The notes under the pieces: model-generated
The model's database searches: none
The model's input: the letters and a program-made list of their open reading frames with translations, nothing else
What the model was told of the DNA's origin: nothing
Made by a program: the position numbers and the translations under genes
Shown: positions 1 to 64,000 of the stretch, piece by piece
How the letters are laid out: each line of letters starts with the position of its first letter
Numbering within the stretch: the stretch's first letter is position 1
Assembly (NCBI RefSeq): GCF_020217425.1
Contig: NZ_CP084090.1
Coordinates: 1,798,001 to 1,862,000 of the forward strand
Length of the DNA stretch: 64,000 nucleotides
Reading direction: 5' to 3'
From: Halomicrobium urmianum
GTDB taxonomy: Archaea; Halobacteriota; Halobacteria; Halobacteriales; Haloarculaceae

Positions 1-183
1 CAGTTCGTCGAGGTCCGACTCCGCCCCGCAGGCGGGGTTGAAGTCGCCCGGGTAGAAGGCCACGACTACGACGTCGTCGCCGACGTACTCCGAGAGCGCT
101 ACACGACGGTGGTCGCCGTCGACCAGCGCTGGCAGCTCGAACCCGGGCGCCTCGTCGCCGTCCTCGATCACTGTCCCGTGCAT
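1..183 (-). CDS. Peroxiredoxin (AhpC/TSA family), N-terminal part
   Basis: The first 61 codons of a minus-strand gene that runs off the left edge. It begins [18 protein letters not shown], the usual opening strand of thioredoxin-fold peroxiredoxins, and reaches [16 protein letters not shown], where the single cysteine sits in the peroxidatic position (family pattern FYP.D.T..C). The family reduces hydrogen peroxide and organic peroxides in the cytoplasm using a thiol donor. Here the residue usually Thr before the catalytic Cys region is Asn-Pro-Ala, a variant seen in some archaeal members (inference). The resolving cysteine, if any, lies outside the window. Confidence 0.85.
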
Positions 184-352
184 CGACGTTGTATCACTTA
201 ACAGTGTTTGCGTTTCTCAGGCGCGATACCGGCCTCCTGAGCCTTCGCTGCCGACGGTAAGTCCCCGACGAACTTCGCCGCTGTTCAGTGGCGAATATCC
301 CGCTACAGTTACAGTCGGCAGTGTTTTCCGGGGGGACCGACTACGCCGGAGC

Positions 353-862
353 GTGGAACTGCACGTCCGCTACGAGGGCGACGACGACCCGGAGAAGTGC
401 AGTGCGCGCCGACTCTCGCAGTTCGACCTGGCGGCGCTGCACGAATCGACGCGGTCGACGCCGTCCGGCATCGTCCTCAATCCCTTCGCCGAGCAGGCGC
501 TCTCGCCCGCCGACCGGCGGGGCAGCGGGGCGCGTCACGACCGGCTGGTGGCGCTGGACTGCTCCTGGGAGACCGCCGAACGGGAGGCGTTCGACCTGGA
601 GGGGATCCACCGATCGCTACCCTTCCTCGTGGCCGGCAACCCTGTCAACTTCGGCAACGCCTTCCAGCTGAACACGGCCGAGGCCTTCGCCGGGGCGCTG
701 GCCATCCTCGGCGAGCGCGAGCAGGCCGAGGCGGTTCTGGAGCCGTTCAGCTGGGGCCACACGTTCCTGGAGCTCAACGAGGAGCCCCTCTCTCGGTACG
801 CCGACTGCGCGGACTCGTCTGAGGTCGTCGCGGTGCAGGACGAGTATCTAGCGGAGGAGTGA
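353..862 (+). CDS. Tsr3-family rRNA aminocarboxypropyltransferase (DUF367)
   Basis: 169 residues from a GTG start ([21 protein letters not shown]). Family hallmarks are visible: [15 protein letters not shown] near residue 90, an alanine-rich segment [12 protein letters not shown], then [10 protein letters not shown] near the C-terminus. Tsr3 proteins transfer the aminocarboxypropyl group of SAM onto a modified uridine of small-subunit rRNA; in archaea the substrate is the equivalent 16S position (family knowledge). Length agrees with archaeal homologues of about 165-180 residues. It stands alone between a divergent peroxiredoxin and a small membrane protein gene. The GTG start lies a few bases after a purine-poor leader, so the start is likely but not certain. 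Confidence 0.85.
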
Positions 863-976
863 TACGATACCGTCGGCGACACGCGACGCTCTTTTATGAG
901 CGTCGTACACCGGAGCCGGGGATACGGACGGCCCGCCACGCGCCGCTGTTTTCCGGGTTCGGTCCGAACGACCGGT

Positions 977-1183
977 ATGGTCGACACAGAGACGCTCCGA
1001 CAGGTCCTGCCCCACTACGTCGCGATGTTCCTGCTGGTGTTCCTCGTGCTGACGCTGGTCCGGGCGCTCGTGGGCGAGATCGGGTTCTGGGCGGAACTCG
1101 TCGTCATCGTCGCCGTCGTCTTCGCCTACCGACCGGTGGTGCAGCGGCTCGACGTCGCACCCGAGGCCTGGGAGCGCCAGTGA
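977..1183 (+). CDS. Small two-helix membrane protein, unknown function
   Basis: 68 residues starting MVDTETLRQVLPHYVAM. Two hydrophobic stretches can be seen: about residues 12-30 (VAMFLLVFLVLTLVRALV) and 36-52 (WAELVVIVAVVFAYRPVV), joined by a short loop GEIGF, so a hairpin in the membrane is likely. The C-terminus is polar (QRLDVAPEAWERQ). A longer reading from 896 exists, but its extra residues are arginine-rich and unlike haloarchaeal protein, so the internal ATG is preferred. I do not recognise the family; small haloarchaeal membrane proteins of this shape are common and uncharacterised. Confidence 0.65.
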   Translation: MVDTETLRQVLPHYVAMFLLVFLVLTLVRALVGEIGFWAELVVIVAVVFAYRPVVQRLDVAPEAWERQ

Positions 1184-1204
1184 GTCTCCGCGCGGCCGTC
1201 GATC

Positions 1205-1290
1205 CTGTAGTAGAAATCGAGCGCACTGACACACTCGAAGGGAACCCGGGACGCCCTTCGACGTGTAACTCGCTTCAGGTTCTACTACAG
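1205..1290. repeat. 86-base palindromic element, copy 1
   Basis: Nearly complete inverted repeat. The outer arms CTGTAGTAGAA and TTCTACTACAG pair perfectly. An inner stem TCGAAGGG/CCCTTCGA encloses a GC-rich loop. Between outer and inner stems lies GCGCACTGACACAC, identical in the second copy at 32519-32604, which has the same length. The right arm overlaps the response regulator gene and supplies its last codons and stop. See the finding on covariation. Confidence 0.8.
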
Positions 1291-1739
1291 CCGCCGTCCG
1301 CGTCGGGCGCGGGCGGGAGCGACGCGGTCGACAGCCAGAAGTCCGTGAACGCCTCGATCACGTCGGCGAACGCGTCCGGGTCGACGGGTTTGATCAGGCA
1401 GGCGTTGGCCTGCTTCCGGTAGGCGTCGATCAGGTCGTCCTCGGACTGGGAACTGGTGAGGACTACCACCGGGATCCGTCGCAGGTCGGGGTCCGCTTTG
1501 ATCGCCTCGAGGACGGCGTATCCGCTCGTCGCGGGCAGGTTCAGGTCCAGCAGGACGATTCTGGGACGGGGCGCGTCGTCGTACTCGCCGCGCCGGGCCA
1601 GCCAGTCCAGCGCCTCGTCGCCGGTCTGGACGACGTGGAGCCGGCCGGGGAGGCCCCGCGTCTCGAAGGCCCGCTCGATCAGGCGGACGTCGCCGTGGTT
1701 GTCCTCGACCAGCAGGATGTCCGCGTCCGTCCCCGTCAT
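1275..1739 (-). CDS. Single-domain response regulator (Rcp1/CheY-like receiver)
   Basis: 154 residues. A complete receiver domain: acidic pair in ILLVEDNHGD (about residues 8-17), phospho-acceptor Asp in IVLLDLNLP near residue 66, Thr/Ser switch in VVVLTSSQSE and conserved Lys in LIKPVDPDAF. The GDVRLIERAF start and long alpha4 region match the Rcp1-type regulators that partner with phytochrome-like or PAS histidine kinases in haloarchaea (family knowledge). No output domain follows. The final residues (GGCSRT and stop) are encoded by the right arm of a mobile-looking palindrome, so the original C-terminus was probably different. No cognate kinase gene is next to it. Confidence 0.9.
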   Translation of the reverse strand: MTGTDADILLVEDNHGDVRLIERAFETRGLPGRLHVVQTGDEALDWLARRGEYDDAPRPRIVLLDLNLPATSGYAVLEAIKADPDLRRIPVVVLTSSQSEDDLIDAYRKQANACLIKPVDPDAFADVIEAFTDFWLSTASLPPAPDADGGCSRT

Positions 1740-1944
1740 CGCACTCGACCGTCCTGTGTGGGGTGGGAGCGGAACCCGTTGCTCGCTCGCCCGCTGCGGG
1801 GAGGCGACGACCGGCGGACCGCAGTGCGTCCGGGCAGCGTCCTCATGACGCCCTCGTTTGGGCCGTCCCTCACAGGTGACTTTCGGTCACTCGCCCGCCG
1901 TCGAGGTGACGGGGCCCGACGGCCGCACCCCCGCCTGCGTCGAG

Positions 1945-2988
1945 TCACCAGCCGAACCCGGCGCTCTCCGCGGGCGGGTCGAGCGGGCTGGACGGGAGGC
2001 CGGACTTCGGCTCGGGGTCGTTGTACGCCATCGGCGCGACGTCGTTGGGTGCGTCGGGGTAGCACAGCGACGCCAGCGCGTGGAGCTGGCCGCGGCCGAC
2101 GCCCAACTCGAACTGGCCGCCGCCGTACAGGTCGATCCCCTCCCGCTCGCAGTAGTCGATCAGCCCCAGTACCGACTCGACGGTGCCACAGCGGGAGGGC
2201 TTCATGTTGAGCCACTCGGGCTCGAAGGGGAGTTCCCGGACGCTCTCGACGCCGGTGATCGGATAGTCCCAGGTGATCCGGTCTCCGTGGCCGTCAAGCA
2301 CGGGTCGGGTCTCGTCGGTGAGCGCGGGGTCCTCGACCAGCGCCGCCGGGAACCCCTCGACGACGCGGCGGTAGAACTCCGCGCCCGGCTCCACGCTGAC
2401 CTCGGTCCCCTCGTAGAGCCCCTTCAGATCCACCACGCGGACGGCGTCGGTCGCCGCCAGCGTCCCGATCAGATCCTCGTCCCACGCGGGCGTGGGGTCG
2501 AGTTTGAACTCCATCTCCGGGTCGACGTCGAGCCAGCGCTCCACCCGGTCGGCCGTCGGCGGGCCGTCGTCCTCCGGCAGCCGGGTCGAGACGACGAAGC
2601 GAACGGTGTCGTACTCGCGGTCCAGCGCCGCCCCCAGCGGCTGGCCGGCCTGCCGCAGCGCCAGGTCCAGCGCCGCGCTCTCGAAGGCCCACCGCCGGTA
2701 GTGACGAGAGGTCTCGCGGCTCGGCTGCTCGGGCCACAGGTCGACCTCGTCCAGTCGCTCGGAGAAGCCGTCCAGCGTGTACTCCCCCGCCAGGTCGACG
2801 TTCAGGTCCCACAGCGGAACGTGGTCCTCGCGCTCGTAGGTCACGTCCTCGCCCCGTCCGGTCTCGCCGTCCCCGCGCAGCGCGACGGTCGTGGTCGTCC
2901 GCGCGAACCCGCTGGAGGTGTCCCGCTCGCGCACGCCCAGTTCGTAGCCCTCAACGCGCAGCGGCAGGTCGGCGACGGCGTCGTACAT
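1945..2988 (-). CDS. Enolase-superfamily protein (MLE/OSBS-like barrel)
   Basis: 347 residues from ATG (MYDAVADLPLRVEGYELGV). The architecture is the N-terminal capping domain followed by a TIM barrel, with candidate ligands in order: EFKLDPT (residues about 190-196), VVDLKG about 215-220, LVEDPAL about 248-254 and DRITWDYPI after it. These resemble the Asp/Glu metal sites of mandelate racemase and o-succinylbenzoate synthase relatives, but the canonical KxK motif is not clear, so the reaction is unknown. A longer reading to 3333 exists only because of open frames in GC-rich DNA and covers the L40e gene on the other strand. Stands alone, divergent from rpl40e. Confidence 0.75.
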   Translation of the reverse strand: MYDAVADLPLRVEGYELGVRERDTSSGFARTTTTVALRGDGETGRGEDVTYEREDHVPLWDLNVDLAGEYTLDGFSERLDEVDLWPEQPSRETSRHYRRWAFESAALDLALRQAGQPLGAALDREYDTVRFVVSTRLPEDDGPPTADRVERWLDVDPEMEFKLDPTPAWDEDLIGTLAATDAVRVVDLKGLYEGTEVSVEPGAEFYRRVVEGFPAALVEDPALTDETRPVLDGHGDRITWDYPITGVESVRELPFEPEWLNMKPSRCGTVESVLGLIDYCEREGIDLYGGGQFELGVGRGQLHALASLCYPDAPNDVAPMAYNDPEPKSGLPSSPLDPPAESAGFGW

Positions 2989-3084
2989 GCCCCGTGGTTG
3001 ACCCGCTCGGCAGTTAAGCGCAGGGTCTCGCGGCTCGTGGGTCGCTACGCTCTCCGCTCGCGCTGCCCGACCCGATTCGGAAAC

Positions 3085-3092
3085 GCTTAACC
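3085..3092 (+). promoter_or_regulatory. TATA-like box for the L40e gene
   Basis: GCTTAACC preceded by the purine-rich GGAAAC (BRE-like), 23-30 bases before the ATG at 3115, the spacing expected for a leaderless or short-leader haloarchaeal transcript. Confidence 0.5.
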
Positions 3093-3114
3093 GCGCCGAC
3101 GGGTACCCACGCGT

Positions 3115-3264
3115 ATGGCCAAGTTCGAGAAAGCGGAAAATCGGCTCCTGACCAAGCAGATCTGCATGCGCTGCAACGCCCGCAACTCCCCGCGGGCCGA
3201 GAAGTGCCGGAAGTGCGGCTACAAGAAGCTCCGCCCGAAAGCCGCCGAACCGCGCAGCGCCTGA
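3115..3264 (+). CDS. rpl40e: Ribosomal protein L40e (eL40)
   Basis: 49 residues: begins [18 protein letters not shown] and carries two CxxC knuckles, CMRC (17-20) and CRKC (31-34), that form the zinc ribbon of the archaeal/eukaryotic L40e large-subunit protein. The C-terminus is basic ([15 protein letters not shown]), fitting rRNA contact. Length equals that of other archaeal L40e proteins, which lack the eukaryotic ubiquitin fusion. The gene is leaderless or nearly so, with a TATA-like box about 25 bases upstream. Confidence 0.97.
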
Positions 3265-3365
3265 TCCGGTCCGCTTCTCTTCGTCGTTCTCAGTTCCCCA
3301 AGTAGCTGTTGCGCTGTCGTCCCTTCGGATCACGTCGTCTACTGCCGTCGCTCCGGTACGAACAA

Positions 3366-3516
3366 CCAGAAAGCCCCTGCCGGCTCGACTCCCGGGCCTC
3401 GTTGCGGTCCTCGCTCACTCCGTTCGCTGTGGTCCTTACGTCGTCCGGGTTCGTCGAGCCGGCAGCCCCTTTCAGTCCCGTCCGCCTGGAAAGCCGAACC
3501 GGCCGGAGCTTTCTGG
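3366..3516. repeat. Intergenic palindromic element A (CCAGAAAGC...GCTTTCTGG)
   Basis: Fills the 285-base gap between rpl40e and the MBL gene. It is bounded by CCAGAAAGC at the left and GCTTTCTGG at the right. Inside lie GCCGGCTCGAC, its inverse GTCGAGCCGGC, and the motif CCCCTTTCAGTCCCG whose reverse complement recurs near 43690 and 47715. No coding content is credible. Related to elements at 31672-32444 and 43647-43856. Confidence 0.65.
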
Positions 3517-3549
3517 CTGTTTCCAGTACGCTCGTTACTGAACCGGTCC

Positions 3550-4161
3550 TTACTCGTCGGGGTACTTCGGCTCGCGCTTTTCGGCGCGCTCCAGCGCCGT
3601 CTCGACGACGTCGCGGACGTCGCCGCTGAAGGTGTCGCCGTGGCCGGAGTACATGTGTTCCACGCTGTCCGGTAGCCGGTCGAGCAGGTCGCGGATGGAC
3701 TGGATGAGCCGCTCGCGGGACTGGCCGGCCATGTCGGTCCGGCCGAAGCTCCCGTAGTCGAAGGCGCCGTCGTCGTGGACCACGACGTCGCCGGAGAACA
3801 GCGTCGATTCGGAGACGTAGGCGACGTGGTCGTCGGCGTGGCCGGGCGTGTAGACGACGTCGAAGTCCTCGTCGCCGATGGCCACCTCGCTGCCGTCGGT
3901 CACCGGCTCGTCACGGAGCGGGTGGTCGTCGTAGGCGTACACCGTCGGGTCGAAGGCGTCGACGACGGCGTCCAGTTGCTCGACGTGGTCGCCGTGCTGG
4001 TGGGTCAGCACGACCCGGTCGAGGTCGTCGGTGTGCTCGCGGACGGCGTCGACGACGCCGTCGTAGGCACCCGCGTCGACCAGCGTCAGCGTCTCCCCGA
4101 GCGCCAGGTAGGCGTTGCAGGTGAACGACTCGGCGTCCTCGGTGACGGTGTGGACCTCCAT
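3550..4161 (-). CDS. MBL-fold metallo-hydrolase (glyoxalase II-like)
   Basis: 203 residues from ATG (MEVHTVTEDAESFTCNAYL). Zinc ligands of the metallo-beta-lactamase fold are all present: HQHGDH near residue 75, TPGHADDH near 125, a bridging Asp in FSGDVVVHDD near 143 and the late His in YSGHGD near 190. This arrangement is typical of glyoxalase II-like and persulfide dioxygenase-like hydrolases that act on thioesters or related substrates in the cytoplasm; the exact substrate cannot be assigned. A longer start adds 23 residues (MSAGSSEVAL...) that do not belong to the fold, so the internal ATG is favoured. Confidence 0.88.
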   Translation of the reverse strand: MEVHTVTEDAESFTCNAYLALGETLTLVDAGAYDGVVDAVREHTDDLDRVVLTHQHGDHVEQLDAVVDAFDPTVYAYDDHPLRDEPVTDGSEVAIGDEDFDVVYTPGHADDHVAYVSESTLFSGDVVVHDDGAFDYGSFGRTDMAGQSRERLIQSIRDLLDRLPDSVEHMYSGHGDTFSGDVRDVVETALERAEKREPKYPDE

Positions 4162-4351
4162 GTGCGTGGCGTCGGCCGGCCGCCGCTTGTCTCTTCCGGC
4201 GAGGGCGACTTCGGACGAACCCGCACTCACCGCTCCGAAAGATGTCAGCGGGTAGTGTCATTCGTCAGACGGATAACGCCCGCGCTGCCCGGGTAACGAC
4301 GGCCAGAACCGCCGAGTGATTTTTCAGGAAGAATCACGTAGGTGTTCCTGT

Positions 4352-4534
4352 ATGGGGTTCGGGAGCTACGACGAGTCCGAACAGGAAAATCAGGAGTACG
4401 ACGCCGATCTCGACGACGAGGACGGCGTTACAGCCGCGGAAAACACCCACGACGGCGACGTCGAGTACGAGTTCACCGCCTCGAACGACGAGCTTCTCGA
4501 CCGTCTGGAGGACATCAAAGACGAGAACACGTGA
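4352..4534 (+). CDS. Small acidic haloarchaeal protein (DUF5786-like)
   Basis: 60 residues starting MGFGSYDESEQENQEYDAD and ending in a predicted helix ELLDRLEDIKDENT. It is very acidic with no hydrophobic core beyond the VEYEFTASNDELLDRL segment. Its start and end motifs match what I recall of the haloarchaeal DUF5786 family, whose function is unknown. An upstream ATG at 4316 would add residues overlapping a small GTGATT/AATCAC inverted repeat; the internal ATG fits the family better. It sits alone between divergent MBL hydrolase and the DUF99 gene. Confidence 0.8.
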   Translation: MGFGSYDESEQENQEYDADLDDEDGVTAAENTHDGDVEYEFTASNDELLDRLEDIKDENT

Positions 4535-4613
4535 CAGCGACTGCTGTGACCCGTCTCCGGACGTCGCTGGCCACGGGGCCAGCGGCGACCGGCGGACGGG
4601 GACGACAGTCCGT

Positions 4614-5171
4614 ATGAAAACCGGGGTGCGCGCCCTCGGCGTGGCAGAGTCGTACAGCGGTCAGACGAGCACCCTCGCAGGCTCGGTCGTCCGGGCGAGC
4701 AGAGTCGTCGACGGGTTCGTTTTCGGCGAGTGCACGGTCGGCGGGAGCGACGCGACCGACGCGATCGCGGCGATGGTCGAGCGGCTGGACCGCGAGGACG
4801 TGCGCTACCTCGTCGTCTCGGGCGTCGCACCGGCCTGGTTCAACGTGGTCGACCTGCGCGCGCTACACGAGCGGACGGGACTGCCCGTCCTGTCGGTGAC
4901 CTACGAGGCCAGTCCCGGGTTGGCGGACGCCATCCGCGAGGCGTTCGACGACGAGTCGACGGCGCAGGACCGGATCGAGGCCTACCGGGCCCAGCCCGAG
5001 CGCCGGCCCGTGACGGTCAACGACGAGACGGTGTACGTCCGGGCGGTCGGTCTGGCCGACGACGAGGCCGCCGACGTCGTCCGCGGGTTCACGCCCGAGG
5101 GCGGCCGGCCGGAGCCGCTGCGCGTGGCGCGGCTGGCGGCGCGCGCAGCCGAGTCGTTCCGCGAGACCTGA
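4614..5171 (+). CDS. DUF99 family protein (endonuclease V-like fold)
   Basis: 185 residues starting MKTGVRALGVAESY. DUF99 hallmarks: GVAES near the start, DGFVFGECTVGGSDATDAI at 33-51, YLVVSGVAPAWFNVVDLRALHERTGLP at 66-92, VTYEASPGL and a C-terminal ARLAARAAESF. The family is archaeal and related in fold to endonuclease V (established for the superfamily), but no activity is proven and the DDE residues of endonuclease V are only partly matched here. It is 79 bases before the uracil-DNA glycosylase gene on the same strand, which makes a DNA-maintenance link thinkable but unproven. Confidence 0.85.
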   Translation: MKTGVRALGVAESYSGQTSTLAGSVVRASRVVDGFVFGECTVGGSDATDAIAAMVERLDREDVRYLVVSGVAPAWFNVVDLRALHERTGLPVLSVTYEASPGLADAIREAFDDESTAQDRIEAYRAQPERRPVTVNDETVYVRAVGLADDEAADVVRGFTPEGGRPEPLRVARLAARAAESFRET

Positions 5172-5250
5172 CCGAGGCCGCAGCCGCGCCGGGAGAGCGG
5201 ACCGCGACCGAGGCAGCATCCCTTTTGCCGGTCCGCCCCAACGCGGCAGC

Positions 5251-5838
5251 ATGGGTCACATGGACGGTCTCGAGGTCCCCGAGTGCGAGCGCTGTCCGGC
5301 GCTCGTCGAGTCCAGATCGCAGATCGTCAACGGCACGGGCCCGGGCGACGCCGACATCCTCTTCGTCGGCGAGGGCCCCGGCGCGCAGGAGGACCAGCAG
5401 GGCGAGCCCTTCGTCGGCCGGTCGGGCGACGTCCTCGACGAGGCGCTGCTGGAGGCGGGGCTCGACCGCGAGAACGTGCGCATCACCAACTGCGTGCGCT
5501 GTCGGCCGCCGGAGAACCGCGACCCAACGAAGGAGGAGCTGAACAACTGCCGGGGGTATCTGGAGCGGGAGATCGAACTCGTCGACCCCGAGCTGGTCGT
5601 CCCGATCGGCAAGGTCCCCTCCGAACACCTGCTGGAGCGGGACGTCGCCGTCACCACTGAGGCGGGCGACCTGGTCGACGCGGAACTGGGCGGGGGGCGC
5701 CGGCACGTCCTGATCTCGGTCCACCCGGCGGCGACGCTGTACGACCGCAGCCAGCGCGACGTCTTCTTCGACACCATCGAGGCCGCCGCCGACTACACGG
5801 ACGAGGAGAGCGGCCAGAAGCAACTCGGCGACTTCTGA
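5251..5838 (+). CDS. Uracil-DNA glycosylase, family 4 (4Fe-4S)
   Basis: 195 residues. Motif A appears as GEGPGAQEDQQGEPFVGRSG at residues 40-59 and motif B as VHPAA near residue 153. Four cysteines suited to the 4Fe-4S cluster are seen: the pair in CERCPAL near residue 13, then those in NCVRCRPPENRDP about residue 80 and NNCRGYL just after. The enzyme removes uracil produced by cytosine deamination, starting base excision repair. Two ATGs are possible (5251 and 5260); the nine-base difference does not alter any motif. The gene follows the DUF99 gene and precedes hisH on the same strand with short gaps, but each gap could hold its own promoter. Confidence 0.95.
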   Translation: MGHMDGLEVPECERCPALVESRSQIVNGTGPGDADILFVGEGPGAQEDQQGEPFVGRSGDVLDEALLEAGLDRENVRITNCVRCRPPENRDPTKEELNNCRGYLEREIELVDPELVVPIGKVPSEHLLERDVAVTTEAGDLVDAELGGGRRHVLISVHPAATLYDRSQRDVFFDTIEAAADYTDEESGQKQLGDF

Positions 5839-5904
5839 CGGGGGAGCAGCCGGGAGTTTTGAAGGAAAGGGAAGCCACTTACCCCCGCTGGGCGAAGTGG
5901 GCGT

Positions 5905-6552
5905 ATGGCCACGAAGCAGACCGCCGCCGAGGTGGTCGTCGTCGACTACGGGCTGGGGAACCTCCGGAGCGTCACCCGCGGGCTGGAGCGGGCCGACGCC
6001 GCCGTCAGGCTCACCGACGACCCCGCCGAGTTCGACGCCGCCGACGGCATCGTCCTCCCCGGGGTGGGAGCCTTCAGCGAGGGCATGGAGAACGCCGGCC
6101 CCTTCCGCGACGCGCTCGCCGAGCAGGCCGAGGCGGGCACGCCGCTGTTCGGCATCTGCCTCGGCATGCAGATGCTGCTGACCACCAGCGAGGAGGCCGC
6201 CCACGCCGGACAGGGCGACGTCGAGGGGCTGGACCTGATCCCCGGCCGGAACGTCCGCTTCGACGCCGACCAGACCGTCCCGCACATGGGCTGGAACGAA
6301 CTCGACGTCGAGCGCGACCACCCGATCGTGGAGGGGATCGACGGCGAGTACGCCTACTTCGTCCACTCCTACTACGCCGAGCCCGACGACCCCGACGCCG
6401 TGGTCACGACCACCGACTACGGCGTCGAGTTCGCCTCCATCGTCGCCAACGAGCGCGGCAACGTCTTCGGCACGCAGTTCCACCCCGAGAAGTCCGGCGA
6501 GACGGGGCTGCGCATCCTCCGTAACTTCGTGGACATCTGCGCCGAGCGGTAG
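5905..6552 (+). CDS. hisH: Imidazole glycerol phosphate synthase, glutaminase subunit
   Basis: 215 residues starting MATKQTAAEVVVVDYGLGNLRSV. Class I glutamine amidotransferase triad: nucleophile Cys in FGICLGMQML near residue 84, then His and Glu in GTQFHPEKSGE near residue 193. Oxyanion strand PGVGAF is at 49-54. HisH releases ammonia from glutamine and passes it to HisF, forming imidazole glycerol phosphate and AICAR in histidine synthesis. No hisF is in the window. Other histidine genes here are hisI, hisA and hisB, all far away, so the pathway is not in an operon in this organism. Confidence 0.96.
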   Translation: MATKQTAAEVVVVDYGLGNLRSVTRGLERADAAVRLTDDPAEFDAADGIVLPGVGAFSEGMENAGPFRDALAEQAEAGTPLFGICLGMQMLLTTSEEAAHAGQGDVEGLDLIPGRNVRFDADQTVPHMGWNELDVERDHPIVEGIDGEYAYFVHSYYAEPDDPDAVVTTTDYGVEFASIVANERGNVFGTQFHPEKSGETGLRILRNFVDICAER

Positions 6553-6657
6553 GTATCCGTCGCGCAGACTACGGTCCTCCGAACACGCAGCTACGAGCGA
6601 GTTCTTCGTTTCACCCGGCCGTCGGACTGCCGTCTCTCGGTAGTCCCCACCGGCGAG

Positions 6658-6876
6658 TCAGGCCACTTCGACGGTGACCTCGTCGCCCCCGTCGACGGCG
6701 ACGACGTGGCCGTCGACGGTGAACTGGAGGGCCCACTCGCCGTCGTGCTCGGCCAGCGCCTCCAGTGCGTCGGTCTCGATGGCCTCGTACAGCGGTCGAT
6801 CGAGTTCCAGCGGATCGACTCCGTCCGCCTCGGCGAGGGCTTCGATCACTCGCTGAACCACCGTGTCGTCGCCCAC
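6658..6876 (-). CDS. HalOD1 output-domain protein
   Basis: 72 residues from a GTG start. The body DTVVQRVIEALAEADGVDP followed by LYEAIETDALEALAEHDGEW and a small beta segment LQFTVDGHVVAVD matches HalOD1, a short haloarchaeal domain found alone or attached to response regulators and thought to act in signal output (family knowledge; mechanism unknown). The start is chosen because GGAGGA lies about nine bases upstream, inside the end of the preceding gene, and because longer readings would overlap that gene entirely. It is probably translated together with the gene at 6882-7064, which ends only 5 bases earlier. Confidence 0.82.
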   Translation of the reverse strand: MGDDTVVQRVIEALAEADGVDPLELDRPLYEAIETDALEALAEHDGEWALQFTVDGHVVAVDGGDEVTVEVA

Positions 6877-6881
6877 CGGTG

Positions 6882-7064
6882 TCAGTCCTCCTCTGTCTGA
6901 TCGAGCGCGACCACTATGGCCTCCCAGCTGGTCGACCCGTCCCCGTTGCGACACAGCCAGGGGCCCTCGACGGTCACGCCGTTGTCGTGCGCGATCGTGA
7001 TGAGACGCGTAAGGGCCTCCTCGAACTCCTCGTCACTCGTCACGGCTGGTATGTCGTCGGTCAT
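6882..7064 (-). CDS. Small haloarchaeal protein paired with HalOD1
   Basis: 60 residues starting MTDDIPAVTSDEEFEEALTR and continuing LITIAHDNGVTVEGPWLCRN, then ending SWEAIVVALDQTEED. A short helix followed by strand-turn-strand is likely. I do not recognise a named domain, but proteins of this sort are often beside HalOD1 genes in haloarchaea (recollection, not verified). The preceding in-frame ATG at 7217 would add arginine-rich residues lying under the divergent promoter region, so the internal ATG is used. It forms a two-gene unit with the HalOD1 gene downstream. Confidence 0.7.
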   Translation of the reverse strand: MTDDIPAVTSDEEFEEALTRLITIAHDNGVTVEGPWLCRNGDGSTSWEAIVVALDQTEED

Positions 7065-7219
7065 GATGGATACGTGGGCGCTCGCGGGCGCGACGAATCG
7101 AGGTTGAACGCGGCGTCGGTTCGCGCGACCGGGCGAAATCGATCGTACGTATACGAACCGTCCCACTCGGTTATGAGTACCGACTACCCTGGTACACCAT
7201 GCCTTTAAATATACCATGG

Positions 7220-7252
7220 CACGTCATGCAGGCTGTCTTTATGTATGACGTG
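7220..7252. promoter_or_regulatory. Inverted repeat CACGTCAT/ATGACGTG around a TATA-like box
   Basis: CACGTCAT at 7220-7227 and ATGACGTG at 7245-7252 are perfect 8-base inverted half-sites, 17 bases apart. They enclose CTTTATG (7237-7243), placed about 28 bases before the ATG of the Bat-like regulator at 7269. A second AT-rich box, TTTAAATATA, is at 7204-7213 and could serve the divergent small gene. The layout suggests an operator, possibly autoregulatory. Confidence 0.45.
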
Positions 7253-7268
7253 ACGACTCTCCTCCGTA

Positions 7269-7931
7269 ATGAGTGTCATCGCGGACCTCAGAGTCCCCGC
7301 CCGGGATTTCACCCTGGGCGAGGTCCTGGCGGTCCACGGCGAGGCGACGGTCACGCTGGAGACGATGGTCCCGATCGGGGAGCGCACCGTGCCGCTGTTC
7401 TGGGTCACTGACGAGGCCCGCCCCACCTTCGAGCGCGAGGTCCGCGATCACGAGACGGTCGAGAGCATCCACCAGGTCGAGGTCGAGGATGGAAAGACGC
7501 TCTACGCGCTCGAATGGTCCGCCACGGGGGACAGTCTGTTCTCGGCGTTCCTCGACACGGACGCGAGCCTGTTGCACGCCACCGCGGCGTCTGAGTTCTG
7601 GCAGTTTCAGGCCAGGTTCCAGACCCACGCGGACCTCGCCGCCTTCAAGCGTCGCTGCGACGAGGCGGACGTCACCGTCGAGGTCAACCGGATCTACAAC
7701 CCCACGCGTCCCGACAGCGGCCCCCACTACGGCCTGACCGAACCGCAGCGGGAGGCGCTGGTAGAGGCGGTCCGGAAGGGATACTACGCTATCCCGCGTC
7801 GCATCTCGACGAAGGCGCTGGCCGAGGAACTGGACATCTCCGACCAGGCGACCACCGAGCGGCTCCGTCGGGCGATCATCACGCTGGTCGAACACACGCT
7901 GCTCGCCGTCGAGGAGGAGGTCGACCGGTGA
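7269..7931 (+). CDS. Bat-like transcriptional regulator (HTH_10)
   Basis: 220 residues starting MSVIADLRVPARDFTLGEVL. The N-terminal two thirds is the beta-rich sensor-like region found before HTH_10 in bacterio-opsin activator (Bat) relatives. The C-terminal helix-turn-helix is clear: LTEPQREALVEAVRKGYY about 157-174, then ISTKALAEELDIS and TTERLRRAIITLV. Haloarchaea have many such one-component regulators that answer to light, oxygen or redox state. No PAS or GAF domain is attached, so the signal is unknown. An 8-base inverted repeat surrounds its promoter. Its stop is two bases from the convergent stop of the next gene. Confidence 0.85.
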   Translation: MSVIADLRVPARDFTLGEVLAVHGEATVTLETMVPIGERTVPLFWVTDEARPTFEREVRDHETVESIHQVEVEDGKTLYALEWSATGDSLFSAFLDTDASLLHATAASEFWQFQARFQTHADLAAFKRRCDEADVTVEVNRIYNPTRPDSGPHYGLTEPQREALVEAVRKGYYAIPRRISTKALAEELDISDQATTERLRRAIITLVEHTLLAVEEEVDR

Positions 7932-7933
7932 CG

Positions 7934-8224
7934 CTACCGCTCGACCGCTCCCTTCGTCACGATGAACCCGAGGATCGGCCGTAGCTTCGAGTACGCGTCG
8001 CCCTGCCGAACGGTATCTGCCTCCCGGTCCCACTCGACGAACTCCGCGTCCGCGAGCATCGGGAGGTGGCAGTGGTGGAGCATGGCCCGTCTCGCCTCGG
8101 ACTCTCCGTCCTCGCCGGCGTCAGCACACACCGACGCCGGTCGGACCCGATCCTCGGCGAGCAGCGCAACCAATACGTCCCGCCGGTGCTGATCGGCGAG
8201 CGCCTCGAAGATCTCGTCGTCCAT
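7934..8224 (-). CDS. Winged-helix regulator (DUF7344-type, ArsR-like)
   Basis: 96 residues. Opening MDDEIFEALADQHRRDVLVAL is the typical first helix pair of haloarchaeal winged-helix proteins annotated as DUF7344; a recognition helix follows around RRAMLHHCHLPMLADAEFVEWD, then the wing DREADTVRQGD. No metal or sensor site is evident; Cys33 and Cys52 are isolated. It probably binds DNA as a dimer (family inference). It converges on the Bat-like regulator, so both regulators may belong to one local circuit, though nothing in the sequence shows what they control. Confidence 0.78.
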   Translation of the reverse strand: MDDEIFEALADQHRRDVLVALLAEDRVRPASVCADAGEDGESEARRAMLHHCHLPMLADAEFVEWDREADTVRQGDAYSKLRPILGFIVTKGAVER

Positions 8225-8318
8225 GCCCGTTCGTTTGGTGTCGCCACTCTTGATCGCTTGCCATTGTGTATCATGCAGGGCGACGAGCGGTCGTGAATCC
8301 TCCGAAACGGGCGGAGGC

Positions 8319-8666
8319 CTAGAGGAAGTCCCGGACGTCGGAGTACCACATGTCGTGCTCGTCGGTGGCGTCGATGGCGGCGGCCACGCGGGCGGCGATG
8401 GCGTGCCAGCACAATTGGTCGGGGTCCTCGCGGTCGAGGTTGTACTCGGAGTCGGCGCAGGTGCAGCCGCCGTCCTCGACGACGTACTCGTCCTCGTGAC
8501 CGACGACCACGGTGAAGTCGCGGTACTCCTTGACCCGCCGTTCGCCGACGGCCTCGATGGCCTGCTGGCCGCGGGTGCCGTGGACGGCCACGATGCGGTC
8601 GACTGCCTCGGGGGTGAGCTCGCCCGCGTCCTCGAGTCGTTCGACCCACTCGTCGACCGCGGTCAT
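8319..8666 (-). CDS. SWIM zinc-finger protein
   Basis: 115 residues from MTAVDEWVERLEDAGELTPEAV. The SWIM pattern CxC-n-CxH is complete: CTC near residue 68, then CWHAIA near residue 86, with a long acidic spacer between. SWIM domains bind DNA or protein; in archaea they occur in short stand-alone proteins of unknown role, often with recombination or repair proteins (family knowledge). The first half, with GTRGQQAIEAVGERRVKEY, may be the ligand-facing part. The in-frame ATG at 8693 is less likely because it adds a hydrophobic stub. It is divergent from the Cas4-like nuclease, with 140 bases between starts, which invites a repair-related link (inference). Confidence 0.82.
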   Translation of the reverse strand: MTAVDEWVERLEDAGELTPEAVDRIVAVHGTRGQQAIEAVGERRVKEYRDFTVVVGHEDEYVVEDGGCTCADSEYNLDREDPDQLCWHAIAARVAAAIDATDEHDMWYSDVRDFL

Positions 8667-8806
8667 TGCCCTCGCTAGCGTGAGGACGGCCATAACACCA
8701 CCGCATCGCGCTCTCGGCGACGCAGGGGCGGTCGTTCGCGGAGCGAGCCGACCGACCCGGGTCGCAGTCCCGACCTTCTTGTACCGGGACGGGACCAGGC
8801 CGCCCC

Positions 8807-9457
8807 ATGCACGCCTTCCGAGACCTGGAGGTGGCGGCCTACTGTCCGCGCAAGCTCTACTACCGGCGCCGGGCGGGCGACCCGGCGGTGCCCGACCGCG
8901 TGGCCACGGTCAGGGACCTCGCGTTCAGCTACGAGGAGTTGCTCGACACCGACGCGGCGGTCCTGTCGGCGCCGATCGAACCGGACCCCGCCACCTACCG
9001 CGACCGACTGGAGCGGGCGCGCAGCGAGCTATCGATCTGGGTGGACCTCGTCGATCCCGCGGCTCGCGACGCCTATCTGGAAGGCCGAGAGGCGCGAGGA
9101 ATCGCGCACAAGGTGCTGGACGATCCGCCCGTTCCGTCGCTGGCCTTCGCCGGGCGGCCCCCGGAACAGGGGGTCTGGGAGCCCCAGTCGGTGCGGCTGG
9201 TCGCGGCGGCCAAGGCGCTGGCCTGGGAGCGCGAGCAGCGCGTCGAGCGCGCCGTCGCCGAGTACCCCGCCCACGGCGTGATCCGGCCGATCGACCTGAC
9301 GGCGCGGCGGACCGGCGCCTACCGACGCGCGGTCAGGACCGCCGAGTCCGTCGACGGCCCGCCGGCCCGGACCGACGACGAGGCGAAGTGCGACGCCTGC
9401 GAGTACCGCGACGAGTGCGGGACCAGAACCAGATCGCTGCAGAGTATGCTCGGGTAG
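8807..9457 (+). CDS. Cas4-like / Dna2-type protein, orphan
   Basis: 216 residues starting MHAFRDLEVAAYCPRKLYYRRR. The N-terminal YCPRKLYY and the C-terminal triple-cysteine cluster CDACEYRDECG (about 197-207) are the four iron-sulfur ligands typical of Cas4 and related PD-(D/E)xK exonucleases. A candidate RecB-type core lies between, with GIAHKV near residue 98 and later strands VIRPIDLTARR, but the Asp/Glu-x-Lys signature is not obvious, so nuclease activity is uncertain. There is no CRISPR array or other cas gene in the window, so a role in spacer acquisition is not supported; stand-alone haloarchaeal Cas4-like proteins are known. Confidence 0.72.
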   Translation: MHAFRDLEVAAYCPRKLYYRRRAGDPAVPDRVATVRDLAFSYEELLDTDAAVLSAPIEPDPATYRDRLERARSELSIWVDLVDPAARDAYLEGREARGIAHKVLDDPPVPSLAFAGRPPEQGVWEPQSVRLVAAAKALAWEREQRVERAVAEYPAHGVIRPIDLTARRTGAYRRAVRTAESVDGPPARTDDEAKCDACEYRDECGTRTRSLQSMLG

Positions 9458-9494
9458 CGACGACCGCGCCGTCGCGCAGCGGCCCCGCTACCCG

Positions 9495-10091
9495 TCAGGA
9501 CTGCGGTTGCTCGGCCAGCCATGCGCGGACCTCGTCCGCGACGGCCCCCTCGCGCAGCAGTTCGCCCGCCTCGACGTCGACGACGGTCGAGCCCGTCCCG
9601 CCCTCGGTCTCGCCGTCGTCGACGACGGCCGCGGCGCGCTCGCGGATCCGCTCGTCCAGCTCGTCGACGCGGGTCGCCGAGGGGTTCCCGCTGACGTTCG
9701 CGCTCGTCGCCGTTATCGGCGTCCCGGCGGCCGCCAGCAGATCCAGCGCGACGTCGTGGTCGGGGACGCGCACCCCGACCTGTTCGCGGCCGGCGGTGAG
9801 GACGTCCGGCACGTCGGGGCCGCGTTCGACCACGACCGTCACCGGGCCGGGGAGGAACGCGCGCATGAACCGCTCCTCGCGCTCCGTCGGTTCTGTGTGC
9901 TCGACGGCGGCGTCGACGTCGGGCACCGCCAGCGAGATCGGCTTGTCGCGGCTCCGCTCTTTGGCCTCGAAGACTCGCTCGACGGCCGCGGGGTCGAGCG
10001 CGTCGGCGCCCAGCCCGTACACCGTCTCGGTCGGAAAGACGACGAGGTCGCCGTCGCGGACGGCCGCGGCGGCGTCGGCGACGTCGGTCAT
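9495..10091 (-). CDS. Threonylcarbamoyl-AMP synthase (Sua5/YrdC)
   Basis: 198 residues starting MTDVADAAAAVRDGDLVVFP. YrdC-fold signatures: FPTETVYGLGADALD at 19-33, KERSRDKPISL at about 46-56, PGPVTVV and TATSANVSGNPSA near residue 134. The enzyme makes threonylcarbamoyl-AMP from threonine, bicarbonate and ATP for t6A modification of ANN-decoding tRNAs with the KEOPS complex. The protein is the YrdC-domain form without the extra Sua5 domain. Lies downstream of the redoxin gene on the same strand, 61 bases apart, but no functional tie is evident. Confidence 0.93.
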   Translation of the reverse strand: MTDVADAAAAVRDGDLVVFPTETVYGLGADALDPAAVERVFEAKERSRDKPISLAVPDVDAAVEHTEPTEREERFMRAFLPGPVTVVVERGPDVPDVLTAGREQVGVRVPDHDVALDLLAAAGTPITATSANVSGNPSATRVDELDERIRERAAAVVDDGETEGGTGSTVVDVEAGELLREGAVADEVRAWLAEQPQS

Positions 10092-10152
10092 GTGTGAGCG
10101 TCGGCCGGCGGGCGAGAAAAGCGTTGTCGAACGGTCCGCCGCGGCGTGCCGC

Positions 10153-10668
10153 TCAGCGGAACGCCGACTCGACTTCGTCGTAGTCGGGGAGGTCGGGCCA
10201 CTCCGTGGCGACCCAGGCGTACTCGACCGTGCGGTCGTCGTCGAGCACGAAGACGGCGGGCCGCGGTTCCTCGATCCCTTCCATCCCGTCGAGGTCGTGG
10301 GCGATGCCGTAGGCCTCGGCGACGCCGTTGCCGGGATCGGAGAAGAGTTCGACCTCGCCCTCGAGGTCGCGCTCCTCGAGCAGCCGCTCGTGGGCGTAGG
10401 GCGTCGAGATAGAGAGCCCGACGACGGTGGCGTCCTCGACCCACCCGCGGTCGCGAACCTCGTTCCAGACGTACGTCGCCGGGAAGGCGCCGTCCATGGG
10501 GTGAAAGAGCAGGACGGTCGGGTCGTCCTCGCGCGCGACGACCTCGTCGAGTGAGACGTCTCCCCAGTACTCGTGGTTGACGAGCGGGCGCGTGAAGTCG
10601 GGGGCCTCGTCACCCTCCTCGGGGTGATCGGCGGGGCCGAGGTCGACGACGTCGAAGTCGAGGTCCAT
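10153..10668 (-). CDS. Redoxin-domain protein without cysteine
   Basis: 171 residues beginning MDLDFDVVDLGPADHPEEGD. The thioredoxin-like fold of the AhpC/TSA group is recognisable in EAPDFTRPLV, LLFHPMDGAFPATYVWNEV (56-74) and VVGLSISTPYAHERLLEER. Where a peroxidatic Cys would be, the text is DGAFPATY, and there is no cysteine anywhere in the protein. A classical peroxidase mechanism is therefore not possible; it may bind a partner or ligand instead (inference). Its start overlaps the stop of the glutaredoxin gene as TGATG, so the two are translationally coupled. Together they look like a thiol-related module. Confidence 0.85.
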   Translation of the reverse strand: MDLDFDVVDLGPADHPEEGDEAPDFTRPLVNHEYWGDVSLDEVVAREDDPTVLLFHPMDGAFPATYVWNEVRDRGWVEDATVVGLSISTPYAHERLLEERDLEGEVELFSDPGNGVAEAYGIAHDLDGMEGIEEPRPAVFVLDDDRTVEYAWVATEWPDLPDYDEVESAFR

Positions 10669-11009
10669 CAGGCCTCACCTCCCGTTTCCTCGCGCTCGCT
10701 TCGCGAGCGCTCACCACCGTCGGAGGTCCGCTCCGACGATGATCGGGATCCGTCGGATCCCTCACCGTACTCGCGGTCCAGATACTCCACGATGTTGCCG
10801 CTCTCGCTCATCGTGACGCCGGTGTTCTCGTCGACGATGGCCGGGACCGATCGCTTGCCCGAGATGCGCTTGACGACGTTGCGCTCGGAGTGCATCGGCT
10901 CGACGAAGCGGGACTCGTAGTCGAGACCGTACTCCTGTAGCCGTCGGGTGACCCGCTCGCAGAACGGGCAGGCCTGGAGCCGGTAGAACGTGATAGGCGA
11001 GTCGCTCAT
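10668..11009 (-). CDS. Glutaredoxin-like protein with acidic tail
   Basis: 113 residues starting MSDSPITFYRLQACPFCERV. The CPFC active site is at residues 14-17, followed by GLDYESRFVEP, a cis-Pro strand KRSVPAIVDE near 55 and SESGNIVEYLDREYG. This matches glutaredoxin or the N-terminal domain of glutathione transferases. Haloarchaea lack glutathione and use gamma-glutamylcysteine (established), so the donor would differ. The last 25 residues, rich in Ser, Glu and Arg, form a disordered tail absent from its relative at 34161-34421. Overlaps the redoxin gene downstream by TGATG. Confidence 0.88.
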   Translation of the reverse strand: MSDSPITFYRLQACPFCERVTRRLQEYGLDYESRFVEPMHSERNVVKRISGKRSVPAIVDENTGVTMSESGNIVEYLDREYGEGSDGSRSSSERTSDGGERSRSEREETGGEA

Positions 11010-11063
11010 ACGGGCGACCCTACGTCTAACGTGGGCGTAAGCCCTTCGGCGGCGGACCAAACG

Positions 11064-11070
11064 CTTAATT
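11064..11070 (+). promoter_or_regulatory. TATA-like box for the CNNM/CorC gene
   Basis: CTTAATT preceded by AAACG, 27-33 bases before the ATG at 11097. It also lies in the divergent intergenic region of the glutaredoxin gene (start 11009). Confidence 0.45.
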
Positions 11071-11096
11071 CGGGGCCGACATAAGTTCCCACGCTG

Positions 11097-12512
11097 ATGG
11101 CCTTCGATCCCCCACCAGGAGACGAGTTGCTGGTAGCGCCGCCGCTGCAGACGGAGGTCGGCGGCTTCGTCCTCTCCGACGCGCTGATCACGGCCGTCGG
11201 GATCGCCGTGATCGCCGTTCTCATCGGTCTCTCGGCTTTCTTCTCCTCCTCGGAAATCGCCATGTTCTCCCTGCCGGCCCACCGGCTGGAGTCGCTCGTC
11301 GAGGAGGGCAAGCGGGGAGCGAAGACCCTCAAGAACCTCAAGTCCGATCCCCACCGGTTGCTCGTGACCATTCTGGTCGGCAACAACCTCGTCAACATCG
11401 CTATGTCCTCGATCGCGACGGGGCTGCTCGCGATGTACTTCTCGCAGGGCCTCGCCGTCGCCATCTCGACGTTCGGGATCACGGCGATCGTGCTCCTGTT
11501 CGGCGAGAGCGCGCCGAAGAGCTACGCCGTCGAGAACACCGAGTCGTGGGCGCTGCGGATCGCGCGGCCGCTGAAGCTGGCCGAGCACGTCCTCCTCCCG
11601 CTGATCGTCCTGTTCGACTACCTCACTCGCATCGTCAACAAGATCACCGGCGGCCGGTCGGCCATCGAGACGTCCTACGTCACCCGCGAGGAGATCCAGG
11701 ACATCATCGAGACCGGGGAACGGGAGGGCGTCCTCGACGAGGACGAACGACAGATGCTCCAGCGGACGCTGCGGTTCAACGACACCATCGCCAAGGAGGT
11801 GATGACCCCGCGGCTGGACATGGACGCCATATCGACCGAATCGTCCATCGAAGAGGCCATCGGGGAGTGCATCCACTCCGGGCACGCCCGTCTCCCGGTC
11901 TACGAGGGCAGCCTCGACAACGTCATCGGGGTCGTCAACGTCCGCGACCTCGTCCGGGAGCAGAACTACGGCGAGCGCACCGACGCCGACCTCGCGGACC
12001 TCATCGAACCGACGCTACACGTTCCCGAGTCCAAGAACGTCGACGACCTGCTGACCGAGATGCGCGACCAGCGCCTCCACATGGTGATCGTCATCGACGA
12101 GTTCGGCACCACGGAGGGGCTGGTGACGATGGAGGACCTCACCGAGGAGATCGTCGGCGAGATCCTCGAGGGCGAGGAGGAACAGCCCATCGAGTTCGTC
12201 GCCGACGACACCGCCGTCGTCAAGGGCGAGGTCAACATCGAGGAGGTCAACGAGGCCCTGGAGATCGAACTCCCGGAAGGCCAGGAGTTCGAGACCATCG
12301 CCGGCTTCATCTTCAACCGCGCGGGCCGCCTGGTCGAGGAGGGCGAGCGCATCGAGTACGACGGCGTCGAGATCCGCGTCGAGGACGTCGAGAACACGCG
12401 GATCAAGAAGGCCCGCCTCCAGCGACAGGCCGAGGAGGACGGGGACGAGGCCGAGAGCGAGGCCGCGGACGAATCGGCCCCGGACGCGGACGCCGAAGTC
12501 CCGCCCGAGTAG
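11097..12512 (+). CDS. CNNM/CorC-family membrane protein (DUF21, CBS pair, CorC domain)
   Basis: 471 residues. Domains in order: DUF21 transmembrane region with three or four helices (about 25-190, including AVIAVLIGLSAFFSSSEIAMFSLP), a CBS pair (about 220-345, with MTPRLDMDAI and VTMEDLTEEIVGEIL), and a CorC_HlyC transporter-associated domain (about 360-440, EFVADDTAVVKGEVNIEEVN). A very acidic tail closes the protein. Relatives handle magnesium or other divalent cations, and CBS domains sense adenine nucleotides (family knowledge). The older name hemolysin is misleading. The start is supported by a TATA-like box about 28 bases upstream. Confidence 0.93.
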   Translation: MAFDPPPGDELLVAPPLQTEVGGFVLSDALITAVGIAVIAVLIGLSAFFSSSEIAMFSLPAHRLESLVEEGKRGAKTLKNLKSDPHRLLVTILVGNNLVNIAMSSIATGLLAMYFSQGLAVAISTFGITAIVLLFGESAPKSYAVENTESWALRIARPLKLAEHVLLPLIVLFDYLTRIVNKITGGRSAIETSYVTREEIQDIIETGEREGVLDEDERQMLQRTLRFNDTIAKEVMTPRLDMDAISTESSIEEAIGECIHSGHARLPVYEGSLDNVIGVVNVRDLVREQNYGERTDADLADLIEPTLHVPESKNVDDLLTEMRDQRLHMVIVIDEFGTTEGLVTMEDLTEEIVGEILEGEEEQPIEFVADDTAVVKGEVNIEEVNEALEIELPEGQEFETIAGFIFNRAGRLVEEGERIEYDGVEIRVEDVENTRIKKARLQRQAEEDGDEAESEAADESAPDADAEVPPE

Positions 12513-12587
12513 CCGCCGGACCGATCCGGTCGCTTCCGACCGCCGGTTCGCCACGCGACCGGCACGCCGGCCGCGAACGGCACTGAA

Positions 12588-12595
12588 CTTTTACC
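12588..12595 (+). promoter_or_regulatory. TATA-like box for the cupin gene
   Basis: CTTTTACC, 23-30 bases before the ATG at 12618, implying a leaderless or nearly leaderless transcript. Confidence 0.5.
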
Positions 12596-12617
12596 GGCGA
12601 CTGTCTATCCGTACGAC

Positions 12618-12986
12618 ATGGGATATCGTATCGTGCCGGTCGACGAGATCGATCCGACGCCCGACCGGCCGTCTGTCCAGCGGGCGATCAGCGACGTCGC
12701 GGGACTGGACAACGTCGCCGTCAACCTCTACGAGCCCGAACCGGGCGAGCCGATACCGCTGGCCTACCACTACCACGACGAGCAGGAGGAACTGTTCTAC
12801 GTTCTGGCGGGACGCCTGGTCGTCGAGACGCCGGAGGGCGATCTGGAGGCGACCCGGGGCGAAGTGATCGTGGTCGAACCGGAGAACCCCCAGTACGCCA
12901 GGAACCCCGAAGACGCGTCGGAGACGGCGAAGGTCCTGGCGATCGGCGCGCCGAGCGTCGACGACGTCCACGCCTACGAGGAGTGA
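12618..12986 (+). CDS. Small cupin-domain protein
   Basis: 122 residues. A single double-stranded beta-helix barrel with the two cupin motifs: motif 1 around IPLAYHYHDEQEELFYVLAGRLVVE (histidines near 52-55, Glu near 60) and motif 2 around GEVIVVEPENPQYARNP. The conserved His of motif 2 is replaced by Gln/Tyr, so metal binding may use only part of the usual set. Single-domain cupins bind small ligands or metals and have many roles, so none can be assigned. The stop is one base from the convergent stop of the next gene. Confidence 0.88.
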   Translation: MGYRIVPVDEIDPTPDRPSVQRAISDVAGLDNVAVNLYEPEPGEPIPLAYHYHDEQEELFYVLAGRLVVETPEGDLEATRGEVIVVEPENPQYARNPEDASETAKVLAIGAPSVDDVHAYEE

Positions 12987-12987
12987 C

Positions 12988-13194
12988 TCACTGCGTGACG
13001 GCGTAGGTGAGCGCGAACACCACGATGGCGCCCGTCGCCACGTTCAGCAGCGAGAACTCGACGGTCCCCAGGAAGCTCAGCCCCCAGACGACGAGGGCGG
13101 CGAACGCCGTCGAGAGGACGGCGTTCATCGCCAGCACTACCCGCGGGTCGCCCTCCGATCCTTCCGCGCCCGCGCTGAACCCGTCGTCGCTCAT
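12988..13194 (-). CDS. Two-helix membrane protein coupled to signal peptidase
   Basis: 68 residues starting MSDDGFSAGAEGSEGD. Two hydrophobic segments, VVLAMNAVLSTAFAALVVWGL and LLNVATGAIVVFALTYAVTQ, with a short link SFLGTVEF. The ATG overlaps the stop codon of the signal peptidase gene (TGA within ATGA), so the two are cotranslated. I do not recognise the family; position hints at a membrane accessory role, but nothing more can be said. Confidence 0.7.
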   Translation of the reverse strand: MSDDGFSAGAEGSEGDPRVVLAMNAVLSTAFAALVVWGLSFLGTVEFSLLNVATGAIVVFALTYAVTQ

Positions 13195-13757
13195 AGCCGT
13201 CGAACGCACGGCGCTCCCCTTAGCTCTTTGCCCGCGGACTCGTGGACCGTTGCGCTGACGTCCCCCGGGCCGTCGAGCGCCGGCTGCGGCCAGTCCAGAC
13301 GGTCGGCCGCGCGCCCGAAACCGGGCAGGACCGTCACGTCACCGTCGATCGCGACAGCGTGAGCGAGGATCCGCTCGCGCTCGACCGGCGGCTCGCCGGC
13401 TCGCTGGTCCGTCACCGGATTGGCGTCCCCACGCGTGACGTATCCGTCGGGCGTCCGGTCGACGATCCGGTGGACCACCAGGCCGCCGGGGTCGAGGCCC
13501 TCGGAGCGGTAGACGACGACGTCGCCGATCTTCGGGGGACCGGCGACGGCCGCGGGGACCGCCAGGAACCCGTCGCCCGGCGACAGCGCGGGCGCCATGC
13601 TCCCGCTGTCGACGTAGCTGATCGGCGTCACCGGCATCGCCAGCCCGGCCGCAGCGAGGACGACCAGCAGGGCGGCCGTGACGCGCCCGACGGCGGACCG
13701 CCAGTCGCCATCTCGACGCCGCCGACGCCACGCCCCGCGACGGTGTCGGTCGCTCAC
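13191..13757 (-). CDS. Signal peptidase I (S26B, archaeal type)
   Basis: 188 residues from GTG. An arginine-rich N-terminus RHRRGAWRRRRRDGDW precedes one signal-anchor helix VTAALLVVLAAAGLAMPV. The catalytic serine is in VDSGSMAPALSPGD, the histidine in LVVHRIVDRT and an aspartate in TRGDANPVTDQ. Ser/His/Asp with no lysine is the archaeal and ER form. The enzyme cleaves Sec and Tat signal peptides outside the membrane. Longer in-frame starts up to 13889 exist; the GTG is chosen because the arginine-rich stretch and helix are complete with it. Arginine-rich cytoplasmic N-termini are unusual in the acidic haloarchaeal proteome and suit the positive-inside rule. Confidence 0.9.
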   Translation of the reverse strand: MSDRHRRGAWRRRRRDGDWRSAVGRVTAALLVVLAAAGLAMPVTPISYVDSGSMAPALSPGDGFLAVPAAVAGPPKIGDVVVYRSEGLDPGGLVVHRIVDRTPDGYVTRGDANPVTDQRAGEPPVERERILAHAVAIDGDVTVLPGFGRAADRLDWPQPALDGPGDVSATVHESAGKELRGAPCVRRL

Positions 13758-13912
13758 ATCCCACGTGGTACTCTGGAGGACGATAACTGTTTGCCAGCAA
13801 GTACCGTGATCGATGTCGGTCGCGGCCAGCGGCACCCCAGATCGGTACTGCGAGGCCGGCCGCGACTGCGGCGCCGGTCGCGTCCTCACGGAAGCGCGGC
13901 GAGAAACGGGGG

Positions 13913-13918
13913 TTTAAA
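13913..13918 (+). promoter_or_regulatory. TATA-like box for the small membrane protein at 13944
   Basis: TTTAAA, 26-31 bases before the ATG at 13944, with GAAACGGGG just upstream as a BRE-like element. Confidence 0.5.
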
Positions 13919-13943
13919 GCCGGAGCGGCCCCCATATTCGGGC

Positions 13944-14123
13944 ATGTCAGCCGCGTCTGAGGACGACTCCGTACTCCGGACGGTCACGCCGCTCAGTGAC
14001 GAGCATCTGGACAGCCAGATGGGTGCGTTCGGCTACATCATGGCCGGACTGCTGGTCGTCATCCTGCTGCCCCTGCTACCCGTCGCCGTCCTGATCTGGA
14101 TCGTCTCGCGCGTGCTGGGCTAG
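13944..14123 (+). CDS. Small single-helix membrane protein (DUF7535-like)
   Basis: 59 residues starting MSAASEDDSVLRTVTPLSDE. A polar N-terminus with the motif VLRTVTPL is followed by GAFGYIMAGLLVVILLPLLP and VAVLIWIVSRVLG, probably one long or two tight membrane helices. The motif order agrees with a small haloarchaeal family I recall as DUF7535, of unknown function. Its stop TAG shares the palindrome CTAG with the stop of the convergent ornithine cyclodeaminase gene. Confidence 0.7.
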   Translation: MSAASEDDSVLRTVTPLSDEHLDSQMGAFGYIMAGLLVVILLPLLPVAVLIWIVSRVLG

Positions 14124-15115
14124 CGGTCGGTCCCGACCAGGCCGAACTGCGTCCCGTCGCCGGCCTCGCTCGCGCGCTCGTAAGCGACGTGCGCGGCGGC
14201 CACGTCCTGGACGGCCAGCCCGGTCGAGTCGAAGACGGTGACGCCGTCCTCGGCGGTGCGGCCCTGGACCTGCCCCGCCACGACCGAGCCGAGTTCTGCG
14301 TGGACGTCTGCGTCTCCCAGCAGGCCCTCGCTCCACGGTACGTTGATCTCCCCCGAGTGGGTGCACTGCTCGTAGTCGTCGATGACGATCTTCGCCTCCG
14401 CGAGCACGGCGTCGTCGATCTCGTGTTTCCCGGGCGCGTCGGCGCCGACGGCGTTGACGTGCGTGCGCTCGCCGACGGCCTCGACGATCGGTTCGCGCAC
14501 GGGCGTCACGGTCGAGAGGACGTCGCAGGCCGCGGCCTCGTCGATCGACCCGGCGCGGACGTCGAACCGGTCGGAGAAGTGTTCGACGAACGCCCGCGTC
14601 GCTTCCTCGCGCTGGTCGGCCACTACGACCGCCTCGATGGGCCGTACGTGCGACACCGCCTCCAGTTGCGTGTACGCCTGGTCGCCCGCGCCGACCAGCC
14701 CCATCGACGTCGCGTCCTCGACGGCGAGGTGGTCGGTGGCGACCGCCGACGCAGCGCCGGTGCGTTTCCGCGTCAGAATCGTCCCGTCCATGACCGCCAG
14801 CGGGAAGCCGTTCTCCGGATCGGAGTAGATCACCGTCCCCAGCACGGTCGGCAGGTCGTGGTCCGCGGGGTTGTTCGGGTGGACGTTGACCCACTTGACC
14901 GCCGCCGCGTCCCAGCCCGCCGTCTCGCGGGCGTCGACGTAGGCCGGCATCGACCGGAAGTCGCCCTCGTACTCCGGGAGGTCGACGTAGGACTTCGCAG
15001 GCATGACCGCGTCGCCGCGCGCGTCGGCACCGAAGGCCGCCTCGACGGCCTCGACGACGTCCCCGAGCGGCGTGTGCTCGTCCACCGCCTCGGGACCGAG
15101 AAGGAGCGTCTGCAT
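14120..15115 (-). CDS. Ornithine cyclodeaminase / alanine dehydrogenase family (mu-crystallin)
   Basis: 331 residues starting MQTLLLGPEAVDEHTPLGDV. Family marks: MPAKSYVDLPEYEGDFRSMPAY (substrate site), AVKWVNVHPNNP (about 92-103), TRKRTGAASAVATDHL and the dinucleotide loop LVGAGDQAYTQLEA (about 142-155). C-terminal VFDSTGLAVQDVAAAHVAYERA is conserved. Members convert ornithine to proline, reduce imines or act as NAD-dependent alanine dehydrogenases; sequence alone does not separate these. A TATA box TTTATAAG about 26-33 bases upstream of the ATG supports the start. Confidence 0.9.
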   Translation of the reverse strand: MQTLLLGPEAVDEHTPLGDVVEAVEAAFGADARGDAVMPAKSYVDLPEYEGDFRSMPAYVDARETAGWDAAAVKWVNVHPNNPADHDLPTVLGTVIYSDPENGFPLAVMDGTILTRKRTGAASAVATDHLAVEDATSMGLVGAGDQAYTQLEAVSHVRPIEAVVVADQREEATRAFVEHFSDRFDVRAGSIDEAAACDVLSTVTPVREPIVEAVGERTHVNAVGADAPGKHEIDDAVLAEAKIVIDDYEQCTHSGEINVPWSEGLLGDADVHAELGSVVAGQVQGRTAEDGVTVFDSTGLAVQDVAAAHVAYERASEAGDGTQFGLVGTDR

Positions 15116-15139
15116 GCCCGATACATCGCGGTGCCGACA

Positions 15140-15148
15140 CTTATAAAC
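15140..15148 (-). promoter_or_regulatory. TATA box for ornithine cyclodeaminase
   Basis: On the minus strand GTTTATAAG, 25-33 bases before the ATG at 15115; a near-consensus archaeal TATA element. Confidence 0.6.
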
Positions 15149-15237
15149 TGGCTCCGGTGAAGTTCCGCTTTCGGCCGTTCGTAACTGGAAACTACGACTA
15201 ACGGGGCGCGGGTCGAATGTATTGATACGTGGTACCA

Positions 15238-15753
15238 ATGTACTCGATACTCATGCCGGTCGACGCCGACGAGACGCGGGCCCTCGCGCAGGCGGAGTCC
15301 GTCCGGGAGCTCCCGGGGGCCGAGTCGGCGACCGTCCACGTGATGCACGTGTTCGGCAGCGAGGACCGCGCCGAGTCGACCTCGCCACGACAGCTCGACG
15401 CCGGGCGGGCCGTCGCGGAGCGACTCCAGGACCACGGCGTCCCCGTCGAGACGCTCAGCCGCCACGGTGATCCCTCGGAGGAGATCCTCAAGGCCGCCGA
15501 CGAGGTGGACGCCGACATGATCGTCCTCGGCGGGCGCAAGCGCTCGCCGCTGGGTTCGGTCCTGTTCGGCAGCGTCAGCCAGGAAGTCACGCTCGACTCG
15601 ACGCGGCCGGTGACGATCACCGGGGGCCTCGAGGACCAGGGCCGCCCGACTCACCGCTGCCCGGACTGCGGCGAGGAGTACTTCACAAGCCCCGCCAGCG
15701 ACATCGGGAAGTGCCGCAACTGCGGCGGCTCGAAGGTCGAGCCGGTGGCGTGA
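15238..15753 (+). CDS. UspA domain fused to a C-terminal zinc ribbon
   Basis: 171 residues from ATG (MYSILMPVDADETRAL). The universal stress fold is shown by ILMPVDADE, DADMIVLGGRKRSPLGSVLFGSVSQEV (nucleotide loop G-x2-R-x9-G[ST], here modified) and RPVTITGG. After residue 135 the chain continues into a two-knuckle zinc ribbon: CPDCGEEYF and, 16 residues later, CRNCGGSK. UspA proteins bind ATP and support stress survival; a zinc ribbon tail suggests nucleic acid or protein binding (inference). An alternative GTG lies three codons upstream. The IS200/IS605-like right end begins seven bases after its stop. Confidence 0.87.
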   Translation: MYSILMPVDADETRALAQAESVRELPGAESATVHVMHVFGSEDRAESTSPRQLDAGRAVAERLQDHGVPVETLSRHGDPSEEILKAADEVDADMIVLGGRKRSPLGSVLFGSVSQEVTLDSTRPVTITGGLEDQGRPTHRCPDCGEEYFTSPASDIGKCRNCGGSKVEPVA

Positions 15754-15759
15754 GAACTG

Positions 15760-16180
15760 GTTGACATCCTCCTCCGCGTTCACGCGGAGGAATCCCGAGC
15801 GGTGGGAGTTTCAGGTTTGTAGTCCAATCATCGGACTACCAGCCCTTTCGGGCGCAGGTCGTCCCACAGCGTCGGACTGGTGGACTGCTGGCCATGCCAA
15901 CTGGCCGTTACCCCTCTCCTCGACCGTGTACGGCGTTCCAGTGTTGTTTTTGCCACGGGGATGCCAGCAAGCGTCAGCAGAGTTGGGGGTATCGTCTTGC
16001 TCGCTTTGAGCAGTCGGCACGTTGGCACACCCGTCGAGGATGTGGCGTTCACCGACTGTTCTTTCGGATACTACCTCGTTACGTGGGCGGACAGGCCGCC
16101 TCCGAAGGACGGTTCGGAATCCGCTCCGTTCCGACCGATTCCTACATCACTGGAAGGCGGTCTGTCACTTAAACATCACT
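15760..16180 (-). mobile_element. Decayed IS200/IS605-type right end with TnpB tail
   Basis: Read on the minus strand, the segment ends in a hairpin CCTCCGCG-TTCA-CGCGGAGG (15771-15790) followed by GGATGTCAAC, whose TCAAC terminus equals the right cleavage motif known for ISDra2-type elements. Upstream of the hairpin is an open frame (stop near 15811) ending SPMIGLQT, similar to the tails of haloarchaeal TnpB (OrfB) proteins as I remember them. Earlier TnpB motifs, a TnpA gene and a left end were not found, so this is a fragment; the upper boundary is approximate. The hairpin-plus-end corresponds to the region where omega RNA is made in intact relatives. Confidence 0.6.
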
Positions 16181-16260
16181 GTGGGAAACTCGGGGAGGCG
16201 TTCGAACGGTGGTCTCTTTCGAGGAGTGACGGCGCGTATCCACCCCGTGAACGGCGTGGT

Positions 16261-16296
16261 ATTGCGCCTGCTCCGCATATTGCGCCTGCTCCGCAT
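16261..16296. repeat. 18-base tandem duplication
   Basis: ATTGCGCCTGCTCCGCAT occurs twice with no gap, then continues AT. It is an isolated two-copy tandem in the gene-free spacer after the TnpB fragment. Confidence 0.8.
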
Positions 16297-16326
16297 ATAA
16301 CCGCGAAATCGGGAAAGCGACGGTGC

Positions 16327-16660
16327 GGGCGAGCATCCGGCGGCCTCCGGCCGCCGGTTCGCCGTCAGAGCGGAGCTCTGACGGGCCCTGCGTCGTTGCA
16401 CTCCGCAGGACACCGGACGCGAGCGGAGCGAGCGTCCGTCCTTTTTTCGCCACCGAACGACTCGCTTCGCTCGTCTTTCGAGCCCTCGTTCGCTTCGCTC
16501 ACGAGGACCACGTTTTTCAAGGAGCGGTTCGCGCGGAGCGCGAACCCGACGTGGTTCGAAAGACGGCGAAGCCGTCTTTCGTCATCACGAGGGAGCTTCG
16601 TTCTCTCGAACGACTGAAAAAGGTGGTCTTGTCTCGCGGGTCGCTACGCTCCCCGCTCGA
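16327..16660. repeat. Hairpin-rich gene-free spacer before the thermosome 3' end
   Basis: A 300-base run of consecutive hairpins: CCGGCGGCC-TCCGGCCGCCGG near 16336, GTCAGAGC/GCTCTGAC near 16365, ACGACTCGCTTCGCTCGTC near 16459, GGTTCGCGC/GCGCGAACC near 16525, and the two-hairpin cassette GTTCGAAAGACGG...TCTCTCGAAC (16553-16611), then GAAAAAGGTGGTC. Similar modules recur near 19831, 25500, 32237, 43741 and 47758. No gene is supported here; open frames across it are arginine-rich artefacts. Confidence 0.65.
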
Positions 16661-16695
16661 CATTTCCGAGATCGGTCACTTCGTTCCCGATCTCA

Positions 16696-18369
16696 CTACA
16701 TCATGCCGCCCATGCCGCCGCCCATGCCGCCCATGCCACCGGGGGCGCCACCGGGGCCGCCCTCGTCGCCGTCGCCCTCGGTCGAGAGGTCGCCGGCGGA
16801 GATGATGTCGTCGATCTTGAGCACGAGGTTCGCGGCCTCGGCAGCGGAGGAGACGGCCTGAGTCTTGGCGTGAGCCGGTTCGACGACGCCCTCGTCGAGC
16901 GTGTCGACGACGTCGCCGGAGAAGACGTTCAGGCCGGCGGAGACGTCGCCGCCCTCGTGGGCGGCCCGCAGGTCCACCAGCGAGTCGATGGAGTCGAGGC
17001 CGGCGTTCTCGGCCAGCGTGCGCGGGATGAGCTCCAGCGCGTCGGCGAAGGCCTCGACGGCCAGCTGCTCGCGGCCCTCGACGCCGTCGGCGTAGTCGCG
17101 CAGGCGCGAGGCCAGCTCAACCTCGGGGGCGCCGCCGCCGCCGAGGACGCGGCCGTCGGAGACGGTGGAGGCGACGACGTCCAGCGCGTCCTGGACGCCG
17201 CGTTCGAGCTCGTCGACGACGTGGTCGGTGGAGGCGCGCAGCAGGAGCGTCACGCCGTGGGTCTCGTCGCCGGTGCCCTCGACGTAGAACAGGTCGCCGG
17301 CGTCGTCGCGGCGGATCGAACCCCGACCGAGGTCGGCCTCGCTGGCGGACTCGATGTTGGAGACGATGTTGGCGCCGAGCACCTCACGGAGGAACTCGAC
17401 GTCGGACTTCTTGGTGCGCTGGACCGCCAGGATGCCCTCCTTGGCGAGGTAGTGCTGGGCCATGTCGTCGATGCCCTTCTGGCAGAAGACGACGTCGGCG
17501 CCCGTCGCGGCGATGGAGTCGACCATCTCCTCGAGCTGCTCCTCCTCCTTGTCGAGGAAGTCCTGCAGCTGGCTCGGGTCGTCGACGGACAACTGGGCGT
17601 CGACCTCGGTCTCGTCGAGCTCGATGGGCACGTCCAGCAGGAGGACGTCGGCGTCGTCGAAGTCGGTCTCCATCTCCTCGTGGACGGGGTCCTTGTCAAC
17701 GATGGCGCCCTCGACCAGCTCGGACTCGTCGGCGGCGCGGCCCGTCTGGGTCTCGATGTTGAGGAACTCGAGGTCGGCGACGACGGAGCCGTCCTGGGCC
17801 TCGACGGTGACGGCGTTGACGGCGTCGACGACGAGCTGGGCGAGCAGCTCCTTGTTGACCTCGGTGCCCTTGCCGGTCATGGAGGTCTCGGCCACGCGGC
17901 GCAGCAGGTCCTCGTCGTCGGGCTCGACGTCGGTGGCGAAGTCGTCGATCTCCTGCTTGGCCTGGGTCGCGGCGAGGTTGAAGCCCTTGATGATCGCCGT
18001 CGGGTGGATGTCCTGGTCGATCAGCTCCTCGGCGTTCTTCAGGAGCTCGCCCGCGATGGCGACGGCCGTGGTCGTCCCGTCGCCGGCCTCGTCCTCCTGG
18101 GTCTCGGCGACCTCGACGATCATCTCCGCCGTCGGGTTGTCGATGTCCATCTCCGAGAGGATGGTGACGCCGTCGTTCGTGACGGTCACGTCACCGAGCG
18201 AGGAGACGAGCATCTTGTCCATGCCCTTCGGGCCGAGCGTCGAGCGTACCGACTCGGCCACCGCCCGTGCGGCGGAGATGTTGTGGGCCTGTGCGTCCTT
18301 GTCCTTCATCCGCTGGGAGTCTTCCCCCAGAATGATCATGGGCTGGCCGCCCATCTGGCGCTGGCTCAT
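16696..18369 (-). CDS. Thermosome subunit (group II chaperonin)
   Basis: 557 residues from MSQRQMGGQPMIILGED. Group II chaperonin motifs: STLGPKGMDKML near residue 48, GDVTVTNDGVTIL with GDGTTTAV near 95 (ATP site), apical protrusion region about 240-280, GGGGAPEVELA near 405 and a C-terminal Gly-Met-rich tail GGMGGMGGGMGGMM that lines the cavity. The hexadecameric ring folds proteins in the cytoplasm. The N-terminus and long acidic insertions are haloarchaeal. A consensus TATA box 28 bases upstream of the ATG fits strong, heat-responsive expression known for thermosome genes. No second thermosome subunit is in the window. Confidence 0.97.
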   Translation of the reverse strand: MSQRQMGGQPMIILGEDSQRMKDKDAQAHNISAARAVAESVRSTLGPKGMDKMLVSSLGDVTVTNDGVTILSEMDIDNPTAEMIVEVAETQEDEAGDGTTTAVAIAGELLKNAEELIDQDIHPTAIIKGFNLAATQAKQEIDDFATDVEPDDEDLLRRVAETSMTGKGTEVNKELLAQLVVDAVNAVTVEAQDGSVVADLEFLNIETQTGRAADESELVEGAIVDKDPVHEEMETDFDDADVLLLDVPIELDETEVDAQLSVDDPSQLQDFLDKEEEQLEEMVDSIAATGADVVFCQKGIDDMAQHYLAKEGILAVQRTKKSDVEFLREVLGANIVSNIESASEADLGRGSIRRDDAGDLFYVEGTGDETHGVTLLLRASTDHVVDELERGVQDALDVVASTVSDGRVLGGGGAPEVELASRLRDYADGVEGREQLAVEAFADALELIPRTLAENAGLDSIDSLVDLRAAHEGGDVSAGLNVFSGDVVDTLDEGVVEPAHAKTQAVSSAAEAANLVLKIDDIISAGDLSTEGDGDEGGPGGAPGGMGGMGGGMGGMM

Positions 18370-18396
18370 AGTCGTCCGAAAGTATGAATACGATTC

Positions 18397-18405
18397 TATA
18401 TAAAA
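18397..18405 (-). promoter_or_regulatory. TATA box for the thermosome gene
   Basis: TTTTATATA on the minus strand, 28-36 bases before the ATG at 18369, in an AT-rich stretch that stands out from the GC-rich surroundings. Preceded by CCACCTAC. Confidence 0.7.
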
Positions 18406-18543
18406 GTAGGTGGTACGGGGGACGAACCCGCGGCTCCTGCCGAGCGCCATCCGCCGACTAATCGCCCTACGAAACGCGTTCCGCCGATATACTGTGACAG
18501 TTGTTGGCACGGCGTGAGTCGGGGGCCGGGTAGGTTTTATAAA

Positions 18544-18936
18544 CTAATCTGCGGGTTCCTTCCAGTTGACCACGACGGTCCCGACGACGAAGCTGTCCCC
18601 CGAATCCCGGTCCCGGCGGAACTGCAGCGTGTTCTTGCCCTCCTGGAGGCTGGCTCCCGTAACGGTGTCCATCCAGTACTGCCAGCCGTCGGTCTCGGGG
18701 ACGTCGAAGCCGGTCAGCGAGTCGCCGTTGATCAGCAACTCGTGATCGTAGCTCCCGGACTCGTAGACCTGCATCTCGACGTAGGCGTCCCGGATGTCGT
18801 CGGTCGGCACCTCGAAAATCTCCTGATCGGTGCGGTCGCCGGCGAACGTCGCCCACGGGACGTCGAGAGCCTCCCGGTCGGGGCCGAGGTGCTCCTGAAA
18901 CGGGACCAGCGCGTAGTTGGCGCGGTGCGTCGCCAT
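18544..18936 (-). CDS. Haloarchaeal beta-sandwich protein, unknown function
   Basis: 130 residues starting MATHRANYALVPFQEHLGPD. The chain is mostly strands: VEMQVYESGSYDHELLINGD, WQYWMDTVTGASLQEGKNTLQFRR and SFVVGTVVVNWKEPAD. It has no signal peptide or membrane helix. The pattern (small polar-faced strands, ELLINGD..., GWQ, NTLQFRR) is like an uncharacterised haloarchaeal family I remember under a DUF number (possibly DUF7383, unverified); the fold resembles carbohydrate-binding or galactose-binding modules in general shape only. The start used is the ATG just after the more upstream, less likely MARYMCGPS frame. Confidence 0.7.
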   Translation of the reverse strand: MATHRANYALVPFQEHLGPDREALDVPWATFAGDRTDQEIFEVPTDDIRDAYVEMQVYESGSYDHELLINGDSLTGFDVPETDGWQYWMDTVTGASLQEGKNTLQFRRDRDSGDSFVVGTVVVNWKEPAD

Positions 18937-19006
18937 ACCCCATGCGTCGGACGGACCACACATATATCTCGCCACCGCTGACGGCTCTCGGGGCCCGAGT
19001 CGCGCC

Positions 19007-19198
19007 TCACTGGATCCGGTACACTGCGATCGCGTCGGATCCGCACGCCGGACAGTAGGTGAAGTGAGACGAATGCGGTTCTCCGCAGTGGTGACACTCG
19101 ACGGCCGAATCCTCCAGCGTCTTCCCGCAGCGGCGACACTCGACGACGGTGTCGTCGCGACGTCGGGTCCCGAGCAACAACCGGACTAGCGCCTGCAT
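19007..19198 (-). CDS. Double zinc-ribbon protein
   Basis: 63 residues starting MQALVRLLLGTRRRDDTVVEC. Three CxxC-type knuckles: CRRCGK, CHHCGE and CPACGS, enough for at least one complete zinc ribbon plus part of another; an additional Cys precedes nothing else. The N-terminal half-helix LVRLLLGTRRR is basic. Small zinc ribbons of this sort are widespread in haloarchaea and influence swarming, biofilm or stress in some species (known for a few members), but no role can be assigned here. Confidence 0.78.
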   Translation of the reverse strand: MQALVRLLLGTRRRDDTVVECRRCGKTLEDSAVECHHCGEPHSSHFTYCPACGSDAIAVYRIQ

Positions 19199-19439
19199 GC
19201 CTTCCGGTCCACCGATCACTAGGTTAGGCCCCGTGGTTTCGGCGAGTGCGTGGCCCGGAGGTGGCCGTCAGAGCGATTCAAGACAGGCTCCAAGGCGACC
19301 ATTCTGGTAACTACGACGCCAGTACCTCGCTCCCAGTTCTCGACAGAGTCGCGGTTATCCAACTGATATCTCCGGGACGTCGCCGTCGGGCGACGACCAC
19401 GGACCGAAGCCGGGACCGACTGCGGCCCGGTGCGGTCGA

Positions 19440-19670
19440 TTACTCCGCCGACTCGGCGCCGGACGAGGTCGTGTCGATCCCCAGCGCGGCGCTGCAGCCG
19501 CAGAAGCCAGTCCGCGCGTTGAACAGCAGTCCCGCGCCGGCGACGGTCAGCGCCGCAGCCGTCGTCGTCCGATCGTCCCGGACGGCGCTGATCGCACCGG
19601 CGACCAGCCAGACGCCGAGTACGCCCCTGGCGATTCGATCCAGCCGACCGAGGTTGCGCTGTAGCTCCAT
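19440..19670 (-). CDS. DUF2892 (YgaP-like) membrane protein
   Basis: 76 residues. Opening MELQRNLGRLDRIARGVLGVW is the signature of the YgaP-type transmembrane domain, followed by the helices LVAGAISAV and TAAALTVAGAGLLFNARTG. Near the end GFCGCSAALGIDTTS carries the CxC pair typical of these proteins. In bacteria the domain occurs with rhodanese or sulfur-handling proteins; no such partner is nearby here. The coding sequence is complete and the start is unambiguous. Confidence 0.85.
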   Translation of the reverse strand: MELQRNLGRLDRIARGVLGVWLVAGAISAVRDDRTTTAAALTVAGAGLLFNARTGFCGCSAALGIDTTSSGAESAE

Positions 19671-19830
19671 GCGACCCGCTACGCCTACCTTGATCTTAAA
19701 CGAGGGTGGCGAGGATTAGCCCCACGCGATGGACGACACTGCCACGCTTGACAGTCTGCAGTAGTTCAGTGATCGTCCCGTATAGGGCTGTGCCTGCTTA
19801 GATTTCCCAAATCCCAACTACTACGAGCAC

Positions 19831-19968
19831 CCGGCGGCCGGAGGCCGCCGGTTCACTTCTCGCGAGCGAAGCGAGCGAGAAGGTCGTTTTTCGCCCACGT
19901 TTTTACGAGGAGCCTCCCCGCAGGCCGACGTAGTCGGCCGAGGAGAGGTGACGAAGTAAAAAGGTGGT
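19831..19968 (-). repeat. Multi-hairpin element, copy 1
   Basis: Read on the minus strand: ACCACCTTTTT, then a hairpin built from TCCTCGGCCGAC...GTCGGCCTGCGGGGAGG, then a 24-base linker at 19881-19904 (AAAACGTGGGCGAAAAACG is its core), then a TCTCGCTCGCTTCGCTCGCGAGA hairpin, then TGAACC and a GGCGGCC/GGCCGCC hairpin. The same order and an identical linker occur at 25500-25638. It occupies part of the gene-free stretch 19671-20195. Confidence 0.75.
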
Positions 19969-19969
19969 A

Positions 19970-20040
19970 CGCCAGGACTGGGATTTGAACCCAGAGGAAG
20001 ACGTTCCGGGCGTGTGGCCTCACTTCGTTCGGCCATTCCG
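19970..20040 (-). pseudogene. Partial tRNA-Ser copy (att-like duplicate)
   Basis: On the minus strand the last 26 bases (19970-19995) are identical to the 3' end of the intact tRNA-Ser(GGA) at 20196-20277: the T-arm with TTCAAAT and the acceptor TCCTGGCG. Going upstream, similarity is patchy (GGAATGGCCGAACG, CGCCCGGAAC). The anticodon stem cannot pair well and the acceptor stem is broken, so it should not be functional. Beyond it are two hairpins, GTCAGAGC/GCTCTGAC and GTCTTGC/GCAAGAC. A tRNA 3'-end duplicate is what tyrosine-recombinase integration leaves behind. Confidence 0.6.
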
Positions 20041-20195
20041 GGGCTGCGACTTCTGTCAGAGCAAAGCTCTGACGGCGTCTTGCTCGCTGCGCTCGCAAGA
20101 CTTCCAGGGCTTCAAATCCCAGCGAAAGCGCACACTCGCTCACGGGTGCCGAGAACACGCTACGCGGTTCTCGGCGGTGTTGTTCGCGAGAGAAG

Positions 20196-20277
20196 CGCCA
20201 GGACTGGGATTTGAACCCAGAATCCCGAAAGGGAACACGCTTTCCAGGCGTGCGCCTTGCCGTTCGGCCATCCTGGC
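20196..20277 (-). tRNA. tRNA-Ser (anticodon GGA)
   Basis: Cloverleaf read on the minus strand: acceptor GCCAGGA pairs with TCCTGGC, discriminator G; D-arm GGCCGAACGGCAAGGC; anticodon stem CACGC/GCGTG with loop CTGGAAA, so the anticodon is GGA and reads UCC/UCU; long variable arm TTCCC-TTTC-GGGAT as expected for serine; T-arm CTGGG-TTCAAAT-CCCAG. CCA is not encoded. No intron is needed. Length 82 bases. Confidence 0.95.
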
Positions 20278-20305
20278 TCGCATTGGATGGTGTGCGGTCG
20301 TTCGA

Positions 20306-20518
20306 TTAAGGGCTTTCGCTTCCGAACAGCCGCGGGCGGACGACGTGTACCAGGCCGGTCGCTCCGGCGCCCACGGCGAGGGCAACGCCGAACATCGCCC
20401 AGACGCTCACGGTCGCCTCGGTCAGGAGCTGGTACCCCTGCACCAGCACGAGGAAGGAGAGCGCTCCGACGAGCCCCCACAGGAGGCTGTCTTTCGTTCG
20501 CCTTTCGATATCTAACAT
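20306..20518 (-). CDS. Small two-helix membrane protein beside tRNA-Ser
   Basis: 70 residues starting MLDIERRTKDSLLWGLVGAL. Helices about residues 12-29 (LLWGLVGALSFLVLVQGY) and 36-60 (TVSVWAMFGVALAVGAGATGLVHVV). GC content is normal for the genome, so it belongs to the host rather than to the AT-rich patch that begins just beyond its start. AGGTTAAAATCC, about 25 bases upstream of the ATG, is a plausible TATA element. Family not recognised. Confidence 0.7.
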   Translation of the reverse strand: MLDIERRTKDSLLWGLVGALSFLVLVQGYQLLTEATVSVWAMFGVALAVGAGATGLVHVVRPRLFGSESP

Positions 20519-20748
20519 GAATAATGGATTTTAACCTAGGGTCTAATGTAGAGATTGTGTATCCTGGTCAGCAATATATAATAATGTCAGTACTCGTCAA
20601 GGGTGGTCTGAGATCGGTCTAGAGAACCACTTATTTGAAGTATATACGAGATGGCTGAAAACACTCCAGATATTATTGTGACTAAACCTGAGGTCATCGT
20701 TATTACATCGTAAATATCTGAGCTGTTATTCTGGTGGCTCCTTGCAAT

Positions 20749-21207
20749 TCAACTATTGGTTTCTACAGTGGTTGATAGGCTATCAGTACCCAATTCCACA
20801 GGTGTGTCAGTTGGATTCGGTGTAACTCTATCAGGCGTTTCTGTGGAATCTATTTCTCTAACGGTACTTGCTTCCGTTTTAGTAGAGGTGGCTTCACTCA
20901 CTGACGTATTAATAGCATCTACAGTAACATTGTTTCCATTTATAGTATCGGTAGACATACCAGTTTGAGAAACATCTGTGTCAACTGTGGTAGGGGACGA
21001 AGCTATTATCTGCGGGTCTTCATCAGATTCAGGACTCAAAGGAGTCGTCTTATTAATTTCTGGCCGCTGAGTAGAAGTGGTTGGTATTTCTTCTCCAGTT
21101 GGGCTTTGGCTATACGGTCGGATAGAGCCGATAGCAATCCCGATCGTCAAGGCGGCGAAGATAATCGATATAACAGCCCAAAACCGCCAGTCAAGCCGTA
21201 AGGACAT
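20749..21207 (-). CDS. Ser/Thr-rich single-anchor surface protein, atypical composition
   Basis: 152 residues from MSLRLDWRFWAVISIIFAAL. One N-terminal hydrophobic segment (WAVISIIFAALTIGIAIGS) could be a signal anchor with no cleavage site seen. The rest is low-complexity Ser, Thr, Pro, Asp and Glu, with three N-glycosylation sequons (NKT, NVT, NTS). Extracytoplasmic orientation is likely. Codon use is visibly AT-rich, unlike neighbours, and the flanks 20519-20748 and 21208-21390 are non-coding and also AT-rich. These traits point to horizontally acquired or decaying DNA next to the tRNA-Ser att-like site. No family is recognised. Confidence 0.6.
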   Translation of the reverse strand: MSLRLDWRFWAVISIIFAALTIGIAIGSIRPYSQSPTGEEIPTTSTQRPEINKTTPLSPESDEDPQIIASSPTTVDTDVSQTGMSTDTINGNNVTVDAINTSVSEATSTKTEASTVREIDSTETPDRVTPNPTDTPVELGTDSLSTTVETNS

Positions 21208-21390
21208 AATGTCTGCCACCACGGGGAAGTCTATCCATGAGCGGTGATACTCCCCGGCCCCTAAAGGGCGTTATCAATACACATACGTTAGAAATGCCTG
21301 TCCTCCATGAAAATAGCGTGCCAGGTTATAACAATCGGCCTATTGACCAGACATAAAAAGAAACGACAGGGAGCGACAGATTCTATACAG

Positions 21391-21768
21391 CTATTTCGTT
21401 GCTATTGCCTCGATCTCGACGGCGACGCCCTTGGGGAGTTCGTCGACGCCGACGGCGCTTCGGGCCGGCGGGTCCTCGTCGAAGAAGCACTGGTAGGCGT
21501 CGTTCATCTCGTCGAAGTCGTCGATGTCGTCGAGGAAGACCGTCACCTTCAGCACGTCGTCCATGCCCGCGTCGGCGGCGTCGAGGACGGCCGCGACGTT
21601 CTCCAGGGCCTGCTCGGTCTGGACGTCGACTGCGGCGTCGTCGAGCAGGTCGCCGTCGGGCGTGAGGGGAATCTGGCCCGCGGTGAACACGAGGTCGTCG
21701 GTGGTAGTCGCCTGACTGTACGCGCCGACCGCGGCGGGCGCGGCGTCGGTGCTGACCGTACGCTTCAT
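21391..21768 (-). CDS. RidA-family reactive intermediate deaminase
   Basis: 125 residues starting MKRTVSTDAAPAAVGAYSQA. RidA signatures: GAYSQATTTDDLVFTAGQIPL at 15-35, EQALENVAAVLDAA, LKVTVFLDDIDDF, then RSAVGVDELPKGVAVEIEAIA with the substrate-binding Arg and Glu. It hydrolyses reactive enamines/imines, such as 2-aminoacrylate or 2-aminocrotonate, formed by PLP enzymes. A threonine ammonia-lyase gene lies about 0.6 kb away on the same strand, which makes exactly such intermediates; the pairing is functionally sensible though a membrane protein gene lies between them. Confidence 0.94.
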   Translation of the reverse strand: MKRTVSTDAAPAAVGAYSQATTTDDLVFTAGQIPLTPDGDLLDDAAVDVQTEQALENVAAVLDAADAGMDDVLKVTVFLDDIDDFDEMNDAYQCFFDEDPPARSAVGVDELPKGVAVEIEAIATK

Positions 21769-21831
21769 AGCGGAGAGGCGGCGGCCACGCCCTTAAAATC
21801 GCCTTCCCGGTCGCAGTCTGCGACCGGGCGA

Positions 21832-22287
21832 CTACAATGGCAGGTTGGCGAACATGAACGCTAGGGCGACGAGGAAGACGGTTACCGTCGCGACGAGGGC
21901 GTACCAGAGGACGCCGGCGGCGAGGACGATCCGGCCGTCCAGTCCGTCGCCGTGGGGCGTCCAGGTTCCTCGCCGGGGCAGGACGCCGACTGCGCCGGCC
22001 GCACCGGCGGCCGGGACGAGGACGTTCGAGAGAGCGATACCGACGAGTATCAGTCCCGCCTCGCCGCCATCGATGGCGCCGGACTCGTTGACCAGTACGA
22101 TTACCACGAGGTAGGCGGCGATCTGAACGGCGATGAGACCGACCCCGACGAGCGGGTAGTTCAGCGTTAGGCGATCAGTCGGCCAAGAGAGCAGCGCGCG
22201 GAACCGTTCGGCCGCCAGCAGCGGGGCCATCGCCAGCAGGACGACCGCGGCGAAGAGGAGGACGAAGGGGGCGAGCTGCGAGACCAT
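21832..22287 (-). CDS. Four-helix membrane protein, unknown
   Basis: 151 residues starting MVSQLAPFVLLFAAVVLLAM. Hydrophobic segments about 5-26, 42-66 (LTLNYPLVGVGLIAVQIAAYLVVIVLV), 75-100 (AGLILVGIALSNVLVPAAGAAGAVGVL) and 120-145 (IVLAAGVLWYALVATVTVFLVALAF). Loops are short; a WTPHGDGLDG loop faces one side. I do not recognise the family. It lies between ridA and the threonine ammonia-lyase gene on the same strand, separated by 63 and 50 bases, so a shared transcript is possible. Confidence 0.7.
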   Translation of the reverse strand: MVSQLAPFVLLFAAVVLLAMAPLLAAERFRALLSWPTDRLTLNYPLVGVGLIAVQIAAYLVVIVLVNESGAIDGGEAGLILVGIALSNVLVPAAGAAGAVGVLPRRGTWTPHGDGLDGRIVLAAGVLWYALVATVTVFLVALAFMFANLPL

Positions 22288-22337
22288 GGGCGGCGGTCCG
22301 AGTCTCGGAGAATAAGTCTTCTCCCCGCCGTTTCAGA

Positions 22338-23549
22338 TCACACGAGTACTTCGACCTCGTAGCCCTCGGACTCCAGCGCGTCGAGCAGGCGGTCGACGTG
22401 GTCGGGGCCGCGGGTCTCGAGATCGAGGATCACCTCGGCGTCGTCCATCGCCACGTCCCGCGAGGTGCGGTCGTGCTCGATGCCGTAGATGTTGACCTGC
22501 TCGGCCGAGAGGACGCTCACCAGGTCGTCCAGCGTCCCGGGTCGGTCCTCCAGTACCGTGCGGATCTTGAGGTAGCGGCCGGTCTCGACGAGTCCGCGGA
22601 CGATCACGTTCGTCAGCGTGTTCAGGTCGATGTTGCCGCCCGACAGGAGGGGCACGATCGTCTCGTCGTCCTCGTAGTCGAACTGTCCGGCCAGCAGGGC
22701 GGCCAGCGGCACGGCGCCGGCCCCCTCGGCGAGCGTCTTGGCCCGCTCCAGGAGGCGGGTCAGCGCGACGGCGATCTCCGAGTCGGAGACGGTCACGACC
22801 TCGTCGACGCGCTCCTCGATCACCGCGAAGGTCTTCTCGCCGACGGTTCGCGTCGCGATGCCGTCGGCGATGGTCTCGACGCGGTCACGCTCGACGCGTC
22901 GGCCCTTCCGCAGCGACTCCGCGACGCTGGAGGCGCCTTCGGCCTGGACGCCGACGACGCGGATCGACTCGTCCTTGCCCTTCAGGGCGGTGGCGACGCC
23001 GCTGATCAGCCCGCCGCCGCCGATGGGCACGATCACGGTGTCGACCTTGGGCAGGTCCTCGTAGATCTCCAGGCCGATCGTCCCCTGGCCGGCCATCACG
23101 TCCCAGTCGTCGAAGGCGTGGACGTACGTCCGACCCTGATCGCGCTCGATCTCGTGGGCGCGCTCGGCCGCCGCGTCGTAGTCCCGCCCGTGGAGGACGA
23201 CGTTCCCGCCGTAGCTCTCGGTCGCCTGGACCTTCGAGACCGGCGCGTGCTCGGGCATCACGATGGTCGCGTCGACGCCGATTCGCGAGGCCGCCAGCGC
23301 CACGCCCTGGGCGTGGTTGCCCGCGCTGGCCGTGACGACGCCGGCCTCGCGCTCCGACTCCGAGAGCGTCTTGATCCGGTTGGTCGCGCCGCGGATCTTG
23401 AACGAGCCCGTCCGCTGGAGCAGCTCCAGCTTCAGATGGACGTCTGCGCCCGTCATCGCCGAGAAGGTGTGGGAGTACTCCTGGGTCGTGTGGCGGGCCG
23501 TCTCGGCGACCCGGTCCCGGGCCGCCACCACGTCCTCGAACGAGAGCAT
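22338..23549 (-). CDS. ilvA: Threonine ammonia-lyase with C-terminal ACT domain
   Basis: 403 residues from MLSFEDVVAARDRVAETARH. PLP-binding lysine in RTGSFKIRGATNRI near residue 54; phosphate-binding glycine loop VPIGGGGLISGVA near residue 180; SAGNHAQGVA earlier. The last 80 residues form an ACT domain (LKIRTVLEDRPGTLDDLVSVLSAEQ). It converts threonine to 2-oxobutanoate and ammonia, feeding isoleucine synthesis or threonine catabolism; the ACT domain suggests allosteric control. A palindromic TATA box GTATATAC stands 25-32 bases before the ATG, which excludes the longer reading to 23696. Confidence 0.93.
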   Translation of the reverse strand: MLSFEDVVAARDRVAETARHTTQEYSHTFSAMTGADVHLKLELLQRTGSFKIRGATNRIKTLSESEREAGVVTASAGNHAQGVALAASRIGVDATIVMPEHAPVSKVQATESYGGNVVLHGRDYDAAAERAHEIERDQGRTYVHAFDDWDVMAGQGTIGLEIYEDLPKVDTVIVPIGGGGLISGVATALKGKDESIRVVGVQAEGASSVAESLRKGRRVERDRVETIADGIATRTVGEKTFAVIEERVDEVVTVSDSEIAVALTRLLERAKTLAEGAGAVPLAALLAGQFDYEDDETIVPLLSGGNIDLNTLTNVIVRGLVETGRYLKIRTVLEDRPGTLDDLVSVLSAEQVNIYGIEHDRTSRDVAMDDAEVILDLETRGPDHVDRLLDALESEGYEVEVLV

Positions 23550-23573
23550 ACACGACCTTGCAGGTCCCGACTT

Positions 23574-23581
23574 GTATATAC
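23574..23581 (-). promoter_or_regulatory. TATA box for threonine ammonia-lyase
   Basis: GTATATAC, perfectly palindromic, 25-32 bases before the ATG at 23549. Nothing else recognisable is seen in the 315-base divergent gap to 23865, apart from a GTGAAAGTGAAAGTG stutter near 23715. Confidence 0.6.
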
Positions 23582-23864
23582 TGGCGGCGGGTCCCCACCG
23601 GGCTCCCGTGGACACGTCTGTCTCTCTCGTGTGAAAACCGTGAGGGGAACGCATGGAGGATGCGACTGCAAGCGTGATCAGCGCCGGGTTCGACATAAAC
23701 CTGCGCGGTGTACGGTGAAAGTGAAAGTGCAGGACGGCGCGGTGATGAGCGGGCTGTCAGACGGGCGTCGAACGCGCGTCAGTCGGGATCCGCGCGAGCG
23801 GAGCGAGCGCGGCGAGGCGGCCGACAGGCAGAACCGTTTTGTCCGGGCTGACGCTGGAAGGGAC

Positions 23865-25499
23865 ATGGACGCCTGGCAGCGGCGGACGGCCCAGTACGTC
23901 GCGGGGCTTGCGGGGCTCATGCTGGCGTTCGCCGTCGCGTACGACGCGGGGATGCGCTACGTAGAACACGACCCGAATCCGTTCCTGCGCTCCATGCGGT
24001 TCGTCGTCGAGACGTTCACGACGACGGGCTACGGCTCCGAGGCCCCCTGGGAGACCGACGCGATGCGGCTGTTCGTGATGATCATGGACCTGACGGGCGT
24101 CGTCGTCATCTTCCTGGCGCTACCCGTGTTCGTCGTGCCGCTGTTCGAGGACGCCATTTCGACGACGGTACCGACGAGCGTCGACGACGACTGCGAGGAC
24201 CACGTCGTCGTGTGCACGCTCACGCCCCGCGGGGAGACGCTGATCGACGAACTGGACTCGTGGGGCGTCGACCACGTCGTCGTCGAACCCGACCGCGAGC
24301 GCGCGGTCGACCACTACGAGGACGGCTACCGGGTGATCCACGCCGATCCGCAGTCGGTCGACGGACTGCGGGCCGCCAACGTCGCCCGGGCCCGGGCGGT
24401 CGTCGCCGACGCCTCCGACCAGGCCAACACCAGCACCGTCCTCACGGCGAAGGAGGTCGACGACAGCGTGCGGGTGGTGAGCGTCGTCGAGGAGCCACAC
24501 CGGGCGACCTACCACGAACTGGCCGGCGCCGACGCCGTCCTCTCGCCGCGGGCCGTCCTCGGTGAGAGCCTCGCCGCCAAGGTGACCACCGGCGTCACCG
24601 CCGAGGCCGGCGAGGACGTCGACGTCGGCGAGGACGTCGACCTCGCGGAACTGCTCGTCCACCGCGGGAGCGACCTCGCGGGTCAGACGCTGGCCGAGAG
24701 CGACGTCGGCGACGACTCCGGCGTCAACGTCGTCGGCGCGTGGGTCCGCGGCGAGTTCCGAAGCCCGCCCGACCCCGACACTGAACTGACCGGCGGGACC
24801 GTCCTGCTGGTCGCCGGCCGCGAGGACCGCCTGAAGCGCCTGCGGGAACTGACCCTGTCGGACGTGCGCTCCGTCCGCAGCGGCCGGACAGTCGTCGTCG
24901 GCCACGGCGAGGTGGGCGAGACCGTCGCCGCTCGACTCGACGACGCCGGCCTGCCCTACACCGTGCTCGACCGGACCGACGAACCCGGCGTGGACGTGGT
25001 GGGCGACGCCACGGAACCGGCCGCCCAGCGGGAGGCCGGCGTCCCCGAGGCCCAGACGGCCGTCCTCGCCATCCCCGACGACGCCGACGCCGAGTTCGCC
25101 ACCCTCGTCGCGCGCGACCTCAATCCCGACGTCGAGGTCGTCGCCCGGGCCGAGGCGACCGAGAACGTCCGGAAGATGTACCGCGCCGGCGCCGACTACG
25201 TCCTCTCGCTGGCGACCGTCAGCGGCCGCATGCTCGCCTCGACCATCCTCGACGGCGAGGAGGTCGTCTCACCGGACTCCCAGGTCGAGATCGTCAGGAC
25301 CAGCGCCGACGCCCTCGCCGGACAGACGCTCGGCGACGCCGACGTCCGCGCCCGCACCGGCTGTACCGTCATCGCCGTCGAGCGCGACGGCGCGGTCCTG
25401 ACCGACGTCGGCCCCGACCTCCGCGTCCGACCCGCCGACGAACTCGTCGTGGCCGGTACCGACGCGGACGTCAATCGCTTCACCGCCACCTTTTCCTAA
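23865..25499 (+). CDS. Potassium channel-like protein with two RCK (TrkA) modules
   Basis: 544 residues from MDAWQRRTAQYVAGLAGLML. First helix about 10-30, pore helix and filter FRSMRFVVETFTTTGYGSE (about 45-63, TTTGYG as selectivity filter), second helix about 72-100. Then TrkA-N (HVVVCTLTPRGETLIDEL), TrkA-C (about 260-330, AELLVHRGSDLAGQ), a second TrkA-N (TVVVGHGEVGETVAARL) and a second TrkA-C to the end. This is the two-helix MthK-like plan with tandem RCK units; NAD(H), Ca or nucleotides gate such channels. In the first TrkA-N the GxGxxG is degenerate (TLTPRG). A PhoU-TrkA-C protein lies 1.5 kb downstream. Confidence 0.9.
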   Translation: MDAWQRRTAQYVAGLAGLMLAFAVAYDAGMRYVEHDPNPFLRSMRFVVETFTTTGYGSEAPWETDAMRLFVMIMDLTGVVVIFLALPVFVVPLFEDAISTTVPTSVDDDCEDHVVVCTLTPRGETLIDELDSWGVDHVVVEPDRERAVDHYEDGYRVIHADPQSVDGLRAANVARARAVVADASDQANTSTVLTAKEVDDSVRVVSVVEEPHRATYHELAGADAVLSPRAVLGESLAAKVTTGVTAEAGEDVDVGEDVDLAELLVHRGSDLAGQTLAESDVGDDSGVNVVGAWVRGEFRSPPDPDTELTGGTVLLVAGREDRLKRLRELTLSDVRSVRSGRTVVVGHGEVGETVAARLDDAGLPYTVLDRTDEPGVDVVGDATEPAAQREAGVPEAQTAVLAIPDDADAEFATLVARDLNPDVEVVARAEATENVRKMYRAGADYVLSLATVSGRMLASTILDGEEVVSPDSQVEIVRTSADALAGQTLGDADVRARTGCTVIAVERDGAVLTDVGPDLRVRPADELVVAGTDADVNRFTATFS

Positions 25500-25638
25500 C
25501 CACCTTTTTGCTGCGGGGGGTGTCCTCGCGAGCCTTCGGCTCGCTGCGGGCGCCCCCGCTTGCAAAAACGTGGGCGAAAAACGACCTCCGAGGCGCACCG
25601 AAGGCGCGCTCGGAGTGAACCGCCGCCTTCGGCGGCGG
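25500..25638 (+). repeat. Multi-hairpin element, copy 2
   Basis: Begins CCACCTTTTTG immediately after the channel stop codon. Then come a GCGAGCCTTCGGCTCGC hairpin with GGGGG/CCCCC flanks, the 24-base linker at 25564-25587 identical to the one at 19881-19904, a CTCCGAGGCGC...GCGCGCTCGGAG hairpin, TGAACC, and CCGCCGCC-TTC-GGCGGCGG. It lies between convergent genes, so it may end transcription of both. Confidence 0.75.
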
Positions 25639-25655
25639 ATGCTTGACGCTCTCTC

Positions 25656-26801
25656 TTACCGCTCTTCGATCGGCGTGAACTCGACGTCCTCGGGGTCGGG
25701 ACCGGTGTAGCGGGCCCGCGGGCGGATCAGGCGGTTGTCCTCGATGTACTCCAGGACGTGAGCGATCCAGCCGCCGACGCGGGACATCGCGAAGATGGGG
25801 GTGTAGATGTCGATCGGGATGCCCATCTGGTAGTAGGTGGAGGCGGAGTAGAAGTCGACGTTGGGGGCGAGGCCCTTCTCCTCCATCATGTACTCCTCGA
25901 TGGTGGTGGACATCTCGTACCACTTCGTCGAGCCGGCGGCCTCGCCGAGTTCCTTGGAGCGTTCGCCGAGGATCTTCGCGCGCGGGTCCTTGACGTCGTA
26001 GACGCGGTGGCCGAACCCGGAGACGCGCCGGCCCTCGTCGAGCGCGTTCTGGACCCACTCGAGGGGGTCGCTGTCGGCGTCGTCGACCTCCTTGAGCATG
26101 CGCATGACGTCCTGGTTGGCGCCGCCGTGCAGCGGGCCCTTCAGGGTCCCGATGGCGGCGGTGACGGAGCTGTGGAGGTCGGACAGCGTCGAGGCGGTCA
26201 CCATCGCCGAGAACGTCGAGGCGTTGAGGCCGTGGTCGGCGTGGAGCACGAGCGCCATGTCGAACGTCTCCGCGAGGACGTCGTCGGGCACCTCGTCGTT
26301 GAGCATGTAGAGGAAGTTCGCGGCGTGGCCGAGGTCCTCGCGGGGGGTGACGGGCTCGTCCCCGTCCCGGAGGCGCGCGAAGGCGGCCAGGATCGTCGGG
26401 ATCTTGGCGGTGATCCGGCGACCCTTGCGGAGGTTGACGGCCTCGTCGGTAGGGTCGTGGTCGTCGCCGTCGTCGTCGAACGCCGACAGTGTCGAGACGG
26501 CGGTCCGCAGCGCTGCCATGGGGTTCTCGTCGGCTTCGGCCAGCGCCCGGACCTGGTCGAGGACGGCGTCGTCGACCTCGCGTTCGGCGGCCATCTGGTC
26601 GGCGAACTCCGCGAGCTCCGCCTCGTCGGGGAGGTGGCCGTACCAGAGGAGGTACAGCACTTCCTCGTAGCTCGCGCCGCGCGCCAGGTCCTCGATGGTG
26701 TACCCGCGGTAGATGAGCCGGCCCTCGTCGCCGTCGATCCGGCTGAGCGACGATTCAGCGACGAGGACGCCCTCTAGCCCTTTCCTGAGGTCGTCTGACA
26801 T
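25656..26801 (-). CDS. Citrate synthase
   Basis: 381 residues from MSDDLRKGLEGVLVAESSLS. Citrate synthase residues: GYTIEDLARGASYEEVLYLL near 30, catalytic-region His in HADHGLNASTFSA near 190, LHGGANQDV near 223, GFGHRVYDVKDPRA near 262 and the Asp in VDFYSASTYYQMGIP near 315. It condenses acetyl-CoA with oxaloacetate, the entry step of the TCA cycle. Length and lack of N-terminal extension match archaeal/Gram-positive type II enzymes. The ATG at 26801 agrees with homologues; a longer reading adds a basic stub. It converges on the TrkA-channel gene. Confidence 0.95.
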   Translation of the reverse strand: MSDDLRKGLEGVLVAESSLSRIDGDEGRLIYRGYTIEDLARGASYEEVLYLLWYGHLPDEAELAEFADQMAAEREVDDAVLDQVRALAEADENPMAALRTAVSTLSAFDDDGDDHDPTDEAVNLRKGRRITAKIPTILAAFARLRDGDEPVTPREDLGHAANFLYMLNDEVPDDVLAETFDMALVLHADHGLNASTFSAMVTASTLSDLHSSVTAAIGTLKGPLHGGANQDVMRMLKEVDDADSDPLEWVQNALDEGRRVSGFGHRVYDVKDPRAKILGERSKELGEAAGSTKWYEMSTTIEEYMMEEKGLAPNVDFYSASTYYQMGIPIDIYTPIFAMSRVGGWIAHVLEYIEDNRLIRPRARYTGPDPEDVEFTPIEER

Positions 26802-27035
26802 ACCCTTTGATTTTCTACGTGCCCGGAAAAACATTGTCGTTTTACCGGTCGGCTAACGCGCCGGTTCGCCAGCATTTCTGCACGCGCGGGCATAAGTACC
26901 GGCAGTAGTCGAACTAAATCCAGACGTTTGTCAAAGATTCATCTATCGGGAACGGACAGTCGGCGTTACCGAACGCCGAACCGGCGGGTAGCGCCAGGGG
27001 CCACGCTTTTGAGCGCCGCCGTCCGAGGTCGATGC

Positions 27036-28238
27036 ATGGCCGGCGACGACGTGGCCTACGAGCCGGTGAGCGTGAAGTCGGTGGTCGCCGAGATGAAAGA
27101 CACCGCCGAACTGCTCATCGACCTCTCGTACTCGGCGGTGCTGCTGGGGAACGACGAGGTCGCGGCCGAGGTGCTCGAACTCGAGGAGCGGATGGACGTC
27201 CTCCAGATGCGCGCCCGGATGAGCCTGCTCATGGCCGCGCGCAGCCCGGAGGACGCCGAGGCGCTGGCACCGGTGCTGGGGATGGTCAGCGCCGCGGAGA
27301 AGATCTCCGACGCCGCCGGCGACATCGCGAAGGTCGTTCTGGAAGAGGTCGGTCTGCCGGAGGCGATGCGGACGGCCCTCCCCGAGGCCGTCGAGACGGT
27401 CGTCCGCGCCACGGTCGTCGAGGGCTCGCGGTTCGCGGGGGAGACCCTGGGCGAACTGAACCTGGAGACGGAGACGGGCGTGCGGGCCATCGCCGTCCGC
27501 CGGGCCGGCGAGTGGCTGCTCAACCCCGACGCCGAGACGGCGCTGCGGGCCGACGACGTGGTGCTCTTCCGGGGGCCCGACGACGGCGTCGCCGCCGTCC
27601 ACGAGGCGGCCACGGGACACGCCTACGAACCCCCGGAACCGCCGGAGAGCGAGCTCTCGGACCTGGAGCGGGCCGTCGACTCCATCGTCCTGATGAAGGA
27701 CATGGGCGAACTCGCGGTGGACCTGGCCTACGGCGCCGTCCTCTTCGACAGCGAGGAGGTGGCCCGCGAGGTGGTCGAACTGGAGGCCGAGGTCGACGCC
27801 CTCCAGTCGCGCTTCGAGGCGTGGACGCTGCGGGCGGCGAGCCGGGTCGAGGACCCCGTCTCGCTGCGGGGGCTGGTCCACCTGGCCCGCTCGACGGAGG
27901 TCATCTCCGACGCCGCCCTGGAGATCAGCGAGGGCGTGCTGCGCGGGCTCCCGACCCACCCCGTCGTCGACGAGGCCGTCAGGGAGTCCGACGAGATCGT
28001 CTGCCGGGTCACCGTCGCGCCGGGCAGCGCGCTGGACGGGACCACCATCGGCGCCCAGCGGATCAAGGCCCGGACCGGGATGCGCGTGATCGCCGTCCGC
28101 CGGACCGACGAGAGCGAGGGCCGGGACTGGGTGGTCTCGCCCGGCGCGGAGACGAAACTGGGCGCCGGCGACGTCGTCCTCGCGAAGGGGACCCGGACCG
28201 GCGCCGACCGGTTCTCGGAACTGGCCGGGGACGAGTGA
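27036..28238 (+). CDS. PhoU/TrkA-C duplicated regulator of ion transport
   Basis: 400 residues from MAGDDVAYEPVSVKSVVAEM. It is an internal duplication: PhoU-like helical part (about 8-105, SVVAEMKDTAELLIDLSYSAVL) plus TrkA-C (about 110-190, SRFAGETLGELNLETETGVR), repeated as SIVLMKDMGELAVDLAYGAVL (about 212-300) plus TrkA-C (about 315-395, SALDGTTIGAQRIKARTGMR). The protein has no membrane helices. Such PhoU-TrkA-C proteins act with potassium or anion channels and Trk systems, TrkA-C binding a nucleotide or ligand (family knowledge). It is near the RCK channel at 23865, on the same strand with citrate synthase opposite between them. Confidence 0.88.
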   Translation: MAGDDVAYEPVSVKSVVAEMKDTAELLIDLSYSAVLLGNDEVAAEVLELEERMDVLQMRARMSLLMAARSPEDAEALAPVLGMVSAAEKISDAAGDIAKVVLEEVGLPEAMRTALPEAVETVVRATVVEGSRFAGETLGELNLETETGVRAIAVRRAGEWLLNPDAETALRADDVVLFRGPDDGVAAVHEAATGHAYEPPEPPESELSDLERAVDSIVLMKDMGELAVDLAYGAVLFDSEEVAREVVELEAEVDALQSRFEAWTLRAASRVEDPVSLRGLVHLARSTEVISDAALEISEGVLRGLPTHPVVDEAVRESDEIVCRVTVAPGSALDGTTIGAQRIKARTGMRVIAVRRTDESEGRDWVVSPGAETKLGAGDVVLAKGTRTGADRFSELAGDE

Positions 28239-28239
28239 T

Positions 28240-28497
28240 TCACTCCTCGCGTGCGAGCCGGACCGCCGAGACCAGCGTGAACGCCGCCGTCAGCAGCCCG
28301 CCCAGCGAGATCGCCAGGACGAACGCGAGCGCCCAGTAGTACGCCGTCGGCCGCTGGGTTCCGGGGATCACGACGAAGAAGGCGAACACGGCCGCCGTCG
28401 CGGCGAGTGCGAGCGCGAACCCCCACGCCGCGTTGCGCCGGACGCCCAGTGCACGGACCAGCGCCGCGCGGCCCGACTCCGGTTGTCTCTCTGGCAC
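28240..28497 (-). CDS. Two-helix membrane protein (DUF7536-like)
   Basis: 85 residues from GTG (MPERQPESGRAALVRALGVR). Helices about 23-43 (AAWGFALALAATAAVFAFFVVI) and 53-77 (YYWALAFVLAISLGGLLTAAFTLVSAV), with a loop PGTQRPTA. The opening with RALxVRRNAA and the loop agree with a haloarchaeal family I recall as DUF7536 (unverified). Longer in-frame starts would add residues GDRAAGPGARHRRR, atypical for this proteome. The stop is next to the convergent stop of the PhoU/TrkA-C gene. Confidence 0.7.
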   Translation of the reverse strand: MPERQPESGRAALVRALGVRRNAAWGFALALAATAAVFAFFVVIPGTQRPTAYYWALAFVLAISLGGLLTAAFTLVSAVRLAREE

Positions 28498-28759
28498 ACG
28501 CGGGGCTACGCGGGGGGCCGACAAGGGCGCGTCGATAGCGTCCGACGCGCGTCGGCGGTGCCTGGCCCCCGGTCCGGCTGCCCGGTCGCCCACAGACTGC
28601 GCCGGTCCCGGCGAGTCCACTCCCTTCCGTCCGTCGCTTCGCTCCGTCAGTCGTTCGCGGACTCACCGAACATCGCGAACCCTCCGGGTTCGCTCAATTC
28701 CGGCGACATCGTTCGCGGACCGAACCGGTAAAGGCCCCGGCACCGAATCCACGGTACAT

Positions 28760-29716
28760 ATGGTATCTCTCGGTACGGCGAGTGCCTCGCCGGGTGCGGT
28801 CGACACGGGGCGCCTGGAGGTCGGCGAGACCCGGGACGGCAGCCCCGTACGGCTGCCCGTGGCCGTCGTCAACGGGGCCGACGACGGCCGGACGCTCTAC
28901 ATGCAGGCCGCCAGCGACGGGGACGAGCTCAACGGCGTCGGGGTGATCCAGCGGGTCGTCCCCCGGCTGGATCCCCGCGAGCTGGCGGGCACCATCCTGA
29001 TCGTCGGCATCGTCAACTACCACGCGTTCCAGGTCGCGGAGCATCGCAACCCCATCGACGACACGAAGATGAACCGCGCGTACCCGGGCGACGCGAACGG
29101 GACCTCCAGCGAGCGCATCGCGGCGGCCACCTTCGAGGCGGCCACCCGCGCCGACCTGATCCTGGACCTCCACCAGGGGTCGACTTCGCGGATGATCGAG
29201 GAGGCCCGCGTCCGGTGTGGCACCCGCCACCGCCTGCACGACGACTGCCTCGAACTCGCCAGGGTGTTCGGCTGCGGCCACATCCTCGACCAGAAGGGGC
29301 CCGACGGCCAGCTGGCGCGGGCCGCTCCCGACGAGGGTATCCCGACTATCGACCCCGAACTCGGCGGCTCCGTCGGCTGGGACGAACACTCGATCCAGCA
29401 GGGCGTCGAGGGCGTGTTCAACGTCCTGCGGTACTACGGCTTCCTGGCCGGCGACCACTCGCCGGAGCCCCAGCAGCGGGCCACCGGCTTCGACCAGTAC
29501 GGCGCTCCAGCCGGCGGCCTCGTGGACTTCCGGAAGGACCTGGGTGACCGCGTCGTGCGTGGCGATACCCTGTACGCGATCACGGACGTCTTCGGGACGG
29601 AGAAAGCGGAGGTTACCGCCGACTCGCCGGGGATCTTCTGGCGCTGCCGGCGACTGCCGCAGGTCGCCTCCGGGGAGTACGTCTGCTCCGTCGGGACGGA
29701 CGTAAACACTGTCTAA
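28760..29716 (+). CDS. Succinylglutamate desuccinylase/aspartoacylase-family (M14-like) protein
   Basis: 318 residues from MVSLGTASASPGAVDTGRLE. Zinc ligands of the M14 carboxypeptidase-like fold: SDGDELNGVGV (DELNG in place of GxHGxE, so His is missing at the first position), then LILDLHQGSTS near residue 137 giving the third ligand, with NYHAFQVAEHRNPIDDTKMNR between. A Glu in IPTIDPELGGS near 198 may be catalytic. Family members deacylate N-acyl amino acids; the altered first motif lowers confidence in activity. C-terminal beta-barrel RVVRGDTLYAI is typical. Confidence 0.83.
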   Translation: MVSLGTASASPGAVDTGRLEVGETRDGSPVRLPVAVVNGADDGRTLYMQAASDGDELNGVGVIQRVVPRLDPRELAGTILIVGIVNYHAFQVAEHRNPIDDTKMNRAYPGDANGTSSERIAAATFEAATRADLILDLHQGSTSRMIEEARVRCGTRHRLHDDCLELARVFGCGHILDQKGPDGQLARAAPDEGIPTIDPELGGSVGWDEHSIQQGVEGVFNVLRYYGFLAGDHSPEPQQRATGFDQYGAPAGGLVDFRKDLGDRVVRGDTLYAITDVFGTEKAEVTADSPGIFWRCRRLPQVASGEYVCSVGTDVNTV

Positions 29717-29750
29717 CAGCGATTACAACTTACGCGCACCGCCCGACGGA

Positions 29751-29827
29751 CGGCGTGCTGGGTAGCGATTACGGCTGAACGGGCGTGCTGGGTAGCGATT
29801 ACGGCTGAACGGGCGTGCTGGGTAGCG
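29751..29827. repeat. 30-base tandem repeat, about 2.5 copies
   Basis: The unit GGTAGCGATTACGGCTGAAC followed by GGGCGTGCTG is present exactly at 29761-29790 and 29791-29820, with partial copies on both sides (29751-29760 and 29821-29827). It lies just after the M14-like gene and before a convergent small gene, in a 190-base spacer. Confidence 0.85.
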
Positions 29828-29909
29828 GATCGCTGCGGACGGACCGATCGACCGAGAAATCGTCCGCTTCACCCGGTCAGGGCGGGCGGTCAGGACCCTC
29901 CTGGACGGC

Positions 29910-30131
29910 CTATCGCCAGTCAGAGATGGAGACGACGGCGTCCTCGTCGACGGCGAACCAGGAGGTCTCGGCGGTCACCGGGTCGACGTCCTCGCGATAG
30001 AAGACGCAGCGGCGCGATCCGTCGGCGCGCTCGTCGACGACGGTGGAGAGCTCTTCGCCGGGGAACTCCTCCTGGGGGAGCGGGGGACTGTCCGGGACGG
30101 CGTCGTGATCGGGGTCCTGATTCTGACTCAT
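29910..30131 (-). CDS. Small acidic haloarchaeal protein (DUF7511-like)
   Basis: 73 residues starting MSQNQDPDHDAVPDSPPLPQ. A disordered acidic/proline N-terminus leads to a compact C-terminal part LSTVVDERADGSRRCVFYRE and ETSWFAVDEDAVVSISDWR. That closing pattern matches a haloarchaeal family I recall as DUF7511, of unknown function. A GTG directly precedes the ATG; the ATG is preferred. No partner gene is obvious. Confidence 0.75.
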   Translation of the reverse strand: MSQNQDPDHDAVPDSPPLPQEEFPGEELSTVVDERADGSRRCVFYREDVDPVTAETSWFAVDEDAVVSISDWR

Positions 30132-30322
30132 CACCTGCCTCTTGTCCCTTCCCCTCCATTGTTATCTGGCTCCTACCGGGCCAAATCCGCCGCTTCCACG
30201 ATTCGAAACGCGTTCAGGCACCCCATATACTGTCGTCTGGAGTATATATTCGTTATTCAACAGTACGTAATTATGGGGCGGCTGACGGCCGGTAGAGCGC
30301 CCGCCCGGACCGTAACCGTCGG

Positions 30323-31588
30323 CTACCGCTCCGGGTGGACGGGCGCGTCGAATCCGCCCCGCACCAGCGGTTTGGCGACGTGCCGGCGCGCCACCGGCGG
30401 CACCTCGTACCAGCCGCGTTCGAGGTCGCGGTCGAGGGGACGTTCGGCCCTTTCGTCTCGGTGCGTGCCGCAGTCACGACAGCGGTAGCCCTGGTCGCGC
30501 CCGGCGCTGCCCATCGACCGGTCGCAGTCGGGACAGTCCGGCGTGACCCGCTCGGTCGTCACGAGGTCCCGGACGGCGAACTTCTCCAGTTTGAGCGTTC
30601 CGTCGCCGACCTCCCCGCAGGCGGTGATCCGGTCGCCGACGCGCAGTGAGCGGACCAGATTGCGAAAGCGCTTCGTCGGCTCGAAGGCCGCGCAGTCCAG
30701 GGTCGCCTCGCCGTCCCCTAGCGTCAGGAAGACGTGGCCGCCTTCGCGGGTCGCCGGCGGTTCGACCACCTCGCCGGTGACCCTGCAGGCGCGGCCGTCC
30801 GTGACCGCTCCGAGGTCGGCCTCCCGGAGGTGCGCGTCGGTCCCCTGGTTGGTGACGAACGTGTGTGCGCTCGCGACCGGTTCGCTCTCGATGGCCTCCG
30901 CGACGGCTCGGCACGCCTCGGGGTCGTCGCCGCGGATCCCGTACAGGATCGGACAGGGCGTCCGCGGGACGCAGACGGGGTAGCCCGACTCGCGGTCGAC
31001 CGTGTCCCAGACCGCCGGGTAGTGCCGGTCCGCCGCCGCGCGGACCGACGCGGCGTCGACGTCCCGGTCGGTCCCCCACCGGTCGCGCTCCCGGTACGCG
31101 ATGTGTTCGTGGGTCCAGTCGTCGAACGCCCGCCACGCGCCGACCGCTGCGAGCGCGCCCACCAGGCCCCGGCCGTTACCGGCCGAGACGCGCTCGAACC
31201 CCGCCGCGTCGATTCGGTCGGCGGCGTCCGCCGGATCGAGCAGGTCGCGCAGGGCCGACCGAGCGTGGTCGACGGCGGCGTCCGGGACCGCCGCCGGCTC
31301 GCAGTCCGCGACGACCGCGCCCGGGTTGGTATTCGGGTCCTCGACCTCGGCCATCGACAGGACGTCCTCGGCGAGGTCGAGCGCCTCCTTCGCTCCGAGC
31401 TCGGTGTGGACCGCCAGCGCCGCGTTTCCCCGCGTCTTGTGCTCGACCGCCGGGTTCAGCCGGATCAGGAGCGTACGCTCGACGCGGCCGCCCGCCGACT
31501 CGATCCGCTCCGTCAGCGTCGCCGCCGCGTACGTCGTGCACATCCCCCGCTCGCGGGAGTCCGTGTCGTCGATTCCGATGACCGTCAC
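30323..31588 (-). CDS. tiaS: tRNA(Ile2) 2-agmatinylcytidine synthetase TiaS
   Basis: 421 residues starting MTVIGIDDTDSRERGMCTTY. The N-terminal GIDDTDS motif (5-11) with the following catalytic region EDPNTNPGAVV and SAGNGRGLVGALAAVG is diagnostic. An OB-fold domain follows (about 270-345, VTGEVVEPPATREGGHVFLTL), then a zinc ribbon CPDCDRSM...CRDCGTH near 373-393. TiaS attaches agmatine to C34 of tRNA-Ile(CAU) so that it reads AUA; it is archaeal and essential. Full length is present and the C-terminal tail is complete. Confidence 0.95.
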   Translation of the reverse strand: MTVIGIDDTDSRERGMCTTYAAATLTERIESAGGRVERTLLIRLNPAVEHKTRGNAALAVHTELGAKEALDLAEDVLSMAEVEDPNTNPGAVVADCEPAAVPDAAVDHARSALRDLLDPADAADRIDAAGFERVSAGNGRGLVGALAAVGAWRAFDDWTHEHIAYRERDRWGTDRDVDAASVRAAADRHYPAVWDTVDRESGYPVCVPRTPCPILYGIRGDDPEACRAVAEAIESEPVASAHTFVTNQGTDAHLREADLGAVTDGRACRVTGEVVEPPATREGGHVFLTLGDGEATLDCAAFEPTKRFRNLVRSLRVGDRITACGEVGDGTLKLEKFAVRDLVTTERVTPDCPDCDRSMGSAGRDQGYRCRDCGTHRDERAERPLDRDLERGWYEVPPVARRHVAKPLVRGGFDAPVHPER

Positions 31589-31671
31589 TGTGCGTTCCTC
31601 GGGTACGGCCCGACTAACGGGTTTCGTCTAGGGACGTGGCTCGCTGGAATCGATGTAATGACTGCAGACGC

Positions 31672-32444
31672 CCAGAAAGTCCTCGGCCCGCTCTCTGGAA
31701 CCACCGGATCGACTGCGAATACCCAGAAAGCCCTCGGACCGCTCTCCTGAACCGCTACTGACGATGCCAGCGAGACGTCGAAAGCCCTCGGCCCGCTCGC
31801 GTGTCGTTCGCTTCGCTCACTCCCGCTCGCTCTGACGAGGCCTCGCTACCGCTCGGCTTCGCGGCTCGCGGTCGCTGGGCGACATATCCTCGCTGCGCTC
31901 GAATAGTGGTCGCCCAGCGACTCCCCGTCGGCGCGAGCGGCCCTCGCCCTTTCATCCACCAGGAGACAGCTATTGCTCGCGCCGCGAGGGCGCGAGTGGG
32001 TGAGACCACCACTCCTCCCCGGTCGCGCCGCGCTCACGGCTTCGCCGTTCGCGCAGCGGTGGCGCGGAGCGCCACCCGGACGGCGCGACACGCGTCCTGA
32101 CCGCACTGCGGCCGAGAGCGGCCTCCGTGCCGCGTAGCGAGGGACCGAAGATCCCTCGGACCTCGCGGTGCAACCGCGAGAACCCGGGGACGGGCAGGTC
32201 TGCGGTTGCAGCTGGCGTCCTGCCGAGCGGAGCGAGGTGGTTCGAGAGAGCGAAGCTCTCTCGTCATGCCGAAAATCTTCGATTTTCGAGCACAGGGCTC
32301 GAAAGACGAGCGAAGCGAGTCTTTCGGTGGACGAAAGGGCGAGGCGCGGTCGACGAAGCCCGACCCCGCAAGCACCGCAGCGAACGCAGTGAGCGAGGAG
32401 CACAGCGTGGGTCGCGCGAGTCGAGCGGGCCGAGGGCTTTCTGG
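31672..32444. repeat. Intergenic palindromic element B, gene-free block
   Basis: Bounded on the left by three spaced versions of AGAAAGYCCTCGGMCCGCTC (near 31674, 31726 and 31779) and on the right by GAGCGGGCCGAGGGCTTTCTGG (ending 32444), the inverse of the left end. Inside are many hairpins, including GTTCGAGAGAGC-GAA-GCTCTCTCG (32240-32262) and CGAAAGAC...GTCTTTCG (about 32299-32326). Open frames on both strands are rich in Arg, Ser and Ala and look like artefacts. The remainder of 31589-32744 also holds the 86-base palindrome copy 2. Confidence 0.6.
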
Positions 32445-32518
32445 TGTTCCCTGTTGGGATGGTAGCTCCAGAGACCAGGTCGAGAACAGACGCTCTCTCC
32501 GTCTCTCGTCGACTGCTG

Positions 32519-32604
32519 CTATAGTAGAAATTGAACGCACTGACACACTCGAGGGGCACCCGGGGTGCCCCTCGATGTGTAAATAGTTTCAATTTCTACT
32601 ATAG
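32519..32604. repeat. 86-base palindromic element, copy 2
   Basis: Arms CTATAGTAGAAATTGAA and TTCAATTTCTACTATAG, extended by one GCTG/CAGC-like flank; inner stem TCGAGGGGCACC/GGTGCCCCTCGA. The single-stranded part GAACGCACTGACACAC is the same as in copy 1 (1205-1290). Paired positions differ between copies in a compensating way. It lies in non-coding DNA about 140 bases before the promoter of the HTH regulator. Confidence 0.85.
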
Positions 32605-32698
32605 CAGAAGGACTTACCTTCCTGAAAACCGTCTTATAAGAATGTACCGGGGGCCGCGTCAAAAACGCGGAGAAGAGGCGCCCTCACGGCGGCGCAAT

Positions 32699-32707
32699 AC
32701 ATATATG
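32699..32707 (+). promoter_or_regulatory. TATA box for the HTH regulator gene
   Basis: ACATATATG, 38-46 bases before the ATG at 32745, implying a short leader of roughly 10-15 bases. A small hairpin CCGCG-TCAAAAA-CGCGG stands just upstream (32654-32670). Confidence 0.6.
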
Positions 32708-32744
32708 CGGGGACCTACTTGTAATCAATAGAGGGATTACCACA

Positions 32745-33710
32745 ATGTCACGGTCGGCACTGGTCGGCAACGTTACGGCCATGCTCGAGGACGCGGGATT
32801 CATCGTGAGCGACCGGTGTGCGATCCGACCGAAGAGCTTCGACGTGGCGGCCCGCCGCGGCGAGGACGTGCTGCTGGTGAAGATTCTGGGCAACATCGAC
32901 GCTTTCGACGCGGGGACCGGCGCGGAGATGCGGCGGCTGGGCACCTACCTGAACGCGACGCCGATGGTCATCGGCCTGCGGACGCGCGACGAGGAGCTGA
33001 AGCCGGGCGTGACCTACTTCCGGCATGGCGTACCGGTCCTGTCGCCGGACACGGCGCTGGACCTGTTCGTCGAGGAGGTCCCGCCGTTGATCTACGCCGC
33101 GCCGGGCGGCCTGTACGTCAACATCGACAGCGAGGTGCTGGCGGACGCCCGCGAGGAGCGCGACTGGTCGCTGGGTCGGCTGGCCAAGGAGCTGGGCGTC
33201 TCCCGGCGGACCGTCTCGAAGTACGAGGACGGCATGGACGCCTCCGTCGAGGTCGCCGCGGAGCTCGAGGAGCTGTTCGACGCGCCGCTGACGGCGCCCG
33301 TCGACGTCCTCGACGGCGCCGACGAGGTCCGCGACGAGGCGGAGACGCCCGAAGATCCGGAGGTCGACCCCGAGGACGAACCGATCGTCACCGTGTTCAC
33401 CCGGATCGGCTACGAGGTCCACCCGACCGACCGGGCGCCGTTCAAGACCGTCTCTGAGACCGACAGCACGCCCGAGCAGTTGCTGACTGGCCACTCCGAG
33501 TTCACCAGGACCGCGGAGAAGCGCGCCCGGATCATGTCCTCGGTCGGCACGGTTACGCACACCCGCTCGCTGTACGTCGTCGACGACGCCACCCGGGAGT
33601 CCGTCGACGGCACCGCCATCGTCGAGGGCACGGAGATCGAGGACATCGACGACCCCGACGAGCTACGGGACCTGATCATGGACCGCGGCGAGTACGAGGA
33701 ACCCGCCTGA
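32745..33710 (+). CDS. Archaeal HTH-type transcriptional regulator
   Basis: 321 residues starting [20 protein letters not shown]. The N-terminal half carries an alpha/beta domain reminiscent of restriction-like folds ([30 protein letters not shown]). The Cro/XRE helix-turn-helix is at about 133-165: [19 protein letters not shown] then [13 protein letters not shown]. The C-terminal part has [14 protein letters not shown] and ends acidic. This architecture is the single-copy archaeal family annotated as putative HTH-type transcriptional regulatory protein; its targets are unknown. It stands alone behind a clear TATA box. Confidence 0.9.
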
Positions 33711-33845
33711 GGCGGGTGCGTTCGAGTCGCTGTGGCGCGCCGGTCCCTGCGACGTTCTCCCGTCGCCCGTCCGGTGAGCGCCGGCTCCGACACCGAAACC
33801 ACCCGCGGGCAGCGGCGATGACGGGACTCGACGTCGGCAATCACC

Positions 33846-33855
33846 AAATATATTT
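33846..33855 (+). promoter_or_regulatory. TATA box for the 43-residue zinc-ribbon gene
   Basis: AAATATATTT, 40-49 bases before the GTG at 33895; an AT island in GC-rich DNA, so it probably serves this small gene with a leader of about 15 bases. Confidence 0.5.
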
Positions 33856-33894
33856 GGGCGAAACGGGATTGGCGGGACTGTTCTGCTATCGCCC

Positions 33895-34026
33895 GTGGGC
33901 GAGTACATCGAGTGTGTCGACTGCGGGTTCGTCCTTCGCGCCGTGAAGGGGGACGAACCGGTTCCCAGACGGGTGGAATCGTGTCCCGAATGTGACGGCA
34001 CGACGTTCGAGTTCACCGGGGAGTGA
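33895..34026 (+). CDS. 43-residue zinc-ribbon microprotein
   Basis: GTG start: MGEYIECVDCGFVLRAVKGD, then EPVPRRVESCPECDGTTFEF and TGE. Two knuckles CVDC (7-10) and CPEC (30-33) form a compact four-cysteine zinc ribbon with about 19 residues between them. The reading frame is closed right after the fold and is preceded by a good TATA box, both of which support a real gene despite its length. Haloarchaeal microproteins with two CPxCG-like knuckles are known to affect stress tolerance and biofilm formation in a few species; this one is not assigned. Confidence 0.72.
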   Translation: MGEYIECVDCGFVLRAVKGDEPVPRRVESCPECDGTTFEFTGE

Positions 34027-34160
34027 GCGGTTGCGGGCAGGCGGTGATCCCCGTTTTCCGAACGCCGCGTCTTCCGCTGACAGTCCAGTTAGCATGTCGA
34101 TCCGACCGCGAGCGCAGCGGCTATCCGTCGGTGAACGCAGGAAAACCGTATCGAGTAGCC

Positions 34161-34421
34161 CTATGCGGACGCCTCGTTACCGTACGTCTCCTCGAGGTAC
34201 TCCACGATGTCGTCGGACTCGGGCATCCCCTCGACGCCGTTGTCCTCGTCGACGAGCACGGGGACGCCCGTCTGGCCCGACACCTCCTCGACCTCGTCGC
34301 GCTCGCTGTGAGAACTCGGGACCATGTGAGACTCGTATTCGAGGTCCAGCTCGTCCAGCTTCTGCCTGACTTTCGTGCAGTACGGGCACCCCTCGAGTTC
34401 GTACAGTTCCAGATTCGCCAT
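34161..34421 (-). CDS. Glutaredoxin family protein
   Basis: 86 residues starting MANLELYELEGCPYCTKVRQ. Active site CPYC at 12-15, a cis-Pro strand GQTGVPVLVDEDNG near 50 and the last helix ESDDIVEYLEETYG. It is a paralogue of the protein at 10668-11009 (same LxYES and EYLxxxYG motifs) without the charged tail. It reduces disulfides or mixed disulfides with low-molecular thiols, in haloarchaea probably gamma-glutamylcysteine. A GTG immediately before the ATG is a possible alternative start. Confidence 0.92.
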   Translation of the reverse strand: MANLELYELEGCPYCTKVRQKLDELDLEYESHMVPSSHSERDEVEEVSGQTGVPVLVDEDNGVEGMPESDDIVEYLEETYGNEASA

Positions 34422-34560
34422 CACTGTAGCGTAGCCGGTGCAGGCCTTTCAGACCACCGGTGCCGTGCGCACGCGGCACACCTCCGGCACGCGACGAACG
34501 TCACTCGCTCCCGCTCGCATTTCCGAGGGCGCTCGTTTTACTCGCGCCCTCGCTTTCCCA

Positions 34561-35991
34561 TCAGTCTGCCCGCTCACGGTCGCCGACGCGGTCGGCGGCG
34601 CGGTCCCGGAGAGCGCCGAGGCGGCGGCGGACGCCGCGGCGGTGGACGACGAGCTCGGCCAGTCCCCATGGGACGGCCACGGCGGCGCCCACGGTGAGGA
34701 AGGCGAAGGACCACCGCGAGAGCCAGATCGGCCGGACGAACGGGGTGATGTGCGACCACCGCTTGATGACCCACGAGAGGCGCTCCTCGCCGGGGAGGCC
34801 GTCGACGGCGGCGAGCATGGTCTCCGAGGGCGTGCGGCGGTTGGCGGGGCCGCCCTCGGCACCGCCGTGGACGGTGTAGCTGCCGGTGGCGTTCTGCTCG
34901 CGAATGGTCGGTCCGCTGGACTCGTCGCCGGTCCCGATCCGCTCGGCGTCGTAGGGCGCCCAGGGGGCGTGGTACTCCCAGACGACCTCGCCGGCGGGCG
35001 TGATCTCGACGACGCGGTGGTGGAGGGTGTCGACGACGAGCGTGTTGCCGTTCGGGAGGCGGTCGGCGTCCCGCGGCCAGTTGAAGCCGTCGACCTCCCA
35101 GGTGCGGACCCACTGGCCGCCGCTCTCGGCCGGCGTGCTGTAGGCGTCTTCGGGCACCGAGCCGTTGTCCATCCGGGTGTACTCGACGACGCGGTCGTTC
35201 TCGGAGTCGGCCACGAGCATCGTGTCGGTGCCGTTGCGCTGGAGCAGGTCGGGGTTGTGCTGCTCGTAGAGGGTCGAGTGGTCGCCGTCCTCGCCCAGCC
35301 GACGGACGACGTCGCCGCTCTCGCGGTCGATCACGATCGACTGGTCGAAGTTCCGCGGACTGGCCAGGTAGCGGCCGTCACCGACCTTCTGGACGTCGTT
35401 GACGTGCGTCCAGTCCTCGGCGAAGCCGCCGGCCGTCGAGTTGGGGTAGTGCTCGCGGAAGGTCCACTCCCAGGTAATCTCGTCGCTCTCGAGGTCGTAG
35501 ACGAAGAGCCGGTCGTCGCTGACGCCGTCCTCGTACTCGCGCATGTTCGCGACCAGCAGCTGGTCGCCGTTGATCAGGTCGACGTCGTGCGTGTCGGCGG
35601 CGTCGAGCTGCTGGGTCCAGACCCGCGTGTCGTTGTCGGGGTCGTACTCGAAGACGATGGTGTCGCCCGGGACCGTCGAGGTCACCAGGACGTTGCCGTT
35701 CTCGAGGGGGTCGACGTCGTAGAACCAGGTCGCGTTCTCGCCGCTGGGCAGGCGCCACTGGGTGTCGCCCTCGGGACCGGCGGAGACGAGCCGGGCGGGC
35801 TTCTTGACGTTGTCCTCGCCCTGGAAGTGGAATCCCTGTACGCTGACGAGCGTGTCGTTGTCCGCCGGTTCGTCGATCGTCCCCGGACCGAGCGTGGTGG
35901 GGTCGTGGCCGGCGGCGGTGACAACCGCAGCCAGCAGGCAGACCCCCACCGCGCTACCGAGAAGCAAGCGGAGGGCGCGCCACCGGTTCAT
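34561..35991 (-). CDS. Arylsulfotransferase (ASST)-like membrane protein
   Basis: 476 residues. N-terminal hydrophobic segment about 8-27 (LRLLLGSAVGVCLLAAVVTA) followed by a predicted extracytoplasmic beta-propeller with repeated blades: WFYDVDPLENGNVLVTST, THDVDLINGDQLLVANM, WTHVNDVQKVGDGRYLASP, HNPDLLQRNGTDTMLVADS, WPRDADRLPNGNTLVVDT. Those His/Asp-rich turns match the arylsulfotransferase/aryl-sulfate family. A second membrane helix (about 425-447, WSFAFLTVGAAVAVPWGLAEL) and a basic cytoplasmic tail RRGVRRRLGALRDR close it. Substrate unknown; a true catalytic histidine cannot be confirmed. Confidence 0.83.
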   Translation of the reverse strand: MNRWRALRLLLGSAVGVCLLAAVVTAAGHDPTTLGPGTIDEPADNDTLVSVQGFHFQGEDNVKKPARLVSAGPEGDTQWRLPSGENATWFYDVDPLENGNVLVTSTVPGDTIVFEYDPDNDTRVWTQQLDAADTHDVDLINGDQLLVANMREYEDGVSDDRLFVYDLESDEITWEWTFREHYPNSTAGGFAEDWTHVNDVQKVGDGRYLASPRNFDQSIVIDRESGDVVRRLGEDGDHSTLYEQHNPDLLQRNGTDTMLVADSENDRVVEYTRMDNGSVPEDAYSTPAESGGQWVRTWEVDGFNWPRDADRLPNGNTLVVDTLHHRVVEITPAGEVVWEYHAPWAPYDAERIGTGDESSGPTIREQNATGSYTVHGGAEGGPANRRTPSETMLAAVDGLPGEERLSWVIKRWSHITPFVRPIWLSRWSFAFLTVGAAVAVPWGLAELVVHRRGVRRRLGALRDRAADRVGDRERAD

Positions 35992-36037
35992 CGGGTGGTC
36001 CGAGGGGCGGCCACGCTAACCCTCTTGTGGTTCTGGG

Positions 36038-37435
36038 CTACGCCATCACGTTCGTCCGGAGGACGAAGTAGCCGACGAAGGCGGCGGCCAGCGCCCACTG
36101 GCCCAGCAGGACGTCGTCGGCCTCGCCCTGCGCGGCCTTGACGATCGGGTAGGAGATGATGCCGGCGGCGATGCCGTAGGCGATGGAGTAGGTGAGGGGC
36201 ATCACCATGATGGTCAGCGCCGCGGGCGCGGCGTGGGAGAAGTCGTCCCACTCGATGTCGACGACGTTGCGCATCATCAGGACGGCCACGACCACCAGCG
36301 CGATGTGGGAGGCGTACTGGGGGATGGCCGCCGCCAGCGGGACGACGACGAGCGACGCGAGGAAGAGGGCGGCGATCGCCAGGGCCGTCAGGCCGGTTCG
36401 GCCGCCCTCCTCGACGCCCGTCGCCGACTCGACGAAGGTCGTCACGGTCGAGGTGCCGAGCATGCCGCCGACGGTGGTACCGACCGCGTCGGCCATCAGC
36501 GGCCTGTCGATGTCGGGGAAGTTGCCGTCCTCGTCGAGGAAGCCGCCGGCCTGGCCGACGCCGACCAGCGTCCCGGCGGTGTCGAAGAAGTCCACGAAGA
36601 AGAACGTCACCACGACCAGCGCGAAGGTGAAGGCCTCGACGTTCTGGAAACCCTGGATAAACGCGCCGGCCAGCGGCGTGATGTCGTACTGGGCGGAGGG
36701 GAGCGACTCCGGCGCGAGCACGCCGCTGGGGACGACGCCGGTGATCGTCAGCCCCCAGCCGGCGAGCGTCGTCAGGACGATGCCCATGATGATTGCACCC
36801 CGGATGCCCGCCGCATAGAGGACGAAGGTCAGGAAGAGTCCGAGCACCGAGAGGATGGCCACGGGGTCGCTGGCGACCGTGCCCAGCGTGACGAGCGTCG
36901 CCGGGTCGTCGACGACGATTCCCATCGCCTGGAGGCCGATGATCGCCAGGAACAGCCCGATACCGGTCCCGACGGCGAACTTCACGGGCTGGGGGAACAG
37001 CTTGATCACGTACTCGCGAGCGCCGACCGCCGTGAGGACGATGAACAGGACCCCCTCGACGACGATGGCAGCCAGCGCCGTCTGCCAGGGGATCCCCATG
37101 ATCCCGACCACGGTAATCGCGAAGAAGGCGTTCAGTCCCAGCCCGGGCGCGAGCCCGAACGGCCTGTTGGCGTAGAAGGCCATCACCAGCAACGCGATCA
37201 CCGAGGAGACGATGGTCACGACGGCGATCATCTGGTAGACCTCGCCGGGGGAGTAGTTGGCGAGGGCGATACCGCCCGGCGGGCCGTCCTCGGTCGCGGT
37301 CAGGATGTCCGGGTTGACCACCACGATGTAGCTCATCGTGAGGAACGTGGTCAGCCCGGCGCGCAGTTCGGTCCCGACGCTCGTGTCGTGCCCGTCCAGG
37401 TCGAAGACGTCGTCTAGCGTGTCCCGTACGGCCAT
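36038..37435 (-). CDS. NCS2-type purine/uracil permease (AzgA-like)
   Basis: 465 residues with 12-14 hydrophobic segments. AzgA-like marks: LRAGLTTFLTMSYIVVVNPDIL near 25, GLAPGLGLNAFFAITVVG near 93, and the paired substrate region VFFFVDFFDTAGTLVGVGQ near 280 followed by MLGTSTVTTFVESATGVEEGGRTGLTAL near 310. These transporters bring adenine, guanine or hypoxanthine across the membrane with protons. It is 66 bases downstream of pyrE on the same strand, so nucleobase import and pyrimidine synthesis/salvage may be expressed together. Confidence 0.93.
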   Translation of the reverse strand: MAVRDTLDDVFDLDGHDTSVGTELRAGLTTFLTMSYIVVVNPDILTATEDGPPGGIALANYSPGEVYQMIAVVTIVSSVIALLVMAFYANRPFGLAPGLGLNAFFAITVVGIMGIPWQTALAAIVVEGVLFIVLTAVGAREYVIKLFPQPVKFAVGTGIGLFLAIIGLQAMGIVVDDPATLVTLGTVASDPVAILSVLGLFLTFVLYAAGIRGAIIMGIVLTTLAGWGLTITGVVPSGVLAPESLPSAQYDITPLAGAFIQGFQNVEAFTFALVVVTFFFVDFFDTAGTLVGVGQAGGFLDEDGNFPDIDRPLMADAVGTTVGGMLGTSTVTTFVESATGVEEGGRTGLTALAIAALFLASLVVVPLAAAIPQYASHIALVVVAVLMMRNVVDIEWDDFSHAAPAALTIMVMPLTYSIAYGIAAGIISYPIVKAAQGEADDVLLGQWALAAAFVGYFVLRTNVMA

Positions 37436-37501
37436 CCGTACCGGTGCCTGACTGCTTGCGACCTTAGTCGTCTCGGTACGGACCGAGACCTATAGTCTCG
37501 G

Positions 37502-38041
37502 CTACTCCTCGGCGGCCAGCAGCTCCGTGGCGGTCACCAGCGACGACAGCTCTAGGCCGTGGTCGGCGAGGTTCTCGGCGGCGCCCTCCTCGCGGTCGAC
37601 GACCACCAGGACCCGCGACACCTCGGCGCCGGCCTCCCGCAGCGCCTCGGCGGCGTCGACGGCGCTCTGACCCGTCGTCGCGATGTCCTCCAGGATCACG
37701 ACCTCCTCGCCGTCGATGAGGTCGCCCTCGACGAGGTTGGCCGTGCCGTACTCCTTCTGCTGCTTGCGCGCGATGACGTACGGCGTCCCCGTCTCGACGC
37801 TGGTGACCGCCACCAGCGGGACCGCGCCCAGCGCCACGCCGGCCAGCTTCGTCCCGTCCTCGCCCAGCTCCGCCAGCTTCCCCGCGAAGGCCTCGGCGAT
37901 CAGCGCCAGGCAGTCCGGATTCGTCTCGAAGACGTACTTGTCCACGTAGTAGTCGCTCGTTCCGCCGTGGGACAGCTCGAACTCGCCGTACCGGACGGCG
38001 TCGGCGTCCCGCAGCGCCGCGATGAGTTCCTCGTCGGCCAT
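37502..38041 (-). CDS. pyrE: Orotate phosphoribosyltransferase
   Basis: 179 residues from [24 protein letters not shown]-binding loop [14 protein letters not shown] near residue 116; the flexible loop [18 protein letters not shown] near 91; substrate strand [18 protein letters not shown] near 22. It joins orotate to PRPP, giving OMP in pyrimidine synthesis. Widely used as a selectable uracil marker in haloarchaeal genetics. The ATG five codons upstream (MLTPV) is less likely because homologues begin at the second Met. Followed by the NCS2 permease. Confidence 0.95.
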
Positions 38042-38116
38042 AACCGGAGTCAGCACGACTGGGGGTAAAAGGCGACGGGTTCGGCGGCGAGGGGGTGAGC
38101 GTCGGCTCGAAACGGC

Positions 38117-39211
38117 CTACCGCGACGCGGCCGTCCGCCGCGCCGTGCTCGCCGTCGGGTCGTCGAAGAAGCCCGACGCGCCCTCGACGTCGAAGACGAA
38201 CTCGGGGCCGAAGGCGCCCGCGGGGGTCCAGTACCCGGAGTCGGCCTCGCCGGCGAGGACGCGCTCGGCCGCGTTCAGCGAGCCCTGAACGGTGACGACG
38301 TAGGCGTCCGGCGTCCGAAGGCGGGAGGCGGCGCGTTCGCCGCCGTCCTCGTCCCTGGCCTCGCCCCAGACGAAGACCTCGCCGCGCTCCCGGGCCCGCT
38401 CGGAGGGGCCCTCGCGGACCGTGCCGGCGACCCGCTTCAGCGCCGCCTTGACCCGCGGCCGCGCCAGCAACCCTTCGAGCCGCGGGTAGACCCGCAGGGC
38501 GGCCCTCGCCGGCCGGGGCACGTGCGCGTACACCTCGACGTTCGGGATTCCGGTCGTGTAGTGGGCCGACGAGACGTCGCCCAGCGGCATCGCGACGCCG
38601 GGGCGCTCCCCGCGGCCGAAGTCGATCGTCCGGGTCCGCTCGGTCGGTTCGATCCGCTCCAGTCGGCCGTCCTCGTAGACGTTGCTCTCGGTTTCGGCCC
38701 CTTCGATCACCGTCTTCAGGGAGCCGATCGACGGGACCCGGACCGAATCGACCCCGAGCGTCAGGTGCGTCGCCTCCGGGAGCCGGTCGACGAGGTGGGC
38801 GGCCAGGCAGTCCATGGGAATCGACGAGAAGCCGACGCTGGGCAGCAGCGTGACCCCGGCGTCGGTCGCCTCGCGGTCGTACTCCCGGACCCGTTCGATG
38901 ACGGGAATTTCCCCCGTGACGTCGACGTAGTCCGTACCGGTCTCGAGACAGCCCTCCACGAGCGGCAGGGCGGTGTCGGAGAACGGCCCGGCGCAGTTCA
39001 GCACGCAGTCGAAGCCGTCGAGCGCCCCGGCCACCGCCACCGGATCCGAGAGGTCGAAGCGCAGTGCCGGCCGGTCGAGCTCCCGCACCTGCTTCTCGAG
39101 CTGTTCGCGGTCGTGGCCGGCGAGGGTCACGTCGAGTCCGCGGTCGACGGCCTCGCGGGCGATCAGGTTGCCGACGTAGCCGTAGGAGCCGTACAGGAGC
39201 AGCGAGGGCAT
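38117..39211 (-). CDS. Saccharopine dehydrogenase-like NADP-binding oxidoreductase
   Basis: 364 residues starting MPSLLLYGSYGYVGNLIARE. Rossmann loop GSYGYVGNL (8-16); DFDCVLNCAGPFS-type strand near 70; TDYVDVTGEIPVIERV near 93; VGFSSIPMDCLAAHLVDRLPE near 126. These match the saccharopine dehydrogenase / trans-acting enoyl reductase-like family, several of whose members reduce isoprenoid or polyketide double bonds. No lysine biosynthesis genes are near, so a true saccharopine role is unlikely (inference). Single gene, between pyrE and a phosphoribosyltransferase gene. Confidence 0.85.
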   Translation of the reverse strand: MPSLLLYGSYGYVGNLIAREAVDRGLDVTLAGHDREQLEKQVRELDRPALRFDLSDPVAVAGALDGFDCVLNCAGPFSDTALPLVEGCLETGTDYVDVTGEIPVIERVREYDREATDAGVTLLPSVGFSSIPMDCLAAHLVDRLPEATHLTLGVDSVRVPSIGSLKTVIEGAETESNVYEDGRLERIEPTERTRTIDFGRGERPGVAMPLGDVSSAHYTTGIPNVEVYAHVPRPARAALRVYPRLEGLLARPRVKAALKRVAGTVREGPSERARERGEVFVWGEARDEDGGERAASRLRTPDAYVVTVQGSLNAAERVLAGEADSGYWTPAGAFGPEFVFDVEGASGFFDDPTASTARRTAASR

Positions 39212-39331
39212 GCGAGCCCGTAGGTGGCGACGGCGGTTAAGCAGTAGGAGCGGTGACGAGTTCGTGGAGAGTATCGCGCGAGGACGGCGGGCGCGGCGGT
39301 GAGTGCACGCCGGCGGCGCGACTGTAGCGGC

Positions 39332-40024
39332 CTACTCGGTCAGCCGCCAGCCGCCGTCGACGGCGACGACGACGTCGCGGCGCTCCATCTCGGAGAGGAC
39401 CTCGTCGAGCCGGTCGGGCTGGGCGATCTCCATCTCGATGCGCTCGACGCCGTGGTACTCCCGGAGCAGGCGGCGGACGTCCGCCCGGTCGTGGACCTCG
39501 TCGTCGCTCTTCGCCATGACGCCCTCGATCAGTTCGACCATGTCCTCGACGAAGTTCCAGGGGTAGACGACCCAGGTCCACTCGGCGAGGCGCTCGCCGA
39601 CGAAGTCCGGCTCGTGCTCGCTGGTGTCCAGCAGCTGGAGCGTCGCCGTCCGGACGTCGCCGGGGTCCTGTTCCTCGACGAACTGGACGGCCGTCTGCAG
39701 GGACTGGCCCGTGTCAGCGATGTCGTCGACGACGAGGACGTCCTTGCCCTCGACCGACCCCTCGGGCAGCGGGTAGCGCACCTGGGCCTCCTCGCCCGTC
39801 TCGGCCGTCCCGACGTAGTGCTCGACCTTCAGGCTCGTCAGGTCGTCCAGCCCGATGAAGTCACAGAGGCACCGACCCCCGAACCAGCCCCCGCGCGCGA
39901 GCGCGACGACCACGTCCGGCTCGAAGTCTGCGGCCTTGACGTCGTCCGCCACCGTCCGGCAGAGCCCGTAGATGTACTCCCAGTTGGTGATCGTGCACGC
40001 GAACTCGTCCGGTAACTCGCCCAT
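39332..40024 (-). CDS. Purine-type phosphoribosyltransferase with C-terminal helical domain
   Basis: 230 residues from MGELPDEFACTITNWEYIYG. PRTase core: DVVVALARGGWFGGRCLCD near 45 and the PRPP loop VLVVDDIADTGQSLQTA near 107. The last 60 residues (HDRADVRRLLREYHGVERI...EVLSEMERRDVVVAVDGGWRL) look like a winged-helix-like tail rather than catalytic sequence. Substrate could be xanthine, guanine or hypoxanthine; the fusion suggests a regulator or nucleobase-sensing role. Longer readings to 40234 are arginine-rich and rejected. Confidence 0.85.
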   Translation of the reverse strand: MGELPDEFACTITNWEYIYGLCRTVADDVKAADFEPDVVVALARGGWFGGRCLCDFIGLDDLTSLKVEHYVGTAETGEEAQVRYPLPEGSVEGKDVLVVDDIADTGQSLQTAVQFVEEQDPGDVRTATLQLLDTSEHEPDFVGERLAEWTWVVYPWNFVEDMVELIEGVMAKSDDEVHDRADVRRLLREYHGVERIEMEIAQPDRLDEVLSEMERRDVVVAVDGGWRLTE

Positions 40025-40238
40025 GTTCCCTACCCGGCGACTCGCCGACTTAAGCGTGCGGAAGGCAGCGTGGCGCGACCGGAGGGAGCGCCACGTTACG
40101 GGCGAGCGGGAGCCGAGCGGAGTGAGGCGACACGCGAGCCGGCGAGGCCAAACGCGGTAGCGTCCGCCCGTCACGGAGGCCCACACGGCTCCGGGAGGCG
40201 GTACCAATAAGCCAGTTCGCGCACGAATCACCACCGAG

Positions 40239-41597
40239 ATGCAAGTGTTCGGGTCCAGTGGCGTCCGGGGCGTGGCGAACGAGGAGCTGACGCCGGCCTA
40301 CGTCATGCAGATCGCACAGGCCGCTGGCTCCGTGCTGGAGGCCGGGCGCGTTGCGCTCGCGCGGGACACCCGGACGACGGGCCAGCAGTTCGCGAACGCC
40401 GCGGCCAGCGGGCTGGCCAGCGTCGGTTGCGACGTCGACCGGCTGGGCGAACTCCCGACGCCGGCCCTGCAGGCCTACTGCGACCGCGAGGGCGTGCCGG
40501 GCCTGATGGTGACCGCCTCTCACAACCCGCCGGCGTACAACGGCGTGAAGCTGGTGGGCGCCGACGGCGTCGAACTGGAGCGGGCGACGCTGGATCGGAT
40601 CGAGGCGGCGCTGACCACCGAGCCCGACCTGGCCGCCTGGGCGGACGTGGGCCGCTCGGAGCGGATCGACGGCGCCAGAGAGGACTACGTCGAGGAAGCG
40701 CTGGCCGCGGTCGACCGCGAGGCCGTCGCCGACGCCGGCCTGACCGTGGTCGTGGACCCGGGCCACGGTGCCGGCTGTCACACCAGCCCGGACTTCCTGC
40801 GCGAACTCGGCTGCGAGGTCCACACCGTCCACGCCCAGCCCGACGGCACCTTCCCCGGGCGCGACCCCGAGCCCGTGGCCGACAACCTCGCCGCGCTCTG
40901 CGACCACGTCATCGCCACGGACGCCGACCTCGGTATCGCCCACGACGGCGACGCCGACCGCGCGATGTTCGTCGACGAGACGGGCGCGGTGATCGACGGC
41001 GACGCGGCGCTGGCCGCGCTCGTCGAGGCGGCCGTCGAGCCCGGCGACGCCGTCGTCTCGGCCGTCAACGCCTCCCAGCAGCTCCGGGACGTCGTCGAGG
41101 ACGCCGGTGCCGACCTGACGCTGACCCAGATCGGTTCGACGAACATCGTCACTCGCGTCCGCGAACTCCAGGCCGAGGGCGAGCACGTCGCCGTCGCCGG
41201 CGAGGGCAACGGCGGCGTCATCTTCCCGGACTACCGCATCGCGCGCGACGGCGCCTACACCGCCGCGCGCTTCCTGGAACTGGTCGCCGAGCGGCCCGCC
41301 ACCGAGGTCGTCGCCGACCACGACCGGTACGTGGCGGTCCGCCAGAGCGTCGGGTACGCCGACGAGAGCGAGCGGGCGGCGATGCTGTCGGCCGTCGAGC
41401 GGGTCGCCGAGGAAGCCGTCGCCGACCTGGACACCACCGACGGCTACCGCCTCGAGTACGGCGACGGCTGGGTGCTGGCCCGTCCCTCCGGCACCGAGCC
41501 CGTCGTCCGCGTCTACGCCGAGGCCCGCTCCGAGGAGCGGGCGACGGAACTGGCCAACCAGTTCGGCGACGCCGTCCGCGACGCTCGCGGGGACTAG
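40239..41597 (+). CDS. glmM: Phosphoglucosamine mutase
   Basis: 452 residues starting MQVFGSSGVRGVANEELTPA. Alpha-D-phosphohexomutase signatures: active-site serine in VTASHNPPAYNGVKL near 91, metal loop GIAHDGDADRAMFVDE near 235, sugar loop GEGNGGVIFPDYRIARDG near 320, phosphate loop RPSGTEPVVRVYAEA near 415. It converts glucosamine-6-phosphate and glucosamine-1-phosphate for UDP-GlcNAc, used in archaeal S-layer glycans. Its stop TAG shares CTAG with the stop of the convergent gene at 41594. Confidence 0.93.
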   Translation: MQVFGSSGVRGVANEELTPAYVMQIAQAAGSVLEAGRVALARDTRTTGQQFANAAASGLASVGCDVDRLGELPTPALQAYCDREGVPGLMVTASHNPPAYNGVKLVGADGVELERATLDRIEAALTTEPDLAAWADVGRSERIDGAREDYVEEALAAVDREAVADAGLTVVVDPGHGAGCHTSPDFLRELGCEVHTVHAQPDGTFPGRDPEPVADNLAALCDHVIATDADLGIAHDGDADRAMFVDETGAVIDGDAALAALVEAAVEPGDAVVSAVNASQQLRDVVEDAGADLTLTQIGSTNIVTRVRELQAEGEHVAVAGEGNGGVIFPDYRIARDGAYTAARFLELVAERPATEVVADHDRYVAVRQSVGYADESERAAMLSAVERVAEEAVADLDTTDGYRLEYGDGWVLARPSGTEPVVRVYAEARSEERATELANQFGDAVRDARGD

Positions 41598-42739
41598 GGC
41601 AGCGCCGGCAGCTCGTCCAGCGACGGGAGCTCCGCCAGCGCCGCTTCGATCCGCTCCCGTTCCGCCCGGGCGTCGTTCAGGTCCCGCTCGACGGCGCCGC
41701 TCTGTAGCCGCTCGCGCTCGTCGCCCGTCAGCTGCTCGCGAGCGACGGCGCTGTCCCGGAGGTCGGCGTAGTCCTCGCGCCGGGTCAGTTCCCGCACTCG
41801 CCGCAGGTCGGGGACGACGTCGGAGGCGAACCGCGCCACCACGGAGATCCGCTCGTCGCACTGCCAGCGGAGCACGTCGGCAGCCGGCGGGGGCCAGCCG
41901 ACGGTCAGCGGGTCGGCGTCCAGCCGCCGGAGGTACGTCTCCCGCGTGGCCACGTTCCGCTTCAACGTCGCCGGGTCGTCGACGTAGTGGTCGAGCTTCG
42001 ACCGGGAGTAGTCGGCGTACTCGAGCAGTTGCGGGATCGGTTCGCTCCCGACCGCCCGCGACTGGACGAACTCCCGGAGGTCCTCGGGCGGCTCTGCGAA
42101 GGGGACCAGCGGGTACAGCGCCGTCGTCGCGACGAATTCCAGCACCTCGCGGGCGGGCGCGTCGCTTCGGAACTCGCGGAAGGCCTCTCCGACGGCCTCG
42201 TCGTAGGCCTCGATCGGTTCTCTGATCCGCTCGACGGGCGCGTCGAGGTCGGCCTCGCCGAGCCGTCGCAGCCGCTCCAGTTCGTCGATCCGGTCGGCCA
42301 GCTCGTCCAGCCGCCGCCGGGCGGCCTTCCGGGCCTCTCGGTACTCGGCGCGGGCGTCCTCCCAGTCGTTCAGGGGCTCGGCGGTCGACTCGGCCCCCGC
42401 TAGCTCCTCCCGGACGGCCGCGAAGTCGCTCTCCGTGAGCCGGCGCTGCTGGAGGCGGTCGTCGACGTCCTCGAAGGTCGCCCGCTCGGGGAGGTCCTCG
42501 TCCAGGTCGTTCGTGAAGTGGGCGATGCGGTCCTGGAACTCGATGAAGCCGGCGAAGTCGCCGTCGCCGGTGGCCCGGTCCTCGTAGCGGTCGAGCGTCT
42601 CCCGGAGCGTCTCGCAGGCGTCGCGGAGCGCCCGCAGATCGGCCTCGCCGGCGCTCTCGACGGCCGCGCGTGTCCGCCGACGCTCGTCGTCCGCCCGCCG
42701 GAGGCGCTCGGCCGCGTCGCCCTCACTCGTAGACGTCAT
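41594..42739 (-). CDS. Coiled-coil haloarchaeal protein (DUF7118-like)
   Basis: 381 residues starting [20 protein letters not shown]. Long heptad-type stretches from about 10 to 60 and 120-170 ([29 protein letters not shown]) predict coiled coils; a middle globular part has [23 protein letters not shown] and the C-terminal helix [19 protein letters not shown]. No known catalytic motif. The gene overlaps the end of hisI by 17 bases in another frame, so it is cotranscribed with it; the haloarchaeal hisI neighbour I recall is named DUF7118. Function unknown. Confidence 0.8.
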
Positions 42740-43088
42740 CGGGGTCGAACACCGTCTCGCCGACGACCTCGCCGTCGACGGTCCGGTGGAAGCAGGAGCG
42801 GTAACCGGTGTGACAGGCGCCGCCCTCCTGGTCGACGAGGTACAGCAGGGCGTCGCCGTCGCAGTCGACGCGGACCTCCTCGACGCGCTGGACGTGGCCG
42901 CTCGACCCGCCCTTTTTCCAGAGCTCGTCGCGGCTCCGCGAGTAGTAGTGGGCGAAGCCCGTCTCGCGGGTGCGCTCCAGGGCCGCCTCGGAGGCGTAGG
43001 CGAGCATCAGCACCTCCCCCGACTCGGCGTCTTGCGCGACGGCGGGCAGCAGGTCCTGTTCGTCGAAGGCGAGATCCACCTCGGACAT
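42723..43088 (-). CDS. hisI: Phosphoribosyl-AMP cyclohydrolase
   Basis: 121 residues from [20 protein letters not shown]. Zinc and magnesium ligands of His[31 protein letters not shown], with three Cys and two His, and the earlier [18 protein letters not shown] substrate loop. It opens the ring of PR-AMP in the third step of histidine synthesis; the archaeal enzyme is unfused to HisE. No hisE is adjacent. Overlaps the coiled-coil gene downstream by 17 bases. Confidence 0.96.
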
Positions 43089-43144
43089 ACGACGGGGAAG
43101 ACGCGTGGTGCCGATAGGTCTTCTGCTACTCCGATCCCGCTCGA

Positions 43145-43549
43145 TCAGTCCGCCGCGTCGGCGTCCGCCTCGGCCCCCTGCGGGCGCTCGTCCGCGGGCA
43201 GGTCGCCCACGCTCGCGACGCCGAACAGCATGCCGACCCAGGCGGTGCCGAGCACGAGCAACTGGACGGCGATCTGCGTGTTCAGGTCCACGCCCAGCGT
43301 CGGACCGATGGCCAGCAGCGCCATCGTGGCCGCGTAGGCGGTGAAGGCCATCCGCCAGCGGTTCGTCCGCCACTGGTTCGATCCGGCCCGGAGGTACTGT
43401 CCCCACTGTACGTACAGCCCCACTCCCAGCCCGTAGGTGAGCGCCAGCCCCCCGGCCAGCAGCGGATCGGGGACCAGCCACAGATAGGTTCCGACCCCCA
43501 CGGCCAGGCCGACGACCGTCGACCCCCCGATCGTGAGTGCGCGTCCCAT
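43145..43549 (-). CDS. Four-helix membrane protein, unknown
   Basis: 134 residues starting [20 protein letters not shown]. Hydrophobic segments about 5-26, 31-48 ([21 protein letters not shown]), 66-85 ([21 protein letters not shown]) and 90-112 ([23 protein letters not shown]), then an acidic tail. A polar loop [16 protein letters not shown] lies between helices 2 and 3. Family not recognised. It stands upstream of hisI on the same strand, 56 bases apart. Confidence 0.68.
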
Positions 43550-43646
43550 AGCGGAGGGGCCGAGGCCACCGTCAAAGGCGTATCGCTCCCTGGCGGTGGT
43601 GAACGCAGTAGCCGCGTTCAGTTACTCCGTTGTAGATGTGAACAGT

Positions 43647-43856
43647 CAGAAAGCCCCGTCCGATACTGGCTGAGCAATCTACGCTGGGCGGGACTGAAAG
43701 GGGCCGGCCGTTCGACGAGCGAGACGAAGCAAGCACCGTCGTTCGAGAGAGCGAAGCTCTCTCGTGATCACGAAAGACGCCGGAGGCGTCTTCCGAACGA
43801 CAACGGAGTGAGGAGCGCAGCGAGTCGCAGCCGTCGAACGGCCGGGGGCTTTCTGG
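43647..43856. repeat. Intergenic palindromic element C
   Basis: Bounded by CAGAAAGCCCC and GGGGGCTTTCTGG. Inside: GGGCGGGACTGAAAGGGGCC near 43685, shared with 47712 and, inverted, 3467; then the two-hairpin cassette GTTCGAGAGAGC...CGTCTTCCGAAC (43741-43797) with linker CGTGATCACG. It fills the 368-base spacer between the membrane protein gene and the prepilin peptidase gene. No coding content is credible. Confidence 0.65.
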
Positions 43857-43917
43857 CTCTCGTACCTTCTCATCACACCGAGCGTGACTACGAGAGCAGC
43901 GAGACAGAAATCCAATT

Positions 43918-44946
43918 CTAGAGAGCGGCGACGGCCTGGAACAGCAGGTCGCCGTAGGTCAGCGAGACGAGCAGGCCGGCGAAGGTGGGGACCAGGAAGG
44001 GGATGCCCGGCGAGATCCACACCTCGTCCTCGTCGACGACGACCTCCAGGCCCTCGCGGAGCCGTTCGGGGGTGGTGCCGTAGGCCGAGCCCTCGACGTC
44101 GTCGAGGAACGCCGCTGCGCCCCAGGGGTCGTCGGCCGGAGCGTCGGGCCCGACCGCTTCCGCACTGTCCTCGACCGGTTGCCCGCCGTCGGACCTGCGG
44201 TCCGACGAGGCCTGGTCTCCGACCAGACCCCCGTCCGCGACGACGCCGTCGCCGGGCGGGTTCGGATCGGCGGGCAGGCTCGCCGGGTCGCGGTAGGTCT
44301 CGGGTGCCTCCCGCAGGTCCGCCAGATCACAGCCGCGCCAGGCGAGGTACATCCGGAGGGCGTCGAGGTCCAGCCCGCGGCGGGTGAACCCGTCTGTCGT
44401 CTCCAGGAGGACGCCGTACTCCTCGGGGAGGCGGTCCCACCGTAGCGGTCGACCGATCACTATCGGGAGCCCGACGTTCCCCCGAAGCAGGTTCGCGACG
44501 GCCACGCCCAGGGGGTAGACAGCGCCGGCGACGACCGTGTTCGACAGGACCGTCAGCGAGAACAGCCCCGCGGGGCTGGGCTCCATCGGCAGCGTCGCCG
44601 GGACGAGCGGCAGCTCCGCCGGCGGGTAGTACACCGGGTAGACGGGGAAGAGCAGCGCCAGCACGTAGAAGGCCTTGGCGTCGGCCCCGCCGAAGCTGCC
44701 CGTGTACCAGAAGGCGGTGACCAGCGGGACGACGAACCCGACGCCGAGGGCCGCCCGGAGGAAGAAGAGCCGGTCGCCGCCGGCGTAGGCCGCGTAGCCG
44801 TCCCAGGCCAGCAGGACGACGGCCAGCGCAGCCAGCGGCACCCAGGTCCGGTTGGGGACCCGACGAGTCTCGACGTCCCGATAGGCGACGTACCCGAAGA
44901 CCGGCACCGCGAGCAGGCGCAACAGATCCGGCGTCGACGCTAACAC
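43918..44946 (-). CDS. Prepilin/prearchaellin peptidase (A24, PibD-like)
   Basis: 342 residues from GTG ([20 protein letters not shown] after the initiator). Catalytic aspartates: first in [20 protein letters not shown] near residue 23, second in [19 protein letters not shown] near 88 (the GxGD-like GGAD). Six to seven hydrophobic segments plus a cytoplasmic-looking loop of about 90 residues, rich in Asp, Gly and Ser, inserted before the last helix. It cleaves class III signal peptides of pilins and archaellins. Other haloarchaeal PibD also carry this insertion. No pilin gene is near. A longer reading to 45000 lacks support. Confidence 0.86.
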
Positions 44947-45190
44947 GGCTCCAGCATACCGGTGGAGGGAGTTAGCGTTTACGGGCCGGCGGCGGATCAA
45001 CGACTGCAGTGGGTTCCGATACGCGAGAACGCGGTTTCACGGCTGTCCATGAATTCCAGTCGCCAGGGACGCCGAAAGGCTCGCTTCGCTCGCCTGTCGA
45101 GCCCACGCGCACTTCGTTCACGTTGACGCCGGTTGATCGCTCTCACTGGACGAAGAAGCGTCTGGACGGGACGTCTCGGTGGAAAACCGC

Positions 45191-45210
45191 GGGATGTCAG
45201 ATTACATCCC
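45191..45210 (-). terminator. Hairpin GGGATGT/ACATCCC after the ferredoxin gene
   Basis: Seven-base perfect stem with a six-base loop (CAGATT), 36 bases after the ferredoxin stop codon at 45246 on the minus strand. No T-run follows, so termination is a guess. Confidence 0.35.
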
Positions 45211-45245
45211 GAAGTACTGCGCGATACTGCTACGGAGTGACGTCG

Positions 45246-45635
45246 TTAAATGACGCGGTTCTGCAGGTAGTCGAGGTGCTTGGCGTTGTAGACGATCTTG
45301 ACCTCGTCGTCGGCGGCGCTGCCGATGCAGGTCAGGCGAACGTTCTTCTCCTCGACCTCCTCGTCGCTGAGGATCTGCTGCATGTCCATGTCGATGTCGC
45401 CTTCGAGGACGATGGCGGCGCAGTTCGCACACGCGCCGGCCCGGCACGAGAAGGGCCAGTCGTAGCCCTGGGCCTCGGCGGCCTCGAGGATGTACTCGCC
45501 CTCGTTGACGTCGAGGGTGCCGTAGTCTTCGTCGTCGAGGTCCATGCCGGAGGCCTCCTCGAAGACGTCGTCGTCGTACATGTCCCAGCCCTGATCGTCG
45601 ACTACTTCGTAGTTGAGGTACTCAACCGTGGGCAT
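45246..45635 (-). CDS. fdx: 2Fe-2S ferredoxin, halophilic plant type
   Basis: 129 residues starting [20 protein letters not shown]. Cluster ligands C64, C69, C72 and C103 in the CRAGACANC...C pattern. The acidic N-terminal insertion (residues about 9-45) is the hyperacidic region known from Halobacterium and Haloarcula ferredoxins, which stabilises the fold in salt. It shuttles electrons from 2-oxoacid:ferredoxin oxidoreductases. Very similar in length and sequence to characterised haloarchaeal ferredoxin. Monocistronic. Start chosen at the second ATG to agree with known N-termini after Met removal. Confidence 0.97.
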
Positions 45636-45706
45636 CATCCGGCGATTCGCCTCCCTTACTGTTAGACTTTGCTGTTCGATACGAGGTCTGAAAAGCGACG
45701 ACGGCC

Positions 45707-46915
45707 TCAGAACGCTGGGACGTACCGGAAGACGGCGTACGCGGCCACGGTCGCGATGACCGGGACGATGTTCTGGGTGACGATGACGCGGGCCGTCGTG
45801 GCCGGTTCGAACAGGTCTGCGGCCTTGGGGATGTCCTCGGGGTCCTCCTCGCCGATGGGCCTGTGGTCGCCCGGGTTGGGGGTCGCGGGACCGCCGCCAA
45901 CCGTGGGGACGTCGTCGGCCTCGGCCTTGAGCGCGCCGGGCGAGACGCTGGGCATCTCCCCGCGGACCGTGTCGGAGATGGTCGTCGTCCGGGTCGCCCG
46001 CCCCCAGCCGAGGCCGACGATGCTCATCGTGGCGATGATGACGAAGCTGGCGGGCACCCCCAGCGCCGACAGCACGGTGACGATGGTGGAACTGACCATC
46101 GCCACGAGCAGCGCCGCCAGCAGCGGGAGGTCGGTCAGGTCGTTGCCGACGGTGTCCATCGTCCGGCGGGCGATGGTGAACGCGCCGAGGCCGATGGCGC
46201 CGCCGCCGAGCAGGATGGCCGGGCCCATCGCCAGCCCGCCGCCTTCGATGCCCACCAGCGGCGCCACCGCGTTGGCGACGTTCGACGCGCCCGCGGAGAA
46301 GGCCATGTAACAGCCGATGCCGACGACCAGTGCGGTCCCGACGAACTCTCGCTGGGTCGTGTTCTCGCCCAGTTCCGGGCGCGGGAGCGCGCCGCTGGTG
46401 TCCCAGGCCAGCAGCGATCCCTCGGTCTGGGAGATGGCGAACCGCTCGACCAGCGTCGGGTAGAAGTACCGCCCGATCACGCCGCTGACCCAGAAGGCCA
46501 GCACCGGCGAGACGAGCCACCACGAGACGATCCGGCTCATCTCGCTCACGTTGAGCGTCCCCTTGGCGACGCCCAGGCCGGCGATGGCGCCGACGGCCGT
46601 CATGGACGTGGAGGCGGGCACGCCGACCACGTTCGAGAGGAAGAGGGCGAAGCCGATGAAGAAGAGCACGACGATGCTCACCTCGATGGTGAACTGCGTG
46701 GTGACGAGGTTGTTGCCCAGCGTGTCGACCACCTTCCGGCCGATGGTCCACCCGCCGGCCAGCGCGAAGATCGTCATCAGCGCGGCAGCAGTGAACTTCG
46801 AGACCGTGCCGGCCCCGACGGCGGGGCCGAACGCGACGCCCGTCGACGACCCGCCGATGTTGAATCCGACGAACACGGCGACGAGGATCCCGACGGCGAG
46901 CAACAGCGAAACCAT
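45707..46915 (-). CDS. Inorganic phosphate transporter (PiT family)
   Basis: 402 residues with about ten hydrophobic segments. PiT duplicated signature: [15 protein letters not shown] near 209 and [26 protein letters not shown] near 93 with its partner [23 protein letters not shown] near 299. The protein carries phosphate (or metal-phosphate) with a cation. Upstream (46966-47051) are three AT-rich inverted repeats that may be operators. A second PiT-type protein begins at 63544. Acidic cytoplasmic loop near residues 320-375. Confidence 0.9.
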
Positions 46916-46965
46916 GTTCGACAGAAGAGGCGGTGACGGCTAAAACGTACCGACACGGCGGGATG

Positions 46966-47051
46966 TGGTATTTGTTACCTCTCCACGACACAGTGCGGCC
47001 GCAGGGCGTACAGAAGTGGTATTAAATACCATCGAGGGGTGGCAAATACCA
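46966..47051. promoter_or_regulatory. Three GGTATT-type inverted repeats upstream of the PiT gene
   Basis: TGGTATTAAATACCA at 47017-47031 is a perfect 15-base palindrome. TGGTATTTGTTACC (46966-46979) and TGGCAAATACCA (47040-47051) are imperfect versions. All lie between 50 and 136 bases upstream of the PiT ATG and next to the 3' end of the coiled-coil membrane gene. A repeated operator for phosphate control is plausible but not shown. Confidence 0.45.
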
Positions 47052-47543
47052 TCAGTCCTCGTCCGGCAGCCGGTCGCGCTCCTCGTCGACGGTCTCCTTG
47101 ACGTCGTCGGCGACCTCCTTCGCGGTCTCGGTGCGCTCCCGGGCGGCGTCGACGGCGTCGGGCGGGTCCGGGACCTCCTCGGCGACGGCTTCGGCGGTCT
47201 CCTCCAGGTCCTCCGCCGCCGTCTCGACCTCCTCGGCGGCCTGCTCCAGCTGCTCGGTGGTCTCGGCCACCTGCTTCGCCCCCTGTTCGACTGCCCGGCC
47301 CAGTACGACGAACTGCAGGGCACCCAGCAGGACGAACACCGCGACGGCGACGGCGGCGGCGATCTCGACGACCGCCGCCAGTCCCGGCGAGACGGTGACG
47401 ACGTCCAGCGCGAGGAGCCCGTAGACCGCTACGAGCGCTGCCGTGAGGAGGCCCATGGCCCCGACGAGCCGCCGGTAGGCCGCCTCGCCCCGCCCGAGCA
47501 TCACGCGTTCGAGCCGCGCCGCCGGTCCCGTGTCCTCTGCCAT
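47052..47543 (-). CDS. Two-helix membrane protein with long acidic coiled coil
   Basis: 163 residues from MAEDTGPAARLERVMLGRGE. Hydrophobic segments about 26-47 (LVGAMGLLTAALVAVYGLLALDVV) and 57-80 (VVEIAAAVAVAVFVLLGALQFVVL). Then a heptad-like acidic helix (about 85-155: QGAKQVAETTEQLEQAAEEVETAAEDLEETAEAVAEEV). It resembles HAMP-less chemotaxis-type stalks or chaperone-like tethers only in general shape. No signature for methyl-accepting proteins is found. It precedes the PiT gene on the same strand, separated by the operator-like repeats. Confidence 0.72.
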   Translation of the reverse strand: MAEDTGPAARLERVMLGRGEAAYRRLVGAMGLLTAALVAVYGLLALDVVTVSPGLAAVVEIAAAVAVAVFVLLGALQFVVLGRAVEQGAKQVAETTEQLEQAAEEVETAAEDLEETAEAVAEEVPDPPDAVDAARERTETAKEVADDVKETVDEERDRLPDED

Positions 47544-47693
47544 GGCCGTCGTTTGGTCCCCAGCGCGGGAAAAGGCTACTGGCAGTCCGGGACGGCATCG
47601 AATGACTGAATCGGGTGTGGGACGGCCGGCGGTCCCGACTGCTGTACGCACGCCTGCGAGTCGTGACGTGACCGGCCAGCAAGTCCCGCCCGG

Positions 47694-47817
47694 CCTGGAA
47701 AGCCGAATCGGGCGGGATTGAAAGGGGCCGGAGTGTCGGCTCCCGCGGCTCGCTGTCGTTCGAAAGACGGCTCCGGCGTCTTTCGTGATGCCGAGAGAGC
47801 CCCGCTCTCTCGAACCA
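47694..47817. repeat. Hairpin cassette D between the coiled-coil gene and hisA
   Basis: Starts with CTGGAAAGCCGAATCGGG (compare CTGGAAAGCCGAACCGG near 3486) and GGGATTGAAAGGGGCCGG. Then GTTCGAAAGACGG...CGTCTTTC, linker GTGATGCC, and GAGAGAGCCCCGCTCTCTCGAAC: the same two hairpins as at 43741-43797 but in swapped order. The rest of 47544-47972 shows no gene. Confidence 0.6.
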
Positions 47818-47972
47818 CGCTCCAGTAGGTGCTTGCGTCGCCGGGGTTCGTCGACGATCCGGGAGACGTCTGGCTGTTCTCACCGGCTCTGCTGGGACTC
47901 GCAACGGCGGCGACAACGTCTCGAACACCTGGCATCGATACGCTTTCACGCGCCGGCGTCGCAGGAGCGCAC

Positions 47973-48740
47973 ATGTTCCCGGAGTTTTCGGTGATCCCGG
48001 CGGTGGACATGCAGGACGGGCAGGTCGTCCAGCTGGTCGGCGGGGAGCGCGGGACGGAACGGACCTACGGCGACCCGGTCGAGGCGGCCCGGCGGTGGGT
48101 CGAGGCGGGCGCGGAGACGCTGCACCTCGTCGACCTCGACGGCGCGTTCGAGGGCGAACGAGCGAACGCGCCGGCCATCGAGGCGATCCTCGACGCTCGC
48201 GACCGCTGGGCCGCGGGCGAGGACTCGCCCGCCGGCGAGGCGGTCGAGGTCGACGTGCAACTGGGCGGGGGCATCCGGACCGTCGAGGACGCGACGGGCC
48301 TGCTCGACGGCGGCGTCGACCGGGTGATCCTGGGCACGGCGGCCGTCGAGGAGCCCGAGATCGTCGAGCGGATCAGCGAGGACTACCCCGGCGCGGCGAT
48401 GGTCAGCCTCGACGCGAAGGACGGCGAGGTCGTCGTCTCGGGCTGGACCGAGGGGACGGGTCTGGACCCTGCCGAGGCGGCGGGCCGCTACGAGGACCTC
48501 GGCGCCGGCGCCATCCTGTTCACCGACGTCGACGTTGAGGGCCAACTGGAGGGCGTGCGCACCGACCCCGTCCGGCGGGTCGTCGAGGCGGTCGACATTC
48601 CGGTCGTGGCCAGCGGCGGCGTGGCGACGATCGACGACGTCCGGGCGCTTCGCGATGCGGGCGCGAGCGCCGTCGTCGTGGGGTCGGCCCTCTACGAGGG
48701 GCAGTTCGCGCTCGAAGAAGCGCAGGAAGCCGTGGAATGA
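47973..48740 (+). CDS. hisA: Phosphoribosylformimino-AICAR-phosphate isomerase
   Basis: 255 residues from MFPEFSVIPAVDMQDGQVVQ. Catalytic aspartates of the half-barrel duplication: VIPAVDMQDG (Asp near 12) and GAILFTDVDVEGQLEG (Asp near 182); VQLGGGIRTVEDA near 92 and VVASGGVATIDDVRAL near 210 bind phosphate. It isomerises ProFAR to PRFAR, step four of histidine synthesis. The ATG at 47973 fits homologues; readings upstream run through the hairpin cassette and are rejected. Stop is four bases before the convergent TrmB stop. Confidence 0.95.
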   Translation: MFPEFSVIPAVDMQDGQVVQLVGGERGTERTYGDPVEAARRWVEAGAETLHLVDLDGAFEGERANAPAIEAILDARDRWAAGEDSPAGEAVEVDVQLGGGIRTVEDATGLLDGGVDRVILGTAAVEEPEIVERISEDYPGAAMVSLDAKDGEVVVSGWTEGTGLDPAEAAGRYEDLGAGAILFTDVDVEGQLEGVRTDPVRRVVEAVDIPVVASGGVATIDDVRALRDAGASAVVVGSALYEGQFALEEAQEAVE

Positions 48741-48744
48741 CGGG

Positions 48745-49818
48745 TCACTCCCTGTACAGCGTCACCCGCTCGACGGCGTACTCCTCGTAGTAGGGCCCCA
48801 GTCCGGAGGTGAGGCCGCCGACGCTGGCGAGGCCGTCGTCGGTCTCGACGACGAACGCGCTCTCGGTGGGGAAGGTGTAAGTCGCCGGTTCGACGAGGCT
48901 CTGACGGACCTCCCGGACGCGGACGTCCTCGAAGGCGTGGTCGTCGCCGGACTCGACCTCGATGCCCTCCAGATCCGCCCACAGGTCGTGGCCGGCGGTC
49001 TGGTGGAGCGCCGCCGCGGTCACGCCGGTGCGATAGTAGTCGAAGGTGGCGGGGAGCGCGGGCGGTTCGGCGACGAACCGCTGGGTCCCCATCGGCCAGA
49101 TGTTGCTGACGTAGTTGCCGAAGAAGCCGCTGGCGACCTCCGGCTGGTCGAAGGCGACGGCGTAGTTCTCGCTGCTCCGTCCGCGGAGCATCCCGCTGGA
49201 GGCCAGCACGCCGGCGTCGCCGTCGCGGAGGACGAACGCGGGCGGGCGGCCGTCCCAGGTCCGGACGACGGTCGCGTACTCGCCCGGGTCCTCGAAGCCG
49301 TCGACCAGCGACTCGGCCGTTGGCCCAGCCAGCAGGCAGTAGACGTCGACGCCGCGGTCGACCGCCGCCGCCAGTTGCTCGCGGACCGCGTCGAACGACT
49401 CGGCGGGGACGAGACAGAAGACGTCGTGCTCGGCCCGATCGACGTGGCTCTGGGCGCGCCGGCGCACCGTCCGATGGGACCGGACGACCTCGAAGCCGGG
49501 ACCGGACCGACTGGGCTCGCTGTAGAGGTCCGCGACCGCCGACTCCAGTTCGGTGACGTGCATCGACAGCGCGTCGACGACCTCCTCCGGCGGGCGGGCC
49601 CGCAGCACGGTCGGCGTCTCGCTCTCGTCGACCGTTACCAGCCCCCGATTGGCCAGTTCGCCGGCGATTTCGTAGACGTAGCTCTGGGAGACATCCGCGG
49701 CCGCCGAGACCGCCCGCGTGGTCGCCTCGCCCCGTCGAACCACCGCCAGGTACGCGTCGACCTCCTTCTCCGAGAGCCCGAAGGCCGACAGCGCGTCCCG
49801 GAGCTGGGACTCGCTCAT
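48745..49818 (-). CDS. TrmB-family transcriptional regulator
   Basis: 357 residues from MSESQLRDALSAFGLSEKEV. N-terminal TrmB winged helix: DAYLAVVRRGEATTRAVSAAADVSQSYVYEIAGELANRGLVTV (about 22-64). Effector part: phospholipase-D-like fold region with VFCLVPAESFDAVREQLAAAVDRGVDVYCLLAG near 135 and HDLWADLEGIEVESGD near 275, typical of the sugar-binding TrmB C-terminal domain. TrmB regulators in haloarchaea control sugar metabolism and transport. It is divergent from the MFS transporter, its likeliest target, with AT-rich promoter sequence between them. The first ATG (49863) sits in that promoter region, so the second is used. Confidence 0.9.
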   Translation of the reverse strand: MSESQLRDALSAFGLSEKEVDAYLAVVRRGEATTRAVSAAADVSQSYVYEIAGELANRGLVTVDESETPTVLRARPPEEVVDALSMHVTELESAVADLYSEPSRSGPGFEVVRSHRTVRRRAQSHVDRAEHDVFCLVPAESFDAVREQLAAAVDRGVDVYCLLAGPTAESLVDGFEDPGEYATVVRTWDGRPPAFVLRDGDAGVLASSGMLRGRSSENYAVAFDQPEVASGFFGNYVSNIWPMGTQRFVAEPPALPATFDYYRTGVTAAALHQTAGHDLWADLEGIEVESGDDHAFEDVRVREVRQSLVEPATYTFPTESAFVVETDDGLASVGGLTSGLGPYYEEYAVERVTLYRE

Positions 49819-49940
49819 GTCGGCACAGATTTCTTTTACTATTAGAAAAACTTTTTCCGTCACGGCGGGGAGAGGATGGTGATGACCGCATCGACAGCGC
49901 CGGCTGGCGGGCCGACCGAGGCGGACGCGGAGGGGAGCGC

Positions 49941-51113
49941 GTGACGGCGTCGAACCGGCGCGCCTGGACGGCGGCCATCTTCGCGACGATGGCGCTGACC
50001 GGCGCGGCGATGATGGCCCGCGGCCCGATCATCCCGCACCTCGAGACCACGTTCGGCGCTCCGGAGTGGCAACTCGGCCTGATCGCGCCCGCGGGGACGG
50101 CCGGCTACCTGGTCGTCATCTCCGTCGTCGGCTTCGGTGCCGGCCACCTCGACCCCCGCAGGTTCGTTCTGGTGGGGATGATCGGCAGCGTCGTCTGCCT
50201 GCTGGCGATGGCCGCCGCGCCGCTTCTGGCCGTCTTCCTGCTGGCCGTCCTCGTCCGGGGGACGATGAACGGCGTGGTCCGCGGGCTGAACCGGCCCGTC
50301 CTCTCCCACTTCTACCCCGAGAACCGCGGCCGGGTGTACAGCTACTACGACATGACCTGGGCCGCCGGCGCGGTGATCGGTCCGCTGGCGATCGTCGGCG
50401 CCGTCGCGCTGGGCAACTGGCGGGTCGCGTACGTCGCCATGGCCGCCGTCATGGCCGCTCTGACCGTCGTCGTCTGGCGCCTCGACGCCCCCGCCGTCGA
50501 GACGGAGGAGGAGCCCATCGACTGGGGCGAGGTGCTCGGCCTCCTGCGCCGGCCGGAGATCGTCGCCATGATCGCGGCGATGTTCTTCGCCACTGGCGTC
50601 GAGGGCGGCCTGTTCACCTGGCTGCCGACCTACGCCGAGGGCGAGCTCCCGCCGTCGCTGGCCGGCATCACCCTCTCCGTGATGATCGCCGGCTACGTCC
50701 CCGGGCGGTTCGTCTACGGGCGACTCGCCGAGCGGCTCGGCTACCTCCCGCTGCTCGTCGGTATCCTCCTCGCGCTCCTGCCGGCGTTCGGGGCCTTCCT
50801 CGTCGCGGACGGAACCTGGCTGCTGGCCGCCGTCGCGGCCGTCGGCGCGCTACTCTCCGGCGTCTACCCGCTCCTCCTGTCGTACGCCACCGAGGCCGTC
50901 CCGCACCACAGCGGCCCGGTCACGGCACTTGCCGCCGTCTCGTCGTCGCTCGGCGTCGGCATCGTCCCGGCGATCATGGGCGGCGTGATCAGCGGCTCGA
51001 ACGTCGGCTTCGCCATGCGCCTGCTGCTCGGTCCGATCGCCATCGCGCTTGCCGTCCTCGTCGTCGCCCGCGTGGCCGAGCGCCGCCGCAACCGCGCCGA
51101 GGCGACCGCCTGA
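49941..51113 (+). CDS. MFS transporter
   Basis: 390 residues from a GTG (MTASNRRAWTAAIFATMALT), 12 hydrophobic segments. MFS motif A-like loops are present as VGFGAGHLDPRRFVLVGM near 75 and the second-half equivalent YGRLAERLGYLPLLVG near 265. It resembles sugar-phosphate/oligosaccharide-type or drug-type exporters; substrate unknown. A 22-codon open frame from ATG 49876 ends at a TGA that overlaps this GTG as GTGA, so translational coupling is possible. Divergent from the TrmB regulator, which suggests sugar-linked control. Confidence 0.88.
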   Translation: MTASNRRAWTAAIFATMALTGAAMMARGPIIPHLETTFGAPEWQLGLIAPAGTAGYLVVISVVGFGAGHLDPRRFVLVGMIGSVVCLLAMAAAPLLAVFLLAVLVRGTMNGVVRGLNRPVLSHFYPENRGRVYSYYDMTWAAGAVIGPLAIVGAVALGNWRVAYVAMAAVMAALTVVVWRLDAPAVETEEEPIDWGEVLGLLRRPEIVAMIAAMFFATGVEGGLFTWLPTYAEGELPPSLAGITLSVMIAGYVPGRFVYGRLAERLGYLPLLVGILLALLPAFGAFLVADGTWLLAAVAAVGALLSGVYPLLLSYATEAVPHHSGPVTALAAVSSSLGVGIVPAIMGGVISGSNVGFAMRLLLGPIAIALAVLVVARVAERRRNRAEATA

Positions 51114-51260
51114 TCCGGACTGTTGCGAACCGTTACCGGATCGACCGCGCGACTCCGCCGCAGTCGCACCGGTAGACCGTTACAACAGTCCGTGTGACGC
51201 CGCTCCGCCGGTCGAAGCCCGACGGGGTCGACGCGCCCGCTTCCCCCTAGGATATTGATA

Positions 51261-51282
51261 GTTCCAGACGAAACGAAGGGGT
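51261..51282 (+). other. ORB-like motif 1 (origin recognition box-like)
   Basis: TTCCAGACGAAACGAAGGGGT, close to the haloarchaeal Orc1/Cdc6 box (TTCCA-n-GAAACGAAGGGGT as I recall it). A second copy in the same orientation is at 54791-54812. No orc1/cdc6 gene is in the window and no cluster of boxes is seen, so this is not evidence for an origin by itself. Confidence 0.4.
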
Positions 51283-51361
51283 TGCGCGGACGCCCGCGGC
51301 GGTCCCCTGCGAACGTCGGGCGGGCGCAACGGCCAAATACGCGGGCACGCATGGACGAGAC

Positions 51362-51949
51362 ATGACTGATCGGACCGCAGCCGTCACCCGCGAGACCGCG
51401 GAGACGGCCATCGAGGTGACGCTCGACGTCGACGGGGACGGCGACGCCACCGTGGACACCGGGATCGGCTTCTTCGATCACATGCTGACCTCCTTCGCCA
51501 CCCACGGCCTGTTCGACCTGACCGTCGACTGCGACGGCGACCTGGAGATCGACGACCACCACACCGTCGAGGACGTGGCGATCTCGCTCGGCGAGGCCCT
51601 CGCGGAGGCGCTGGGCGAGAAGCGCGCCATCCGGCGGTTCTCCGACCGCAGGGTCCCGCTAGACGAGGCCGTCGCCGGCGTCGTCGTCGACGTCTCCGGC
51701 CGCCCGTACTTCGCGTTCGACGGCGAGTTCTCCCAGGACGCCGTCGGCGGGATGACCAGCCACATGGCCGAGCACTTCTGTCGCTCGCTGGCGACCAACG
51801 CCGGCCTGACGCTGCACGTCGAGGTCGACGGCGAGAACGCCCACCACGAGATCGAGGCGCTGTTCAAGGGACTGGCGCGGGCGCTGGACGACGCCACCCG
51901 GATCGACGAGCGCCGGTCCGACGTCGCGAGCACGAAAGGCGAGCTATGA
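51362..51949 (+). CDS. hisB: Imidazoleglycerol-phosphate dehydratase
   Basis: 195 residues starting [20 protein letters not shown]. Mn ligands: [20 protein letters not shown] near 37, [19 protein letters not shown] near 62, then [30 protein letters not shown] and [18 protein letters not shown] near 155-172. It dehydrates IGP to imidazole acetol phosphate. Monofunctional, as in archaea. Its stop overlaps the next gene as ATGA. The nearest other histidine gene is hisA, 3 kb away behind the TrmB/MFS pair. Confidence 0.97.
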
Positions 51950-52467
51950 GCGACGGCGGCGCCACGTTCGACGAGATCATGGAGAAGTTCTCCGACTCGC
52001 CGGGCCAGCAGCGGGTGATCCGCCTGCTGCTGGAGCGGGGCTTCTCCGTCAACGACGAGGGCCGTGTCGTCTCCGGCGGCATCGAGATCCCCTACACGGG
52101 CATCGCCCGGGAGGCGGAGGTCGACCGCCGCGTCGTGGACTCGACGACCGAGGCCATCCTCGAGGACGATCAGCTGCGGCGCATCTTCCAGAACATCTCG
52201 GCCATCCCGAGCCTGATGGACCTGGCGCCCGTCCTCGACCTGACCGTGCTGACCGTCGCCGTCGACGACGCCGAGGGGTCGGGCATCGTCGCGGCCGTCA
52301 CCGAGGCCATCGCCGACCGCGACATCACGATCCGACAGGTCATCTCCGAGGACCCCGAGTTCACCGACGAACCCGTCCTGTACGTCATCACCGACCAGGA
52401 CCTCCCTGGCGGGCTGATCAACGAGATCCGCGAGATGGGGTTCGTGCGGCGGATCGAACTGGAGTGA
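51946..52467 (+). CDS. HTH plus ACT-domain regulator of amino acid metabolism
   Basis: 173 residues starting [21 protein letters not shown]-terminal winged-helix-like part ([17 protein letters not shown]...[23 protein letters not shown]) and C-terminal ACT domain (about 95-165, [38 protein letters not shown]). ACT domains bind amino acids. Start overlaps hisB stop by four bases (ATGA), so it is translated with hisB; it may tune histidine or general amino acid synthesis (inference). Archaeal members are annotated as regulators containing an ACT domain with no proven target. Confidence 0.9.
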
Positions 52468-52487
52468 CTGGCTTCTGTCCGGCAGTT

Positions 52488-52940
52488 CTAGAGCCGCGAC
52501 ATCCCGCCGCGGCTGGCGGTGGTCGCGCCGGTAGCACGGACCACCAGCGTCGTCGCGACGACGAGGGCGGCCGAATACAGCGCCCCGCTGAGCGCGCGGC
52601 CGAGCACCGCCGAGAAGGACATGCCCAGTTGTTCGAGTTCCAGGTTCGCGACGACGCCGAACACGAGCGCGACGAGGAACACCGCCGGGACGACGGCCAG
52701 TAGCGGTCGGTCGAACCGGTCCGCGCTGAGCGTCGCGAAGACGCCGACGAGGACGATGACGCCGTAGGCCGCGCCCCGGAGGACGGGCGCGGCGACCGCG
52801 GCGTCCGCGAAGGAGGTCAGCGAGGCCCCGTCCGCGGCGAACGTGACGGCGAACCGTCCGACTAGGTCCGCACCGACCAGCAGGAGGATGCCGACGGCCA
52901 GGGCTGCGGTGGGCGTGAGCGAGTCGCGCGTGGGGCTCAT
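52488..52940 (-). CDS. Four-helix membrane protein, unknown
   Basis: 150 residues from MSPTRDSLTPTAALAVGILL. Segments about 10-31, 44-66 (APVLRGAAYGVIVLVGVFATL), 76-97 (LLAVVPAVFLVALVFGVVANL) and 107-131 (AVLGRALSGALYSAALVVATTLVV). No motif recognised. It converges on the HTH-ACT gene and is divergent from the YihY-family gene. Longer in-frame starts to 53150 enter the divergent promoter and are rejected. Confidence 0.68.
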   Translation of the reverse strand: MSPTRDSLTPTAALAVGILLLVGADLVGRFAVTFAADGASLTSFADAAVAAPVLRGAAYGVIVLVGVFATLSADRFDRPLLAVVPAVFLVALVFGVVANLELEQLGMSFSAVLGRALSGALYSAALVVATTLVVRATGATTASRGGMSRL

Positions 52941-53057
52941 AACAGTCGGGTAGACGGACGCCGGAATAAAGCTAGGTGTTTCCACGGCACTCACCACTCT
53001 GGCGCCGCCCCGCGCCTGCAAGCTGGCGGTTTTCCGGCTGGCGACCCAACGGGACGT

Positions 53058-54134
53058 ATGTATCGGCGAGCGCTCGCGCTGGGCAGGGCCGTCCTGGCGG
53101 AGGCCCGCGCGGAGCGGCTGACGTTCATGGCCGGGAGCATCGCCTACCACGCGTTCGTCTCGCTGCTGCCGTTCATGCTGGTCGTCCTCCTGCTGGTGTC
53201 AACCGTCGAGGACCAGGCCACGGCCGTCGAGGTACTGACCGCCATGGGGACCTACCTCTCCCCGAACGCGAACCAGCTCGTCACGCAGACCGTCCGGGAG
53301 GCGACCGAGCAGACCAGCCTGTCGCTGCTCGGCCTCGGCGTGCTCCTGTGGGGCGCGATCAAGATCTTCCGCAGCCTCGACGAGGCCTTCTCCAGCATCT
53401 ACGACGTCACGACGCAGAAGGGGCTGGTGGACTCGTTCACCGACGCGATCGTCGCGCTGCTTGCGGTCGGGGTCGGCCTCGGCGTCGCGGCCCTGATCGG
53501 CACGGTCGTCTCGTTCGACGGCGGGCCGGTCGGCGGCCCCCTGAACCGAATCGTGTCGACGGCGAGCCTCGCCGTCGTCTTCCTGCCGCTGTTCTACCTC
53601 TTCCCCGACGAGGACGTCACCGTCCGCGAGGTGCTCCCCGGGACGGCGCTGGCGGCCGTCGGCTGGACGCTCCTGGAGTTCCTCTTCCGGTACTACGTGG
53701 CCGTCGCCAGCGTCGGCGAGCGCTACGGCGTGTTCGGGACGATCATCCTGCTCGTGACGTGGCTGTACTTCAGCGGGTTCGTCCTGCTGCTGGGCGCCGC
53801 GCTCAACGCCGTCCTGTCCGGCCGGTCGGCGGACGTCTCCGAGAGCGGGTGGGGCGTCAACGAGGAGGCCAGGGCGGCCGCGCCCTTCACGGAGCCGCTG
53901 GAGCGAATCGACGCGGGGCTCGACGACGGCGAACCCCTCTCCGCGGCGCTCGACGACGTCGCCGCGGACCTCCCGACGCCCGACGAGCACGAGGTCCGGA
54001 TCGCCGCGCCGGACCGGCCCGAGGCGCTGGGCGGCGACGAGGTCGAGGGGAACCTCCACTTGCGGTGGGTGTACGGGCGGGACGTCGAGGGCAAGAGCGA
54101 AGAGCGAGAGGTCCCAACCGCCGACAGTGACTGA
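53058..54134 (+). CDS. YihY/BrkB-family membrane protein
   Basis: 358 residues starting MYRRALALGRAVLAEARAER. YihY pattern: LTFMAGSIAYHAFVSLLPFMLVVLL near 24-48, LWGAIKIFRSLDEAFSSIYDV near 97, six hydrophobic segments to about residue 255 including GERYGVFGTIILLVTWLYFSGFVLLLGAALNAV. The last 100 residues are acidic and cytoplasmic. Though once called ribonuclease BN, the family is a membrane protein group with possible envelope or export function. Overlaps the next gene by eight bases in another frame. Confidence 0.9.
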   Translation: MYRRALALGRAVLAEARAERLTFMAGSIAYHAFVSLLPFMLVVLLLVSTVEDQATAVEVLTAMGTYLSPNANQLVTQTVREATEQTSLSLLGLGVLLWGAIKIFRSLDEAFSSIYDVTTQKGLVDSFTDAIVALLAVGVGLGVAALIGTVVSFDGGPVGGPLNRIVSTASLAVVFLPLFYLFPDEDVTVREVLPGTALAAVGWTLLEFLFRYYVAVASVGERYGVFGTIILLVTWLYFSGFVLLLGAALNAVLSGRSADVSESGWGVNEEARAAAPFTEPLERIDAGLDDGEPLSAALDDVAADLPTPDEHEVRIAAPDRPEALGGDEVEGNLHLRWVYGRDVEGKSEEREVPTADSD

Positions 54135-54741
54135 CGAGGGATACAGGACCGTCGCCGGGCCCGGGGAGGCCCGGTTCGAGGTGCGGGGCTCGGAGTTCAT
54201 CGGCCACGTCCGCCCCGCCCGGGACGTCGACGCGGCCGAGTCGTTCGTCGAGCGCGTCGGCGAGGAGTACGCCGACGCGACCCACAACGTCCCCGCCTAT
54301 CGCGTCCGCGCGGACCCCTTCCGCGAGTACTCGAGCGACGACGGCGAGCCCTCGGGCAGCGCCGGCAAGCCCGCGCTGAACGTCCTCCAGCAGCGGGAAA
54401 TCGAGAACGTCGTCGCCGTCGTCACGCGCTACTACGGCGGCACAAACCTCGGCGTCGGCGGCCTCGCGCGGGCCTACTCCCGGGCGGTCAAGGAGGGCGT
54501 CGACGACGCCGGCGTGACGACCGAGCGCCCGCACGAGCAGTTCACCGTCGCGGTCGACTACGACGACTCGGGCCGCGTCCGGTCGGTCCTGGAGAGCGAC
54601 GGCGCCGACTTCGAGGCCGCCTACGAGGAGCGAGTCGCCTTCGACGTGCGCGTCCCGGTCGACGACGCGCCCGCGCTCCGGGAGCGTATCGCCAGCGCGA
54701 CGAGCGGCCGGGCGGAAATCGACGCCGCTGGCGGTGAGTGA
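54127..54741 (+). CDS. IMPACT/YigZ-family protein (UPF0029)
   Basis: 204 residues from GTG (MTDEGYRTVAGPGEARFEVR). UPF0029 core: GSEFIGHVRPARDVDAAESF near 20, ADATHNVPAYRV near 50, SSDDGEPSGSAGKPALNVL near 70 and VVTRYYGGTNLGVGGLARAYSRA near 99-121. A DUF1949-like second domain (about 135-195) follows. Eukaryotic IMPACT blocks GCN2 signalling; bacterial YigZ function is unclear. Translationally coupled to the YihY-family gene by an eight-base overlap. Confidence 0.92.
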   Translation: MTDEGYRTVAGPGEARFEVRGSEFIGHVRPARDVDAAESFVERVGEEYADATHNVPAYRVRADPFREYSSDDGEPSGSAGKPALNVLQQREIENVVAVVTRYYGGTNLGVGGLARAYSRAVKEGVDDAGVTTERPHEQFTVAVDYDDSGRVRSVLESDGADFEAAYEERVAFDVRVPVDDAPALRERIASATSGRAEIDAAGGE

Positions 54742-54790
54742 CGTCGATCGAGCTTCGACTGGAACCGTGATCGCCGCGCCGCCTTCGAAC

Positions 54791-54812
54791 TCTCCAGTTG
54801 AAACGAAGGGGT
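54791..54812 (+). other. ORB-like motif 2
   Basis: TCCAGTTGAAACGAAGGGGT, with the same TCCAG-n2-GAAACGAAGGGGT core as motif 1 at 51261-51282, in the 128-base spacer after the IMPACT-family gene. Confidence 0.4.
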
Positions 54813-54869
54813 GGGGAGAGCCGCGGCTCGGTGCGGTGACGGTACCGGAGTCTCGCGCCCGCCCCGTAC

Positions 54870-55544
54870 TTAAGTGGTGCGGAACGCGCGGTCGCCGGCG
54901 TCGCCGAGGCCGGGGACGATGTAGCCGTCCTCGTCGAGCTTCTCGTCGATGGAGACGGTCAGCAGCTCCGCCTCGGGGAACGCCTCGTTGAGGCGGACCA
55001 GTCCGTCCGGGGCGGCGACCGCCGAGAGCACGAACAGGTTCTCCGGCTCGGGGCCCGACAGGATCTCCTCGAGGACGGCCTCCATCGTGCTGCCGGTGGC
55101 GAGCATCGGGTCGGCGACGATGACGGTGTCCTCGGGGCGGATCTCGGGCAGCTTCACGTAGTCGACGGAGATGGGGAAGGAGCCGTCCTCGGTCATCCCG
55201 GCCTCCTCGTCGCGGCTGGCGGAGATGACGCCCTGGCGCGCCCGCGGGAAGGCCTTCAGCAGGCCCTCGACGAAGGGCGTCGCCGCCCGCAGGACGTTCA
55301 CGATGACGACGTCGTCGAGCCCCTTGACTCGCTCGCCCATCGTGTCCGTCAGGGGTGTCCGGATCGAGACGTACTCCGTCTCCATCCGGCCGTCGATGAT
55401 CTCGTACCCGCAGATCCGCCCCAGGCGGACCAGGCCCTTCCGGAACGCGACCTGTTCGGTCTCGACGTCCCGGAGGTTCGATAGCTCGTCTCGCGCAAGC
55501 GCGTGCGTCACCACGGACGCTTCGTCGCGGTCCTCGATCGTCAT
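54870..55544 (-). CDS. upp: Uracil phosphoribosyltransferase
   Basis: 224 residues from [20 protein letters not shown]. Upp features: [20 protein letters not shown] near 25, [22 protein letters not shown] near 87, PRPP loop [20 protein letters not shown] near 142 and the C-terminal uracil-binding [13 protein letters not shown]. It joins uracil with PRPP to give UMP. A longer reading to 55634 lacks family residues. Lies downstream of the TRAP operon on the same strand but 114 bases away; may not be cotranscribed. Confidence 0.95.
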
Positions 55545-55658
55545 TGTCGGCGGTAGGGCCGGCCGAACGTAAAAACTGTTCGAGGCAGTCGTCCCGTGGG
55601 TCGGTGAGACACCGACCGCGCTACCGGTTCGCACGCCCGGGTCGATGTACCCGACCGG

Positions 55659-58340
55659 TCAGGAGGCCGCGTCGGCCTCGGTTCCCCCGGTCGCCGCCCG
55701 CGTCGCCCGGTGGCGGTTGCGCGCCAGCAGCGCGGCGAACAGGACCAGGCCGACGCCCCGCAGCGCGAGGTCGACGGTCAGCGTCACCTCGCCGCCGCCG
55801 CCGCCGACGAGTTCCAGCACGTCGTACAGCCCGGAGACCAGCAGCCCGGGCGCCATCAGGAGGATCGAACTGAGCGCGAGCGCGGCCCGCGACCCGCGGC
55901 CGACGTCGGTGTAGACGTAGCCGATGACGGTCCCGGCCAGCGCGACCACCCCGAGGAACACCCCGGCGACCGGGATCGCGACCTCTGGGACGACCCAGCC
56001 GACGTCACCGAAGTCGGCCAGCCGGGCGACGCGGTGCACGCTCTCGCCGTCGACGGTCACCTCCCGCAGGAGGACGATGCCGGGCGTCAGGACGAACGCG
56101 AAGGGCACGATGGCCTTGTTCAGCGACAGCGAGAACGCCTCGATGCCCGTCTGGAACGCGTCCGACTTCGCCACCCCGGAGGCCGCGTAGGCCGCGACGG
56201 CCACCGGCGGCGTGATGTCGGCGATGACGCCGAAGTAGAGGATGAACAGGTGCGCCGCCAGCTCGGGGATGCCGAAGCCCGTCAGCGCCGTCCCGAGCAT
56301 CGAGACGAGGATGATGTAGGTGACGGTGGTCGGCATCCCCATCCCGAGGATGATGGAGGCGACGGCGGTGATCAGCAACAGGAGGACCAGCGAGTCGCCC
56401 GCGACGGCGCGGATGAGTGCGACGAGGTTCGGGCCGAGCCCGGAGACGCTGATGACGCCCGGGATGACGCCCGCGGCGGCGACGGCGACGACGACCGGGA
56501 CCGCCGTCCGCGCGCCCGCGTCCATCGACTTCAGGACGAACCCGGCCAGCCGGGCGAGTTCGTTGTCGCGCAGGGACGGCCGGTCGACGGCCTCGCTGGT
56601 GGCCGCGACGGCCTCGTCGACCTGCGGGTCGAGGTTCAACAGCGGCGCGTCGAGGTGCGGCCGCGTCGCGACGGTGACGACGCCGGCCGCGATGGCGTAC
56701 CAGCCCAGCGTCCCGAGGACGGCCCCGGCGGCCGCCCCGGGCGACGTCGCACCCGTCCCGGCGCCGGTCAGCGCGCCGACGACGCCGACCCCGGTCAGCA
56801 GGTGCGCGAGGAACTCCGCGAGGACGATGCCGCCGAGGACGGCTACGAGCCGGCCGCGCGTCTCGTCGCTGTAGGCCGCGACCAGCGAGAGCAGCGCCAC
56901 GATGGCCAGCACCGTGTACCAGGCAGAGCGGGCCACCGACAGGCGGACGACGATCAGGAAGTACAGCAGCAGGACGATGGGCGCGAGGTAGAACCAGCCC
57001 GCGCGCAGGTGGTCGCCGAGGTCGACGAGGTCCTCGGCGGCCAGCCCCCCGATGCCCGTCCGGCCGGCCTCGAAGTGGACCATCACCCAGACGCCGAAGA
57101 AGAAGACGACGGCCGGGATGGTCGCCGCGACGATGACGTCAGCGAACGGCGTGGCCGTGTACTGGACGATGAGGAACGCCGCTGCGCCCATCACCGGCGG
57201 GAGGATCTGCCCGCCCGACGAGGCGGAGGCCTCGACCCCGCCGGCGAACTCCGGCCGGTAGCCCGACCGCTTCATCAGCGGGATGGTGAAGGCCCCGGTC
57301 GTGACCGTGTTGGCGATCGAGGAGCCCGAGATGGTGCCCATGAAGCCGGACGCGAGGATGCTGGCCTTCGCCGGGCCGCCCTTCCGGTCCCCGGTGGCGG
57401 CGTAGGCCAGGTCGATGAACCACTGGCCCGCGCCGGACATCTCCAGGAACGCGCCGAAGAGGATGAAGATGTAGATGAACTGCACGGAGACGGTCACCGG
57501 GATGCCGAACACGCCGTTCTCCGTGTTGTACCAGAGGTTCTGGATGATCGACGGCCACGAGAGCTCGGGGATCGACAGCACCCCGACGTAGACGGCGTCC
57601 TGCGGGATGTAGTGGCCCCAGCGGGCGTAGACGACGAACACCGCGACGATGATCATGAGGTAGAGGCTGATCGCCCGGCGCGTCGCCTCGAGCACCATGA
57701 GCACGCCGACGGCGCCCAGCACGAACGCGTAGGAGGTGTCCGCCAGCGGCCCCAGCAGGCCGGCGATCGGCTCCAGGAACGTGAACACCTCGTGGACCGG
57801 ACGGCCTGCCTCGAGCCCCAGGGCGCGCATCCGCTGGATCTCGTCGAAGTCGGTGATGAAGTACGCCACCGACAGCCCGGTGATCGCGATCAGGAGGTAA
57901 TCGAGGGGCGTGACCCGCTCCGATTCGGGATCCGCGAGGAACCAGGACAGCGCGCCGCCGAGACCGTCGACGGCGCGCGAGACGGGGTGGTCGCGCCCGA
58001 ACCTGTCGTGACTGGCCTCGGCCAGCGCCGTCAGCCGCCGCGAGACGAGCCCGTCGCCGGTCGTCGGCGGATACAGCAGGAAAGCCAGCACCAGCGCGAA
58101 CCCGACGTGGACCGCGTTGAGCTGGAGCAACTGGAGCGTGGCCAGTTCGACCTCGCCGACGACGGGGAGCGTGGCAGCGAACTCGAAGCCCCGCGCGGCG
58201 AACCACATCTGGTAGGCCGAAAAGAGGATGCCGATCGACGCGACGGCGACCGCCAGCCACCCGCGGACGCTGCGCTTGCGTTCGATCTCCTGGAGCAGTT
58301 CCTCGGTCTCGGCGTCCATCTGCGCGCTGTCGTCACTCAT
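55659..58340 (-). CDS. TRAP transporter permease, fused small and large subunits (TAXI type)
   Basis: 893 residues, about 18-20 hydrophobic segments. The first ~280 residues hold the DctQ-like part and linker; from about 280 the DctM-like large subunit is clear: SGFMGTISGSSIANTVTTGAFTIPLMKRSGYRPEFAGGVEASASSGGQILPPVMGAAAFLI near 330-390 and GMGMPTTVTYIILVSMLGTALTGFGIPE near 680. It is driven by the sodium gradient and fed by the TAXI binding protein at 58835-59908. Starts eight bases inside the DUF1850 gene, so the three genes form one operon. Confidence 0.93.
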   Translation of the reverse strand: MSDDSAQMDAETEELLQEIERKRSVRGWLAVAVASIGILFSAYQMWFAARGFEFAATLPVVGEVELATLQLLQLNAVHVGFALVLAFLLYPPTTGDGLVSRRLTALAEASHDRFGRDHPVSRAVDGLGGALSWFLADPESERVTPLDYLLIAITGLSVAYFITDFDEIQRMRALGLEAGRPVHEVFTFLEPIAGLLGPLADTSYAFVLGAVGVLMVLEATRRAISLYLMIIVAVFVVYARWGHYIPQDAVYVGVLSIPELSWPSIIQNLWYNTENGVFGIPVTVSVQFIYIFILFGAFLEMSGAGQWFIDLAYAATGDRKGGPAKASILASGFMGTISGSSIANTVTTGAFTIPLMKRSGYRPEFAGGVEASASSGGQILPPVMGAAAFLIVQYTATPFADVIVAATIPAVVFFFGVWVMVHFEAGRTGIGGLAAEDLVDLGDHLRAGWFYLAPIVLLLYFLIVVRLSVARSAWYTVLAIVALLSLVAAYSDETRGRLVAVLGGIVLAEFLAHLLTGVGVVGALTGAGTGATSPGAAAGAVLGTLGWYAIAAGVVTVATRPHLDAPLLNLDPQVDEAVAATSEAVDRPSLRDNELARLAGFVLKSMDAGARTAVPVVVAVAAAGVIPGVISVSGLGPNLVALIRAVAGDSLVLLLLITAVASIILGMGMPTTVTYIILVSMLGTALTGFGIPELAAHLFILYFGVIADITPPVAVAAYAASGVAKSDAFQTGIEAFSLSLNKAIVPFAFVLTPGIVLLREVTVDGESVHRVARLADFGDVGWVVPEVAIPVAGVFLGVVALAGTVIGYVYTDVGRGSRAALALSSILLMAPGLLVSGLYDVLELVGGGGGEVTLTVDLALRGVGLVLFAALLARNRHRATRAATGGTEADAAS

Positions 58341-58827
58341 AGCTCTGGAATCGGTCGGTTGCGGCCCCCAGCGCGGAGCGCCGCTCGACGTAGATATCGA
58401 CGGTCCGGGCGTCGCTCGCGTTCACGAGGTCGTACCTGCGGTCGCCCACGAGCAGGTCGTGCCCGGCGATCCGCCCGGGTTCGACGGTCAGCGTCGTCAC
58501 GTTGCCGTCGGGGTCGTAGACGAACGTCCCGTTCTCGAGGGTGACGTTCGCGTCGGCGGGCAGGCCCCAGCCGTAGGACTCGAACTCCATGCGGGTCATC
58601 TCCAGTCGCTCGCCCCGGACGCGGTAGCCGTCGTAGACGCGTGACTGCTCGACGCTGTGGGTGTACTCGAGGGCGACGCGAGTGCCGTCCTCGACGCTCG
58701 ACGTCAGGTACCGCTCACCCGTCTCGGCGTCGGCCACGACGAGGACCCGCTCCGCCGGGGCCGCCGCGGCGACGCCGGCCAGCGCGACCAGTACGACCAG
58801 GGCGGCGGCGACGCGACTCCGGTCCAT
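58333..58827 (-). CDS. DUF1850 protein of the TAXI-TRAP operon
   Basis: 164 residues. An N-terminal hydrophobic segment (VAAALVVLVALAGVAAAAPA) looks like a signal peptide, then ALEYTHSVEQSRVYDGYRVRGERLEMTRMEFESYGWGLPAD, the DUF1850 core. DUF1850 proteins are regularly found between the TAXI binding protein and the fused permease, but their role is not established. Start is seven bases after the stop of the TAXI gene, and its own end overlaps the permease start by eight bases. Confidence 0.9.
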   Translation of the reverse strand: MDRSRVAAALVVLVALAGVAAAAPAERVLVVADAETGERYLTSSVEDGTRVALEYTHSVEQSRVYDGYRVRGERLEMTRMEFESYGWGLPADANVTLENGTFVYDPDGNVTTLTVEPGRIAGHDLLVGDRRYDLVNASDARTVDIYVERRSALGAATDRFQSYE

Positions 58828-58834
58828 CGACGCC

Positions 58835-59908
58835 CTACTCGCCGAAGTAGGCGGCCGCGCCCTCGTGGAGCTCGATCGACATCCCGTCCTGCGCCGAGTC
58901 GGCGCTGATGAAGTCGGTCTTGATCGACAGCTGGTCGGTGTTGTCGAAGATGGCCGCGGTCACTTCCTCGACCGTCTCTGCGGACAGGTCGGCTCTGGTG
59001 GCTATCATCGCCTGCACGGCGACCGTCGGGACGTCGTCCTCGACGCCGGAGTAGGTGCCGCCGGGGATCTGGTCGTCGGCGAACCAGGAAGCGGCCTCCT
59101 TGACCGCCTCGCGGTTGTCGCCCTCGATCGGGACGATGGTGATGTCGTTGGTGTTGGCCAGGTCCTCGATGGCGCCGACCGGCCAGCCGCCGACGACGAA
59201 CGCGGCGTCGATGTCACCGTTTCTGAGCTGGTCGGCCGCCTGCGAGAACGAGGCGTTCTGCTCGCTGAAGTCCTCGATGCCGACGGCCTCGAGGATCTGG
59301 AGCGCGTTGACCTGGGTCCCGCTGCCGAGGTCGCCGGTGTTGATCGTCGCGCCCTCCAGGTCCGAGAGCGCCTCGATGCCGGTGTCCGCGAGCGTGACGA
59401 TGGTGATCGTCTCCGGGTACAGCGTCGCCACGCCCACGAGGTTCTCGACGGCGTTGTCCTGGAAGGCCTCGATGCCGGTCCCGTTCTTCGCGAAGTACGC
59501 GACGTCGTTCTGGATGAGCGCGAAGTCCGCGTCCCCGCTGGCCAGGCTCCCGACGTTCTCGACGCTCGCGCCCGTCGACTGGACGTTCAGCGTGTAGTCG
59601 GTGTTGTCCTCGACGACGGTCTTGAACTCGTTCGACAGCGGGTAGTACGTCCCGCCCTGGCCGCCGGCGTGCCACGAGAGGCGCTGCCCGCCACCGCCAC
59701 CGCCGCCGTCCTCCTCGGTCGGCGTTTCAGTCCCCTCCCCGGCGGTCGTCTCCGTCTCGCCGTCCATCGCCGTCTCGGTGGGCGTTTCGTCACCGCCGTC
59801 ACCGCCGTCACCCCCGTCCCCGCCGTCCCCGCCACAGCCGGCCAGCGCGGCGATCCCGGCGATGCTCGCGGTCCGCACGAAGGTTCGTCGAGTCGGTCGG
59901 TTGGACAT
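58835..59908 (-). CDS. TAXI-family TRAP solute-binding lipoprotein
   Basis: 357 residues starting MSNRPTRRTFVRTASIAGIA. Twin-arginine motif RRTFVRT and lipobox LAGC near residue 23 indicate Tat export and lipid anchoring, followed by a Gly/Asp/Thr/Glu-rich linker (about 24-75). Mature part: HAGGQGGTYYPLSNEFKTVV near 83, FALIQNDVAYFAKNGTG, GATINTGDLGSGTQVNALQILEAVG and DAAFVVGGWPVGAIEDLA. TAXI proteins bind glutamate-like or other dicarboxylate/amino acid solutes; the specific ligand is unknown. First gene of the operon, with a clear TATA box. Confidence 0.95.
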   Translation of the reverse strand: MSNRPTRRTFVRTASIAGIAALAGCGGDGGDGGDGGDGGDETPTETAMDGETETTAGEGTETPTEEDGGGGGGGQRLSWHAGGQGGTYYPLSNEFKTVVEDNTDYTLNVQSTGASVENVGSLASGDADFALIQNDVAYFAKNGTGIEAFQDNAVENLVGVATLYPETITIVTLADTGIEALSDLEGATINTGDLGSGTQVNALQILEAVGIEDFSEQNASFSQAADQLRNGDIDAAFVVGGWPVGAIEDLANTNDITIVPIEGDNREAVKEAASWFADDQIPGGTYSGVEDDVPTVAVQAMIATRADLSAETVEEVTAAIFDNTDQLSIKTDFISADSAQDGMSIELHEGAAAYFGE

Positions 59909-59931
59909 GAACTCTCCCTAATGGATTAGTG

Positions 59932-59939
59932 CATAAAAG
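59932..59939 (-). promoter_or_regulatory. TATA box for the TAXI-TRAP operon
   Basis: CTTTTATG on the minus strand, 24-31 bases before the ATG at 59908, suggesting a leaderless transcript. Confidence 0.6.
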
Positions 59940-60145
59940 TAAGAGCCGACAAACGGACGTTTGGATCACGTTACGGCCGTTTTTCGCGGAGGAGAGTCCG
60001 GTCGACTGGTTGGTTTGTACCGGACAGCGGGGTGAATACCCGATCCACCGTGGCCGAGGACGGTCTCCAGCGCTTGTCTGCGAGTCACGCCGTCGACACG
60101 GGACGCCTGCCATCGTGAGAGCGGGAGTCCCCGCGCCACCGCCTG

Positions 60146-60842
60146 GGTCGTGTTTAGTTAGAAGCATTGTGCCAGCGAGCGAAACTCTGGAGCCAGTTTT
60201 CGGCTGTTTCTGGTTCGACGTGGCTGAAGCAATTCGAGAACGACGAGGTTCGGCGCTTGAGTTCTCGAAAAATCCGTTCGATAGTATTCCGATTTCCGTG
60301 GCGAGATATCTGAAATCGGAGGCCTGCTCGTTGCAATGCGGTTTGGAGGTGTTGGGCACCATCAACGAGAAATTCGGCTGTTTCGATGTCGTGTTTCTGC
60401 TGGAGTTCGCGGAGAAATATTTCGGTGAGAGCGGTGGTCGTCGTCGAAAAAAGCCGGATGTGCAGCAGCTCGTTTCTAGCAGGATCACCGGCGGCGTACA
60501 GCCAGAATTGCTGATCGTTGATCCGAATCACGGTTTCGTCGATCGCGATCTGATTCGGCGATTTCCCTGGTTCTGGCTGTAAATCGGCTTTCTGCACCCA
60601 ATCGTGGATCGCTTTCCGCGACCGATCGACACCCAGGTCCTCGAGCAAATCGACGGTATTCGACAGCGATAGCCCCGCAACGTGCGATCGAATACCCAGC
60701 ATCATCGCCGGCTCGGGTGTCCGCTCGCGCTCCACAAAACCCAAATCTATCCAGTCGCTACTGCCGTTGAGGCGGGCGATTTCTGCCATGAACCAGCAAG
60801 AAATTCTCCCGCCTCACTTTTCACGCTTAACTAAACACGACC
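60146..60842. mobile_element. Complete IS6-family insertion sequence (697 bases)
   Basis: Inverted ends GGTCGTGTTTAGTTA (60146-60160) and its perfect complement (60828-60842). Flanked by 8-base direct repeats ACCGCCTG at 60138-60145 and 60843-60850, the target duplication expected for IS6. One transposase gene on the minus strand fills most of it. Size, single gene, ends and duplication are all intact, so the insertion is recent. Confidence 0.95.
60154..60789 (-). CDS. IS6-family transposase
   Basis: 211 residues starting MAEIARLNGSSDWIDLGFVE. DDE catalytic set: first Asp in QIAIDETVIRIND near 82, second in EFLVDGAQHLQTAL near 142, Glu in RNTIERIFRELKRRTSSFSNC near 178 with the downstream Lys/Arg. 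N-terminal zinc finger is lacking, as in the haloarchaeal IS6 group (ISH14/ISH15-like). IS6 elements move by replicative transposition and form cointegrates. No frameshift or internal stop is seen; it should be active. The 3' end runs to 15 bases from the left inverted repeat. Confidence 0.93.
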   Translation of the reverse strand: MAEIARLNGSSDWIDLGFVERERTPEPAMMLGIRSHVAGLSLSNTVDLLEDLGVDRSRKAIHDWVQKADLQPEPGKSPNQIAIDETVIRINDQQFWLYAAGDPARNELLHIRLFSTTTTALTEIFLRELQQKHDIETAEFLVDGAQHLQTALQRAGLRFQISRHGNRNTIERIFRELKRRTSSFSNCFSHVEPETAENWLQSFARWHNASN

Positions 60843-60932
60843 ACCGCCTGCGGGGTAACATTCAAACCGGTCGATGCCGTACCGGGTGCCAGTGACTGGA
60901 CACCGCCCGGGGACCGACTACTCAGTTCTACC

Positions 60933-61640
60933 ATGGACGACATAGAGGAGAGCGTCTCGGGTTTCAAGCGCCGCGGCGGCTGGGTCGACGTCGTTGAGCA
61001 CGGCGAGCGCATCGTGCAGGCACTGAAAGACATCGCCGACGAGGGCATCGAGGGCGTCGACGCGGAGGCGCTGGACGGCTTCGACGAGTGGCGGCCCAAG
61101 AGCCACGAGCGCCTCGACGAGGACGTCAACGAGAAGACCGCCGAGCAGGCCAGCGTCGACGAGGGGAAGGGCGAGCAGGCCGGCAAGGACCCCGACGACG
61201 ACCTCAAGACCGCCGGCGAGAAGCTGGCCGACTCCTACGAGCGCCTCGATGAACCCGACGAGGCCGTCGAGTCCTGGGGTGAGAGCCTCGACTACGTCGC
61301 TCGCGCGGCTGACTCGGCCGGCCGGAAGGCGCTGCGCGCCGTCGAGGACACCGTCTACCGGAACGTGATGACCCGCATCGCGCCCTACTACTTCGACAAC
61401 GACCTCATCAGCGCCAACCTCCAGCGCGTCCAGAGCGACGACCGTCCCGAGTACGTCTTCGAGGTCAACGTCAACGACGACGACCTCAAAGAGCGCGTCT
61501 CTAACAGACTGGCCGACTACGAGCAGTCCGTCGAGCGCTGGCACGTCAACACCGAGAAGGCCACCGAGGCCGCCGAAGCCGCCGAGGGCATCGACGTCGT
61601 GGAAGAGAGCGAGGAGGAGACAGATGCGAAAACGAACTAA
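60933..61640 (+). CDS. Acidic helical haloarchaeal protein (DUF5828-like)
   Basis: 235 residues starting MDDIEESVSGFKRRGGWVDV. Mostly helical and acidic: VEHGERIVQALKDIADEGIEGVDAEAL, then DEDVNEKTAEQASVDEGKGEQAGKDPDDDL (low complexity), ADSAGRKALRAVEDTVYRNVMTRIAPYYFDNDLISANLQR and a heptad-like tail. It matches my recollection of the haloarchaea-only family DUF5828, of unknown function. The stop codon lies in the first of three 58-base repeats. Its promoter region was separated from upstream sequence by the IS6 insertion 90 bases before its start. Confidence 0.8.
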   Translation: MDDIEESVSGFKRRGGWVDVVEHGERIVQALKDIADEGIEGVDAEALDGFDEWRPKSHERLDEDVNEKTAEQASVDEGKGEQAGKDPDDDLKTAGEKLADSYERLDEPDEAVESWGESLDYVARAADSAGRKALRAVEDTVYRNVMTRIAPYYFDNDLISANLQRVQSDDRPEYVFEVNVNDDDLKERVSNRLADYEQSVERWHVNTEKATEAAEAAEGIDVVEESEEETDAKTN

Positions 61641-61764
61641 GGCGGGTTTCATCCGGCCGGCGTCGGTTTCGCATCTGCAGGACGCTGAGACGAACTAAGG
61701 CGGGTTTCGTCCCGGCGGTATCGGTTCTACGTCAGCGAGACAGCAGGACGAACTGAGGCCGATT
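61621..61764. repeat. 58-base tandem repeats after the DUF5828 gene
   Basis: ACGAACTAAGGCGGGTTTC occurs at 61632-61650 and 61690-61708, and in the form ACGAACTGAGGCCGATT at 61748-61764; start-to-start distance is exactly 58 bases both times. The first unit also contains an 11-base inverted repeat CAGATGCGAAA/TTTCGCATCTG (61621-61631 and 61669-61679) that encloses the stop codon of the gene and could fold as a terminator. Confidence 0.8.
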
Positions 61765-61845
61765 CTGTCGAGGAGCGGCGTGTCGGCCCGAAACAAAGAA
61801 CGCAGAGAGGTCTTTTCAGGCCGAACCCCTACGGCGACCGTCCTG

Positions 61846-62688
61846 CTACTGGCGACGCTGTAGCTCCCGTTCCGCCGGGTTCGATGCGGTATTCTGGTGA
61901 CCGCTCTGCTGGTGTTGACTCTGCTGGGGGTGTTGACCGGTCTGATGATGCTGGCCTGTCTGGTGGTGCTGGCCCTGCTGCTGGTGGTGTTGGTTCTGGT
62001 CGCCGCCCATTCCGGGCACGGCGTCCTGCACGCGGTCGGTGATGCTTCCCCGGTCACCCTGCTGGCCGCGCTGGCTCTGATGGCCACCGTGCTGGTGCTG
62101 CTGGGTGTGCTGACCGGTCTGATGATGTTGACCCTGCTGGTGGCGCTGGCCGGTCTGCTGCTGGTGGTGCTGACCAGTCTGCTGCTGGTGGCCCTGCTGG
62201 CGCTGGTTCTGGTCGTCACCCAGTCCGGGTATCGCACCCTGAACCTGATCAGTGACGTTCTGCTGGCTGGTCTGGTGGTGTCGACCCTGCTGGTGCTGAC
62301 CAGTCTGGTGGTGTTGACCGGTCTGATGGCGTTGACTCTGCTGCTGGTGCTGACCTGTCAGGTGGTGCTGGTTGGACTGGCGGTTCTGCTGATGGCGATG
62401 GCCCTGCTGGTGATGCTGACCTGTCTGGTGGTGCTGGCCCTGCTGGTGATGATGGCTCTGCTGACCCGTCTGCTGGTGCTGGTTCTGGTCGCTTCCCAGT
62501 CCGGGAACGGCGTCCTCCACGCGCTCGGTGAGTTTCCCCTGATACTGCTGTCGATGCTGGTCCTGGCCGCGCTGGTGGTGCTGTCCCTGCCGACCGTGCT
62601 GGCCACGCTGCCACTGGTCGTCGTGCTGGGTCTGGCGGTTCTGGTGTTCGGTGCGTCGCTCTCGGCGGTGCTGGTTGCGTCGTGACAT
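61846..62688 (-). CDS. Histidine/glutamine-rich repeat protein, undescribed
   Basis: 280 residues starting MSRRNQHRRERRTEHQNRQT. Composition is extreme: long Q/H/G/T tracts with the recurrent unit GQHHQTG. Three ordered modules interrupt it: KLTERVEDAVPGLGSDQNQ at 52-70, NVTDQVQGAIPGLGDDQNQ at 144-162 and SITDRVQDAVPGMGGDQNQ at 215-233. Each looks like an amphipathic helix ending in PGxG. There is no signal peptide or membrane helix; the N-terminus is basic. The stretch uses both CAA/CAG and CAT/CAC, giving a lower GC than neighbours. Upstream on the same strand is a ferritin-like gene. Metal binding or condensate formation is possible; no family is recognised. Confidence 0.75.
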   Translation of the reverse strand: MSRRNQHRRERRTEHQNRQTQHDDQWQRGQHGRQGQHHQRGQDQHRQQYQGKLTERVEDAVPGLGSDQNQHQQTGQQSHHHQQGQHHQTGQHHQQGHRHQQNRQSNQHHLTGQHQQQSQRHQTGQHHQTGQHQQGRHHQTSQQNVTDQVQGAIPGLGDDQNQRQQGHQQQTGQHHQQQTGQRHQQGQHHQTGQHTQQHQHGGHQSQRGQQGDRGSITDRVQDAVPGMGGDQNQHHQQQGQHHQTGQHHQTGQHPQQSQHQQSGHQNTASNPAERELQRRQ

Positions 62689-62905
62689 GATAAGTGAGCG
62701 CTGTCGCCCGTCGGTTGATCGCTCCGGGCGGGTACGGAGCCCGTCTTGTCAATTGGATTGTGCGTGGAAAGCCAGGCCCCCTGCAGCTGACGGCTACTTA
62801 AATCGGGTCGCCGTGTGCTGGACTGTGGTCCGACGGTGGTTCCCGGCGGGCCTGTCGGCCGACGCTCCGACGGAGTGCCCCGCAACCGGAGGCGGGTCGG
62901 CGGCG

Positions 62906-63364
62906 CTACTCGTTGACGGGGTACTCCTTCTGGAAGCCGCGGAACTCGGTACGGTGTGCCTCCTCGTCGGCGAGGATGGTGACGGCGAGGTCCTCCGTGA
63001 CGGGGTCGTTGGACTCCTGGGCGGCCTCGACCAGCGAGCGGTAGGTCTCGATGGCGTCCTCCTCGGCGTCGAGCACGCCCTCGATGACCGAGAGCACGTC
63101 CGTGGAGTCCTCGGGCGGCTGGAGGGAGTCCTGGCTGGCGGAGAACTCCGCGGAGCCGGGGATGGTGGCATCTAGCTGCTTGAGGCGCTGGCCGATCTGC
63201 TCGGCGTGGCCGAGTTCCTCCTGGACGTCCGCCTGGAGGCTCTCCTTGATCTCCTCGGCGTGGACGCCGTCGAGCGTGATAGCGTTTGACTGGTAGTTCA
63301 TCACCGTCTCCAGTTCGTCGAAGTAGGCCTTGTGGAGGAGTTCGACGACGCGGTCTGAGGACAT
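62906..63364 (-). CDS. Ferritin-like (bacterioferritin-type) protein
   Basis: 152 residues from MSSDRVVELLHKAYFDELET. Di-iron pattern of a four-helix ferritin: E17 region KAYFDELETVMNYQ, then EELGHAEQIGQRL (ExxH) near 52, VLDAEEDAIETYRSLVEAA near 97 (Glu), and the last ExxH in ILADEEAHRTEFRGFQKEY near 138. These bind two iron atoms per subunit. It may store iron or protect DNA as Dps-like relatives do. TATA-like GTATAA is 29-34 bases upstream of the chosen ATG, excluding the longer reading to 63388. The His/Gln-rich gene lies downstream on the same strand, 217 bases after its stop. Confidence 0.9.
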   Translation of the reverse strand: MSSDRVVELLHKAYFDELETVMNYQSNAITLDGVHAEEIKESLQADVQEELGHAEQIGQRLKQLDATIPGSAEFSASQDSLQPPEDSTDVLSVIEGVLDAEEDAIETYRSLVEAAQESNDPVTEDLAVTILADEEAHRTEFRGFQKEYPVNE

Positions 63365-63392
63365 AGCGTACAACTGTTGGAATCCCAACTGG

Positions 63393-63398
63393 TTATAC
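63393..63398 (-). promoter_or_regulatory. TATA box for the ferritin-like gene
   Basis: GTATAA, 29-34 bases before the ATG at 63364, next to an imperfect inverted repeat CCAACTGG / CCAGTTGG-like sequence (63377-63391) that could be an operator for an iron or oxidative regulator. Confidence 0.5.
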
Positions 63399-63543
63399 GT
63401 GTTGCTGGCTGGTCCGCGTCGGCGTGGCGGACAGTGCGCGGACGGGCGCGGTGACCGCTATCCCCCCCCGTTTCGAGTGGAGACGGCGACGGACTGCCGC
63501 GTCCGCCGACCGGCACGCTAAAGCGGGGGCCCGGACAACCGGG

Positions 63544-64000
63544 GTGCAGATGGTCGGTGCGAGCACGCTCGCGACGCTTGCCGTCGCGTCGCTGGCCAGC
63601 CTGTTCATGGCATGGGCTATCGGCGCGGGGTCGTCTGGGTCGACGCCGTTCGCGCCGGCGGTCGGAGCGAACGCTATCTCCGTGATGCGAGCGGGCTTCT
63701 TCGTCGGCATCCTCGGGCTGCTCGGGGCCGTCCTCCAGGGGGCCAACGTCACCGAGGCGGTGGGGGAGGGCCTCGTCCTGTTCCCGGAGGGCGGCGGGCT
63801 CTCGGCGGCGGCCGCCATCGTCGCCCTCGTGACCGCGGCGCTGCTGGTCGCCGTGGGCATCTTCACGGGCTATCCCATCGCGACGGCCTTCACCGTCACC
63901 GGCGCCGTGGTCGGCGTCGGCCTGGCGATCGGCGGCCGGCCCGCGATCGGGAAGTACGTCGAGATCACGGCGCTGTGGGTCGCCACGCCGTTCGTGGGCG
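63544..64000 (+). CDS. Inorganic phosphate transporter (PiT), N-terminal part
   Basis: The open frame begins GTG CAG ATG; the ATG at 63550 gives MVGASTLATLAVASLASLF. It holds the PiT signature FAPAVGANAISVMRAGFFVG near residue 33-52 (here GANAIS in place of GANDVA) and a further hydrophobic stretch, then runs out of the window. It is the second PiT-type protein here after 45707-46915, and the two differ enough to be paralogues rather than duplicates. Coupling ion unknown. Confidence 0.85.
   Translation, partial: MQMVGASTLATLAVASLASLFMAWAIGAGSSGSTPFAPAVGANAISVMRAGFFVGILGLLGAVLQGANVTEAVGEGLVLFPEGGGLSAAAAIVALVTAALLVAVGIFTGYPIATAFTVTGAVVGVGLAIGGRPAIGKYVEITALWVATPFVG

Follow-up and report, generated by a model that had tools for sequence, protein, structure and literature searches.

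The analysed window comprises 64 kb of the Halomicrobium urmianum genome (C1:1798001-1862000; the genome searched amounts to 4.25 Mb in 6 contigs). It contains two copies of an 86-bp palindrome, which were the only two elements that the covariance model detected there. Copy 1 (1205..1290, + strand; 81.8 bits with model R1, 65.1 bits with model R2) has C and G as its outer bases and a degenerate TA duplication, the left TA now reading TG (1206..1207) and the right one CA (1288..1289), as placed by homology to other copies. According to the parse that the empty copies of repeat family 2 suggest (see below), the core of copy 1 is the 80 bp in between (1208..1287, + strand; TAGTAG...CTACTA). Copy 2 (32519..32604, + strand) had the best R1 score of the genome (113.1 bits). 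On the same parse, its TA dinucleotides at 32520..32521 and 32602..32603 would be the duplicated target on either side of an 80-bp core (32522..32601, + strand), with CTGCTG-CTAG-CAGAAG as the predicted empty site. Copy 2 has the lower predicted folding energy (-52.7 kcal/mol, compared with -36.7 kcal/mol for copy 1), and uncompensated breaks are present in the outer stem of copy 1. Both copies had been described in a sequence-only reading of this DNA, and they were found as described there. The paired changes that it quoted between the copies and the unchanged GCACTGACACAC were likewise correct, but its description of GCACTGACACAC as unpaired was wrong in part, given that ACACA lies opposite TGTGT, and it passed over the stem breaks of copy 1. 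Upstream of copy 2, window positions 32160-32420 hold many short inverted repeats (gagagcgaagctctc, gaaaatcttcgattttc and similar).

Copy 1 lies between two convergent open reading frames. One encodes 95 aa (896..1183, + strand) and ends 21 bases before the element; the other is a response regulator gene (REC-type; 1275..1739, - strand) whose 3' end enters it. The codons for C, S, R and T and the stop codon lie within copy 1, and the preceding G codon straddles the element edge, which largely bears out the earlier proposal that the right arm provides GCSRT and the stop. The protein ends in LPPAPDADGGCSRT, whereas its element-free homologues (in the same genome and in two element-free congeners) carry unrelated short tails such as LPPCEDRDDE and LPGQGD.

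Copy number, distribution and gene context

The sequence-only reading counted two copies, which is far too few. An initial genome search returned 40 scored places, and covariance model R1 (built from 34 sequences) gave at least 150 scored matches in the genome, each place being counted on both strands. Rescanning of the loci with covariance models resolved these into a family of at least 110 distinct copies. Our copy counts are lower bounds, as they derive from the best 150 candidates in the H. urmianum genome, the best 76 per genome in a set of 59 genomes of relatives and the best 11 per genome in a survey of 391 genomes. A whole-genome scan with a 16-base arm (up to 2 mismatches) gave 95 forward and 89 reverse matches, whereas the reversed control pattern gave none in either direction; the copy number is far above chance. 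Copy length was exactly 86 bp in 79/110 copies (whole range 63-87 bp), and the flanking columns were nearly devoid of information, beginning with the base next to the 86 bp, i.e., the flanks are unconserved and the borders sharp.

In the relatives set of 59 genomes (H. urmianum included), model R1 detected the element in 15. With model R2, an element of the same length and fold was found in 159 of the 391 genomes sampled from the order, representing 41 of 87 genera. The copies from other genera measured 85 or 86 bp, though these are the best-scoring copies and are biased toward exactly 86 bp. Within the genus, genomes G001-G004 carry the element and G005-G006 do not. Exact 17-mer scanning of a genome contig collection hit 27 bacterial places and exact 16-mer scanning of viral contigs hit 4 places, in none of which R2 found an element. 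Plasmid and phage collections, from which near relatives may be left out, gave no element match.

With a simple gene caller, 92/110 copies fell between two predicted genes; another 17 were at the edge of a locus, and 1 was within a predicted ORF. The orientation of the neighbouring genes (40 tandem, 26 divergent, 26 convergent) did not differ significantly from that around element-free gaps (45, 16 and 15, respectively). Among the 66 copies with an adjoining gene 3' end, 25 overlap that end, which indicates that stop codons are commonly provided by the element. The element is common among the genomes sampled, and it rewrites gene 3' ends. At another locus of the same genome (L019:1501-1586), the element supplies the last codons of a gene that we take to be pheT, and the homologue in G029 (L223) ends differently.

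Several arrangements of copies were also observed in other genomes. Tandem pairs of 86-bp copies, three bases apart, occur at G183:C36:43218-43392, G382:C15:51837-52011 and G382:C84:74446-74620. In G003, an 888-bp segment that contains an ORF is enclosed by two copies together with their flanks (L154:1501-2560), and G001 has a single copy and no segment (L071); this difference is a gain or loss between repeats.

Insertion sites and likeness to IS630 elements

A second dispersed palindrome of the genome (~80 bp, repeat family 2) exists in copies with and without the 86-bp element in its right arm. Empty copies read CAGCTACAACAG (CAG-CTAC-AACAG) or close variants, CTAC being intact in 7 of the 10 listed, and filled copies read CAG-CTATAG...CTATAC-AACAG. 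From this pattern the element parses as an 80-bp core (TAGTAG...CTACTA) plus a duplicated target TA, with the outermost bases belonging to the target. Insertion into CTAC would yield C-TA-core-TA-C, and the comparison of filled and empty sites, which the sequence-only reading had put forward as a check, points to a TA duplication in this one target family. The five copies at the repeat-family-2 site (L007, L008, L011, L014b and L126) all carry the target C. L007 sits at the identical site in the opposite orientation, so that its C appears as a left G. Elsewhere a right outer C was found in only 4/101 copies (outer bases were counted in 106 copies, after 4/110 outside 80-87 bp had been excluded). 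L014b/L163 has an empty paralogue, L164, the common flank being 94% identical over 159 bases. An initial reading of the flank statistics as "no target duplication" was discarded, because the outermost C-TA and TA-G are partly target.

CTAG is the context of 24 of the window's 988 TA sites but of 39 of the 66 copies with both TA dinucleotides intact (binomial p ~1e-45). TA duplication with a preference for CTAG is a hallmark of IS630 elements. Orthologous empty sites were also sought in congener G006, where, of up to 220 queries (the left and right flank of each of the 110 copies), 12 matched one 400-kb stretch with no flank pair, and loci from relatives gave no clean empty site. At one orthologous gene end, copies in H. 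urmianum (L138:1501-1586) and G002 (L159:1501-1586) share the insertion site and the orientation but differ in subfamily sequence. These are either independent insertions or a sequence replacement, and independent insertion is plausible because CTAG is rare.

IS630 elements of the relatives end in CTATAGTAG. One subgroup (G008, G019, G023, G027, G034, G053) has ends of the form CTATAGTAGnnnTTAGAA..TAATT.CTCAC, 11 of 12 examined ends carrying CTATAG, and the element arms (CTATAGTAGnnnnTTGAAA....T..CACAC) are in register with them; the remaining IS630 groups start differently and match the arms less well. Over positions 10-31, 20 arms from 10 genomes shared 270 identities with 11 IS630 ends (permuted mean 157, maximum 229; 0/500 permutations reached the observed value). 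The best single match was 26/31. A gapped test gave a sum of 358 compared with a shuffled mean of 265 and a maximum of 296 (n=300). Considered individually, the right arm of the H. urmianum element is significantly similar to IS630 ends (p 0.01, gapped test) and the left arm is not (11/22 positions, p 0.47). In G019, two copies of one IS630 element also lie at C-TA..TA-G.

With regard to the transposase itself, a search for PF13358 gave 0 matches in the H. urmianum genome, with 3/14 control genomes positive, and was also negative in the element-bearing genomes G002, G011, G020, G025, G029, G040 and G056. In the relatives set, which includes H. urmianum, 25 of 59 genomes were positive. The helper is therefore absent from the H. 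urmianum genome, undetected or lost. The element occurs in 4 of the 6 genomes with the matching IS630 subgroup and in 15/59 overall, a weak co-occurrence (hypergeometric p 0.03, the genomes not being independent).

A candidate parent transposon at L149, where two perfect arms are 1030 bp apart (the single internally interrupted copy that a one-arm pattern scan gave), was rejected: it is an IS5-type insertion sequence within an 86-bp copy (L149:554-1583; C1:1088604-1089633), with a 277-aa transposase ORF and a flanking 9-base repeat, AAACTAGTT. The second palindrome family (L163-L174 in H. urmianum, e.g., C1:2820889-2820967) is ~80 bp long and reads TGATACGGACTGTTGT...AACAGTCCGTATCA. Its intact right ends (..TCA) may form the TGA stop codon of an adjoining gene. 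The ends of this palindrome family are similar to those found in a different IS630 subgroup (G001, L188/L209: TGATACGGTCGTGC), and the family may therefore constitute a second group of MITEs.

Origin of the element and alternative explanations

Taken together, the 86-bp palindrome is very probably a non-autonomous IS630-type element (MITE). The sequence-only reading had offered a MITE-like element as one option, and this is supported by high numbers of dispersed copies, sharp 86-bp borders, filled and empty sites that imply a TA duplication, the CTAG preference, and arms in register with the ends of one IS630 subgroup of relatives. The element is short, lacks coding capacity and has terminal inverted repeats. 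A TA target duplication is indicated in both orientations within the one target family, repeat family 2, and the terminal repeats are related to IS630 ends, although the left arm of the H. urmianum element is not significant alone. A helper IS630 transposase was not found by PF13358 in the same genome, but this feature is not strictly defining and a helper may be lost. We infer that an IS630 transposase was the mover. Each ~30-base arm would be the counterpart of one IS630 end, with a G+C-rich hairpin between the arms. A DDE transposase acting in trans would bind both arms and excise the element, and insertion at TA, preferably within CTAG, would duplicate the TA and give C-TA-(80 bp)-TA-G as the 86-bp unit. 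In the case of copy 1, insertion into the end of the response regulator gene would have led to the element now supplying its last residues and stop.

The sequence-only reading would have accepted descent from one duplicated intergenic segment if only two copies and no empty sites existed. The resemblance of copies 1 and 2 is all that speaks for such common descent, whose probability is practically nil given that the flanks of at least 110 copies are unrelated. The second option it raised, a small structured RNA, here taken to include an element that forms RNA 3' ends (a terminator or processing site), selected at each locus, has in its favour a strong hairpin, the 25/66 overlaps with gene 3' ends and real covariation. 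Across 34 copies from 15 genomes, 89.1% of cells were paired in the named structure, and its covariation score was 0.335 (0.156 when shuffled, 0.047-0.089 when slid). Within the genome, the 79 exact 86-mers had 38 compensated cells where 13.4 were expected (maximum 23 in 300 permutations). Nonetheless, the intragenomic changes are for the most part disruptive (171 one-sided breaks plus 8 double changes that do not pair), i.e., single copies decay mostly without compensation, which speaks against an RNA maintained by selection at individual sites. In addition, neighbouring gene orientation showed no significant preference, the TA duplication and sharp borders indicate insertion, and Rfam 15 gave no family match for the element (a tRNA was the sole match in the window). 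We therefore consider a locus-by-locus RNA very improbable. The covariation is better explained by selection on source elements that remain able to transpose, or in part by template-switch correction, than by an RNA kept per locus.

Template-switch correction acts on imperfect palindromes during replication. It would create paired changes with no structural selection, and it concerns the covariation only and is compatible with a MITE. Joint changes of both arms in single copies of one genome (e.g., L086, L087 and L089) are in its favour. We regard it as a tentative possibility, considering that asymmetric internal-loop positions stay unlike between the arms across genera (GCACTGACACAC vs. TGTGTAAATAG in H. 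urmianum, GTCAnTGCACAC vs. TGTGTAAATCG elsewhere) and that correction would tend to erase them. Such lasting asymmetry would be expected of arms that represent the two distinct ends of a transposon, and it may mark two different transposase-binding ends. It is also conceivable, if unlikely, that the folded form is itself recognised (a cruciform or hairpin as transposition substrate) or that the element has acquired a function in the cell, for instance in shaping the 3' ends of genes. On this reading, the 86-bp length, the hairpin and the asymmetric arm motifs would have stayed near constant throughout the order while the stems diverged with compensation, even in genomes without a detectable transposase. 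Why a MITE keeps strict length and fold across an order makes the element a natural experiment. Another mover, either a different TA-duplicating transposase or the one that moves the small mobile repeats (SMRs) of Haloquadratum, would agree with the lack of PF13358 matches in the H. urmianum genome and with the ~80-110 bp, inverted repeats and unexplained mover of SMRs, as portrayed in part of their description (PMC3119063). It is nonetheless improbable, since the arms match one IS630 subgroup in register and the other IS630 groups less well, and since a TA duplication is indicated here while the SMR account, in its relevant part, reports none (PMC3119063).

Comparison with known short repeats

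An IS630-type MITE would link many haloarchaeal palindromes to a single mechanism, transposition at CTAG with TA duplication. A literature search found no paper joining halophilic archaea, miniature inverted-repeat transposable elements and IS630, and four arm strings had no match in paper texts of the open-licence literature.

The nearest known system in mechanism is RUP of pneumococcus, and the nearest in host and size are the Haloquadratum SMRs. RUP is outlined in a section of PMC2229807 as 107 bp long, with 108 copies, intergenic, TA-targeting and with inverted ends like those of IS630-Spn1. The likeness (~100 bp, ~100 copies, intergenic, TA target, IS630-like inverted ends) is thus close, but RUP occurs in one bacterial species, whereas our element is an 86-bp, near-full palindrome found in 41/87 sampled archaeal genera, with its helper missing from the H. 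urmianum genome. The SMR-A and SMR-B repeats of Haloquadratum walsbyi are similarly short (80-110 bp), haloarchaeal and multi-copy (up to tens of copies), with terminal inverted repeats. The passage describing them in PMC3119063 gives no target duplication and no related transposon, has SMR-A targeting PATE/IS605 palindromes and calls the mover enigmatic. Our element is set apart from SMRs, as there described, by its TA duplication and IS630-like ends, and it may bear on that mover.

Among bacterial MITEs, Correia/NEMIS and ERIC (127 bp) are alike in being short, TA-ended repeats with stem-loop transcripts, but they differ in host and length and, according to the part of the review devoted to them, had not been linked to any IS (PMC2229807). 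The Halobacterium elements sketched in a portion of PMC10264941 also differ from the 86-bp element, MITEHsal2 being 411-413 bp long with 6-8 bp duplications and ISH2 having termini related to ISH8. PATEs, terminal-only elements of IS605 type, are short haloarchaeal palindromes without terminal inverted repeats or target duplication, as characterised in one section of PMC3119063. Our element differs from them in its inverted repeats to the very ends and its TA duplication. PATE-like elements adjoin or interrupt several of its copies: at L122, L126, L135, L124 and L114 of the H. urmianum genome, IS605-type PATE-like ends adjoin the element after its first bases (CTATAG followed by TAGAAATTG), which suggests repeated PATE insertion at one point of the arm.

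Follow-up and report, generated by a model that had tools for sequence, protein, structure and literature searches.

The window analyzed here, a 64,000-nucleotide stretch of the Halomicrobium urmianum genome (contig NZ_CP084090.1, positions 1,798,001 to 1,862,000), contains two copies of a short hairpin-rich element and a third, interrupted one. Copy 1 lies on the forward strand and has as its convergent neighbor a gene that, named from its sequence, encodes citrate synthase (25656-26834, reverse strand). Its left box, ACCACCTTTTT (25499-25509), which provides the 5' arm of an outer stem as CCAC, then c, then T5, adjoins the TAA stop codon (25497-25499) of a TrkA-like gene. The box is followed by a variable inner hairpin, HP1 (25510-25563), by AAAAACGTGG (25564-25573), identified by folding and covariation as the 3' arm of the outer stem, and by GCGAAAAA (25574-25581), which on the reverse strand reads as a TTTTTCGC tract facing the citrate synthase gene. 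Two further hairpins follow: HP2 (25587-25614), which on the reverse strand has the terminator-like form of a hairpin and then TTTTTC, and the GC hairpin HP3 with its preceding TGAACC (25616-25639), which on the reverse strand reads AGCATCC-hairpin-GGTTCAC.

Copy 2 lies on the reverse strand, with its left box ACCACCTTTTT at 19958-19968, HP1, again the variable inner hairpin, at 19905-19957, the outer-stem 3' arm AAAAACGTGG at 19895-19904 and GCGAAAAA at 19887-19894; HP2 (19857-19881) and HP3 with TGAACC (19831-19855; GGTTCA on the forward strand) come next. It is directly preceded not by an intact tRNA but by a 26-base, identical duplicate of the 3' end of tRNA-Ser (19970-19995, reverse strand), which stops 2 bases short of the CCACC box. 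The source of this duplicate is the 3' end (20195-20220) of an intact tRNA-Ser (GGA) at 20195-20277 on the reverse strand. The third copy (16443-16627, reverse strand) is located downstream of a thermosome gene, and in it ACCACCTTTTT (16627-16617) is followed by AAAAACGTGG near 16508-16517, a hairpin insert of about 55 bases, and TGGCGAAAAAA. A sequence-only reading of this DNA had given the order as ACCACCTTTTT, hairpin, core, hairpin, TGAACC and GC hairpin, which is right for both copies, and the element pieces that it noticed at 16440-16629 prove to be the interrupted third copy. The 24 identical bases that it reported, AAAAACGTGGGCGAAAAACGACCT, are indeed present at 25564-25587 on the forward strand and 19904-19881 on the reverse strand. 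The window contains two occurrences of a 19-base core; 100 dinucleotide shuffles yielded none.

The same reading took the conserved 24-base segment to be an unpaired linker. Instead, its AAAAACGTGG closes a stem with the CCACCTTTTT box, so that the greater part of the segment is paired, as a stem arm covarying with the left box. In copy 1, AAAAACGTGG folds against 25500-25509 with one C.C mismatch, and the outer stem appeared when each of the two window copies was folded on either strand (z -4.7 to -6.1). The left box has the form CCAC(c)TTTTT, and the outer pairs that it makes with AAAAACGTGG covary across related elements as CCAC/GTGG, CCAT/ATGG, CGAC/GTCG, GTA/TAC and GAAC/GTTC. Watson-Crick pairing at the two outermost positions holds for 25 and 28 of 31 distinct box/octamer combinations, compared with maxima of 24 and 23 in 2000 shuffles. 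The core unit runs from 3-5 box bases through TTTTT, HP1, AAAAA and an octamer to a final AAAAA, and since the box pairs with the first bases of the octamer, the whole folds into a single long, imperfect hairpin containing a T5:A5 block. Elements measure 60-150 bp, or longer with nested inserts, contain no gene, and are too short to encode an integrase. Their right boundary is not fixed, since the second site of locus L110 in genome G025 has the 3' hairpin and T tract and lacks the core.

A count of the core throughout the H. urmianum genome, allowing up to 2 mismatches, gave 27 places, counted as copies of the element, compared with 0 for the reversed control. The exact core is present in 36 of 57 genomes of the family, and the general form in 114 of 145 Halobacteria genomes, with 7 control matches in all. 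The haloarchaeal copies have their hairpins and lie outside genes; a gene call overlaps 1 of 108, and there (L099) the call extends upstream of the likely start codon. The sequence-only reading had named linker copies lacking hairpins or lying in coding DNA as grounds for refuting it, and this test went its way. Its claim of a defined, dispersed and structured element with a freely varying inner stem is borne out: it is a large family of short hairpins at the gene ends of salt-loving archaea. Exact core matches in 3 non-haloarchaeal records and 5 viral contigs are without box and hairpins and look like chance. A plasmid search returned one haloarchaeal 22-base match and otherwise GC-rich hairpin noise; with this outcome and the 5 viral-contig matches devoid of box and hairpins, we rejected viral or plasmid carriers. 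Searches of the openly accessible literature on haloarchaeal small repeats, terminators and attachment sites yielded no description of the element, though one may exist.

The copies are placed at gene ends. In 28 of 108 copies the box, with its T5(C) tract, lies no more than 8 nt past a stop codon, compared with 4 of 147 other T5 tracts, and only 6 of 107 copies are flanked by divergent gene pairs. Six copies are 39-40 bp upstream of a start codon and are not at a 3' end on that side. When the list of CCACCTTTTT occurrences in the genome was compared with the list of cores, 22 of 25 sat just left of a core, and the box was accordingly rejected as a general terminator box. Given the gene-end location and the T5 tracts on both strands, bidirectional termination is the likely role, and the element probably stops transcription from both sides at gene ends, as judged from its sequence. 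In Haloferax volcanii, T5C is reported to give 95% termination (PMC7237163). Like those haloarchaeal T-tract terminators, the element has a T5 tract after the gene, often T5C; unlike them, it is a dispersed unit whose T tracts lie within a palindrome that covaries and has a conserved octamer.

Direct repeats of 24-120 bp that duplicate the gene end flank 46 of 108 copies, compared with 13 of 424 and 9 of 199 in controls, and went undetected by the same test in the other 62. These counts omit L036, L038, L039 and L114-L118 (the non-haloarchaeal or viral chance matches), duplicate contexts, and copies less than 120 bp from the start or 300 bp from the end of a locus. Of 36 usable pairs, 23 have the repeat boundary no more than 5 nt from the stop codon, 8 of 44 rows having been omitted (2 tRNA loci and 6 in which the next stop codon is distant or in another tandem unit), and a few extra bases are often found at the left junction. 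Differences between the two gene-end copies are distributed over the codon positions as 17:9:64, mainly at the third, in ungapped pairs with more than 20 coding bases, which are not independent of one another. Subject to that non-independence, plain decay of a target duplication was rejected as the sole cause on the basis of this ratio; later allelic recombination could be an alternative origin of the bias. A larger integrated unit with distant repeats was also rejected: when the left flanks of 55 copies without the repeat were compared with the rest of the locus, distant repeats were clear only at tRNA loci and at the double element L096. For the copies that directly follow stop codons, a different route, or else a lost remnant, would have to be assumed. 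The overall pattern is like that of integration into the 3' end of a gene whose last codons are replaced, but in an element without genes.

Empty sites came to light when G025 was compared with G052 and G039, at the citrate synthase locus of G174 and G216, and within genera. At grx, the site is empty in G040, G005 and G026 and occupied in G053, where the native UTR lies behind the remnant. We also observed tandem arrays with units of 154, 182 and 151 bp, nested hairpin inserts and, after the POR-beta gene, a swap of element type between G005 and G026/G053 with HP2 and HP3 unchanged. In G025 the gene-end versions alternate, and the inner ones match G052. Sites that are occupied in one genome and empty in another, together with the tandem arrays and swaps of type, show the element to be apparently mobile.

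The anatomy of the element suggests, before anything else, a bidirectional terminator that also moves, an explanation absent from the sequence-only reading. We assign a probability of roughly 0.6 to the view that these hairpins are a haloarchaeal family of small non-coding elements that are both bidirectional terminators and mobile, entering gene 3' ends with a copy of the gene tail. RNA polymerase arriving on either strand would meet a T5 tract and stop at the gene end. On entering a gene's 3' end, the element would bring along a copy of the final codons of that gene and a new terminator; because the incoming DNA would supply both, the gene would remain whole, and its displaced native end would persist next to the CCACC box as a remnant. 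The likeliest route would be for DNA made up of tail and element to recombine into the matching tail of a gene, either by homologous recombination or by a tyrosine-type site-specific recombinase. No mobilizing enzyme was found among the candidates profiled, reverse transcriptase (RVT_1) and Y1 transposase (PF01797), and no free form of the element was found. More tentatively, the copies may reflect an unrecognized gene-tail exchange system in which a recombinase encoded by the host or in trans recognizes the covarying hairpin and integrates gene-less cassettes (tail, stop codon and terminator hairpin), which repeatedly take the place of the final 10-40 codons in housekeeping genes and form tandems with the newest unit gene-proximal, with a sister family at tRNA 3' ends.

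The terminator-like anatomy would also suit an ordinary terminator passed on by vertical inheritance, with exchange limited to homologous recombination of entire gene regions and the repeats being local tandem duplications. The same genes (POR-beta, grx, HMG-CoA synthase and nuoI) do carry the element in several genera, and unequal crossover could enlarge tandem arrays, but an initial duplication with the element inside would still require an event, and the empty sites within genera speak against simple descent. So does copy 1, whose closest DNA match, at 85% over about 128 bp, is another locus of its own genome; in G174 and G216 the orthologous locus after citrate synthase has no element. We regard this explanation as doubtful. 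A somewhat less likely candidate is a MITE or similar small mobile repeat, whose terminal inverted repeats are moved in trans by an IS transposase with target duplication. Box and core do form inverted repeats, copies are dispersed, hairpin inserts are nested, and the small mobile repeats (SMRs) of Haloquadratum (PMC3119063) have inverted repeats and are of similar size. Against it, the repeats vary in length from 24 to 120 bp, usually end at stop codons and differ mainly at third codon positions, and no autonomous parent was found. Y1, the only transposase family profiled, had no match in seven genomes that carry the element (G025, G048, G014, G002, G053, G040 and G005), several of them element-rich, and the Y1/IS605 route was rejected.

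The proposal of the sequence-only reading, a protein-bound RNA recognition site or small stable RNA, now seems improbable. Covariation, conserved mismatches and an apparent internal loop within the variable stem would fit it, but the AAAAACGTGG part is paired and the two strands are nearly symmetric, as DNA or termination predicts and a single RNA does not. Rfam searches placed only tRNA above the gathering score in the window and gave the element a single, chance-level match at E 0.9. Least probable by far is retro-insertion of an mRNA 3' fragment. With its codons, stop, hairpin and T tract, the duplicated piece resembles the tail of an mRNA, and the extra bases at the left junction would suit this route, but it was weakened, and then rejected, by reverse transcriptase profiles (RVT_1, PF00078) that matched 0 of 57 family genomes and 3 of 14 control genomes.

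Short repeats of comparable form are known. REP/BIME sequences, PATEs and IS200/IS605 ends are palindromic, extragenic and located at gene 3' ends, as is the element, which differs from them in its inverted terminal arms, its long gene-end repeats and, judging by co-occurrence, its independence from a Y1 transposase. Integron attC sites are imperfect hairpins with a variable stem directly after a stop codon, again like the element; unlike attC, it shows no attC core boxes and occurs as single scattered copies rather than in a cassette array. The SMR-A/B repeats of Haloquadratum walsbyi (PMC3119063) are non-coding sequences of about 80-110 bp with inverted terminal repeats and many copies, and their mobilization is called "enigmatic"; they lack target duplication and mostly hit PATEs/IS605 elements. 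The element is likewise short, non-coding and multicopy, with inverted arms seen in folds and covariation, but it has gene-end direct repeats in 46 of 108 copies and, unlike SMR-A, lies at gene ends rather than in PATE or IS605 targets. Like the integrative elements that PMC8371274 describes for the 3' ends of tRNA and protein genes, with att lengths of 8 to 243 bp for archaeal tyrosine recombinases, it brings an end that keeps the gene whole and leaves a displaced remnant and direct repeats, and its identity block ends at the gene end in 23 of 36 pairs. It differs from them in its 60-150 bp size, in having many target genes per core, and in showing no integrase or other gene and no specific attachment site.

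For annotation, the sites of the element indicate likely ends of transcripts and account for second gene or tRNA ends that could pass for provirus attachment sites. The mover of gene-less haloarchaeal repeats, enigmatic in Haloquadratum (PMC3119063), would become a testable question: if there is integration and excision, an excised circle or unit would join AAAAAGGTGG to a gene tail. If our interpretation is true, gene-less elements of 60-150 bp, among the smallest integrating elements known, rewrite the ends of haloarchaeal genes, directly linking transcription termination to mobility and providing a visible route for gene-tail exchange between species.

The element studied here has a left box of the CCACC type, T5, an inner hairpin (HP1), AAAAA, an octamer and a second AAAAA, followed by two further hairpins (HP2 and HP3). 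The sequence-only reading had described two copies that share an identical 24-base unpaired linker, likened to an RNA recognition site. Both copies are present, at 25500-25638 on the plus strand (copy 1) and 19831-19968 on the minus strand (copy 2), with exact identity across the 24-base segment, and the pieces seen at 16440-16629 are a further minus-strand copy (16443-16627), in which an additional hairpin of about 55 bases separates AAAAACGTGG from TGGCGAAAAAA, the continuation of the core. Folding of copies 1 and 2 on either strand gives a single long hairpin, CCAC.TTTTT[HP1]AAAAA.GTGG, with a conserved C.C mismatch beside the T5:A5 block, so the supposed linker is mostly the 3' arm of the outer stem. 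The reading as an unpaired recognition linker is only partly right: the segment is shared, but most of it is paired.

In related elements from the fetched loci, left boxes track octamers (CGTGG/CCACC, CATGG/CCATC, CGTCG/CGACC, TCTAC/GTACC, TCTGC/GCACC and CGTTC/GAACC). At the two outermost pairs, 25 and 28 of 31 distinct box/octamer combinations are Watson-Crick, as compared with maxima of 24 and 23 in 2000 shuffles. The third pair neither supports nor opposes pairing because it is near-invariant, and the inner two positions are mismatched in most combinations. The element is a covarying hairpin dispersed at gene ends.

A genome-wide count of the linker, as had been proposed, placed its 19-base core at 27 sites in the organism's own genome (≤2 mismatches) and at none in a reversed control; the left-box string CCACCTTTTT occurs at 25 places versus 3 for its reversed counterpart. 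An exact match to the 17-base core is present in 36 of 57 family genomes (control matches, 0), and the general form CCTTTTT-N25..55-AAAAA-N7..10-AAAAA in 114 of 145 class genomes, the reversed form giving 7 matches in 4 genomes of that set. A single genome can hold several octamer types (e.g., genomes G153 and G053). The TCTACGCT subfamily is homogeneous in the Haloarcula-group genomes G005, G126, G145 and G153, with near-identical HP1 flanks (ACGTCACCCCCTCTCC...GGGGAGCGGGTTCG); the sequences suggest that this subfamily expanded recently.

Placement was assessed for 108 distinct copies, each having the CGTGGGCG core or one within ≤2 mismatches of it. On the left, 46 have a direct repeat and 28 have the stop codon of a rightward gene ≤8 nt away, a distance at which a stop codon is found for 4 of 147 T5 tracts elsewhere in those loci. 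In 6 copies (loci L010, L047, L066, L068, L107 and L111), a leftward gene has the CCACC end exactly 39-40 bp upstream of its start codon, a position immediately before the expected start of a haloarchaeal promoter. Another 3 are at a tRNA predicted by ARAGORN, 7 lack a recognizable box, and 18 are otherwise placed, at least 5 of these (L004, L037, L086, L093 and L113) following a tRNA 3'-end duplicate as judged by eye. The element lies between divergent genes in 6 of 107 cases. At 25485-25509, the end of a TrkA-like gene reads ...GCCACCTTTTCC TAA CCACCTTTTT, with a second box-like string within the last codons that is perhaps an older box read through.

The 46 copies with direct repeats lie between them, and the repeats are 24-120 bp long; controls gave 13 of 424 at positions shifted by 650-900 bp and 9 of 199 at ends of other genes, matches that are in part other repeats of the same loci. 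For nearly all protein genes involved, the intact copy is to the right of the element on the minus strand. In most cases, 0-8 bp separate the end of the left copy, or remnant, from the CCACC box; the repeat boundary is ≤5 nt from the stop codon in 23 of 36 usable pairs. Locus L099 (G000:C1:3230000-3237000) is the exception: here the repeats flanking the element correspond to the 5' end of a gene for a Gfo/Idh-type oxidoreductase and are identical at 38 of 45 bases. Among 33 ungapped pairs, which include the related L087/L089, L029/L041 and two L077 units and are not independent, differences at codon positions 1, 2 and 3 number 17, 9 and 64. A free-running remnant compared with a conserved gene would be expected to differ about equally often at positions 1 and 2 and no more than about twice as often at position 3. 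Since the observed ratio departs from this, part of the divergence would have arisen while both copies were coding, and later allelic recombination could produce the same pattern.

Directly before the CCACC box of copy 2, the last 26 bases of a tRNA-Ser gene are repeated (19970-19995, minus strand), about 200 bases downstream of the intact gene (20195-20277, minus strand); the intervening stretch holds, besides hairpins, part of the T arm in inverted orientation (GGGATTTGAA). By eye, the same layout is found at L037, L113, L042, L028, L062, L093 and L086. At these tRNA genes, the 3' end is duplicated about 120-250 bp downstream, and the interval contains hairpins and an inverted segment of the T arm (GGATTTGAA). 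From these sequences, we take the layout as a second kind of small gene 3'-end insertion.

Presence and absence of the element at given sites was seen among close relatives, with genes named by reading translated sequences. At a sufS-like gene, G052 and G039 carry it between 69-base identical repeats and G025 has a single site; the G039 copy has an extra hairpin of about 50 bases inside the core that is absent from G052. The glutaredoxin site is empty in G040, G005 and G026 and occupied in G053, in which the remnant runs into the native 3' flank while the gene proper ends in a new UTR, a hairpin and the element. After the POR-beta stop codon, the element occurs in several genera, and within one genus it is of the CGTGGGCG type in G005, of the TCTACGCT type in G026 and G053, and missing from G040; HP2 and HP3 are the same across the three occupied genomes, with small differences in HP2 of G053. 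No element follows the citrate synthase gene, the neighbor of copy 1, in G174 or G216. The right boundary of the moving unit is uncertain because G025, at the second L110 site, has the hairpin and the T tract but lacks the core. Nested small hairpin pairs within the core or HP1 (16443-16627, L001, L008, L028, L042 and L120), one of them in G039 and not in its close relative G052, can be read as mini-elements.

Tandem arrays also occur. Those of G039 have 154-bp units at glutaredoxin and 182-bp units at spt5, and G025 has four cores at 151-bp spacing at an HMG-CoA-synthase-like gene. In the latter array, one set of synonymous codons is shared by the gene tail and outermost remnant; the two middle remnants use a second set, which among 146 genomes is found elsewhere only in G052 and G039, in their own copies of the same locus. 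Between G025 and G052, the gene bodies differ at 43 of 1300 positions and the last 36 positions at 4, a difference that is suggestive rather than strong. Unequal crossover, gene conversion and repeated tail import could each have contributed to the arrays.

As to what moves the element, none of the 57 family genomes yielded a reverse transcriptase domain. Y1 transposase matches are present in 34 of them, but the core-carrying genomes G048, G014, G002, G025, G053, G040 and G005 have none. Archaeal attachment sites are given as 8 to 243 bp long in a review (PMC8371274), so the repeat lengths by themselves would fit such sites. The SMRs of Haloquadratum are described as about 110 bp long, bounded by inverted repeats and lacking target duplication, and their mobilization is called enigmatic (PMC3119063). 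We favor tail exchange by recombination as the putative mechanism.

The HP3 module, AGCATCC-hairpin-GGTTCAC, is found at 16340-16365, 19831-19855 and 25616-25645 and at L119, and also without the core, one example being a related form at the sufS-like site that is empty in G025; the module may represent a terminator distinct from the element. A T5C sequence is reported to terminate 95% of transcripts in vivo in Haloferax volcanii (PMC7237163). Together with the placement of the element, this leads us to infer that it would terminate transcription bidirectionally.

Follow-up and report, generated by a model that had tools for sequence, protein, structure and literature searches.

What kind of protein does the open frame at 61846..62688 (minus strand) encode, and is that frame a gene at all? 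It lies in the window, the whole stretch of 64,000 nucleotides from Halomicrobium urmianum that was analyzed, and its product of 280 residues is unusual in composition. Gln (91 residues, 33%), His (45, 16%), and Gly (35, 13%) prevail, with 18 Thr, as the preliminary description had it, and also with 24 Arg; there is a single Lys and no Cys. A calculation from composition gives a pI of 11.3 and a GRAVY of −2.33. Of the window's 46 further long, coding-like ORFs, 39 have a pI of 4.05–5.6, and the lowest GRAVY is −0.85, so that the protein is indeed, as described before, a basic one amid an acidic proteome. Acidic protein surfaces are the haloarchaeal answer to high salt; a protein that is conserved, strongly basic, disordered, and rich in Q and R runs counter to that pattern. 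An AlphaFold model made with six aligned members has a mean pLDDT of 48.5 and no helix predicted at the modules described below; as far as prediction goes, the protein is a disordered chain.

The chain contains three near-identical modules of 18 residues with the form [LVI]T[DE]xVxxA[VI]PG[LM]GxDQNQ. Written as a regular expression, this form matches at residues 53–70 (LTERVEDAVPGLGSDQNQ, 62479..62532), 145–162 (VTDQVQGAIPGLGDDQNQ, 62203..62256), and 216–233 (ITDRVQDAVPGMGGDQNQ, 61990..62043), all on the minus strand, which confirms the regular modules noticed earlier; 20,000 shuffled versions of the protein give not a single match. The modules contain 15 of the 22 hydrophobic residues. The linkers on the same strand between modules 1 and 2 (62257..62478) and between modules 2 and 3 (62044..62202) are degenerate repeats of the hexapeptide TGQHHQ, with a period of 18 nt and 6 aa. 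At a lag of 6 residues, self-identity is 0.40; shuffles give 0.22, and none of 1000 reaches the observed value.

A DNA pattern for the module and then module profiles, a search that the preliminary description had proposed, led to five relatives, which belong to two further genera (g8 and g11) of the family, with carriers thus in 6 of 146 family genomes. The contig scan of the genomes took the DQNQ form only, and the g11 form was outside its reach. The three g8 relatives, from the MAGs QS_4_66_20, SW_7_65_23, and SW_10_66_29 (names that are probably those of the Atacama salt-crust study PMC5532433, a possible link to a dry habitat), have 319–371 residues and one module. The two g11 relatives have 279 and 300 residues and two modules; they are 47% identical, with both modules recognizable. 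Thus, the modules are kept while the linkers have diverged, as the first reading had suspected. Whole-protein comparison, blunted by low complexity, returned no true relative beyond the protein itself, and the gene is absent from the other six genomes of the same genus that were compared. The phylum sample gave no further carrier genome at E 1e-4, the class and phylum samples no additional relative that held up, and the viral contigs and plasmids searched no relative. Two kinds of candidates were rejected: a whole-protein match in G040, which comes from an acidic DEDQ-type repeat translated from the wrong strand, and profile matches of 20–22 bits in ~300-aa frames of many genomes, where each of the five frames inspected proved to be HisG (segment DAVKDVIPGMGGPT). 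Pfam and NCBIfam have no matching family, in agreement with the absence of a named family presumed before, and the sole match among solved structures is a chance TrmD segment (E 1.2). Literature searches for haloarchaeal proteins of the dehydrin-like, LEA, or His-rich disordered kind gave no paper. The protein, with one to three modules, is the product of a gene that had no name before and is carried by a few halophilic archaea in three genera.

This low-complexity frame could be spurious, with the real gene on the antisense strand (frame 61897-62685, plus strand) or nowhere. Codon-position GC gives an ambiguous signal, the antisense frame stays open over a long stretch, and the Nei–Gojobori omega of the −2 frame is low in some pairs, all of which agree with a spurious frame. 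However, different genera have kept the sense module, and the relatives' indels stay in frame (in the g8 trio, they span 6 to 39 codons and have almost the same sequence on either side), so that the frameshifts taken in the preliminary description as the mark of a spurious frame do not appear. The sense omega is 0.19–0.53 in g8 and 0.28 in g11, the latter value being biased toward low numbers by the alignment of low-complexity sequence at the protein level, while the +2 and −1 frames exceed 1 in every pair. Because of that bias and of the low −2 values, the argument for a gene is carried by the g8 trio and by the cross-genus conservation of the module. The length of the antisense frame is a by-product of the Q/H/G-rich sense codons, since such a protein seldom uses codons that would stop it. 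On these comparisons, the frame is a real gene, as first claimed, with purifying selection in its relatives, and a spurious frame is highly improbable. The antisense product, of 262 aa and nearly all L/V/A/M/T (the g11 loci are alike in this), could be mistaken for a membrane protein by automatic annotation.

The same-strand neighbor is, as stated before, ferritin-like (62906..63364, minus strand, 152 aa from its ATG; PF00210, E 5.9e-22). Some 105 nt upstream of the ATG of the 280-aa gene, a TATA-like TTTAAGTAG (62794..62802, minus strand), assigned by the archaeal TATA consensus, suggests a putative promoter of its own; a sigma-70 promoter scan, uninformative for archaea, found none. In the genus, the order of genes is TAXI-type binding protein, DUF5828, and PHO4 transporter, and the slot between the last two is variable: nearly empty in two genomes (a gap of 0.2–0.4 kb in G003 and G005), filled by a GH18/CBM5_12/PKD chitinase-like gene in G001 and G002 (L095:3332-4717), or, over ~1.8 kb in this species (61641..63423), holding the 280-aa gene and the ferritin. 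Since DUF5828 and the phosphate transporter stand side by side in the genus, the two genes lie in a species-specific insertion. Across DUF5828 from the slot, and beside that gene, there is a partial IS240/IS6-type transposase frame (60154-60789; DDE_Tnp_IS240, 27.1 bits, just at the cut-off) in a stretch of lower GC (0.54–0.58); the transposase may have helped to bring in new genes. A 58-nt tandem repeat of 2.2 copies (ACGAACTAAGGCGGGTTTC...) at 61623-61759 overlaps the end of DUF5828 and continues past it. A related 58-nt repeat is present at the same place in G005 (L094:7779-7924), so that a repeat of fixed period is kept at the DUF5828 end.

In the relatives, the context is different. The gene follows a methyltransferase gene in g8 and is near biotin genes in g11, and no ferritin relative was found in the 3.4–12 kb around each of the five. 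In two same-genus genomes, the ferritin (80% identical) occurs at another place, adjoining a thermosome gene and without the 280-aa gene. It is therefore a chance neighbor or a co-passenger, not a conserved partner, and this weakens the earlier proposal of metal (Ni, Zn, or Fe) buffering by the His-rich linkers in connection with ferritin. The His content (16%, with 13 HH pairs), the nickel binding of the Q/H-rich Hpn-like protein (PMC8704837), and the metal binding of certain His-rich dehydrins (PMC8961592) would agree with buffering, but Cys is absent and His is down to 6–7% in three relatives that retain the module. Because His varies between 6.0% and 16.1% across the members, it is not at the core of the family, and metal buffering is improbable. 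The rest of the earlier interpretation (gene, modules, basic pI, no named family, amphipathic helices) is retained, and its scaffold idea is possible. The hexapeptide linkers, the hydrophobic clustering in the modules, the relatives in two genera, and the likeness to K-segments and phi-segments discussed below go beyond it.

The constants of the family are the module, Q/G/R-rich linkers with almost no Lys and no Cys, and a pI above 11. In all six members, Gln is at 22–33%, Gly at 12–20%, and Arg at 9–16%, with 0–2 Lys residues and no Cys; the pI is 11.2–11.8 and GRAVY −1.96 to −2.33. Such a composition, with the RG-rich stretches of the g8 members, would suit a basic condensate scaffold or nucleic-acid binder, whose Arg/Gln/His linkers would associate with RNA, with DNA, or among themselves while the modules serve as hydrophobic stickers; such a protein could function at molar salt despite the screening of charge. 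It matches no domain or family for nucleic-acid binding, however, and the single module of the g8 members gives little sticker valence. We regard this alternative as unlikely, yet as the main one, ahead of a docking adaptor and then metal buffering, all three being weaker than the reading preferred below.

The family-wide module consensus is GGI(T/A)(D/E)xV(K/R)xx(V/A)PG(M/L)G(S/G)DQ(N/H)Q, with V, P, G, D, and Q invariant over nine modules. The core is amphipathic: the hydrophobic moment is above the shuffle mean in 9/9 modules and in the top 2% of shuffles for the four g11 modules, which supports the suggestion, already made, that the modules are possible amphipathic helices. The conservation extends past the helix into G(S/G)DQ(N/H)Q in three genera despite the divergence of the linkers. 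An adaptor, with the 18–20 residues including DQ(N/H)Q as a short motif docking on one folded partner and the linkers as spacers, would account for this extension; against it are the lack of a conserved neighbor as candidate partner and the patchy distribution (6/146 genomes), and we find it less credible than the scaffold.

The most economical reading is dehydrin-like protection, because the plan is the same: amphipathic modules ending in Pro-Gly, G/T/H/Q linkers, and extreme hydrophilicity. We tentatively favor, with somewhat less than even confidence, a cytoplasmic disordered hydrophilin of dehydrin-like architecture that protects membranes or proteins at low water activity. On falling water activity, each module would adopt a short amphipathic helix against a surface, be it the archaeal membrane with its anionic lipids or a protein that has partly unfolded, and the Q/H/G/T/R-rich linkers would retain water and prevent surfaces from coming together. 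The Pro-Gly is followed by the DQ(N/H)Q tail, which K-segments lack and which probably makes a specific contact in addition. The composition of the six members, the match of the modules to 6–8 of 8 positions of the K-segment framework, the amphipathic core, and the predicted disorder make this the best explanation. Counting against it are the unmatched PF00257 and PROSITE pattern, the missing lysines, the AlphaFold model without a helix at the modules, and the rate at which seven-of-eight framework matches arise by chance; a module net charge of mostly 0 to −2 is poor for anionic membranes and counts against membrane binding. The conserved DQ(N/H)Q is a weak point as well, since it suggests a further specific contact.

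The comparison with known systems begins with the K-segment. It is defined by Lys at positions 2, 8, 10, and 12 (>90% conserved), Gly at 4, hydrophobic residues at 5, 9, and 13, acidic residues at 7 and 11, and Pro-Gly at 14–15 (PMC5415607), with the PROSITE pattern [KR]-[LIM]-K-[DE]-K-[LIM]-P-G (PMC1550403). Without gaps, the g8 module I-T-D-K-V-R-R-A-I-P-G can be aligned with the K-segment I-M-D-K-I-K-E-K-L-P-G. The nine modules agree with 6–8 of the 8 non-lysine positions, not with all eight in each copy, and have 0–1 of the 4 lysines; none matches the PROSITE pattern. PF00257 matched none of four members up to E 10 and had no match above cut-off in the 146 family genomes (those at E 3e-4 and above were rejected, being under the cut-off and several running through stops). 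Seven-of-eight framework matches occur by chance about twice per 23,700 residues, and HisG and TrmD contain look-alikes of the module, so that the likeness is one of plan and not proof of descent.

In water, dehydrin K-segments are disordered; on anionic membranes, they form amphipathic helices. The hydrophobic patch of the K-segment is considered to protect proteins that are denaturing, and in Lti30 the His pairs flanking the K-segments tune membrane binding (PMC8961592). Plant dehydrins protect drying cells and are induced by dehydration. With these dehydrins (LEA group 2, PF00257), especially the Kn type with His pairs such as Lti30, the haloarchaeal protein shares disorder, high hydrophilicity, absence of Cys, and short amphipathic modules ended by Pro-Gly and repeated within G/T/H/Q-rich linkers; in its His pairs and G/T/Q-rich linkers, it is reminiscent of the phi-segments of dehydrins. 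It differs by the near absence of lysines in the module, the additional conserved G(S/G)DQ(N/H)Q tail, far higher Gln and Arg, and no Y- or S-segment noticed. The Hpn-like protein of Helicobacter, which stores nickel, shares the dominance of Gln and His, with its His in near-contiguous runs (PMC8704837); in the haloarchaeal proteins, His is dispersed, varies between relatives, and forms no conserved stretch, and the chain carries helix-like modules. Hydrophilins are defined by at least 6% Gly and a high average hydrophilicity (PMC4190154), a class by composition and not by descent to which six of six members belong (Gly 12.5–20.4%, GRAVY −1.96 to −2.33). A further mark of hydrophilins is their accumulation under osmotic or water stress.

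The protein is thus a hydrophilin by composition and not a dehydrin by the dehydrin tests, and its likeness to dehydrins is probably convergent; we know of no hydrophilin that carries the haloarchaeal module. That it represents the first archaeal counterpart of dehydrins, a desiccation protectant evolved independently on the same plan (amphipathic helices ending in Pro-Gly within disordered G/T/H/Q linkers) that dropped the lysines for molar salt and added a second conserved contact, is a bolder and more doubtful proposition. The family also makes accessible to experiment a disordered protein whose task has to be done at molar salt, with charge-driven binding and condensation screened. If it protects cells on drying, archaea are able to evolve the dehydrin plan, and the features that matter are the helix and the Pro-Gly, not lysine.
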